The notes beneath the pieces were generated by a model. It made no database searches and was not told the origin of the DNA. It saw nothing but the letters and a program-made list of their open reading frames with translations. A stretch of 35,413 nucleotides of DNA from Ignavibacteria bacterium. GTDB taxonomy: Bacteria > Bacteroidota > Ignavibacteria > Ignavibacteriales > Ignavibacteriaceae. Below are positions 1-35,413 of this stretch, piece after piece. The DNA lies in contig JAJTBZ010000107.1 in NCBI GenBank assembly GCA_021286645.1, positions 1 to 35,413 of the forward strand, given 5' to 3'. Position 1 is the stretch's first letter. Every line of letters starts with the position of its first letter. A program made the translations under genes and the position numbers.

Positions 1-149
1 TTGCGGAAATCCGGGGATTGCAATCGTTGAAAGTATATATGCAAATAAATAACTTATTTAACTCCCTGTATTCGCAAAATGCAATAGGGGGTGAGTTTTT
101 CCCCGGAGCCGAAATTAATGGTCTGATGGGTATTAAAGTTACATTGTAA
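1..149 (+). CDS. TonB-dependent receptor, C-terminal end (partial)
   Basis: An open frame enters from the left edge (first whole codon at position 3) and stops at TAA 147-149. The 48 visible residues include VYMQINNLFNSLY and FFPGAEINGLMGIKVTL. Aromatic and hydrophobic residues alternate, an 'NNLFN' segment is present, and the end is a short hydrophobic strand. This is how the last two strands of TonB-dependent outer-membrane receptors look, where the terminal strand is needed for insertion by the Bam machinery. The next gene, thiamine pyrophosphokinase, starts 5 bases after the stop, so the two are almost certainly co-transcribed. I infer that the receptor takes up thiamine or a precursor. 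The plug domain, TonB box and promoter lie outside the window, so substrate cannot be judged from this fragment. Confidence 0.72.
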   Translation, partial: AEIRGLQSLKVYMQINNLFNSLYSQNAIGGEFFPGAEINGLMGIKVTL

Positions 150-154
150 GTAAT

Positions 155-820
155 ATGGATAAAAGTGCAATTATATACGCGAATGGTGAAAAACCATCTG
201 ATAAAGTAATTAAGTTTATTCATTCAGACAACGCGCTTTCGGTTTGTACAGACGGTGCCCTGCATTATTGCAGGGCACTGAATATAGCTGTCCAAGTGCT
301 AATTGGTGATCTGGATTCCGTTTCAAACGAAGAACTGGCAGTGTTTCCGAAATCTGGCAGGGTAATTAAATTCAATCGTCAGGATGATACAGATTTGGAA
401 AAAGCACTACGCTTTTTACTGGATGAAAATTATTCGCAAGTAACCATTACGGGGGCTGTTGGGAAGCGTTTTGATCATACTCTGGCAAATCTCTCGCTGC
501 TTATTAAATACATGGATTGTTTCAGTTTGTGTATTGTAACGAATCATTCGGTATTGTATCCCGTTAAGAATGAGCAAACTTTCTATTGTACTCCAGGTGA
601 AATTGTATCATTCTATGGTTTTATGGCTGATACAAGGGTAACTACTAATGGTTTGGCATATCCTCTTGACGATGAAATTATTGTGCTGGGAGAAAGAGAT
701 AGTACCAGTAATGTAACTACAGGAGATTCTTTTACAATTAGTACAAACGATCGCCCGTTAATTGTAGTACGACAATTAAACTCACTCATTCGAATGAAAA
801 GAAAACAAATATTCGGATAA
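155..820 (+). CDS. thiN: thiamine pyrophosphokinase
   Basis: A cytoplasmic enzyme that transfers pyrophosphate from ATP to thiamine, giving the cofactor thiamine diphosphate (salvage route). The 221 residues match the family's usual 210-230. The visible motifs are the family's substrate and metal-binding ones: GDLDS at 51-55, QDDTDLEKAL at 76-85, and a glycine-rich GAVGKRFDHTLANL around 100-113. The C-terminal half (about 135-215) carries the beta-rich thiamine-binding domain with a TSN segment near 190. ATG at 155 is the only sensible start; it follows the receptor stop by 5 bases, and the next gene starts 3 bases after its TAA. It lies in an operon with a TonB receptor and an SSS permease, which fits uptake and activation of vitamin B1. 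In Bacteroidota such operons are commonly under a TPP riboswitch; that region would lie left of this window. Confidence 0.93.
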   Translation: MDKSAIIYANGEKPSDKVIKFIHSDNALSVCTDGALHYCRALNIAVQVLIGDLDSVSNEELAVFPKSGRVIKFNRQDDTDLEKALRFLLDENYSQVTITGAVGKRFDHTLANLSLLIKYMDCFSLCIVTNHSVLYPVKNEQTFYCTPGEIVSFYGFMADTRVTTNGLAYPLDDEIIVLGERDSTSNVTTGDSFTISTNDRPLIVVRQLNSLIRMKRKQIFG

Positions 821-823
821 TGC

Positions 824-2257
824 ATGCTTTCATTTCTTGATGTTTCTCTGATAGTGTTATTCTTCGTAATAGGCGGTTTTATTGCTTATATACCGGCCAT
901 GAAGAAAAAAGGTGCTGCACTCGATTATATGCTTGCCGGCAGAGGTGTAACTTTACCCGTTTTTGTTATGGTAAATGTGGCCAGCTGGTACGGTGGAATT
1001 CTTGGAGTAGGTGAGTTTACATATCGATATGGGATTATCAATTGGTTCACTCAGGGATTACCTTATTATATATTCGCATTTTTGTTTGCCGTATTTCTCG
1101 TAAAAAAAATAAAATCGAAAGATCTGCTCACAATTCCCGACGCAATTGCCTTACGCTATGGAAAGATACCTGCACTGCTGGCTGCAATTTTAATTTATTT
1201 GCTCACTTCTCCGGCACCCTATGTACTGATGACCGCAATTATTATCTCGCATATTTTCGCACTTTCAGCCGGTTTATCTATTCTGCTGGTATGTTTGTTC
1301 ACTGTTTCATATTTATGGTTCGGAGGTTTTAGATCCGATATTGTCGTAAATGTCTACTTTTTTATTCTCATGTTTGTTGCCTTTGCGGTTGTTGTAGTTT
1401 TATTATACTCGCAATTTGGCGGCCTTTCTTTTTTTCAAGCCCACTTACCACCGGAACATCTTCAAATTCCAGGGAATGCTTCTTTCGCGTATATAATTGT
1501 ATGGTGGTTAATTGCTATATGGACCTTTGCTGATCCTGGATTTTACCAGAGGGTGCAATCTGCCCGATCCGCTTCGGTGGCCAAAACAGGAGTATTGATA
1601 TCCATTTTGTTGTGGTTTTTATTTGATCTCTTTTCAAACAGCCTGGGACTGTATGCACGCTCTTTGCTACCCGGTTTGGCAGATCCTGCTCAATCGTATT
1701 TATTTTTAGCGGATAAATACATCGGGCCAGGGGTACGAGGGCTTTTCTACGCTGGCTTATTCGCTACAATACTGGCAACTCTGAATAGCTTCTTCTTCTT
1801 ATCAGCAACAACTTTTGCAAATGATCTCTATTATAAGACAAAAGATATTCTTTTGAGAGGTCCTGAAACCGAATCTCCGCAGATGTCAACAAATATCGTT
1901 TCGCATACCAGGATAGGTTTGTTAGTAACTGCTTGTATCTCGGGTCTTATCTCTTATTTCATACCATCAGTGATAAATATATGGTATGTGCTGGGTTCAG
2001 TCTGTATACCGGGAATTATTTTCGTGCTGCTTTCAGTGTATTATCCGAAGTTTTCTATTTCCTCAGGTTATATAACTCTTGAAATTACTCTGTCTTTTAT
2101 CGGGGGAACAGGCTGGTGGATCCTTCGTAATTATAATATGATACAAGGGTGGTTGAATGAAATTGAGCCAATGATAACGGGTCTTTTAATTGGCTTAATT
2201 ATACATACAATTGGTTATTTGTACAAAACAGTGACGCAAAAGAATAATATTCCGTAA
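824..2257 (+). CDS. SSS-family sodium:solute symporter, candidate thiamine (or precursor) permease
   Basis: An inner-membrane symporter of 477 residues with about 13 hydrophobic segments spread over the whole length, the size and topology of the sodium:solute symporter (SSS/PutP-PanF) family. Family features include an N-terminal helix followed by 'DYMLAGRG' near 33-40, a 'WYGGILGVGEFTYRYG' segment around 55-70, and the signature region 'FADPGFYQRVQSARS' near 235-250. ATG 824 comes 3 bases after the thiN stop, so translation is likely coupled. The substrate cannot be read from the protein itself. The context (TonB receptor, then ThiN) points to thiamine or a thiamine precursor. An SSS-family protein named ThiV has been proposed from comparative genomics as a thiamine-related transporter in other bacteria, which makes the inference reasonable. 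Proline, pantothenate or sugar transport are the alternatives for an SSS protein out of context. Confidence 0.8.
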   Translation: MLSFLDVSLIVLFFVIGGFIAYIPAMKKKGAALDYMLAGRGVTLPVFVMVNVASWYGGILGVGEFTYRYGIINWFTQGLPYYIFAFLFAVFLVKKIKSKDLLTIPDAIALRYGKIPALLAAILIYLLTSPAPYVLMTAIIISHIFALSAGLSILLVCLFTVSYLWFGGFRSDIVVNVYFFILMFVAFAVVVVLLYSQFGGLSFFQAHLPPEHLQIPGNASFAYIIVWWLIAIWTFADPGFYQRVQSARSASVAKTGVLISILLWFLFDLFSNSLGLYARSLLPGLADPAQSYLFLADKYIGPGVRGLFYAGLFATILATLNSFFFLSATTFANDLYYKTKDILLRGPETESPQMSTNIVSHTRIGLLVTACISGLISYFIPSVINIWYVLGSVCIPGIIFVLLSVYYPKFSISSGYITLEITLSFIGGTGWWILRNYNMIQGWLNEIEPMITGLLIGLIIHTIGYLYKTVTQKNNIP

Positions 2258-2295
2258 TTTATTTAATCAATAAATCTTTTCATTGAATTTACGGA

Positions 2296-3060
2296 ATGGC
2301 CATGTTTATTTCTCATAAACTTCTCGTTACTTTTGTTTTATTCATCCTCAGTGTAGCAATATTGGCACAGGATAAAGTTATTAAAGTTGCTATATATGAT
2401 GATATGGGAGGCGGCGCTAAAGGTACCAATAATATTTCACTTTCATTAGCAAATGAGCAAAAATACCAATTTATAGTGGTTACTGCTGAACAAGTTCGCA
2501 ACGGTGTTTTGAATAATGTAAACGTACTGGTACAACCGGGCGGAAGTGGTTCAAAACAGGCTAAAACTCTTGAGGAGAGTGGTATAGATTCAATCCGCGC
2601 GTTTGTAAAGCGAGGCGGTGGGTACCTGGGAATTTGTGCCGGGGCTTACCTTTCCACAAATTTTTATTCCTGGTCGCTCGGTCTGATAAAAGCTAAAGTA
2701 ATTGATCGGGAACATTGGAATCGCGGGCAGGGGATTGTAACTGTTCACTTCTCTAAAGAGGGGAAAATATTATTGGACACTCAATTGGATTCCATTGAAG
2801 TAAATTATAACCAAGGTCCTTTATTAGCTCCTGATCCGGCTTTTACAAAAGCGGATTCGTATGTTTCACTTGGCAAATTCACAACGGAAATTGCCGAAAA
2901 AGGTGCCCCGTCAGGAGTGATGATTGGTACAGATGCTATGGTACTTGGCTATTATGGCGCGGGTAAAGTAGTAAGTATTAGTCCGCATTTCGAAAAGAAC
3001 CCTGACCAAAGATGGATTATTGAAAAAGCAGTTCAATGGCTGGCCGAAACCAACCATTAA
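2296..3060 (+). CDS. secreted BPL-N / class I amidotransferase-like domain protein
   Basis: 254 residues beginning with a clear Sec signal peptide: hydrophobic stretch 9-23, then a probable cleavage site at ILA|QD near residue 24-25. The mature part looks like the BPL-N domain (N-terminal domain of eukaryotic biotin-protein ligase, a class I glutamine-amidotransferase fold). It has a VLVQPGGSGSKQ loop near 77-88, a 'GGGYLGICAGAY' nucleophile elbow around 106-118 with Cys, and a C-terminal 'SISPHFEKNPDQRW' segment with His. Enzymatic activity is not established for stand-alone secreted members, so I assign no reaction. The gene follows the symporter by 38 bases on the same strand and may be the last gene of the thiamine operon. 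It meets the opposing phosphatase gene tail to tail with 12 bases between and no hairpin. A second ATG two codons in (2302) is an alternative start. Confidence 0.72.
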   Translation: MAMFISHKLLVTFVLFILSVAILAQDKVIKVAIYDDMGGGAKGTNNISLSLANEQKYQFIVVTAEQVRNGVLNNVNVLVQPGGSGSKQAKTLEESGIDSIRAFVKRGGGYLGICAGAYLSTNFYSWSLGLIKAKVIDREHWNRGQGIVTVHFSKEGKILLDTQLDSIEVNYNQGPLLAPDPAFTKADSYVSLGKFTTEIAEKGAPSGVMIGTDAMVLGYYGAGKVVSISPHFEKNPDQRWIIEKAVQWLAETNH

Positions 3061-3072
3061 TCTGAATATATA

Positions 3073-5946
3073 TTAATTTATTTTTACGACTACAAGAGTT
3101 ATATCGTCCGATTGTTCAGTTTTTTTCGCAAATAACTGAACATCGGCGATAATTGATTTGCAAATTATATCGGCATTCATTGCAGCATATTCGGATATTA
3201 TTTGTTCAAGTTTATCCTCACCGTAGAAATTTCCAGTTGAATTTTTTGCTTCTGTAATTCCATCTGAATAGAGTATAAATACATCATCGGTATGGTATGA
3301 TATCCGGGAAATTTCGAGTGTATTAGCAAAAACCTGTAACGGTCCTATACCTAAGCCAATTCCTCTCGGAACAATTCTTTCAATACTATTTTCAGAAGCT
3401 TTATAGTGAAGCAAGGGTAAATGTCCTGCTCGCGCATATGACACAATTTTTGAGTCAAGTGAAAACGTTGCAACACCTGCAGTAATAAAGGATTTTGAAT
3501 CCATCTGTCGGAAAAGAGAACTATTTACTTTATCCACTAAATCATAAGGATCATTATAGAACGCGTGAAGTGTTTTGAAAATCCCCTGAACTTTGGACAT
3601 GTAAAGCGCTGCAGAGGTCCCTTTTCCACTTACATCACCTAATATAACAGTTAAATCGGTCACACTGCCATTTAAAAAATCATAAAAATCCCCGCCAACT
3701 TCTAAAGCGGGTAATGAAGCGGCTGCAACTTGTAATTGTGGATACTCAGGCAATTTTTGTGGCAGGGATGAAAGTTGGATTTTACGCGCAATCGCAAGTT
3801 CCTGCTTATAGCGCTGCTGATCTGCCAGGTCTTCATATAAGCATGCATTCTCTATAGCTACTGCAAAGTTTTTTACTAATGAGTGTAGAATATCAATATC
3901 CTGCGTAGTAAGGTATGTTTCAGAGCGCTTCTCACCAATAAACAATGCTGCAACCAACGCGTCATGTTGTTTAATCGGAATGATTTTTTGCACGCCATTA
4001 CCACGGAAGTATTCTTTAAATTCATCAGGTAAGTAATCTATTGATATTGCATTTGAAAATGGTTCAATAGCTTCATACAAACTTAATCCGGGTTGTAACT
4101 CTACATGAGTTTGAGTTACATGGTTAAAGACGAATATTTCATTTCCCAGCCCGAGTTTATTCTTCCGAAATATGGTAATCCCCGTTGATTTTAGATGGAG
4201 AACTTCAGCAGTTCCTTCAGCGATCAATCGTAATAAAGGCAGCAATTCCCGCGTGTTTTCAAGCAAAGAAACAAGTTCGTCAAGAACATATCGGTAATCC
4301 AGTCTTTGCCGGTAAAATTTTCGATCTATAACATTTTTTATGTTATAAAATACTCGGAAGACCAAATAAGAGAATAGTAATCCTGTAACTAAACAAAACA
4401 ACTTCAGGTAAAAAGAATTCAATTCCGGTGCTAATTGATGGTTGAGAATTTCCAGACTGGTACCTGTATAACGAATATTCGGGAAATTAATATTAACAGA
4501 TGCGATACGAACAAGTCCCAAGACGAAAAAAGCTATCATTCCAATGTAGAATGAGGAAAGTACTATATTGTACAATGTGTTTGTGCGAATTCGAAGATCA
4601 ATATCGAGTAACCGGTATTTCCAAGTAATGAACAAATACGAAAAAGGGATGATCGTCAGTGAGAAACTGAGCACAATTCCAATCGTATTCGAGTAATTTA
4701 GATTTAATAGTTGCGCCAGTATCTGTACCAGAAGCATTGCAGAAACGATGGAAAATGAAACTTTTATCGGCAATGCAAGTTTTTTATATTCTTTTGAGAA
4801 TTCAGAACGATTCCTATATCGTAGGATAAAAAAACTAAACAGGTTGCCCAATAATAACACAACAATCGCATTTCCTACCCAGGAGCTTGTTGTTAGATTC
4901 AAAATTTGCGCGTACATCAAAAGAGCTGTAACCGCTGAAATAGAATAGGGGATTCGGAAATACCATTTATTGCGGGTTATTCTGGTAATTTCAATAGGAA
5001 AATATGCGAAACTGTGGAAGAATACCGGGAATACGAATGCCAAGGCCAGATTTTGAATTAAACTCCGAATAATTGTATATAAATTATAACCTACCGGGTA
5101 AAATTCTATGCTGTTGCAAAGTAAGTAACCCATCATGATAAAGGCCGTGCCTGTAATTCTGGCAACAAATAAATGCGGTCGCTTGAGCGTAAAAAATAAC
5201 CCCACCAAATAAAAGATAAATGCAATGCTAATAAGCCCCAATACGAGAAATGAAAAACCAAAACTCGCGAGTTCTACCCGTAAATGGTAGATAATATTGT
5301 TTCTTAGTACCTGATACGTTAATATCGAACCGGCAGGCCTGTCTCGAAGAAAACGAATGGATTCCATGCTTAATGGCTGGTTCTCAAGTGAATCCATAGT
5401 AATAAGCTGAGTCCCGTTTACTGTAATAATAACGTCTCCCGGTAAAAGACCGCCCCTTGCTACGGCGCCATTCCTGTCAATATGTGATATTAGTGTTCCG
5501 TGAGCTACATAACGCAACGTGTTCTTCGATAGAAGCTCCGTGGGAATGTTTAATGAATGGGGCTTGGAATCGAGTTTAATGTTATTTTCATCTCCAATAC
5601 TATTACGTATCGAATACAGATCATAATATTCAATTTTGCATGTTTTGCCCTGCAAATTTCGCAAAAGTGAATCAAATTGAGATTCCGAGTGTAATATTAT
5701 GCCATTTACTGATAAAAGAATGTCTCCGGTCTTCGGGAAGAGATTTGAAGCCGGATTTGCCAAATTTGCCGTGGTGATATCTTTTTTGAAGAAAAATTTA
5801 CCGGGGATTCCGCGATATTGTGCGCCGGTAACAACAGTTTTTGAAAATTGATATACTAATATGCTATTTAAACCGAGAAAAACAACTGTTACAGCTATAA
5901 TTATTAAACGAAATAGAAATTTATGCGTAACGCGGGCAGCATCCAT
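3073..5946 (-). CDS. membrane sensor phosphatase: PDZ domains, multi-TM region, GAF, SpoIIE-type PP2C
   Basis: A 957-residue signalling protein. In order: a transmembrane helix at about 10-32; a PDZ-like domain (about 55-120, 'GDILLSVNG'); a second PDZ-like domain (about 150-235, 'GLLPGDVIITVNG'); roughly seven or eight transmembrane helices (about 240-520); a GAF domain (about 570-705); a linker with 'RKIQLSSLPQKLP'; and a C-terminal SpoIIE/RsbU-type PP2C phosphatase domain. The metal-binding aspartates of that domain are all visible in GGDFYDF, LGDVSGKGTSAAL, DGITEAKN and QSDDITLVV. Phosphatases of this kind normally dephosphorylate an anti-sigma-factor antagonist (STAS) in partner switching. 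No STAS or anti-sigma kinase gene lies nearby, so the target is unknown. I start it at ATG 5946. A longer frame from TTG 5997 exists, but a likely promoter occupies 5967-5998. Confidence 0.88.
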   Translation of the reverse strand: MDAARVTHKFLFRLIIIAVTVVFLGLNSILVYQFSKTVVTGAQYRGIPGKFFFKKDITTANLANPASNLFPKTGDILLSVNGIILHSESQFDSLLRNLQGKTCKIEYYDLYSIRNSIGDENNIKLDSKPHSLNIPTELLSKNTLRYVAHGTLISHIDRNGAVARGGLLPGDVIITVNGTQLITMDSLENQPLSMESIRFLRDRPAGSILTYQVLRNNIIYHLRVELASFGFSFLVLGLISIAFIFYLVGLFFTLKRPHLFVARITGTAFIMMGYLLCNSIEFYPVGYNLYTIIRSLIQNLALAFVFPVFFHSFAYFPIEITRITRNKWYFRIPYSISAVTALLMYAQILNLTTSSWVGNAIVVLLLGNLFSFFILRYRNRSEFSKEYKKLALPIKVSFSIVSAMLLVQILAQLLNLNYSNTIGIVLSFSLTIIPFSYLFITWKYRLLDIDLRIRTNTLYNIVLSSFYIGMIAFFVLGLVRIASVNINFPNIRYTGTSLEILNHQLAPELNSFYLKLFCLVTGLLFSYLVFRVFYNIKNVIDRKFYRQRLDYRYVLDELVSLLENTRELLPLLRLIAEGTAEVLHLKSTGITIFRKNKLGLGNEIFVFNHVTQTHVELQPGLSLYEAIEPFSNAISIDYLPDEFKEYFRGNGVQKIIPIKQHDALVAALFIGEKRSETYLTTQDIDILHSLVKNFAVAIENACLYEDLADQQRYKQELAIARKIQLSSLPQKLPEYPQLQVAAASLPALEVGGDFYDFLNGSVTDLTVILGDVSGKGTSAALYMSKVQGIFKTLHAFYNDPYDLVDKVNSSLFRQMDSKSFITAGVATFSLDSKIVSYARAGHLPLLHYKASENSIERIVPRGIGLGIGPLQVFANTLEISRISYHTDDVFILYSDGITEAKNSTGNFYGEDKLEQIISEYAAMNADIICKSIIADVQLFAKKTEQSDDITLVVVKIN

Positions 5947-5966
5947 AACTTTATAAATTTTTGAAT

Positions 5967-5998
5967 GAAAGATAAAGTATAAGAAAAATGGCCGCAAT
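5967..5998 (-). promoter_or_regulatory. candidate Bacteroidota-type promoter of the PP2C phosphatase gene
   Basis: Reading the minus strand, ATTG (5998-5995) is followed by 20 bases and then TATCTTTC (5974-5967), one mismatch from the TAnnTTTG -7 box of Bacteroidota promoters. The predicted transcript start would lie near 5960, just upstream of ATG 5946. This argues that the in-frame TTG at 5997 is not the start codon. The region is AT-rich, so a chance match is possible. Confidence 0.4.
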
Positions 5999-6148
5999 TA
6001 TAAAGAAAAACTTTATAAGCTTACCAGGAATGATACTGAGAAAATGCATCAATATGAGACATTAAAATTCGCTCAAATATGCGAAAATAGCGGATATTCG
6101 CATTGGCACAGTTGTTGTGTAAAGGAAGTATAATTTAAGGAATGTTTT

Positions 6149-6511
6149 ATGGATCTCTTTCCATTACTTAGTATGTCGCTTTTATTGTTCTCTGCAACAA
6201 TAGTTTTATTTCTCTTTATATCATTTTTTGTATATAAAATTAAACATATTCCGGCCGGGCGCCAGCACGGAGTCAGGAAAGAGAATCAGCAAATGGTTCC
6301 AATCCCGATCAGGTACGAGACAAGAGAAAACATTGTGCATTCTGTCGCATTACCTGAAAATGGTACATTCCAGTATTATGATCCTAATCTCTATAAGCAG
6401 CCGGAAGTAAAACCGGTTATTACCAAGAGTATTAAATATGAAGTCTATAATACACAGCGCTACAATAATTACATGTCGAATTTTGAAAGCAGACCATATT
6501 ATATAAAATAA
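6149..6511 (+). CDS. small membrane protein with tyrosine-rich tail, unknown function
   Basis: 120 residues, not recognised as a known family. A single strong hydrophobic helix covers about residues 4-29, followed by a positive KIKH segment, so the N-terminus is probably outside and the tail cytoplasmic (positive-inside rule). The tail is hydrophilic and unusually rich in tyrosine, with about eleven in the last 70 residues (RYE, QYYD, LYK, KYE, VYN, RYNNY, PYYIK). ATG 6149 is preceded by TAAGGA, an acceptable ribosome-binding site. Codon usage and base composition resemble the neighbours, and the start plus ribosome site make it a credible gene. It is divergent from the phosphatase gene and lies 68 bases upstream of the lipid kinase, separated from it by a strong hairpin. 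Possible roles include a small envelope-associated adaptor; nothing in the sequence decides this. Confidence 0.55.
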   Translation: MDLFPLLSMSLLLFSATIVLFLFISFFVYKIKHIPAGRQHGVRKENQQMVPIPIRYETRENIVHSVALPENGTFQYYDPNLYKQPEVKPVITKSIKYEVYNTQRYNNYMSNFESRPYYIK

Positions 6512-6532
6512 AACTACCACTATTTTTACATG

Positions 6533-6581
6533 CTCCTGATGATTAGTATATTAGCATAATAATCATCAGGAGTTTTTTTTT
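6533..6581 (+). terminator. terminator-like hairpin that contains the ribosome-binding site of the lipid kinase
   Basis: A perfect 13-bp stem pairs 6533-6545 with 6560-6572. It can extend by three more pairs (6547-6549 with 6556-6558) across one mismatch, leaving a 6-base loop. Nine T residues follow (6573-6581). This is a textbook intrinsic terminator for the small membrane-protein gene. However, the 3' arm ends in AGGAG (6568-6572), which sits exactly 7 bases before the TTG start codon (6580) of the lipid kinase. The 5' arm carries the matching CTCCT. The element could therefore act as an attenuator or translational switch; see the finding. Confidence 0.85.
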
Positions 6582-7482
6582 GAAGTCACTTCTTATTGTA
6601 AATCCGGCTTCCGGGAAGGGGAGAACCGCGAAGATTCAACAGTACCTGATTAAGACATTTACGGAAATCCATAATGACTCTGAAGTATTTATATCAGAAT
6701 ATCCTAGACATGCTGAGTCGTACATCTATGAAAATGGAAAAAGATTTAAACTCGTTTTCATCGCCGGCGGCGATGGTACCACCAGTGAAGTTATAAATGG
6801 TATGAAACCGGAGCACGATTTTACGATTGGTGTACTTGGAGTAGGTTCGGGAAATGATTTTCCCAGAACGTTAGGAACACTAGGCAAATCGCCTAAGGAG
6901 GTTCTGTATATGGGGAAAGCGGATAAAAAAGACCGAATTGACTTGGGGAAAATTATTATCAGAAATGCAGACGGTTCGGAACTGGAACGCGTATTTCACT
7001 CGACATGCGGCGTCGGATTTGATGCTGCAGTTTCAAAGATAAGTAACAGAAAGAGTATTCTTCGGGGTTTACCGCTGTATTTATCGTCTGTATTTGTTGC
7101 ATTACTTCAATATAAACCTCTCGAAGTTTCAATTGAGACTGAACATGATAGATTCCGAGGAAGGAAATTGCTAATAACTATTGGAAATACAAAGAGTTCC
7201 GGTGGCGGATTTCAACTAACTCCTAGAGCAAATATCGCAGATGGAAAGTTAGACTTAATGATTGGTGAGCATGTAAGTCGGTTAAAGATTTTATATTTAC
7301 TTCCACGGGCAATATTTGGTAAACATTTAAAGAGTAAGTATGTTGAATATAGGCAGATACAAAAATGTAGCATTGATTTTACGGATCGGGTGATTATTCA
7401 TGCAGACGGGGAGATACTAACAGAAAACGCCCGGCAGATTCAGGTAGAAATCTTACCAGGCGCAATTTCAGTAATAAAGTAA
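6580..7482 (+). CDS. diacylglycerol kinase / YegS-type lipid kinase
   Basis: A cytoplasmic or membrane-associated lipid kinase that phosphorylates diacylglycerol or a related lipid with ATP. The 300 residues are the full family length. Visible motifs are the N-terminal 'LLIVNPASGKGR' strand-loop (4-15), the GGDGTT nucleotide-binding loop at 63-68, 'GVGSGNDFPRTLG' at about 87-99, 'GVGFDAAVS' near 146-154, and the 'ADGE' metal/phosphate region near the C-terminus. The start must be the TTG at 6580. The first conserved strand begins at residue 4, no upstream ATG, GTG or TTG is in frame before a stop (6544-6546), and AGGAG stands 7 bases upstream. That ribosome site lies in the 3' arm of a terminator hairpin, so expression is probably limited or conditional. 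It meets the next gene tail to tail with 43 bases between, where I see only AT-rich sequence. Confidence 0.9.
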   Translation: MKSLLIVNPASGKGRTAKIQQYLIKTFTEIHNDSEVFISEYPRHAESYIYENGKRFKLVFIAGGDGTTSEVINGMKPEHDFTIGVLGVGSGNDFPRTLGTLGKSPKEVLYMGKADKKDRIDLGKIIIRNADGSELERVFHSTCGVGFDAAVSKISNRKSILRGLPLYLSSVFVALLQYKPLEVSIETEHDRFRGRKLLITIGNTKSSGGGFQLTPRANIADGKLDLMIGEHVSRLKILYLLPRAIFGKHLKSKYVEYRQIQKCSIDFTDRVIIHADGEILTENARQIQVEILPGAISVIK

Positions 7483-7525
7483 TATTTATAGGTTTACATA
7501 ATATATATTATGCGACAAGAGCGTA

Positions 7526-8806
7526 CTATCGAACAGAAACAATAAACTGGAATTCCTTTGTCAGCGTTTCGGTAATATTATCTCTTCGATACTTCTCGAC
7601 TACTTCTTCATTGGGTTTCGGTAAACGATTATTTGCATAATCGGTATATACCTTAATCAACAATTCTTTTATTTGATTTTCATCTGCCGGATCTGCAATG
7701 TACGATGCTCCGTATTCCTGTAGTGCATTCTGTATTGCACCTTTATAAACCAAACCAATAATTGGTTTTCTTGTGCCGATATATTCAAAAATTTTACCTG
7801 CAGATATTGTATCGTAATTTCTGGCTTTGTTGATCGTCATGAGCAATATATCGCTGGAATTGAGCTTTCTAACCGCTTCTAAATGCGTTATATAACCCGT
7901 CTGAGTTACATATGCTTCGAGCTTTAATTTCTTTACTTGCTTATTGATTGATTTCCGCCAGATCCCTATAAATTGGAACTGAATATTTGCCGCAATGTGC
8001 GGGTGCGTACGTAATAATGAATAAAAAGCGTTTAGAATATATTTCGGTGTGACTGAAGCATAAAATAAACCGGAAAATGTAATTATCATCTTATCAGCAG
8101 GTCTGTGCTCCGTACCAGCTTTCTGTATATCATCGGGGTCATAACCATGCGGAATTATTATAACATCACGGTGTTCGATGAATGGATAATATTCCATTAT
8201 TTTTTCTTTGATCTGGCGATTGGTTACAAACAGTTTGTCAATCGTTTTAATGGTACGATATTCCATGCTTTTAACCATGGATTTATGAAATGGTGTCGGA
8301 TAAATCACGAACTGTGCTCCGTACCATAAATCCCGGTAATCTGCCGTGACAGGAATTCCAAATTCTTTCTTTAGTTCCGCGGCCATCATAACACTTGAAA
8401 ACGGAGGGCCGGAAACAAATACCAAATCAAAATGCTCCTCACGTAAAAGTTTTCGCGCTTCATCAATAGCTACTTTCGACCAACCTTTTTTATTGTCAGG
8501 CAGATAAAAGAACATACTAAAAAATGAAAATACTTTACGTAAAAATTCTGAAGGAAAACTTATATTGCCTTTTTTAGGTATTTTAGAATTTATTTCATTG
8601 CCTGCTACCCTAACTACACGTACCTGTTCGGGATCAATATCGTTCATTAAACTATGATCATACGCGAAGTAGGCATTATCATCGGATGTAAGTACCGTTG
8701 GCTGCCATTCAAATTTGGGCATATACTTTACGAACTTAAGCGTTCTTTGCACTCCACTTAAGCCTTTTGGCGGAAAGTAGTAAGCTATCACCAAAACCTT
8801 AAACAT
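7526..8806 (-). CDS. glycosyltransferase, GT-B fold (GT4-like)
   Basis: 426 residues. The N-terminus 'KVLVIAYYFPPKGLSGVQR' is the first beta strand and acceptor loop typical of GT4-type enzymes. The C-terminal Rossmann half has 'MIITFSGLFYASVTPKYIL' (about 245-265) and 'SAGKIFEYIGTRKPIIGL' (about 340-358), where a Glu lies near the nucleotide-sugar donor site. Such enzymes transfer a sugar from an activated donor to cell-surface glycans or lipids; donor and acceptor are not readable here. A related enzyme lies at 30700-31953 with the same YYFPP opening. ATG 8806 is 2 bases after the stop of the aminopeptidase gene, making it the last gene of a four-gene minus-strand run (kinase, acyl-CoA dehydrogenase, peptidase, this gene). 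Confidence 0.82.
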   Translation of the reverse strand: MFKVLVIAYYFPPKGLSGVQRTLKFVKYMPKFEWQPTVLTSDDNAYFAYDHSLMNDIDPEQVRVVRVAGNEINSKIPKKGNISFPSEFLRKVFSFFSMFFYLPDNKKGWSKVAIDEARKLLREEHFDLVFVSGPPFSSVMMAAELKKEFGIPVTADYRDLWYGAQFVIYPTPFHKSMVKSMEYRTIKTIDKLFVTNRQIKEKIMEYYPFIEHRDVIIIPHGYDPDDIQKAGTEHRPADKMIITFSGLFYASVTPKYILNAFYSLLRTHPHIAANIQFQFIGIWRKSINKQVKKLKLEAYVTQTGYITHLEAVRKLNSSDILLMTINKARNYDTISAGKIFEYIGTRKPIIGLVYKGAIQNALQEYGASYIADPADENQIKELLIKVYTDYANNRLPKPNEEVVEKYRRDNITETLTKEFQFIVSVR

Positions 8807-8808
8807 AT

Positions 8809-9882
8809 TTAAAAACCTGTCAATAATTGTGAAGAATCATCCCCTACTAAAAACATATTTTCCTTACGCACTCCAAAAATACCAGGAATGTAAATACCTG
8901 GTTCAATTGTTACCACACTCCCCTCCCATAGAGTCCAGGAATACGCGGTAGAAATAATGGGTAACGCATGAATTTCATATCCAATGCCATGACCCAAAGC
9001 GTGTGGAAAATACTCACTTAATTGTTTCCCCTTATAAGAAAATTGTTTCATTATATCCTGAGCTGCCTGGCTCAATAATCCTGTTTCACAGCCTGCTTTT
9101 ATCAATGGAAAAACTGAGCTGATAACTTCATCAATGCAATCGTTAACTACCTCAAAACCTTTGGGATGATAATGCCCGAGTGAACATATTCTCGTACAAT
9201 CAGAATACACTCCCTGATAGTAGCAGCCCCAGTCAATTAAGACTAAATCATCATTCTTTAACTTATTCTTTGTGGGTATAGCATGCGGTTTAGCACTATT
9301 TTTCCCAAATGCCACTATCGGAGGGAAAGCATCACCGTTACCTCCGCCGGTTCTAATTTGATACGATAATTCAGCCGCTATATCTATTTCTGTAACACCC
9401 GGTTCAAGTTTATCAAGTGCCGTAAAGAAAGCTTCTTCAGCAATATCAATTGCCTTTTTCATCCTTTTCAGCGACTCTTTGTCGTGTGTATTCAATAGTT
9501 GTCTAATATCCACTGAAATATCGATTATCGCTTTTCTGCCAGTGAGTTTGAACAAAGAATCGTAAAATTCTGCGTTGACAACCTGTTTTTGTACTCCGAT
9601 CCGGGAGTCTTTTACAAAGCCTGCGTCTTTTAAATAAGGAAGAATATTACCTGAAAAAATTCTACCATCATAAATAGCAGCAATTTTACTTAATTCCTGT
9701 GTAAAGCGCGGGTCGGTGTAGAAAATTGCCGAGTCTTTGCCTATAATTAAATACCCGGGAATATCAATTAGGTCAGTAAAATAATTTATAGCACCCTGTG
9801 AGGTAATAAGTAAGAGTTCAATAGAGAACTTTTCAAGAAGTGCGCGCCCATTTTCAAGGCGTTTTTCAAAAGTAGTGCTCAT
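8809..9882 (-). CDS. pepP: Xaa-Pro aminopeptidase, M24 family
   Basis: A cytoplasmic metallopeptidase that removes N-terminal residues preceding proline. The 357 residues fit the short Xaa-Pro peptidase (PepQ/YpdF) class. An N-terminal creatinase-like domain (about 1-125) precedes the 'pita-bread' domain. The five metal ligands are all visible: Asp in VLIDWG, Asp in YSDCTR, His in HALGHGIGYEIH, Glu in VTIEPGIYIPG and Glu in VRKENMFLV. The 'KPHAIPT' histidine is also present. Activity is therefore likely. The start ATG at 9882 lies 15 bases after the dehydrogenase stop. The gene symbol is only a family label; prolidase (PepQ) is the other reading. Confidence 0.88.
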   Translation of the reverse strand: MSTTFEKRLENGRALLEKFSIELLLITSQGAINYFTDLIDIPGYLIIGKDSAIFYTDPRFTQELSKIAAIYDGRIFSGNILPYLKDAGFVKDSRIGVQKQVVNAEFYDSLFKLTGRKAIIDISVDIRQLLNTHDKESLKRMKKAIDIAEEAFFTALDKLEPGVTEIDIAAELSYQIRTGGGNGDAFPPIVAFGKNSAKPHAIPTKNKLKNDDLVLIDWGCYYQGVYSDCTRICSLGHYHPKGFEVVNDCIDEVISSVFPLIKAGCETGLLSQAAQDIMKQFSYKGKQLSEYFPHALGHGIGYEIHALPIISTAYSWTLWEGSVVTIEPGIYIPGIFGVRKENMFLVGDDSSQLLTGF

Positions 9883-9897
9883 AATAATTCAGTTACC

Positions 9898-11064
9898 TTA
9901 ATTATCGAAAGCCGGAAGGCCGGTTATGTCTTCGCCCAGAATAAGGGTGTGCATTTCATGCGTACCCTCATAGGTTTTGACTGATTCAAGATTTGCTGCA
10001 TGCCGCATTACAGGATATTCATCGAGAATGCCATTAGCCCCTAAAACTTCACGACTCATTCGTGCAATGTTTAAGGCAACTTCGCAATTATTGCGTTTAG
10101 CCAAAGAAACTTGCTGAAAACGTAGTTGACCGGCGTCTTTCAAACGACCCATTTGAATATTTAATGCCTGCGCTTTAGTAATCTCAGTCAACATATAAAC
10201 CAGCTTTTGCTGCGTGATTTGGTATCCGCCAATTGGTTTTGAGAATTGTTTTCTGCTTAATGAATAGTCCAGAGCGGCCTGATAGCAGGCAATCATTGCC
10301 CCTGTTACACCCCAGGCGATTCCATATCGGGCCTGATTTAAACACATCAAGGCGCATTTAAGGCCTCGAGAGTTCGGTAATAAATTACTATCCGGAATAA
10401 ACACGTCCTCAAATACCAATTCAGAAGTTACAGAAGCACGTAACGAATGTTTGCCTTTCATCTCAGGTGCAGAATATCCTTTAACTCCTTTTTCTACAAT
10501 AAAGCCGTGAATTACGCCATCTAATTTTGCCCATACAATAGCAATATCTGCAATCGTACCGTTGGTAATCCACATTTTTGCACCATTGAGTTTATAACCG
10601 CCTGTTACTTTTTCAGCTTTTGTTACCAGCCCTCCCGGATTTGATCCAAAATCGGGCTCGGTTAAGCCAAAACAACCGATTGCTTCCCCGGAAGCTAATA
10701 AAGGCAGCCATTTTTCTTTTTGTTCATCGCTGCCAAACGTGAAAATTGGGTACATAACTAATCCGCTTTGAACAGAAACAAAGCTTCGTATTCCGCTATC
10801 TCCACGTTCAAGTTCCTGCATAATAAGCCCATAGGCTACACTATTTAACTCCGCACAGCCATATCGGGCAGGTAAATTGGCACCAAATAGATTTAATTCA
10901 CCCATTTTTTGAACCAATTCAAAAGGAAAACGTCCCTGCCGATTATGTTCCTCAATTATAGGCAATACATCAGCCTGAACAAAATCATAGACCAATTCTC
11001 TTACCAGCTTTTCATCTTCTGAAAGCAGGCTGTCAAATGAGTAATAATCTAATCCTTTATACAT
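9898..11064 (-). CDS. acyl-CoA dehydrogenase, glutaryl-CoA dehydrogenase-like
   Basis: An FAD enzyme of 388 residues. Segments that set glutaryl-CoA dehydrogenase apart from other acyl-CoA dehydrogenases are present: 'DSGIRSFVSVQSGLVMYPI' near 88-106 (with the Arg that in the family binds the glutaryl carboxylate), 'GCFGLTEPDFGSNPGG' near 130-145, and the C-terminal 'YEGTHEMHTLILGEDITG' with the catalytic base Glu366. The human enzyme ends almost identically (YEGTHDIHALILGRAITG). The reaction would be oxidation and decarboxylation of glutaryl-CoA to crotonyl-CoA in lysine and tryptophan breakdown. Some anaerobes use a non-decarboxylating variant, which I cannot exclude. ATG 11064 has no clear ribosome site, as is common in Bacteroidota. 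It follows the kinase gene by 22 bases. No electron-transfer flavoprotein gene is in the window. Confidence 0.88.
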   Translation of the reverse strand: MYKGLDYYSFDSLLSEDEKLVRELVYDFVQADVLPIIEEHNRQGRFPFELVQKMGELNLFGANLPARYGCAELNSVAYGLIMQELERGDSGIRSFVSVQSGLVMYPIFTFGSDEQKEKWLPLLASGEAIGCFGLTEPDFGSNPGGLVTKAEKVTGGYKLNGAKMWITNGTIADIAIVWAKLDGVIHGFIVEKGVKGYSAPEMKGKHSLRASVTSELVFEDVFIPDSNLLPNSRGLKCALMCLNQARYGIAWGVTGAMIACYQAALDYSLSRKQFSKPIGGYQITQQKLVYMLTEITKAQALNIQMGRLKDAGQLRFQQVSLAKRNNCEVALNIARMSREVLGANGILDEYPVMRHAANLESVKTYEGTHEMHTLILGEDITGLPAFDN

Positions 11065-11086
11065 GCAACACCAGAAATTTATACGG

Positions 11087-12130
11087 TTAATTACTGCTGA
11101 CTGGCAGTGTTATAGTAAACTTCGTACCGGCACCGGATTTACTCTGTACGTTAATTTTGCCGGCATGGTCTTCTACAATCTTTTTTACTATCCACAGCCC
11201 AAGACCGGAGCTTGGTTCTCCTCCGGTTGGCCGGGCGCTTAATGTAACACCTTTTTTAAATACTTTTGTTAAATCTTCGGTAGACATCCCCACGCCGTTA
11301 TCAACAATTTCGATAACTACATTTTCCTGATTAAAGTACGTCCTAATTTGAACGATTGTACCATCAGGGCCAAATTTAATTGCATTGTTAATCAGATTTT
11401 CGAGTACTTCCTGAATTTTGAATTCATCAATCATAATCTCAGGTATATCGGGCGAAGATTGATTTACCAGCTTAATATTCTTTTTCGAAGCATATGCATC
11501 ATTTTCTTTACAAACATGGTCAATGAGTCGCTTTAGATTTGACTTATGCAAGCTTATCGTATCGAATTGCTCTTCTTTGGCCACAGCCAGAGATATTTTT
11601 TGAGCAATTTCCACAATTCTCATTGACGCACTACTAACAAATTCCAGCAATTCTTGTTGCTCAACTGCGTTCAAGTCATATGATTTGAGTAAATCTACAT
11701 ACCCTTTGAGTGCACCGGCAGGATTTTTTATATCGTGAACAGCAATTGCGAATAATTCTTCTTTACGTTTTTGCAGATCTACCAGCTTTTCTTTGCTCTT
11801 TTCAAGGCGTTCCTTTTGTGCATTAAGCTGTAAATTGGCTTCTTCAAGTTTAGTTACATTACCCCTGAGCTCATCTATCTGATCTTTTAAACGGCCATTT
11901 TTTCTTTGCAAATCGGCTATTTCTTGGCGTAACCTGGCTACTTCTGCATTTTCGCCCTGATTTGTAGTTCGGAATGCGCGTCCTTCGGCAGTATTATGCG
12001 TATTGTGCAAGTGACTTGATTCCTGGCTGGCTAATTCTCTCTGACGTTTTTTATTTAAAAAATGCAGAACAATCATGAAAAGCAGGAAAATCGGAATTAA
12101 ACCAATAACGTAAATATAATAATCACTCAT
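11087..12130 (-). CDS. orphan membrane-anchored sensor histidine kinase
   Basis: 347 residues: one transmembrane helix (about 4-26), a basic and low-complexity stretch, a long coiled coil (about 60-128, heptads of Leu/Glu/Lys), then a HisKA domain with the phospho-acceptor His132 in 'VHDIKNPAGAL'. An HATPase domain follows with the N-box (NLINNAIKFG), the G1 box (DNGVGMS) and the G2 box (SSGLGLWIVKKIVE). There is no periplasmic sensing domain: the protein begins directly with the helix, so it probably senses membrane or cytoplasmic state through the coiled coil. No response regulator lies beside it. It is the first gene of the minus-strand run that continues into acyl-CoA dehydrogenase, peptidase and glycosyltransferase. 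The 167 bases upstream (12131-12297) form a divergent AT-rich promoter region in which I could not settle a promoter. Confidence 0.9.
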   Translation of the reverse strand: MSDYYIYVIGLIPIFLLFMIVLHFLNKKRQRELASQESSHLHNTHNTAEGRAFRTTNQGENAEVARLRQEIADLQRKNGRLKDQIDELRGNVTKLEEANLQLNAQKERLEKSKEKLVDLQKRKEELFAIAVHDIKNPAGALKGYVDLLKSYDLNAVEQQELLEFVSSASMRIVEIAQKISLAVAKEEQFDTISLHKSNLKRLIDHVCKENDAYASKKNIKLVNQSSPDIPEIMIDEFKIQEVLENLINNAIKFGPDGTIVQIRTYFNQENVVIEIVDNGVGMSTEDLTKVFKKGVTLSARPTGGEPSSGLGLWIVKKIVEDHAGKINVQSKSGAGTKFTITLPVSSN

Positions 12131-12297
12131 GGTGTTATCTCAATTTTGTAAACTAACTTAACAGAATCTGAGAACACGAGGCTCAGAGCTGCACGTAAAT
12201 ATAAAAAATTATTTATCTTTAAATATATGATAAATCTTTTGAACAACATTCTTGCAATTGATTTTAATAAAAATATTCACACAAAACGCTTGAATAT

Positions 12298-12627
12298 ATG
12301 GTAAATATCGAAGATATCCGGAATTTTTGTTTAAGTCTTCCAGAAGTTGAAGAAACTTTCCCGTTTGATGAAGAAACTCCGATTTATAAGGTGCAAAATA
12401 AAATGTTTCTTTTATTGAATCTGGATCCTCCGTATAGTATCAATATAAAATGTGAGCCGGAAAGAGCAATTGATTTAAGAGAGCGGTATGAAGATGTGAT
12501 TCCCGGTTACCATATGAACAAAAAACACTGGAATACTGTTTATTTGGATAGCACTATCCCTCGTAAGGATATCTTCAGCTGGATTGAAGATTCGTATAAT
12601 CTTGTAAATAAAAAGAAGAAAAGGTAA
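12298..12627 (+). CDS. MmcQ/YjbR family protein
   Basis: A 109-residue protein of the MmcQ/YjbR family, which has a CyaY-like fold and is often annotated as DNA-binding. The family pattern is visible: 'IRNFCLSLPEVEETFPFDEETPIYKVQNKMFLLL' at the start, 'INIKCEPERAIDLRERY' in the middle, and 'GYHMNKKHWNTVYLD' with the conserved Lys-His-Trp near the end. The biochemical role of the family is not known. Its stop codon overlaps the next start by one base (TAATG at 12625-12629), so it is translationally coupled to the aminotransferase gene. The tail is very basic (NKKKKR). Confidence 0.85.
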   Translation: MVNIEDIRNFCLSLPEVEETFPFDEETPIYKVQNKMFLLLNLDPPYSINIKCEPERAIDLRERYEDVIPGYHMNKKHWNTVYLDSTIPRKDIFSWIEDSYNLVNKKKKR

Positions 12628-13793
12628 TGAAAGAGTTTTCTAAGATTCCCGGAATTGGAGAGAGTATTTTCGCGGTTATGTCGCGTATGGCAGTTGAGAA
12701 CAATGCAATAAATCTCTCTCAGGGGTTCCCCGATTTTTCTCTTGATACGGCTCTAATCGAATTGGTACACAAATATATGCTGGCCGGTAATAATCAGTAT
12801 GCACCAATGCCTGGCGTTTTACCCCTTAGGGAGGCGATTTGCGATAAGATTTCAGCCTTATATGGTTCAAGCTACTCTCCTGCTGAAGAGGTTACTATAA
12901 CCGCCGGGGCAACCCAGGCTCTGTACACTGTTATATCGACATTCATTAGGCCGGGTGATGAGGTAATAATATTTGAACCTGCGTATGACTCATATGTCCC
13001 TTCGGTAATCGCGAATGGGGGGATACCAGTCCCTGTAATTCTCCGGTACCCGGATTTTGCTATCCCCTGGGATGAGGTGAAAGACAAGATTACAGCTAAT
13101 ACTCGGATGATTATTATCAATTCGCCTCATAATCCAACGGGAGTCGTGTATTCCGAGGAAGATTATAATCAACTCGCTGCACTGGTTAATGGTAAAAATA
13201 TTGTTGTTATGAGTGATGAGGTATATGAGCATCTTGTCTTCGATGAATTAAAACATACTTCCCTGCTCTCTTTTAAGGAGAAAATACCCAATTCGGTAAC
13301 AGTATTCTCTTTTGGGAAAGTATTTCATGCCACAGGGTGGAAAGTAGGCTATATTATTGCAAATAGTATGCTTACTACGGAGATACGTAAAATTCATCAA
13401 TTCACTGTCTTCGCGGTTAATACCCCTGTCCAATTCGCTTATGCAGAATATCTAAAAAATCAGGAACATTATCTAAGCCTGAATTCTTTTTTTGAAAATA
13501 AAAGGAATCAATTTAATAACCTGCTTTCGCCTTCAAAGTATCATCTCATCCCTTCTAAGGGTACATATTTCCAATTACTGGACTATTCCGCGTTGTCCAA
13601 TTTGCCGGATTATACATTTAGCGAAATCCTTACAAAAAAGTTTAAGGTGGCAACAATCCCACTATCTGCATTCTACTCAACACCTCCGGAGCAAACGTTA
13701 ATACGGATTTGTTTTGCCAAAACCGAAAATACTATTATTAATGGAGCGCAGAAATTACTTACTGCATCCGAGGAATTTTCTTTAAGTACTTAG
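12627..13793 (+). CDS. ybdL: PLP-dependent aminotransferase, methionine aminotransferase-like
   Basis: A 388-residue fold-type I aminotransferase. 'NLSQGFPDF' (29-37), 'NSPHNPTGVVY' (165-175), Asp197 and Tyr200 in 'SDEVYEH', the PLP lysine Lys231 in 'SFGKVFHATGWKVGY', and a C-terminal Arg in 'IRICFAK' are all in place. The 'FGK-hydrophobic-H-x-TGWKVGY' and 'IRKIHQFTVFAVNTPVQ' segments resemble E. coli YbdL, which transaminates methionine and other hydrophobic or aromatic amino acids. This suggests the last step of methionine salvage or general amino-acid turnover. Kynurenine aminotransferase-like enzymes share these motifs and are the main alternative. ATG 12627 overlaps the preceding stop. 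Two genes downstream, PdxJ makes the precursor of the same cofactor. Confidence 0.85.
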   Translation: MKEFSKIPGIGESIFAVMSRMAVENNAINLSQGFPDFSLDTALIELVHKYMLAGNNQYAPMPGVLPLREAICDKISALYGSSYSPAEEVTITAGATQALYTVISTFIRPGDEVIIFEPAYDSYVPSVIANGGIPVPVILRYPDFAIPWDEVKDKITANTRMIIINSPHNPTGVVYSEEDYNQLAALVNGKNIVVMSDEVYEHLVFDELKHTSLLSFKEKIPNSVTVFSFGKVFHATGWKVGYIIANSMLTTEIRKIHQFTVFAVNTPVQFAYAEYLKNQEHYLSLNSFFENKRNQFNNLLSPSKYHLIPSKGTYFQLLDYSALSNLPDYTFSEILTKKFKVATIPLSAFYSTPPEQTLIRICFAKTENTIINGAQKLLTASEEFSLST

Positions 13794-13797
13794 TTAT

Positions 13798-14514
13798 ATG
13801 GCTCTAAAGAATCAGTTGGTTTCAGTTAATAACTCGTTGCGAGCGTTTTTTGGCGTTCCGCCACAGAATCCGGTTACACCGGATCCGCTAACCGTATTAC
13901 TTGGTACGATCTTATCCCAAAACACAAATGATAAAAACTCGTACAAAGCTTATCAAAATCTGCGGAGTGCTGTTACGGAATGGAAAGATGCCGTACACAT
14001 GTCAAAGGAAGAAATTGGAGCTTTAATAAAACCCGCCGGTTTAACGGAGCAAAAATCCGGTGCTATACTTGCCGTCTTGAATAAAGTATTTGTAAGCAAA
14101 GAGCTGGTTATTGCGCGGGAACAAATTAAAGATTTGGTTGATAAAGAAATTCTGGCACAATTAACCTCCATACAGGGAGTGGGAATAAAAACAGCAGCCT
14201 GTGTTTTGTTGTTCTCACTTGGCAGAAATGTATGTCCCGTGGATACTCATGTCCATAGGATTTTGAATCGTACAGGTATTGTTAAAACTACGAGTCCGGA
14301 GAAAACGTTTTGGTCCATTTTTGATTCAATTCCAACCAATTCGGCTCATGAATTCCATACCAATCTAATTAAATTAGGTCGTAATATTTGTACATCTCAA
14401 ACAGTTTTTTGCTTGGATTGCCCCATTAAAAAGATATGTAAATTCCCATCAAAAATAAACCGAACAAACGTTAAATTTGTAAGTAAAGATTTTTTATTAT
14501 TAGATTCATTATAG
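13798..14514 (+). CDS. nth: endonuclease III-like DNA glycosylase/AP lyase
   Basis: A base-excision repair enzyme of 238 residues (E. coli Nth has 211). The helix-hairpin-helix reads 'LTSIQGVGIKTAACVLLFSLG'. The catalytic lysine is Lys131, and the conserved Asp149 lies in 'CPVDTHVHRI', as required of a bifunctional glycosylase/lyase. The four iron-sulfur ligands are Cys198, Cys205, Cys208 and Cys214 in the canonical C-x6-C-x2-C-x5-C spacing. The C-terminal tail after the cluster is about 20 residues longer than usual and basic. ATG 13798 follows the aminotransferase stop by 4 bases. The 5' sequence 'LGTILSQNTNDKNSYKAY' is the usual substrate-contact loop. Distant relatives cleave at methylated bases or act as HhH-GPD proteins of other specificity, but the motifs here are those of Nth. 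Confidence 0.9.
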   Translation: MALKNQLVSVNNSLRAFFGVPPQNPVTPDPLTVLLGTILSQNTNDKNSYKAYQNLRSAVTEWKDAVHMSKEEIGALIKPAGLTEQKSGAILAVLNKVFVSKELVIAREQIKDLVDKEILAQLTSIQGVGIKTAACVLLFSLGRNVCPVDTHVHRILNRTGIVKTTSPEKTFWSIFDSIPTNSAHEFHTNLIKLGRNICTSQTVFCLDCPIKKICKFPSKINRTNVKFVSKDFLLLDSL

Positions 14515-14522
14515 GATATGCA

Positions 14523-15236
14523 ATGAGATTTAGTATTAACATCGATCATATAGCCACCTTAAGAAATGCAAGAGCAGATGTGCAGCCTGACCCGATTACT
14601 GCGGCTCTTCTGGCTGAACAAGCAGGGGTTGATGGTATAGTTGTCCATTTACGCGAAGATCGACGACATATTAATGACCGCGATGTTCGAATTCTACGAG
14701 AAGTGATTACAACCAAATTAGATCTCGAAATGGCCGCCACCGATGAGATTGTAAAAATTGCATGCGAAACAGTTCCTGATTTAGCTACAATTGTTCCCGA
14801 AAAGCGTCAGGAGTTGACGACAGAAGGCGGTATTGACGTTATTGATAATTTTACATTGCTTCATGATGCGATTGCTGATTTGCATAAGTATAAAATTCCC
14901 GTATCACTTTTTATTGAACCAATCCAGGAGCAGATTGAATCAGCTATTGAACTAAAAGCAGATTACATTGAAATTCACACCGGCCATTTTGCCAATGCGG
15001 CATCTGAAGAACAAATGTTTGAAGAATTGGAAAAAGTTCGCCAGGCTACCAAATATGCCAAGAGATTTGGTTTGGGAGTAAATGCAGGCCATGGTCTTAA
15101 TTATTCAAATATTAAAATATTTAGAGAATTAGAAGATATCGATGAAGTGAGCATTGGACATGCTGTTATTGCAAGAGCGGTATTTGTCGGGTTACAGCAG
15201 GCTATTCGTGATATGTTAACATTATTAAAGAAATAG
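14523..15236 (+). CDS. pdxJ: pyridoxine 5'-phosphate synthase
   Basis: A 237-residue TIM-barrel enzyme that condenses 1-deoxyxylulose 5-phosphate with 3-amino-2-oxopropyl phosphate to make pyridoxine 5'-phosphate (DXP-dependent vitamin B6 route). Diagnostic stretches are '[14 protein letters not shown]' at 4-17, '[14 protein letters not shown]' near 38-51, '[17 protein letters not shown]' near 89-105, 'IEIHTGHFA' near 155-163, and '[13 protein letters not shown]' near 193-205. Length is exactly as in the family. ATG 14523 lies 8 bases after the nth stop. The other pathway genes (pdxA, pdxB or epd) are not in the window. Presence next to a PLP enzyme is suggestive but may be coincidental. Confidence 0.95.
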
Positions 15237-15247
15237 TAGGAAGTATT

Positions 15248-15652
15248 ATGAAAATAATCGATGAATTTAAGGAATTTGCTACCGCCGGGAATGTACTTGA
15301 TCTGGCAATTGGTATTATTATTGGCGGAGCGTTCGGAAAAATCGTATCTTCTTTTGTTAACGATATTTTAATGCCTCCCTTAGGCCTCCTCATTGGTGGT
15401 TATGATTTTAGTTCGTATAAAATTGTACTTAAGTTACCTTTAGGATCAGACCAGGGAGTTGCTATCAATTATGGTAAATTCATTAATACAACCATCGATT
15501 TTCTGATAATAACATTCGCAATTTTTATTCTGATAAAATCTATAAACAGGATTAAGCGTCAAATTGAAGAAAAAGAAAAGAAATTAAAAGCTGTAAAAAC
15601 ATCGCGTGAAATAGAATTGCTCACCGAAATACGGGATTTATTAAAAAAATAA
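15248..15652 (+). CDS. mscL: large-conductance mechanosensitive channel
   Basis: A homopentameric inner-membrane channel that opens under membrane tension to release solutes after osmotic downshock. The 134 residues are the usual length. An amphipathic N-terminal helix '[20 protein letters not shown]' leads into TM1 with the pore-lining small residues '[19 protein letters not shown]'. A periplasmic loop (about 47-68), TM2 '[19 protein letters not shown]' and a charged C-terminal helix bundle '[12 protein letters not shown]' follow. ATG 15248 is preceded by AGGAAG. It ends the five-gene plus-strand run and is followed at once by a hairpin terminator shared with the opposing nrdJ gene. Confidence 0.95.
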
Positions 15653-15677
15653 AAAAAGGGGCTTCAAGCCCCTTTTT
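15651..15677. terminator. bidirectional intrinsic terminator between mscL and nrdJ
   Basis: GGGGC (15658-15662) pairs with GCCCC (15668-15672) and can extend inward to seven pairs. Seven A residues lie on the left and five T residues on the right. It therefore works as a U-tract terminator in both directions, ending the mscL transcript and the convergent nrdJ transcript. Confidence 0.85.
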
Positions 15678-15678
15678 G

Positions 15679-18600
15679 TTAGCTACAACTTGTAGTGGCT
15701 CCACAGGTCATACACTTTAAGCATACTCCATTACGAACCATGGTCATATTATGGCAATCAGGACATACGTCGCCCGTAAATCCTTTTTCTTTTGCCTGGA
15801 TTACCTTTTTTCGTAAATCCATCGAACCACTTTGAGTATTTTTTTCTTCCAACTGCTGACTTGTGGATAAAGAGTAGTTATACGCGTTAAAATCACGTGA
15901 ATCGAATTCAATTAAATTATCACCATTAGCAGAAGAATCATCATCTTTATCGGTTAGACTTTTTACTATATTTCGGGATACCGGTAAAGGTTTATCTTCC
16001 TCGTCGGTGACATGTGCCAGATCAAATCGATTTAAATAACTTACAGCCAGTTCTCGGAAAATATAATCAATAATAGAGGTAGTCATTTTTATGCGGGCAT
16101 TGCCTGTTACCATGCCGGAAGGTTCAAAACGGGTAAAGACAAAAGCGTCAATGAATTCTTCCAACGGTACGCCATGTTGAAGGCCTAACGAAATGGCAAT
16201 CGCAAAACAATTGAGTAAACTACGTACTGTAGCCCCTTCCCTGTGCATATCGATGAAGATTTCACCTAACTGTCCGCTTTCATATTCACCGGTTCGTATA
16301 TAGACGCTCTGCCCATTTATTTTGGATTTTTGGGTATAGCCGGTTCTTCTATCCGGCAGCCGTTTCCGCTGGGCAATGTATTTATGTACAATACGCTCGG
16401 CCTGCTTAACTATATCATTATTTTCCTTTTCTTCGATGATTGCTTCTAGTTCATCATCAAATACAGTATTCAAAGGTTGCGACAGCTTTGAGCCATCCCG
16501 ATAAATAGCATTGGCTTTTAAGCCCAATTGCCATGATTCAAAATATGCTTCTTTGATGTCTTCAATCAGCGAATGATTAGGAAGATTTATCGTTTTTGAA
16601 ATAGCTCCGGAGATAAACGGCTGGGCCGCTGCCATCATTTTAATATGGGCGCTGGCACGTATAAACCTGCTTCCTTTTTTGCCGCATTTATTCGCACAAT
16701 CGAAGATTGGATAATGCTCTACTTTAAGGAATGGGGCTCCCTCAATCGTCATTGTGCCACAAACGTAATCATTGGCCATGGCAATTTCCTGGCGTGAGAA
16801 GCCAAGTGCTTTTAATAAATCAAACGACGGATCATTTAATTGTTCGGTCGTAAAATTCAACTTATCAATCAGAAACTCATCACCTAAGGCGAACCTGTTA
16901 AATGCAAAAGATATTTCGAATACAGAAGGCAGCATTTTCTCGATTGTATTAATCACCTCTTCGGTGAATCCTTTAGCCGCTAACGACTGATGATTAATAT
17001 ACGGAGCTCCGACCAATGAACCCGCGCCTTTAGCATATTTAATGATTTCGTTTATTTGTTCAGCAGAATAGCCTAGTTTTTCCAAAGCCGGAGGAATTGA
17101 CTGGTTAATAATCTTAAAGTATCCTCCACCAGCTAATTTTTTAAATTTTACCAAGGCAAAATCAGGTTCCACGCCGGTGGTATCACAATCCATAACAAGA
17201 CCAATTGTCCCAGTCGGTGCAATTACCGTTACCTGAGCATTTCGATAACCATAAGCCTCACCTGCGGTTACCGCTTCATCGGAGATTCTTTGGGCGGCCT
17301 CAAGTAATTCAGCGTCACAGTAAGTTTCATTAATTCCAACCGGGTGTACAGAAAGCCCTTCGTATTCGGTTGGATGTACATTATATGATGCCCTTTTATG
17401 ATTTCTCAAGACTCGCAACATATGATCTTTATTCAGGTCATAATGCATAAAAGTGCCAAGTTCTTTCGCCATTTCAGCACTCGTCTTATATGCAGTCATA
17501 TGCATAATAGAAGTAATGGCCCCGCAGAAAGCGAATGCTTCTTCGCTATCGTATGGCATACCCTGTACCATTAGCAGAGCGCCTAAATTAGCATATCCTA
17601 AGCCTAAAGTTCGGAATTCATAACTCAAATGAGCAATTTCTTTACTTGGGAATTGTGCCATCATTACGCTAATCTCAAGTACTATAGTCCAAATACGTGA
17701 TGTGTGTTCAAAAAGTGTTGTCAGGAATTTATGATTATCATTATCATAGAATCGAATCAGGTTAATCGATGCCAGATTACATGCGGTATTATCGAGAAAC
17801 ATATATTCGCTGCAAGGGTTAGAAGCCCGGATTTCGCCATTCTCCGGACACGTATGCCACTCATTAATTGTTGAATGGAACTGAAGGCCCGGATCTGCAC
17901 AGGTCCATGCGGCATAGGCAATATCATCCCATAACTTTGCTGCCGGAATGGTTTTACAAGGCTTGGGCGCTCTGCCTTCTTTTTTAGCATTTCTTTTCTC
18001 AGTCCGCCAGAACAAATTCCATTCTGTATCCTTCAGAACAGCATTCATAAAATCATTGGTTACTCGCACAGAATTGTTTGAGTTCTGTCCGGATACTGTT
18101 GCGTAAGCTTCAGAATTCCAGTCAACGTCATAGATCTGAAAATCAATTTTTGTGTGCCCCATTTTTGCGAGGTGTATTACCCTTTCAATGTAATTCTGGG
18201 GAATCTTTGATTTTCGGGCCAAAGCAATAGCTTTTTGTAGCTTTAAATTTAACTTGGGATTAAATCGATCATTTTCAGGATGTTCCTGGTAACAAGCGTT
18301 CATAATAGCATTTAAATGCATATTACAAGCCTGCGAACCGGCCACGAGAGCCGCAACTTTTTCTTCTTCAACTACCTTCCAATTAACAAACTCTTCAATA
18401 TCGGGATGATCGAGATCGAGACACACCATTTTAGCAGCCCGTCTGGTGGTACCACCCGATTTAATTGCTCCGGCTGACCTATCCCCTATTTTCAGGAAAG
18501 ACATGAGACCAGATGAACGACCGCCTCCGCTCAATGGCTCATTGATACCACGAATATCTGAATAATTTGCACCTGTTCCTGATCCGTATTTAAATAATCG

Positions 18601-19266
18601 TGCCTCGCGAACCCAAAGATCCATAATACCGCCTTCATTCACCAAATCATCTTTTATAGATTGAATAAAGCACGCATGAGGTTGAGGATGTGTATAGGCA
18701 TCTTTTGATTGTTGGAGTTTTTTCGTCTCATGATCAACGAAAAAATGTCCCTGACTTGGTCCACTGATACCATAGGCCCAGTTCAGCCCTGTATTAAACC
18801 ACTGAGGACTGTTTGGCGCCGCAATTTGATGCGCGAGCATATATAATAGTTCATCATAAAAGACTTTTGCATCTTCCTCTGAATCGAAGTATTTGCCCTT
18901 CCAGCCCCAATAAGTCCAACAACCGGCTAAGCGGTGAAACACCTGCCGGCAATCGTGCTCTGCGGTGTAGCGGTCTTTTTCAGGAAGCCGGTCGAGCGAA
19001 GATTGATCAATAACAGAAGGCTGTAACCATTCAGGTACTCCATCTTCTTTTTTTGATTTTACGGCTGCAGGAATGCCTGCCTTCCGAAAATATTTTTGTG
19101 CTATAATATCTGTGGCTACTTGCGACCAGAAGGATGGGACAAGTACGTTATCCATCCGAAAGACCAGTGAACCATCCGGGTTCCTGATTTCAGAGACTCT
19201 TTGTTCAAATTGTACATTATCATAGGGGTTGGACAGGGTTTCGGTGAAAACTCGCCTAATTCTCAT
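15679..19266 (-). CDS. nrdJ: adenosylcobalamin-dependent ribonucleotide reductase (class II)
   Basis: 1195 residues, the size of the long B12-dependent reductases. It converts ribonucleotides to deoxyribonucleotides using an adenosylcobalamin-derived thiyl radical, with or without oxygen. Visible are the active-site cysteine pair, one in '[10 protein letters not shown]' and one in '[13 protein letters not shown]', and the radical motif '[10 protein letters not shown]' (Asn, Cys, Glu). Also visible are '[13 protein letters not shown]', the phosphate-binding '[20 protein letters not shown]' region, and a C-terminal zinc-ribbon-like tail (CPDC...CLKCMTCG...SCS) that regenerates the active-site disulfide. 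The frame is uninterrupted, with no intein-like insertion. ATG 19266 is preceded on its strand by AGGA. The 194-base divergent region upstream holds a good promoter but no space or structure for a cobalamin riboswitch. No class I (nrdAB) or class III (nrdD) genes are in the window. Confidence 0.95.
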
Positions 19267-19311
19267 AATTTCCTAATAAACATTAAAAGTTGGAGTGTTT
19301 TTTTTTCTATG

Positions 19312-19342
19312 CGAAAGTATTTATTCTCAAAAGAAATTCAAA
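19312..19342 (-). promoter_or_regulatory. Bacteroidota-type promoter of nrdJ
   Basis: On the minus strand TTTG (19342-19339) is followed by exactly 19 bases and then TACTTTCG (19319-19312), one mismatch from the TAnnTTTG consensus. The transcript would start near 19305, about 40 bases before the ATG at 19266. Confidence 0.6.
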
Positions 19343-19371
19343 GTTAAATTTAGCCACCGGTTAAAATATTT

Positions 19372-19402
19372 TTACCGACTGAAATTCGGTCTCTACCGAT
19401 TC
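19372..19402 (+). promoter_or_regulatory. direct repeat, candidate LytTR operator
   Basis: TTACCGACT (19372-19380) and CTACCGATT (19393-19401) share TACCGA and are spaced 21 bases start to start, two helical turns. LytTR-domain regulators bind pairs of roughly 8-9-base direct repeats at this spacing. The repeat ends five bases upstream of the -33 box of the promoter for the operon that encodes a LytTR regulator. A TCGGT at 19386-19390 also makes an inverted repeat with the first ACCGA. Confidence 0.5.
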
Positions 19403-19405
19403 ATT

Positions 19406-19437
19406 ATTGCCTGTCCCGGTAATAACCAGTAGATTTG
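19406..19437 (+). promoter_or_regulatory. Bacteroidota-type promoter of the LiaF-like/LytTR operon
   Basis: ATTG (19406-19409), 20 bases, then TAGATTTG (19430-19437), an exact match to TAnnTTTG. It can also be read as a sigma-70-like TTGCCT-N17-TAGATT. The transcript would start near 19444, only about 17 bases before the ATG at 19461, leaving room for the GGAG ribosome site at 19450-19453. Confidence 0.6.
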
Positions 19438-19460
19438 AGATAACAAATTGGAGTTATAAA

Positions 19461-20186
19461 ATGGAAGAACAGAAATATTTTACCGGTAGAACCATAATTG
19501 GCCTTATTCTGGTAATTATAGGTGGTTCATATCTTCTTGGTTCATTCGATATTATTCCTGATAGAATAGTCAGCATAATAATATCCTGGCCCAGCCTGTT
19601 AGTTGTTATTGGGATGGTTAATCTCATCAATGCACGTAATAAAGGCTTTGGAACCATATTAGTTATCATAGGTGGAATTTTCTTATTACGTCGGATAGTA
19701 CCGGAATTCCATATTAATGATGATTTAGTGTTCCCTATGGTACTTATAGGCATCGGTTCCTTATTAATTTTTCGTAAAAAAAAAACAAATCAACCATTTA
19801 CTTTCCACGAAGACAAAACAATATCTTCCGAGAGGTTAGATGATGTTTCGATATTTGGTGGTGGTCATAAAACAATTAATACCCAGGAATTTAAGGGTGG
19901 TAACATTACGGCAATATTCGGGGGCTCAGAGATTGACCTTACCGACTGCAAATTAGCGCCCGGGGAAAATATCCTTGATATTGTAGTAATTTTTGGCGGA
20001 ATTGAGCTTATTGTACCGGAAGATTGGAAAATTCTCATCGATGTTACTCCAATTTTTGGAGGCTTCTCGAATAAATACCGTCGCGATCCTAATATGGTGG
20101 TTGACCCTACAGCGTTATTAAGAATAAAAGGTACGGTAATTTTCGGCGGTGGCGAAATTAAAGTTCGTGGAATGCAGAGTCACTGA
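19461..20186 (+). CDS. LiaF-like membrane protein (N-terminal TM domain plus beta-helix domain)
   Basis: 241 residues. The first half holds four short hydrophobic segments (about 10-30, 35-52, 57-72, 83-100), alternating with Gly-rich 'IIGGIFLL' turns. The second half (about 120-240) is a beta-rich repeat domain in which IFGG recurs about every 20-25 residues (SIFGGGHK, AIFGGSE, VIFGGIE, PIFGGFS, VIFGGGE). This is the hallmark of the LiaF C-terminal 'cell wall-active antibiotic response' domain. LiaF inhibits the LiaSR system in Firmicutes by holding the kinase off until the envelope is damaged. Here the next two genes are a LytS-type kinase and a LytTR regulator, so an equivalent role is likely. 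I start at ATG 19461, which has GGAG 7 bases upstream. An in-frame TTG at 19407 would fall inside the promoter. Confidence 0.75.
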   Translation: MEEQKYFTGRTIIGLILVIIGGSYLLGSFDIIPDRIVSIIISWPSLLVVIGMVNLINARNKGFGTILVIIGGIFLLRRIVPEFHINDDLVFPMVLIGIGSLLIFRKKKTNQPFTFHEDKTISSERLDDVSIFGGGHKTINTQEFKGGNITAIFGGSEIDLTDCKLAPGENILDIVVIFGGIELIVPEDWKILIDVTPIFGGFSNKYRRDPNMVVDPTALLRIKGTVIFGGGEIKVRGMQSH

Positions 20187-20218
20187 CACGGCATGCGGTA
20201 CCGGGAGAAAACTAAACT

Positions 20219-21244
20219 ATGAAACCAGGATTAATATTATTTGTTTTTATTGCCTTGTTATATTTCCTTTTCTCCCGGTTTACCATCCATATCCCTGTTC
20301 AGGATGCTTTTATTGATTCGATTCTCAATGTCCTTATTTATGGGGCAACTGCTGCGGCGTTACCCTGGTCTGCCAAATACATCGATTATGATCCTGTAAA
20401 AACCAATCGCTTTATTGTTATTCACCTGATAGCAGCTATAATCGTTTCAATCGGTTGTACCCTTGTGTATTATGGAACAATTCTACTATTTAACCGTATC
20501 CACTTAAGTTCAATGCTTCTTCCACAATACTTTGTTTGGCGATTTGCATTGGGGATACTATTTTATCTGGCTTGTGAGACCTTCATTTATATACGATTGT
20601 TTTATGCTAAATTAGCCCGACAGAACGCCGATGAGGCTCAACTTAGACTTTTACTTACCGAAGCAGAATTACAATCACTCCGTTTTCAAGTTAACCCGCA
20701 TTTCTTGTTTAATTCACTTAATTCATTAGTCGCTTTAATTCGTACACAACCAGATACTGCCGCGCGAATGGTAATACAATTATCCGAGTTTTTCCGTGCA
20801 TCCCTTGCCGGCGACATAAAACATTTAATACCAATATCAAAAGAAATTGAAAACGTAAGAAGATATTTGGAAATAGAACAAATACGGTTTTCAGATAAAC
20901 TATATTACTCAATACACAATGAAATCAATGATGTAAAAATTCTGGTACCCAATATGATATTACAACCAATTGTGGAAAATGCAGTCAAACATGGTGTATA
21001 TGAGTCACTTACCCCGGTAAATATTGAAATTAGTACAGAGATGAACGATGGCTTCCTAATTATTCGTGTCAAGAATGATGTACCAGATGAGAATAATAAT
21101 AAGAAAAGAGCCGGAATGGGTGTAGGTTTGAAAAATACACAAAAAAGAATTTATCTGATCTACGGGGCGAATGCAACAATGCGTTCTGAAAAATCTGACG
21201 GGCAATTTATGGTAACATTCTCACTTCCAATGCTTCAGGAATAG
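20219..21244 (+). CDS. LytS/YehU-type sensor histidine kinase
   Basis: 341 residues. Four transmembrane helices (about 4-22, 30-50, 64-90, 106-128) without a sizeable extracytoplasmic domain are followed by a short coiled linker. The His_kinase domain has phospho-acceptor His161 in 'FQVNPHFLFNSLNSL', and the HATPase domain has an 'MILQPIVENAVKHG' N-box and a 'GMGVGLKNTQKRI' lid. This is the standard kinase of the LytTR class, which phosphorylates the LytTR regulator encoded 4 bases downstream. The lack of a sensing domain fits intramembrane sensing, with the LiaF-like protein upstream as a possible input. A GGGAG lies about 12 bases before the ATG. Confidence 0.93.
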   Translation: MKPGLILFVFIALLYFLFSRFTIHIPVQDAFIDSILNVLIYGATAAALPWSAKYIDYDPVKTNRFIVIHLIAAIIVSIGCTLVYYGTILLFNRIHLSSMLLPQYFVWRFALGILFYLACETFIYIRLFYAKLARQNADEAQLRLLLTEAELQSLRFQVNPHFLFNSLNSLVALIRTQPDTAARMVIQLSEFFRASLAGDIKHLIPISKEIENVRRYLEIEQIRFSDKLYYSIHNEINDVKILVPNMILQPIVENAVKHGVYESLTPVNIEISTEMNDGFLIIRVKNDVPDENNNKKRAGMGVGLKNTQKRIYLIYGANATMRSEKSDGQFMVTFSLPMLQE

Positions 21245-21248
21245 AACA

Positions 21249-21983
21249 ATGAAAAGAGCTGTAATTATTGATGATGAAAAACTTTCAAGAGAAAACATTG
21301 CATATCATTTGGGCAAATTTCGAGATATTGAATTAGTTGGTGAGGCAGAAAATGGCTTTGATGGATTCAAACTCTGTCAGGAAGAACGCCCGGATTTAGT
21401 TTTTTTAGACATTCAGATGCCCAAATTAACCGGTTTCGAGATGCTTGAATTATTTGAAACCCCTCCAGAGGTTATTTTTATAACAGCTTTCGATCAATTT
21501 GCTTTACAGGCTTTTTCTGTGAATGCAATCGATTATTTACTGAAACCATTTTCGGAAGAAAGGTTTTCTGAAGCAATTGAACGATTCTTCAAACGAACGT
21601 CAACTGCTACAGAACAAGAATTAACCCGGTTACAGGAATATGTACAGGATACACGTAAAAATTTATCCAGAATTGTTATTAAGGATGCTAACCGTGCAAT
21701 CGTGGTACCTATGAATGAGGTCCAATATATCGAAGCACAAGATGATTATGTTGCTATTTACGCTTCAAAAAAATATCTAAAAAAGATCACCCTGAAAACC
21801 CTTGAATCGCAATTGGATGAAAATGAATTCATTAGAATCCACCGTTCATACATCATTAATATTTCGGCATTAAAGGAAATTAAAACAGAAGGCAAAGAAA
21901 TCTATTCAGCACTGCTGAAAAATGGAATCTCTTTGCCTGTAAGTAAAAATGGAATAGATAAATTACGAAGTGTTCTGAGATAA
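21249..21983 (+). CDS. LytTR-family response regulator
   Basis: 244 residues: a receiver domain (1-120) with the acidic pair Asp8/Asp9, the phospho-acceptor Asp54 in 'VFLDIQMPK', the Thr of 'FITAFD' and the Lys of 'YLLKPF'. A LytTR DNA-binding domain (about 140-244) includes 'VQYIEAQDDYVAIY' and 'FIRIHRSYIINISAL'. It is partner of the preceding kinase. A pair of 21-base-spaced direct repeats upstream of the operon promoter is a plausible binding site, implying autoregulation. The stop codon (21981-21983) abuts the stop codon of the convergent aminopeptidase gene, with no terminator between. Confidence 0.95.
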   Translation: MKRAVIIDDEKLSRENIAYHLGKFRDIELVGEAENGFDGFKLCQEERPDLVFLDIQMPKLTGFEMLELFETPPEVIFITAFDQFALQAFSVNAIDYLLKPFSEERFSEAIERFFKRTSTATEQELTRLQEYVQDTRKNLSRIVIKDANRAIVVPMNEVQYIEAQDDYVAIYASKKYLKKITLKTLESQLDENEFIRIHRSYIINISALKEIKTEGKEIYSALLKNGISLPVSKNGIDKLRSVLR

Positions 21984-22955
21984 TTACAGAACCAGAATTT
22001 TGCCGTTCTTCATTATTAACTGATCGTCCATATACACATCAGGTTTAGTAACTACACCATCCAGATGAATGGGGACATCAACAGTTCCACCCATAGATTT
22101 ATTATTACCAAGCGCAATATGTATTGTACCCATTACTTTTTCATCCTCAAGAAGAACACCGCTCAATTTGGCCTTATCGTTAGTTCCGATTCCAAATTCA
22201 GCGATATTGTAGGCTAATGGATTTTTTACGTTCTTTAGAATGGAATCAAGTTTTTTGGCAATCGGGCCGCCTGATATTACTGTCGCCATACCGTTATTGA
22301 CTTCGATATTGATCATAGCATTTTTAACTAGCCCCAGGCTTGCCATGCTTCCATCAACAATGAATTTGCCGTTAGCAGTCCCTTCCACCGGAGCAAGATA
22401 TGTTTCGCCGGTTGGCAAGTTACCACTTTCACCACGTTTGTGAAAGAGACCTTTGGAAGCAAGTACCTGCTGCCCTGCAATAGAGAAACTTATATCGGTT
22501 CCTAATTTTGTTGTAACGCGAATATGTTTTCCCTTTTCCAGTATGCTTTTGAGTTTAAGACACCGATCAGCAATTTTTTTATAATCGGCATTTAAGCCAC
22601 GAATCATTACTTCCTTCGTAATTCCGGGAAATGTGGCAACTCTGGCTCCAAGTCCTGAAGCCGTTCTTCTGGCGGAAGTATGTGTTAATGAAGTCGAAGT
22701 GGGACAAAGTATCACATCAAATCGTTTCATCATATCTGCCACCTCATCCGGAGGTTCTTGCCCGTCAAGAGCATTTGGAGGCATTTCCATATACAATGAT
22801 TTAAAACCTAGTCTCTGGGCGTTCTCGAATAAATTCAATCCGATTTCTCTTTTAATATAATCAGAGACAACCAGAACTGATTCGTTCTTCTGTACTCCCA
22901 TGCAAGTCAGTAAAGCTATCTCAGAAGCCTTGTCCATGGTAGATAACCGTTTCAT
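21984..22955 (-). CDS. aminopeptidase, M29 (thermophilic aminopeptidase T)-like
   Basis: 323 residues related to the M29/leucyl aminopeptidase family of metal-dependent exopeptidases. The N-terminal half is an alpha/beta domain; the C-terminal half carries the probable metal ligands: Glu in 'GNLPTGETY', Glu in 'IAEFGIGTN', His in 'MGTIHIALGNN', and His and Asp in 'PIHLDGVV'. These match the ligand order of the family, though the protein is shorter than the 400-residue classical M29 enzymes. ATG 22955 is 9 bases after the barrel-protein stop. It is therefore the last gene of an MFS transporter, outer-membrane protein, aminopeptidase unit, which hints at import and cleavage of a peptide or amino-acid conjugate. 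Confidence 0.75.
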   Translation of the reverse strand: MKRLSTMDKASEIALLTCMGVQKNESVLVVSDYIKREIGLNLFENAQRLGFKSLYMEMPPNALDGQEPPDEVADMMKRFDVILCPTSTSLTHTSARRTASGLGARVATFPGITKEVMIRGLNADYKKIADRCLKLKSILEKGKHIRVTTKLGTDISFSIAGQQVLASKGLFHKRGESGNLPTGETYLAPVEGTANGKFIVDGSMASLGLVKNAMINIEVNNGMATVISGGPIAKKLDSILKNVKNPLAYNIAEFGIGTNDKAKLSGVLLEDEKVMGTIHIALGNNKSMGGTVDVPIHLDGVVTKPDVYMDDQLIMKNGKILVL

Positions 22956-22964
22956 AATATTGCC

Positions 22965-23723
22965 CTATGTTGGTATGCTTAGATTTAATTGAATTAGTAA
23001 GTTAATCCCGCCGCCTTTTATTAAATTCGGATAACTTGTTGCGTCGGTGGGCATTAATGGCTTATTTGAACTGTTTTGTTTTTTGATTGAATTAACGGGG
23101 ATATTTGTATAAGAAACAGACCCTTCAAGACTTATATAATCTTTAATCAGAGATATAATGAACCCGCTGCCAAGAGCATACGAGAAAAGATCTTCCTTGC
23201 TAACGTAATCATCCTCGCGAATAATACCGGTTACATTATTAATTTCATCATGAAAGGAAAAATTATAATAATAAAAACTCGCATCAATAACCTTCCAATT
23301 AATATAATCATTGATAGGCATTCCCAAGTCTATTCCTGCCCCAATGGCGTACATATTTACTTCAGCAGTAAAAATACTTTTTGTACCATCAGAATGCTGA
23401 ATTTTTGTACTATTTTTTTCAGAAAAACCGCTGTAGTAGGCTTTAATAGTGCATAAAATTCCTGCAACGTCTTTACGGAAAAAGTTTATACCAAGGCGAT
23501 ATCCACGTAGTGCATTGAATCCGGCGAGAGGACTGAGTAGAGAATCATGATACTGTGTATTGAAGGCATCGACAAATTTGTTCAGTCCATCGGGCGAATA
23601 ATATTGCACTTCATAGCCTGCAAAGCCTCCTACAAGGCCAAAGCAGCCAAACCCGAGTTCAGTGGACTGAGCCCGGGTTGCTACACTGAAGAATACCAAA
23701 CAAATTACTATGATGCGTATCAT
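22965..23723 (-). CDS. secreted protein, probable outer-membrane beta-barrel, unknown function
   Basis: 252 residues with a Sec signal peptide (about 1-18, cleavage near TRAQ). The mature part has alternating hydrophobic/polar segments, abundant Gly, Tyr, Phe and Asn, and no internal transmembrane helix. Strand-like repeats such as 'YRLGINFFRKD', 'AEVNMYAIGAGIDLGM' and 'FSYALGSGFIISLIKDYISLEGSVSYT' suggest an outer-membrane barrel of about 8-10 strands. Two internal cysteines (GFGCFG, ILCTIK) are unusual for such a protein. I do not recognise the family. It lies 9 bases after the MFS gene and 9 bases before the aminopeptidase gene, so it is co-transcribed with both. Confidence 0.6.
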   Translation of the reverse strand: MIRIIVICLVFFSVATRAQSTELGFGCFGLVGGFAGYEVQYYSPDGLNKFVDAFNTQYHDSLLSPLAGFNALRGYRLGINFFRKDVAGILCTIKAYYSGFSEKNSTKIQHSDGTKSIFTAEVNMYAIGAGIDLGMPINDYINWKVIDASFYYYNFSFHDEINNVTGIIREDDYVSKEDLFSYALGSGFIISLIKDYISLEGSVSYTNIPVNSIKKQNSSNKPLMPTDATSYPNLIKGGGINLLIQLNLSIPT

Positions 23724-23732
23724 GCAAGAAAT

Positions 23733-25082
23733 TTATTTTCCCGGTGCATCCAGACTTACACCGGAACGAGAATGACGTTTTTCACTGTTTTTAAGTAAAT
23801 AGGCAAATACTAAACCAAAGAAACCCAATGTAGAAAATATCCACATACCGAGTGTGTAACCACCGGGGTTTTGTGCACTTGCTTTGGAAAAATCATTAGC
23901 CCAACCTATCATGATATTAAAAAACGATAGCCCTATGTTCTGTATCATTGTCATCAAACCATAAGCTGTACCCAATTTGGATTCTTCCACGATCAATGAA
24001 ACTGAAGGCCACATTACCGCAGGTACCAAAGAGAATGCAATTCCCATCATAGACATTGGTATCATTAAATAAGCAGGAATAGCCGAGTGAATATCAAAAA
24101 AATCTGAATTGATATTAAGTGAACCACTAATTCCCAGTGGCGCGGCCAAATCAATTTTATATGCCATTATGAGATAAACAGGAATAATAAGTAACGATCC
24201 AATCATCATCAGGTAAGATCGTTTGCCTATTTTATCGGATAAATATCCAAATAACGGCGTGAAAAACATTGCTGCAAGAGTGAGTAAGCTCGAAAGGTTA
24301 CCGCCAACTTCCCTGCTGGTACCATGAGCTTCCTGAAAAAATTTAATGGCAAATGTTTGAAACGGAAACATAGCTGAGTAAAATGTTACGCAAAGAGCAG
24401 TTATAAACCAGAAACTTTTTCCGAAATTAAAAATCTCTTTGAACTCAATTTTATCCTGCTGTCCTTCTTTGGGGATATCAAACTTTTTAACAGCTAAAAC
24501 ATCGAGGAAGTAATAAATTACAATAAATACCACTGCGCTTATGCCGGCTACAACGGTAACCATCAGGGGCATTTGCCAATTTGTATACATTTGCCTGCCC
24601 CAACTTGGCGAGTTTAAGGCTAAAAAAGAACCCATGCGTGCTACAGTCAGATTTAACCCAAAAGCGAAAGACAATTCTTTTCCCTTAAACCAACGGGCAA
24701 TAATCGTAGTAATAGCAACAATCATCGATTCGGCTCCGAGACCGAAAACCAGTCGCCCGGTACACATTACAATAAAATTGCCTGTACTGGCGGTTATTAC
24801 AGCCCCTGCCATAATAAACATTGTAAATATTGCAACAGATTTTCTGGTCCCAATTTTATCAATAATTAAACCGCCAATCAGTACCATAAAAATATTCGGA
24901 ATACTATAGATGGCGTTAAGCAAACCGATATTTGAATCAGAGAAGTGAAGTTGGGTTTTCAAGACATCGGCTAAAGGACTTATGCTATCGTAAATGTAAT
25001 AATTGCCGAACATGGCCAGAGAGATTAATAACCAAATGAGCCAGCGAAATAGTGTACTTGGAGGGTTTTTCTGAATTTCCAT
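23733..25082 (-). CDS. major facilitator superfamily transporter
   Basis: 449 residues with twelve hydrophobic segments in two halves. MFS landmarks are visible: 'GGLIIDKIGTRKSV' after TM2 (the motif-A loop), 'GRLVFGLGAESM' in TM4, and the second-half counterpart 'FGYLSDKIGKRSYL'. A long central cytoplasmic loop (about 200-225, rich in Lys/Asp) separates the halves. Substrate is not readable. Bacteroidota relatives of this type are simply annotated MFS. It heads a three-gene unit with a barrel protein and an aminopeptidase, so a peptide or amino-acid derivative is a fair guess only. The 139 bases upstream hold the terminator of pepD. Confidence 0.85.
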   Translation of the reverse strand: MEIQKNPPSTLFRWLIWLLISLAMFGNYYIYDSISPLADVLKTQLHFSDSNIGLLNAIYSIPNIFMVLIGGLIIDKIGTRKSVAIFTMFIMAGAVITASTGNFIVMCTGRLVFGLGAESMIVAITTIIARWFKGKELSFAFGLNLTVARMGSFLALNSPSWGRQMYTNWQMPLMVTVVAGISAVVFIVIYYFLDVLAVKKFDIPKEGQQDKIEFKEIFNFGKSFWFITALCVTFYSAMFPFQTFAIKFFQEAHGTSREVGGNLSSLLTLAAMFFTPLFGYLSDKIGKRSYLMMIGSLLIIPVYLIMAYKIDLAAPLGISGSLNINSDFFDIHSAIPAYLMIPMSMMGIAFSLVPAVMWPSVSLIVEESKLGTAYGLMTMIQNIGLSFFNIMIGWANDFSKASAQNPGGYTLGMWIFSTLGFFGLVFAYLLKNSEKRHSRSGVSLDAPGK

Positions 25083-25128
25083 CTGTAATGCACTTAGTTA
25101 GTGAAAAAAAGATAATAACATATTAGTA

Positions 25129-25185
25129 TAAAATAAAAAAGAGAATCTGCATAGACAATTATTATTATCTAATTACAGATTCTCT
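25129..25185 (-). terminator. intrinsic terminator after pepD
   Basis: On the minus strand the 10-base arms 25185-25176 and 25149-25140 are exactly complementary (AGAGAATCTG/CAGATTCTCT) around a 26-base AT-rich loop. TTTTTTATTTT follows, ending the OPT-PqqD-PepD transcript before the MFS gene. Confidence 0.75.
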
Positions 25186-25221
25186 GTAAAAATAAGTTCT
25201 GCCTACATGCAGATAACTATA

Positions 25222-26682
25222 TTATACGGTAGGAACTCGTTTCAATACTTCTTTTAAGAGGTTATAGAACGGTTCAACCGTAGGTATAAACAAACGTTCA
25301 TCCGGTGAATGTACACCATACATAGTCGGGCCGAAAGATATCATATCTAAACCTGGGTATCTTTCACCAATAATACCACACTCTAATCCGGCATGGATAG
25401 CTTTCACTTCCGGTTCTTTATTAAACAGGTCATGATAGGTTGATTTGAAAACACCAAGAATTTCAGAATGCACATCAGGTTTCCAGCCCGGGTATCCATC
25501 ACCATGTTCAACTTCTGCACCGGCGAGTAATAATACGGTTTCGGCCATATTAACTACATCATCATTTTCAGAAGCAACTGAACTTCTCTGGCTGGTCATG
25601 ATCGAAATTTTATCTTGAAGTGTATGAACTACTGCCAAATTTGTTGAAGTTTCAACCAAACCGGGAATATCAGCACTCATTTTAATAACACCATGCGGCA
25701 TAGCATAGAGAATATTCATGAGTTTTTCCTGAGCTACTGCATCAATCTTAAATGCAGGATATTCGCAGGTACCTAATGTAACGGTAAGATTGGGTTCTTT
25801 TGTGGCATTTTCAGCTTTTACTGTTTTCTCGTATTCTTTTACAAAATCTGTAAATTTCTGTACATCAACTTCAGGCACTAATACGGTTGCAAATGCTTCT
25901 CGGGGAATCGCGTTATGTTTATTACCACCTTCAATAGAGCTTAAGCGTAATTTATTTTTACGTGAATATTCCCACATAAGCCGGTTGATAATTTTAATTG
26001 CATTTCCTCTGCCTTCATGAATCTCGAGACCGGAATGCCCGCCTAATAAACCGGCAACCTTTAATTCAAAAGCTTCGCAGCATTCGCAAGTTTCTTCTGT
26101 TGTAAATGAAATGAAACCCTTTGTATCTTTACCGCCAGAGCATCCAATATATAAGCTGCCTTCTTCTTCGGAATCAAGATTAAGTAAAATACTACCCTTC
26201 AGAACACCGGCTTGTAAATTTGTTGCACCGGTAAGCCCGGTTTCTTCATCTAAAGTGAATAAACATTCGATCGGGCCATGTTCAAAAGAGTCATCTTCTA
26301 AAATGGCAAGCGCTGCAGCAACACCAATACCATTATCTGCTCCTAACGTAGTACCTTTTGCTTTAACATATTCGCCATCAATATAAATCTGTAAAGGATC
26401 GTTATCGAAATCAAATTCAATACCGCGGTTCATTTCGCAGACTATATCAAGATGGCCCTGTAAGATTACAGTTTTAACGTTTTCTTTACCTTTTGTTGCA
26501 GGCTTTTTAATTATCACATTCCCGAACGAATCAAGAATGGTTTCCAAACCTTTGCTTTCGCCAAAGTTTTTAACGTAAGCAACGGCTTTTTCTTCCTTTT
26601 TGGATGGTCTTGGGCATTGGGTTAATGCCTCAAAATGCTTCCATACCAAAGCCGGGTTTAAATGGCCTAAAACACTTCCCAT
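25222..26682 (-). CDS. pepD: aminoacyl-histidine dipeptidase (M20 family)
   Basis: A cytosolic zinc dipeptidase of 486 residues that cleaves Xaa-His and other dipeptides. Metal and catalytic residues are in the expected places: His and Asp in 'ILQGHLDIVCEMN', Asp in 'LGADNGIGVAAAL', the Glu pair in 'FTLDEETGLTGA', Asp in 'LLNLDSEEEG', and the late His in 'GVHSPDERLFI'. The lid domain with 'GGHSGLEIHEGRGNAI' is complete. I choose ATG 26682 as start: AAGGA lies just upstream inside the end of the PqqD-domain gene, whose stop is separated from this ATG by one base. A TTG at 26697 would give five extra residues but lacks a better ribosome site. It is third in the unit with OPT transporter and PqqD protein, consistent with hydrolysing imported peptides. 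Confidence 0.92.
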   Translation of the reverse strand: MGSVLGHLNPALVWKHFEALTQCPRPSKKEEKAVAYVKNFGESKGLETILDSFGNVIIKKPATKGKENVKTVILQGHLDIVCEMNRGIEFDFDNDPLQIYIDGEYVKAKGTTLGADNGIGVAAALAILEDDSFEHGPIECLFTLDEETGLTGATNLQAGVLKGSILLNLDSEEEGSLYIGCSGGKDTKGFISFTTEETCECCEAFELKVAGLLGGHSGLEIHEGRGNAIKIINRLMWEYSRKNKLRLSSIEGGNKHNAIPREAFATVLVPEVDVQKFTDFVKEYEKTVKAENATKEPNLTVTLGTCEYPAFKIDAVAQEKLMNILYAMPHGVIKMSADIPGLVETSTNLAVVHTLQDKISIMTSQRSSVASENDDVVNMAETVLLLAGAEVEHGDGYPGWKPDVHSEILGVFKSTYHDLFNKEPEVKAIHAGLECGIIGERYPGLDMISFGPTMYGVHSPDERLFIPTVEPFYNLLKEVLKRVPTV

Positions 26683-26683
26683 G

Positions 26684-27055
26684 TTACTGTCCTTCAATTT
26701 CCTGAAAGGAAATCATTTTGTTAATATAAAGCTGAGTTAAAAATCGAGAAACTCTTTGTTCACCCTCATCGAATTCACCATTTAATTTCGCACGAACATT
26801 TTCAACAATTTTAGCAACGGAATCTTTGCCATTAATTGAAAGCCAAACTTTACTGCCCAATTCATCTAAATGAAAACGGACAAATGGAGTTTTATTACGG
26901 GAGACAAAAAGCCTCATTAATAATTTGTGTTCAAACCGGGGTACATGGATGGCAACGTTGTTTTCGTCATCCACTTCCGATTCATATCGATGAAGTGGCG
27001 TTAATTCAAGATAATTAACGCCCTTCAAAATTTTTCTACGTTGAAAGAAATTCAT
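26684..27055 (-). CDS. PqqD-domain protein (RRE-like peptide-binding fold)
   Basis: 123 residues. The C-terminal two thirds (about 38-120) fit the PqqD family: 'RFHLDELGSKVWLSINGKDSVAKIVENV', then 'EGEQRVSRFLTQLYINKMISF', a winged-helix peptide-binding fold. In RiPP pathways this fold (the RRE) presents the precursor peptide to a radical SAM or other modifying enzyme. No such enzyme and no precursor peptide is within the window. Instead the gene sits between an oligopeptide transporter (8 bases upstream) and a dipeptidase (1 base downstream). The N-terminal 37 residues are basic, have no signal peptide and look like an extension specific to this subgroup. A role in handling imported peptides is inference from position only. 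Confidence 0.78.
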   Translation of the reverse strand: MNFFQRRKILKGVNYLELTPLHRYESEVDDENNVAIHVPRFEHKLLMRLFVSRNKTPFVRFHLDELGSKVWLSINGKDSVAKIVENVRAKLNGEFDEGEQRVSRFLTQLYINKMISFQEIEGQ

Positions 27056-27063
27056 TTGTACTC

Positions 27064-29118
27064 TTACATTACTGCTGTAGGAGGAGCAGGTTCATCTGCA
27101 TTTCCCGCGTTCTTTAACGGAATAGAAATAAGATATGCAGCAATTGCACCTAAAATACCAACACTTACATAGAATGATGGTACATCGAATATTGCGGGCA
27201 GATCCACTTTCGCAAATTTAAAGCCTGCAATAATAAGTCCGACAAGTGCTTCTCCTGCTATAAGACCGGCAGCGAGTAACACACCGGTATTTTCAATCCG
27301 GGCTTTTTGTGCTGCATTGTGTCCCTTTTTATCAGACATTCTTTCTACAACACCTTTGATCAATCCACCAAGGAAAATAGCAAATGTTGTTTCAAGAGGT
27401 AAATACATACCAACAGAAACGAGCATTGGGCTGCGAACTTGCATAAGTACGAATGCAAAACCCATTAACATACCGACAATAATTAAAGGCCAAGCCATTT
27501 CACCACGAACAATACCCTGAGATAATAAAGCCATCAAGCCAGCTTGTGGAGCTGCAAGATTTTTACTTCCGAATCCGCCTTCATACTGAGGAATTGCACG
27601 CATACCTTCGTTAATATCAGCCTGCTGCAAAATAAACAACGGTAAAAACATAACTAATGAGGCAATTGCAACACCGATAATATCGCCTAATTGCATTCTC
27701 CAGGGTGTACCGCCAAGAATATGACCAACTTTAAGATCCTGGAGCATTTCACCTGCTACTGCAGACGACACACAAACTACTGCTGCCACGCCTAATACGG
27801 CTGCAACACCCTGTTTGCCGGAAGCACCTAATGCAACCATGAGTAATGCAGCAATAATGAGAGTTGAGAGTGTTAAACCGCTAATCGGGTTGTTACTTGA
27901 ACCGATTATACCAACCAGGTAACCGGAAACAGCCGCGAAGAAGAAACCTGCAACAATCATTACAAGAGTTGCAACAAGAGCAACACCTACATTTTGAGCA
28001 AAATATGAATAGATACCACACGTCATGATACCGGCGAAAACAATACCTAAAACAATCCATTTAAAGTTAATGTCCTGTTCAGTGCGTGCTGTTGCAGTAT
28101 TTCCCTGTGCAGCTTTCTTTACATCAGAAATTGAACGTGCAATTCCTGTAGCGAGACTTTTACGCATTTTGAATAAGGTAAAACCAGCGCCAACAAGCAT
28201 ACCACCAATTGCGATAGGTCGAACTATAAAACGCCAAACCATGTTTGACATTGTCATCCAATCGGCTTCGGTAATTACTTTTTCAGCACCCGGTGCCTTG
28301 GAAGCAAGTATCTGAGGAATTAATTCCGGTGCCAAGAAATAAAGAATAATTGGTACAAGGAATCCCCATGCAAGTAAACCACCACTAAAGTTTAATGACG
28401 CCAATTTCGGTCCAATGATATAGCCAACACCCATATAAGCGGGGCTAACACCCGGAGTGCTTAAAACGACGCCGCCTTCAGGTTTTGCTGTTCCGGCATC
28501 TTTAAGGTTAATAGGAGAAGTACTAAAATGGATGAATTTTTCTGCTGAGGCAGCAAAAAACTTAAATTGACCTAAAATCTGAACTAAGGCACCAATACCC
28601 ATAGCCTGGAATAAGAACAATGCACCGGTTCCGCCTGCTCTGCCAGCTTTGTGAATTTCAGCAGCTGCAACAGATTCCGGGAATGGAAGATCCTGATCTT
28701 CAACCATAACCCTGCGCAATAACGCTACGAACATAATACCCAGTAAACCGCCTGAAAACATAATAGCTACTGCAGGCAGATAATTGCTAAAACCGTCTTC
28801 TTTGGTCCATATTCCGGCAATATAAAATGCTGGAATGGTAAAAATAGCACCAGCGGCAATGGACTCACCAATTGACCCGACGGTACGAGCAAAATTTTCT
28901 TCTAATATCGACCCCTTGAATAAACGCAGAATGGCCATTCCGATTACTGCTGCAGGATAGGTAGCAGCAATGGTCATACCTGCTTTCAGGCCTAAGTAAG
29001 CGTTGGCAGCACCAAGAACAACAGACATTACAAGTCCGATGATGAGTGCTCGAACAGTAAACTCTGCCATATTGGTTTCGGGAGAAACAAACGGAACAAA
29101 AGGTTTTTGTTCGGACAT
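27064..29118 (-). CDS. OPT-family oligopeptide transporter
   Basis: An inner-membrane transporter of 684 residues with about 14-16 hydrophobic segments, within the usual range of bacterial OPT proteins. Hallmarks are 'FTVRALIIGLVMSVVLGAANAYLGLKAGMTIAATYPAAVIGMAIL' spread over 20-64 (the OPT entry motif), 'EENFARTVGSIGESIAAGAIFTIPAFYI' near 73-100, 'VEDQDLPFPESVAAAEIHKAG' near 139-159, and 'ISGLTLSTLI' in the second half. OPT proteins carry peptides or metal-chelate ligands by proton coupling. The adjacent PepD dipeptidase favours peptides here. ATG 29118 has an excellent AAAGGAG ribosome site 6 bases upstream and a good promoter about 85 bases before it. Confidence 0.93.
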   Translation of the reverse strand: MSEQKPFVPFVSPETNMAEFTVRALIIGLVMSVVLGAANAYLGLKAGMTIAATYPAAVIGMAILRLFKGSILEENFARTVGSIGESIAAGAIFTIPAFYIAGIWTKEDGFSNYLPAVAIMFSGGLLGIMFVALLRRVMVEDQDLPFPESVAAAEIHKAGRAGGTGALFLFQAMGIGALVQILGQFKFFAASAEKFIHFSTSPINLKDAGTAKPEGGVVLSTPGVSPAYMGVGYIIGPKLASLNFSGGLLAWGFLVPIILYFLAPELIPQILASKAPGAEKVITEADWMTMSNMVWRFIVRPIAIGGMLVGAGFTLFKMRKSLATGIARSISDVKKAAQGNTATARTEQDINFKWIVLGIVFAGIMTCGIYSYFAQNVGVALVATLVMIVAGFFFAAVSGYLVGIIGSSNNPISGLTLSTLIIAALLMVALGASGKQGVAAVLGVAAVVCVSSAVAGEMLQDLKVGHILGGTPWRMQLGDIIGVAIASLVMFLPLFILQQADINEGMRAIPQYEGGFGSKNLAAPQAGLMALLSQGIVRGEMAWPLIIVGMLMGFAFVLMQVRSPMLVSVGMYLPLETTFAIFLGGLIKGVVERMSDKKGHNAAQKARIENTGVLLAAGLIAGEALVGLIIAGFKFAKVDLPAIFDVPSFYVSVGILGAIAAYLISIPLKNAGNADEPAPPTAVM

Positions 29119-29203
29119 ATCGACTCCTTTTTTTGTACGAGGATAATCTTTCGCGAAAAAAGATGATTAAATAAAGTGATGTAAATATTTAATAAATCAA
29201 TAT

Positions 29204-29234
29204 GAAATATATTGAGGAATAATGAGGACGCAAA
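29204..29234 (-). promoter_or_regulatory. Bacteroidota-type promoter of the OPT-PqqD-PepD operon
   Basis: On the minus strand TTTG (29234-29231), 19 bases, then TATATTTC (29211-29204), one mismatch from TAnnTTTG. The transcript would start near 29197, giving an untranslated leader of about 80 bases. The leader contains only a weak 6-bp hairpin (29146-29164). Confidence 0.6.
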
Positions 29235-29264
29235 GGGAAATTTATGAAATAATAAGCGGGGATA

Positions 29265-29298
29265 AAAAGAAAAGAAGGAAGTAATTTCTTACTTCCTT
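29265..29298 (-). terminator. intrinsic terminator after rpmB
   Basis: Arms 29298-29289 and 29284-29275 (AAGGAAGTAA / TTACTTCCTT) form a perfect 10-bp stem with a 4-base loop, seven bases past the rpmB stop. A T-rich CTTTTCTTTTT tract follows on the minus strand. Confidence 0.75.
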
Positions 29299-29304
29299 TA
29301 TCAC

Positions 29305-29544
29305 TTAATGTACAGCAATTTGCTTAGACAAAATCTTTGATGCTAATTCAGACGTGCCGTTCTTTGATAAAGTCTTTATAGCACGAGCAGTCAATTTAAC
29401 GGTAACAAACCTGTTCAATTCCTGAACAAAAATTCTTTTCTTCTGAAGATTCGGTAAAAATCTTCTCTTTGAACGATTATGCGCATGTGAAACGTGGTTT
29501 CCCGAGCTCGGTTGCGCACCTGTCAACTGACATTTTCTTGCCAT
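29305..29544 (-). CDS. rpmB: 50S ribosomal protein L28
   Basis: 79 residues, the usual length. It begins 'MARKCQLTGAQPSSGNHVSHAHN', followed by the basic 'RSKRRFLPNLQKKRIFVQ' and 'RFVTVKLTARAIKTLSKNG', the conserved core of L28 that contacts 23S rRNA. Only one Cys is present, so this is the zinc-free form. The start ATG 29544 has AAGGAG upstream and its own promoter, and it is closed by a strong hairpin. It is therefore expressed as a single-gene unit rather than with rpmG, which often accompanies it. Confidence 0.95.
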   Translation of the reverse strand: MARKCQLTGAQPSSGNHVSHAHNRSKRRFLPNLQKKRIFVQELNRFVTVKLTARAIKTLSKNGTSELASKILSKQIAVH

Positions 29545-29578
29545 TACGATTCACTCCTTAATAAAAAAAACCTAAACC

Positions 29579-29609
29579 ATAATATAGCATTTTTTCTTTA
29601 TATAACAAA
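29579..29609 (-). promoter_or_regulatory. promoter of rpmB
   Basis: On the minus strand TTTG (29609-29606) is followed by 19 bases and TATATTAT (29586-29579), matching the TA and TT positions of TAnnTTTG. The -33 box begins just past the stop codon of the GroES-like gene, so rpmB is transcribed independently. Confidence 0.5.
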
Positions 29610-29612
29610 GAT

Positions 29613-29996
29613 TTACGACGAAAATTCAGAAAAATCATCTCGAATGAACATTAATATCGCCTGATGTGGTACTATCAGCAGCTTCTCATCCTCTATTTCT
29701 ATCTCGAAAGCATCTTTTCGGGTGAATATTGCTAAATCGCCATTTTTCGCCTGTAATGTTATATACTTTACCTGTTCTTTGTTCTCTTTCCAGGGCTCTT
29801 CATCTACATTAGCACCAATAGGATAGCCAGGGCCTGTCTTGAGGACGTAACCCGACTGAATTTTCTCTTTTTCCTGAACTCCGGGAGGTAAAAACAAGCC
29901 CGATGACGTTTTCTCGGAATCTTCCAGAGGTTTAATTAAAACTTTATCTGCTACAACATGGATATTATTTACTTTTCTTAGAAACGCGGGATTCAT
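29613..29996 (-). CDS. divergent GroES-like (Cpn10-fold) protein
   Basis: 127 residues against about 95 for GroES. The Cpn10 pattern is recognisable: 'VVADKVLIKPLEDSEKTSSGLFLPPG' (14-39), whose SGLFL stands where the mobile loop of GroES carries its GroEL-binding hydrophobic tripeptide, then 'SGYVLKTGPG' (48-57), and the closing strands 'DLAIFTRKDAFEIEIEDEKLLIVPHQAILMFI'. An insertion of about 25 residues (58-83, EEPWKENKEQ region) and longer ends set it apart from standard GroES. No groL gene is nearby, so it is probably a second, specialised Cpn10-like protein rather than the main co-chaperonin. ATG 29996 is clear. It is divergent from the methyltransferase gene across 98 bases of AT-rich sequence. 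Confidence 0.78.
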   Translation of the reverse strand: MNPAFLRKVNNIHVVADKVLIKPLEDSEKTSSGLFLPPGVQEKEKIQSGYVLKTGPGYPIGANVDEEPWKENKEQVKYITLQAKNGDLAIFTRKDAFEIEIEDEKLLIVPHQAILMFIRDDFSEFSS

Positions 29997-30032
29997 GAAT
30001 TTTCTGTGCTATTTAATGGTAATTCAATAATT

Positions 30033-30040
30033 TAAATTTG
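30033..30040 (+). promoter_or_regulatory. possible -7 box of the methyltransferase/glycosyltransferase operon
   Basis: TAAATTTG matches TAnnTTTG exactly and lies 54 bases before the ATG at 30095. No TTTG is found 19-21 bases upstream (only an ATTTA), so this is weaker than the other promoters reported. Confidence 0.3.
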
Positions 30041-30094
30041 AATTATAAAATTAATAGATTCAGGGTTTAAAAGAAATTGTTTAATTCGAACAAC

Positions 30095-30703
30095 ATGTAC
30101 AATGAAGATTTTTGGAATTCACGTTATAACGATGATTCTTATGTTTATGGCACTGAACCGGCTTCCTTTATAAAAGAACAGCTTGATGTACTTCTTCCAG
30201 GCAATATTTTATTTCCTGCCGATGGCGAAGGCCGCAATTCTATTTATGCAGCAGCTAAAGGATTTTCCGTTACCGCGTGCGATTGGAGTATAACTGCACG
30301 CGAAAAAGCTTTAAAGCTTGCAGCACAACGCGGGGTTGCTATTCAGTATGATATCTGTGATATTTTCAATTTACCTTATGAACCTGAATCTTTTGATGCG
30401 ATTGCCCTGAGCTTTATTCATCTGGTGGAAGAAGAACGAGTACAATTTCACAAATACATAACCGGTTTTATTAAACCGGGAGGCTATCTCATATTGTATG
30501 GCTTTTCAAAGGAGCAAGTAAAACACAATAGTGGTGGACCCAGAAATGAAGAAGCACTATATTCACTGGAAAATATCATTTCAGATTTTATAGATTTGGA
30601 TTTTATTCACATTTCGGCAGATTCTGAGATACTTGCAGAGGGGCGGTTACACAGTGGGCAAGCTGAAATAATTAAATTCGTTGGGAGGAAGTTAGCCGAG
30701 TGA
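30095..30703 (+). CDS. class I SAM-dependent methyltransferase (TehB-like)
   Basis: 202 residues. After the typical opening 'NEDFWNSRYNDDSYVYGTEPASFI' comes a Rossmann methyltransferase core: 'ILFPADGEGRNSIYAAAKGFSVTACDWS' (the glycine-rich SAM loop, here ADGEGRNS, and an acidic strand end), 'IQYDICDIFNLPYEPESFDAIALSF', then 'FIKPGGYLILYGFS'. It resembles the TehB/thiopurine-type branch that methylates small molecules or ions; the substrate is unknown. I take ATG 30095 as start because it matches where relatives begin. A TTG at 30077 would add six residues. Its stop overlaps the GTG of the glycosyltransferase by 4 bases (GTGA), so the two are translationally coupled. Confidence 0.82.
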   Translation: MYNEDFWNSRYNDDSYVYGTEPASFIKEQLDVLLPGNILFPADGEGRNSIYAAAKGFSVTACDWSITAREKALKLAAQRGVAIQYDICDIFNLPYEPESFDAIALSFIHLVEEERVQFHKYITGFIKPGGYLILYGFSKEQVKHNSGGPRNEEALYSLENIISDFIDLDFIHISADSEILAEGRLHSGQAEIIKFVGRKLAE

Positions 30704-31953
30704 AAAAAGCACTTGTTATAAGCTATTATTTCCCCCCTTCCGGTAAGGCTTCTTTACAATTGCCTTTAGGAATAATTAAAAATCTTCGCTCTTTTGGTAT
30801 CGAGCCTATAATCTTAACTGTTGATGAGGATTCTTTTTCGGAAAGGGATGATTCTTTTCTTCAGGCATTGCCACAGGGATTAAAAGTTTATCGCACCAGT
30901 ATATTAGAACCATTTGGACTTTATAGAATTTTTACAGGAAAGTCGCGCCAACAAAAACTTGTTCCTTCCGAAATGATATCACTCGAAAATAAAAGTTTAT
31001 CACATCGACTTTCAATTTGGATCAGGATGAATCTCTTTATACCTGATGCACGGATTGGCTGGTATCCCTATGCAGTCAATAAATTTAAGAGCATCATAAG
31101 GGATAATAAAATTGATTATATCCTATCTTTTGGACCTCCCCATACTGCTCATTTGATTGCTCGTACAATTGCTCATAAATATCATCTACCCTATTACCCT
31201 ATTCTTATTGATCCCTGGACAGATATTGCCTATTACAGGGAATTTCAAAGAAGCTCAATTACTTTAGCAATAGATAATTACTTTGAGAAACAATGCCTGA
31301 TTGAATCCCGGCATTGTTTCTTTGTTACAGAGAACCTGAAAAATGACTATTGCAATAAATACCCGGAATTAAAGGAGAAATCCACAGTTTTATATTGGGG
31401 ATTTGAAAATGATGCTTTCACCAATGTTGAGAAAGAACAGGTTGCCTCTGATTTTATCCTTTTACATGCGGGTAATATTTTTGATTATCAAAATCCCGAA
31501 ATACTTTGGAAAACTTTACGAGAAATGAATGATTCTGGCAGGCGGGTTTCCATGCATTTTATTGGCTCAGTATCGCCTATTATAAAAAAATCCATTGAAG
31601 AAAATGGATTACAGGAACACACTGTATACCATGGATTTTTACCTTATCCGGAGATGATAAACAAATTATGTAACGCCGACGCGCTGTTAGTATGCCCTAC
31701 TGAATCGCGTCATGTACCCGGAAAACTTTTCGAGTATCTGCGAAGCGGGAAGCCAATTCTTTGTATTGGAGAACAAAATGATGAAGTTCAGAATATAATA
31801 GCGAAACTTAATGCCGGAATATTTATTTCCAAAACAGAGAACCCAACGGAGTTTTTTTCCAATATCTCCAATTATACAACTGACCAGAAGCAATTGAACC
31901 GTTTCGAACGTAAAAGTGTTACAGAAATATTAGTGAAAGAAATTTCAAGATAA
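30700..31953 (+). CDS. glycosyltransferase, GT-B fold (GT4-like)
   Basis: 417 residues. It opens 'KKALVISYYFPPSGKASLQ', parallel to the enzyme at 7526-8806, and shares its overall plan: acceptor domain (about 1-200), a linker, and a donor-binding domain with 'FILLHAGNIFDYQNPEILWKTL' and 'HVPGKLFEYLRSGKPILCIGE' (a Glu-containing donor loop). 'FGPPHTAHLIARTIA' near 145-160 corresponds to 'SGPPFSSVMMAAEL' in the other copy. Substrates are unknown; a surface polysaccharide or glycolipid is likely. The GTG start (30700) is supported by GGAGG about 15 bases upstream and by the GTGA overlap with the methyltransferase stop. Confidence 0.82.
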   Translation: MKKALVISYYFPPSGKASLQLPLGIIKNLRSFGIEPIILTVDEDSFSERDDSFLQALPQGLKVYRTSILEPFGLYRIFTGKSRQQKLVPSEMISLENKSLSHRLSIWIRMNLFIPDARIGWYPYAVNKFKSIIRDNKIDYILSFGPPHTAHLIARTIAHKYHLPYYPILIDPWTDIAYYREFQRSSITLAIDNYFEKQCLIESRHCFFVTENLKNDYCNKYPELKEKSTVLYWGFENDAFTNVEKEQVASDFILLHAGNIFDYQNPEILWKTLREMNDSGRRVSMHFIGSVSPIIKKSIEENGLQEHTVYHGFLPYPEMINKLCNADALLVCPTESRHVPGKLFEYLRSGKPILCIGEQNDEVQNIIAKLNAGIFISKTENPTEFFSNISNYTTDQKQLNRFERKSVTEILVKEISR

Positions 31954-32040
31954 TTGTAATAACAACGCATTAAAATTATCCGCTTTTATTAGTGATTTTT
32001 TTATAATATCTTCTTTGGTTAACTTCAGAAAGGGTGTAAG

Positions 32041-33039
32041 TTGAGCCGGTTTAAATTATCAGAACGTAGTTTGGGCAAGCACGCCACGATAATGGTGGAA
32101 GATGATTTTTACGGATCTTCCGTTGAAATAGCACAAACAGGTGCTACGCTCCTAACCTATTCAGTTAAATCCCCTTCTGGTCCTATTAGTATTATTGATG
32201 GGTTTCAAACAGAGGAAGAGCTTGTAAATGGTTCCGGCTATAGAAGTTGGGTATTAGCTCCTTTTTCAAATAAATTGCTTAATAATGCATACACCTTCGA
32301 TGGCCAGGAATACTCTATATCATCCGAGTCACAGATTATTCATGGTTTTGTACACAATAAGCAATTTGAGATTGATAATATTGCTGTTGAGGAAAACTGC
32401 GCCCGTATTTCGTTCTCTCTTTCAAACTTAGGAATTTTTACTCCTGAATTTTATCCCTTCGAAATTCGTTTACAGGTAATTTATACGTTTTCAGGAAATA
32501 AACTAAAGATAGAAATAACCGGTTCTAATTTTGGAAATACTTCAGCTCCGCTAGCCTTGGGATGGCATCCCTACTTTAAGATTGCTAATCTGCCGGTAGA
32601 AAGTTATATAATGACTATTCCTGCTGATAGAATTGTTATGACTGATGCCACACTTTTTCCCTACCACAAAGAAATGGCTTATACTCATATATCCAATTTA
32701 CCAGGCTCTGATTTCCGTAAAATAATGTATATAAAAAAACGTATGTTGGGTAAAAGACAGTTAAATGTCTGCTATTCACATCTGCAATCCTCGCCCGATG
32801 GCAGAATTCTCTCTTCATTGGAACAGCAAGATGTTAACTCGGCTATTTATATTCGTCAGAATCGAGGCGTAGTATATTGTTATACGGGAGATGACTTGTC
32901 AATTCGGCCCAGACAATCTGTCTCTATACAAAGTACAGAATTTATAACTAATGCTTTCAACCGGGCAGATTTACTGGATAAAATTAGATTGGAACCTGGT
33001 AGTAAAAGAAGCTTTGAAGTTGAAATTGAAGTAAAATAA
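32041..33039 (+). CDS. aldose 1-epimerase-like protein
   Basis: 332 residues of the galactose-mutarotase fold, which interconverts alpha and beta anomers of sugars. Key residues are visible: 'ARISFSLS' and earlier 'SWVLAPFSNKL' (an Arg/Asn pair usually in this loop), His in 'SQIIHGFVHNKQF', the catalytic-region His in 'LALGWHPYFKI', and a late Glu in 'LRLEPGSKRSFEVEIEV'. The first loop normally reads NRI but is SNKL here, so substrate preference may differ from GalM. The start is TTG 32041, with AAAGGGTG as ribosome site 6 bases upstream; the nearest ATG is 17 codons in and would cut the first strand. The 87 bases upstream are AT-rich with no promoter I can settle, so it may be co-transcribed with the glycosyltransferase. 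Confidence 0.8.
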   Translation: MSRFKLSERSLGKHATIMVEDDFYGSSVEIAQTGATLLTYSVKSPSGPISIIDGFQTEEELVNGSGYRSWVLAPFSNKLLNNAYTFDGQEYSISSESQIIHGFVHNKQFEIDNIAVEENCARISFSLSNLGIFTPEFYPFEIRLQVIYTFSGNKLKIEITGSNFGNTSAPLALGWHPYFKIANLPVESYIMTIPADRIVMTDATLFPYHKEMAYTHISNLPGSDFRKIMYIKKRMLGKRQLNVCYSHLQSSPDGRILSSLEQQDVNSAIYIRQNRGVVYCYTGDDLSIRPRQSVSIQSTEFITNAFNRADLLDKIRLEPGSKRSFEVEIEVK

Positions 33040-33040
33040 G

Positions 33041-33070
33041 AAGAGCCGGAGTTCTTCATCACCGGCTCTT
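33041..33070. terminator. hairpin between the epimerase and the barrel protein
   Basis: AAGAGCCGG (33041-33049) pairs with CCGGCTCTT (33062-33070), nine bases with a 12-base loop, right after the epimerase stop and 12 bases past the barrel-protein stop. The T-rich flank lies on the minus-strand side (CTTATTTTA), so it terminates the barrel gene best but is positioned for both. Confidence 0.7.
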
Positions 33071-33082
33071 CAAAAAACATTA

Positions 33083-33709
33083 TCAGAAAGATACGCTGGT
33101 TAAAATTGCAAAGGAGCTATTTGTGAGTGCATTATCTGAACTAAATTGTATCAGACCCAGCTCATACCGAAGTTGAACTGCTAAATTATTATTTGGACTC
33201 AAAGCAAAAATTGCTCCCGCTCCAGCTAAAATTCCCGAATCAAAACTACTAATATTGCTAATATCCCCTGTACTGGTTTGACCATTATATTTGATACTTC
33301 CTTTTGAACTTAATAGATAAGAAAGATATCCACCGAACTGAACAAAGGGTCTGGCCGAGCCATTCGTAGTGAAAATGTAACGAAAATAAACAGGAATTTC
33401 AAGGTAATCAAAATCGAAAGTAAGCTCTAAATGGTTTTCAGTTGCACTGGCGCCTTTTCTATAATACAATGCGCCACCATTGAAGGTTAAACCATCTCGA
33501 TAATTTTCGACGACACATCCGACAACAAAATCTGTTTTTGAAGAAAATTGGTCTGAATGTTCGCCAGTAAATGTCGGGAATGCGACTCCTGCTGTCAGAC
33601 CAAAATGAATATCACTTTTTCGATCTGATTTATACGTTTTATATGATTGAGAATAAGAAATGAATGAAATAATTAAAGCTAACGCAAAGAATTGAAGGAT
33701 TTTTTTCAT
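33083..33709 (-). CDS. outer-membrane beta-barrel protein (PorT-like)
   Basis: 208 residues. A signal peptide (about 1-20, cleavage near SYS|QS) is followed by an eight-strand-like barrel: 'IHFGLTAGVAFPTFTGE', 'GLTFNGGALYYRKGA', 'FDFDYLEIPVYFRYIF', 'ARPFVQFGGYLSYLLSS', 'SGILAGAGAIFAL', 'LAVQLRYELGLI', ending 'FAILTSVSF' with terminal Phe, as required for Bam recognition. The 'YLEIPVYFRY' and 'PFVQFGGYLS' segments are characteristic of the PF13568/OMP_b-brl_2 family of Bacteroidota. It is a paralogue of the next gene upstream, with similarity along the whole length. A strong terminator separates the two, so its own promoter would have to lie in the 55 bases before ATG 33709; I could not identify it. 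Confidence 0.85.
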   Translation of the reverse strand: MKKILQFFALALIISFISYSQSYKTYKSDRKSDIHFGLTAGVAFPTFTGEHSDQFSSKTDFVVGCVVENYRDGLTFNGGALYYRKGASATENHLELTFDFDYLEIPVYFRYIFTTNGSARPFVQFGGYLSYLLSSKGSIKYNGQTSTGDISNISSFDSGILAGAGAIFALSPNNNLAVQLRYELGLIQFSSDNALTNSSFAILTSVSF

Positions 33710-33756
33710 TTTGGGCCACCATTATTGAAAAAATTATTTACTATCTATAAAATTAA

Positions 33757-33787
33757 GAAAAAATGGCCGGCTTATGTACAGCCGGCC
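33757..33787 (-). terminator. strong terminator between the two barrel-protein genes
   Basis: On the minus strand GGCCGGCT (33787-33780) pairs with AGCCGGCC (33772-33765), eight mostly G-C pairs around a 7-base loop, followed by ATTTTTTC. It starts seven bases past the stop of the upstream barrel gene. Confidence 0.85.
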
Positions 33788-33793
33788 TCAAAA

Positions 33794-34423
33794 TCAGAAT
33801 GATATACTCGAAAGAATTGAAATCGCGTTATGTTTGTTTTGAATATCAGTATCAACATCCCAGAATCCTTGCTCCCAACGAACTTGAAGAGTTAGGAAAT
33901 TGGTTTTGGAAAGTTCCATTAATCCTCCAAATCCAAAGAGTACCCCAGCATCATATGCATCATGCGACAAAATATCTTGAGTATCTTCACCACTAATACT
34001 CTGTGTCCCGGAAATTGTAAGAGACATATAAGATCCCAGAGTTACAAATGGTTTAATTGGTCCATTAAAGGGAAATATATACCGCAAGTAAACCGGGACT
34101 TCAATAACATCAAAATTCATAGTTGCATCAGTTGATACACCATTGAAAGAATATTTTGCGATCGCACCTTTTCTGAAATAGAGCAAACCAAAATTTATGC
34201 CCAATGGATCTTTGTAGTTCTCGAGAGTAACTCCAAGAACAAAATCTGTCTTTCTGCTAAACACATCGCTCTCATCACCGGTAAATGTTGCAAAATTTAC
34301 CCCGGCTGTAACCCCAAATCGCAGTGAACCGAAAGTACCCGCTTCCTGCTTTTTATAGGCTTGGCAATATACAACTACAGATAAGCTAACAATAGTTAGA
34401 ACAATTATAGAAATTTTACGCAT
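33794..34423 (-). CDS. outer-membrane beta-barrel protein (PorT-like), paralogue
   Basis: 209 residues. Signal peptide about 1-21 (cleavage near VYCQ|AY; a Cys is present but no clear lipobox), then barrel strands 'LRFGVTAGVNFATFTGDESD', 'LGINFGLLYFRKGA', 'FDVIEVPVYLRYIFP', 'IKPFVTLGSYMSLTIS', 'YDAGVLFGFGGLMEL', 'LTLQVRWEQGFWDV' and the terminal 'ISILSSISF'. It aligns end to end with the neighbouring barrel protein (for example TAGVNFATFTGD/TAGVAFPTFTGE and FSRKTDFVLG/FSSKTDFVVG), so the pair arose by tandem duplication. ATG 34423 has AGGTG as ribosome site. It follows the anti-sigma gene by 127 bases. Function is unknown; such barrels often carry no defined substrate. Confidence 0.85.
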   Translation of the reverse strand: MRKISIIVLTIVSLSVVVYCQAYKKQEAGTFGSLRFGVTAGVNFATFTGDESDVFSRKTDFVLGVTLENYKDPLGINFGLLYFRKGAIAKYSFNGVSTDATMNFDVIEVPVYLRYIFPFNGPIKPFVTLGSYMSLTISGTQSISGEDTQDILSHDAYDAGVLFGFGGLMELSKTNFLTLQVRWEQGFWDVDTDIQNKHNAISILSSISF

Positions 34424-34550
34424 AACACACCTATTATTAAGGAAAATGATGCGTAATATAAAGAAAGAAATGTCAATAGAAAAATTTTTACCCCATTATT
34501 TGCCGGAATTGTTGCGCGAGTAGTATTAATACATCATTCAGGAGGTTTTA

Positions 34551-35081
34551 CTATGATACTCTTTTTTGCTTAGAGAATGTATCATATATATAATATATGA
34601 TTATTCCTGTCACAATTATCCCAAGATAGATTGTAAGTGTCCCATTTCTCAAAGAAAATGCAGGCAGCTTAAATCCATAAAGTATTGAATTCACCTTACT
34701 ATAAAAATTCGTTAGGCCGTTAAGCCTGCTGGCTATAATAATCTTTGGTAATTGTATATTTTTTATTGCAAGCATAATACACAGGCCGGTTATGGTAAAG
34801 AAAATAGCCATTATGCTTAAATAAAACTTTTTACATTGTTCCCATATCTTATTGTTTTCCATGATTAATGTCATTATCCGTGAGGCCAATTGTTCAGAAG
34901 GAGAATAGGAAACCAAATGCGTAAGTTCTCTGTCAATATGCTTTTCTACCCGCAAGATTACTTCAACCCGAGTTTTGCACTCGGGACAAAATTCTATGTG
35001 CTCCTGCACATTTTTATTTTCATCGTTAGGTAAAGAACCTGCGATGAAATTATCGATTATATTATTATCCGGATGATTCAT
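34551..35081 (-). CDS. zinc-finger anti-sigma factor
   Basis: 176 residues. The N-terminal ZAS-type motif is visible as His28-x3-Cys32-x2-Cys35 in 'QEHIEFCPECKTR'. This domain normally clasps the ECF sigma factor and holds it inactive at the membrane. Two hydrophobic helices follow (about 88-108 and 148-168), so the C-terminal part between them is periplasmic and about 40 residues long, small for a sensor domain. ATG 35081 overlaps the sigma stop by 4 bases (ATGA), the classical sigma/anti-sigma arrangement. Release of sigma by regulated proteolysis is the known mechanism of the class; nothing here identifies the signal. Confidence 0.85.
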   Translation of the reverse strand: MNHPDNNIIDNFIAGSLPNDENKNVQEHIEFCPECKTRVEVILRVEKHIDRELTHLVSYSPSEQLASRIMTLIMENNKIWEQCKKFYLSIMAIFFTITGLCIMLAIKNIQLPKIIIASRLNGLTNFYSKVNSILYGFKLPAFSLRNGTLTIYLGIIVTGIIIYYIYDTFSKQKRVS

Positions 35082-35413
35082 ATAATATCTTCCTGTAATT
35101 TTTTTTCTATTATCAGATCCCTTAATGCTTTTCTTGACCTGTATAATAGTACTTTTACATTATTTACTTCAATTTGCATAATCTCGGCAATTTCTTCGCA
35201 TGACAAATGCTCAAAATAGAACATATTGAGTACTGCCGAGTAGGTTGGCCGTAATGAAAATATCAGTCGTTCAATTATACGTGAGTTTTCCTCGCTACAG
35301 AGTGTATCAGTAATTGAATTCTCAGCTATTTCATCTTCATATAGATCAGTTAACTGCGATGTGGACTTATTTGATTGAATTTTATTAAGAGATAAGTTAT
35401 ACACAATTCGATA
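35078..35413 (-). CDS. ECF RNA polymerase sigma factor, C-terminal part (cut by window edge)
   Basis: The frame runs open to the last base. An in-frame GTG at 35404 is not a real start: the codons before it read 'YRI', giving 'YRIVYNLSLNKIQ', which matches the end of sigma region 2 where ECF factors usually read WLYRIAYN. What is visible is the end of region 2, an acidic linker, and region 4 with its helix-turn-helix 'LRPTYSAVLNMFYFEHLSCEEIAEIMQIEVNNVKVLLYRSRKALRDLI', which contacts the -35 element. The stop overlaps the anti-sigma start. The target promoter motif cannot be derived here; the two barrel genes downstream are candidate members of the regulon. Confidence 0.85.
   Translation of the reverse strand, partial: YRIVYNLSLNKIQSNKSTSQLTDLYEDEIAENSITDTLCSEENSRIIERLIFSLRPTYSAVLNMFYFEHLSCEEIAEIMQIEVNNVKVLLYRSRKALRDLIIEKKLQEDII

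Follow-up and report, generated by a model that had tools for sequence, protein, structure and literature searches.

Can a gene be translated freely when its Shine-Dalgarno (SD) sequence and start codon are built into a transcription terminator? The question is raised by an ORF at 6580–7482 (+ strand) of the window, i.e. the whole 35,413-nucleotide stretch of Ignavibacteria bacterium DNA analysed here. According to the ORF list, its domain matches (DAGK_cat, 9.5e-23; YegS_C, 1.9e-28) and its relatives, this ORF encodes a lipid kinase of the YegS/diacylglycerol kinase family, 32% identical to one from an Ignavibacteriae MAG. A sequence-only reading had taken the arrangement for a regulatory switch, either an attenuator or a thermosensor. 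The analyses below support the overlay of functions and point to insulation of neighbouring genes.

Terminator, ribosome site and start codon

The hairpin can be read directly from the sequence. A 5' arm, CTCCTGATGATTA (6533–6545), bearing the anti-SD, pairs perfectly over 13 bp with a 3' arm, TAATCATCAGGAG (6560–6572), around a 14-nt loop (6546–6559) into which the stem partly continues, its upper part being weakly paired. The SD sequence AGGAG (6568–6572) closes the 3' arm and lies 7 nt 5' of the TTG start codon (6580–6582). The intervening T9 tract (6573–6581) provides the U-tract of the terminator, the spacer between SD and start, and the first two bases of the start codon. All of these elements, on the + strand, are located where the sequence-only reading had placed them. 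It had also regarded the start as fixed by homology. TTG 6580 is the sole ATG, GTG or TTG between an in-frame TAG (6544–6546) and the conserved first strand of the kinase (KSLLIVNP, directly after the TTG). TTG also starts the kinase gene in several relatives.

For genome statistics, a sample of 1.42 Mb of contigs from the same genome (≈ 38% of 3.7 Mb, 108 contigs) was used with a simple gene call; it is not fully random, as some contigs were picked from pattern matches. GGAG-type motifs precede 32% of starts at a distance of 4–12 nt, against 3.8% for a control stretch. This is a strong enrichment, and the motif is a genuine ribosome site of this organism. The most frequent spacings of AGGAG are 5–8 nt, so that the spacing of 7 nt is ordinary here.

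Upstream of the hairpin, a membrane-anchored protein of 120 amino acids is encoded at 6149–6511 (+ strand; ORF list and homologues in relatives), co-directional with the kinase gene and 68 nt away from it. Homologues exist in other genera (best E-value 4.7e-9, 40% identity), and one of them, in genome G018, has an intrinsic terminator of its own (CCGGAGT GTT ACTCCGG T9) ≈ 16 nt past the stop codon. The hairpin under study shows the two hallmarks of such elements. The first is a stable stem immediately followed by a T-rich tract: besides the 13 bp and T9, the folding energy of 6533–6582 is −19.3 kcal/mol compared with −5.4 ± 2.0 for shuffled sequences (z = −6.9), and none of 200 shuffles folded as well. 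The second is a co-directional position shortly past a stop codon, in this case 21 nt, which coincides with the mode of about 19–23 nt for terminators in this genome. In the first 755 kb of the sample, 129 intrinsic-terminator-like hairpins were counted versus 17 in shuffles (≈ 7.6-fold), mostly about 10–30 nt past a stop codon. The T-run is present on the + strand side only. In stem, U-tract and distance from the stop codon the hairpin thus resembles ordinary co-directional intrinsic terminators, differing from them in that the next start codon lies inside or right at the U-tract. It has the appearance of an ordinary intrinsic terminator serving the 120-aa gene, whose transcript it most likely ends.

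Access to the ribosome site and a candidate promoter in the hairpin

The cost of opening the SD was computed as 18.1 kcal/mol for RNA reading through from upstream and 4.7 kcal/mol for RNA with a 21-nt leader. Only ≈ 0.2% of the sampled genes have starts as closed as that of the read-through RNA, while the lower value is typical, 38% of genes being higher. These computed values support the claim that read-through RNA would hide its ribosome site, and one sequence does combine terminator, anti-SD and ribosome site. The sequence-only reading went on to state that transcripts from upstream have to pass the terminator; as an account of all kinase transcripts this overlooks a good promoter candidate within the hairpin itself.

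The candidate consists of a −35 element TTTACA (6525–6530), located just 5' of the stem and matching TTGACA in five of six positions with the mismatch at G, and, after a 16-bp spacer, a −10 element TATATT in the loop (6547–6552), which was found in promoter scans and ends 27 nt before the start codon. With the −10 element in the loop, RNA would begin near 6559, where the 3' arm starts (predicted start 6558–6560, from the position of the −10). Without the 5' arm, the ribosome site of such RNA would be as open as that of a typical gene.

A plain sigma-70 scan placed TTTACA/TATATT first of 12 candidates in the region. With a score tuned to the genome, whose −10 consensus was taken from this very genome and whose weights were set in the course of the analysis, the site TTTACA-N16-TATATT (6525–6552) reaches 11 out of 12, and it is the only one scoring at least 10 on the + strand of 5991–6620. 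A score of 11 was reached by none of 314 operon-internal starts, by 3.2% of promoter-bearing upstream regions and by 0.6% of shuffles of 6512–6579; per kb, sites scoring at least 11 number 0.028 in coding sequence and 0.22 in intergenic sequence that leads into genes. Measured against the sigma-70-type class TTGnnn-16/17 nt-TAWWTT, the candidate is a match of 11/12 that is rare in controls, with TTT in place of TTG in its −35 element.

The genome's own promoter class was seen as TTG-N19/20-TAnnTT upstream of genes (104 cases versus 38.7 expected from other spacings). The distance of 27 nt from the end of the candidate −10 to the start codon is inside the genome's cluster of 25–55 nt. More generally, TTG-N19/20-TAWWTT appears to be the housekeeping promoter class of the lineage, with the −10 mostly ending 25–55 nt before the start (467 upstream sequences of genome G000, that of the window). 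These figures derive from spacing-anchored counts; a free EM search for promoters was set aside, as it drifted towards motifs rich in CCGG. CCGG-containing hexamers are strongly enriched upstream of genes in G000 (CCGGTA, 46 versus 9.5 expected; also TGCCGG and TACCGG).

Taken at sequence level, kinase expression is best explained by a promoter overlapping the terminator. We consider it probable that compaction has superimposed the intrinsic terminator of the 120-aa gene on the start of an independently transcribed kinase gene, and that the arrangement insulates and does not sense. Transcripts of the 120-aa gene would stop at the U-tract; those reading through would carry the full hairpin, from which the kinase could not be translated. 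The kinase gene would be transcribed from its own promoter, whose −35 immediately precedes the 5' arm and whose −10 lies in the loop, and its mRNA, starting near 6559 at the base of the 3' arm, would never possess the 5' arm and would have a free SD. The net effect would be that very little space suffices to insulate two adjacent genes. Insulation is favoured over a switch mainly because of the difference in SD opening cost between the kinase's own RNA and RNA from upstream.

In about 58 bp the roles of terminator, promoter, insulating anti-SD and ribosome site may accordingly be combined, a compact natural example. If the promoter is real, the locus would show a way in which co-directional genes only 68 nt apart achieve full insulation, and would caution against inferring regulation from an SD placed in a hairpin where the gene's own transcription begins within it. 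The nested promoter would be the less usual part of the arrangement; a narrow search of the open-access literature returned no precedent for a promoter nested in a terminator. Of the sequence-only interpretation, the triple-role sequence and the SD hidden in read-through RNA have stood, whereas the regulatory switch is not supported. Compaction of the genome combined with insulation is the best reading of the overlay, which is real; nothing points to a regulated switch.

Alternative explanations

A promoterless kinase gene could be expressed at low level by read-through from the 120-aa gene, the terminator and anti-SD keeping that level low. We regard such a leaky operon as unlikely. The two genes are co-directional and closely spaced, no intrinsic terminator is known to be perfect, and a second overlay in this genome (contig C70, see below) lacks a matching promoter. 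However, the start on read-through RNA is among the least accessible of the genome (about the top 0.2%), a ribosome that terminates at 6511 would stop short of the stem at 6533, and a strong promoter-like site is present inside the hairpin. In a variant of this explanation, RNase cleavage in the loop perhaps frees the 3' arm.

Quite unlikely, in our estimate, is a dual transcription/translation attenuator, in spite of anatomical parallels. In repC of pT181, the next gene uses an AGGAG in the 3' half of the terminator as its ribosome site, and transcription as well as translation is blocked by the hairpin (PMC5435934). In dual-platform riboswitches the terminator is so near the ORF that the 3' side of its hairpin includes the RBS (PMC2258182). 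The kinase locus shares this feature with both, having its AGGAG in the 3' arm 7 nt from the TTG, and because of these systems a ribosome site inside a terminator is not new. In pT181, however, an antiterminator and an antisense RNA choose between two folds, whereas no alternative fold or effector was found at the kinase locus; the spacing between SD and start is 12 nt in pT181 compared with 7 nt, and the kinase locus has a promoter candidate in its loop. Unlike the dual-platform riboswitches, it has no aptamer recognised by Rfam upstream, and what precedes its hairpin is a protein-coding gene, at the distance normal for a terminator. The attenuator part of the sequence-only proposal is not supported by the folding of the upstream RNA, in which no competing antiterminator exists: freeing the 5' arm from earlier pairing costs at most 3.3 kcal/mol and its MFE partners are all inside the hairpin. 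A search of 5900–7600 against Rfam returned no regulatory RNA, the sole match up to E = 1 being a plant microRNA model (E-value 0.22, other strand). Only 21 nt separate the upstream stop codon from the stem, and the kinase starts of 27 relatives lack the hairpin (see below).

It is very doubtful that the nested promoter is fed chiefly by polymerases that, having just terminated at this site, start again without leaving it. Kinase transcription would then track that of the upstream gene without a shared RNA, with the hairpin blocking translation of read-through RNA. Post-termination recycling of polymerase has been described (PMC6978380) and, by analogy, could be a route feeding the nested promoter.

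We also find it highly improbable that the hairpin is a palindromic protein-binding operator or a mobile palindromic repeat and not a terminator. The palindrome spans nearly 40 bp at a promoter-like position, but its exact arm is unique in the genome, the matches elsewhere carry one mismatch and none of the six inspected forms such a hairpin; a terminator agrees with the T9, which is oriented to the 3' side, and with a spacing from the stop codon that is typical.

An RNA thermometer, in which heat melts the stem and exposes the SD, is scarcely credible: the SD is fully paired in read-through RNA, but a perfect 13-bp stem is much too stable to melt in the physiological range, the predicted mean unpaired probability of the SD being 0.005 at 60 °C and 0.037 at 80 °C (≈ 96% still paired). 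The thermosensor part of the earlier proposal is thus not supported.

Related loci and a second overlay in the genome

In a strand-correct comparison, none of the kinase orthologues of the 27 relatives has a hairpin at its start. The sequence-only reading had held that relatives keeping the kinase start without a hairpin would deprive it of regulatory meaning. Such relatives exist, but the argument is weakened because their kinase gene, unlike the one studied here, follows ftsY. This order is found directly in 27 related loci (L002–L027 and L050), where an SRP54 match and its ORF support the identity of the upstream C-terminus as FtsY. In the genome of the window, ftsY is on another contig (C5). 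The kinase gene has therefore moved to a different neighbourhood, as judged from gene order. In the sole genome of the same genus (G001) the kinase gene is cut by a contig end, and a search for close orthologues with the N-terminal part of the kinase gave none. A DNA search with 6100–6700 against 97 relatives gave short matches of low significance only.

Among ≈ 100 co-directional terminators of the 1.42-Mb sample, two have the next start 7–8 nt past the stem and an SD in the 3' arm. The second one, at C70:131013–131060 (locus L171; terminator at 131013–131051), has SD and ATG in the terminator hairpin plus T8 (TCCTATGGTTCA...TGAATCATAGGA-T8-ATG, i.e. the pattern TCCT...AGGA-T8-ATG) and is located 3' of a SIMPL-domain gene and 5' of a gene for a 163-aa protein without Pfam match. 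This hairpin has no promoter comparable to the kinase candidate; hence the overlay can exist without a nested promoter. Orthologues of the C70 gene in relatives also lack the hairpin. Since this is true for both genes, neither overlay is a conserved element. Where a start abuts a terminator, an SD at normal distance falls into the 3' arm and the 5' arm becomes an anti-SD, so compaction alone can produce the pattern.

The pattern TCCT...AGGA-T5-NTG was then searched in 196 relatives with the reversed pattern as control. Matches were present in 174 of them, in most only modestly above the control. None of the 14 hairpin-forming cases inspected has a gene starting at the NTG as the kinase gene does; the majority resemble ordinary terminators, and in three the hairpin is the terminator of a riboswitch of the fluoride type. 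These three loci, in three species of one genus, show a fluoride-riboswitch-like aptamer followed by a terminator (L231:2000–2150; L232, minus strand; L233:1825–1953). The L233 aptamer matches Rfam RF01734 with 31.1 bits, just under the gathering score of 34, and L231 and L232 are alike by eye. All three are upstream of a 234-aa ORF with the N-terminus MKILIVSDIHANLPALQAVLD, which is metallophosphoesterase-like.
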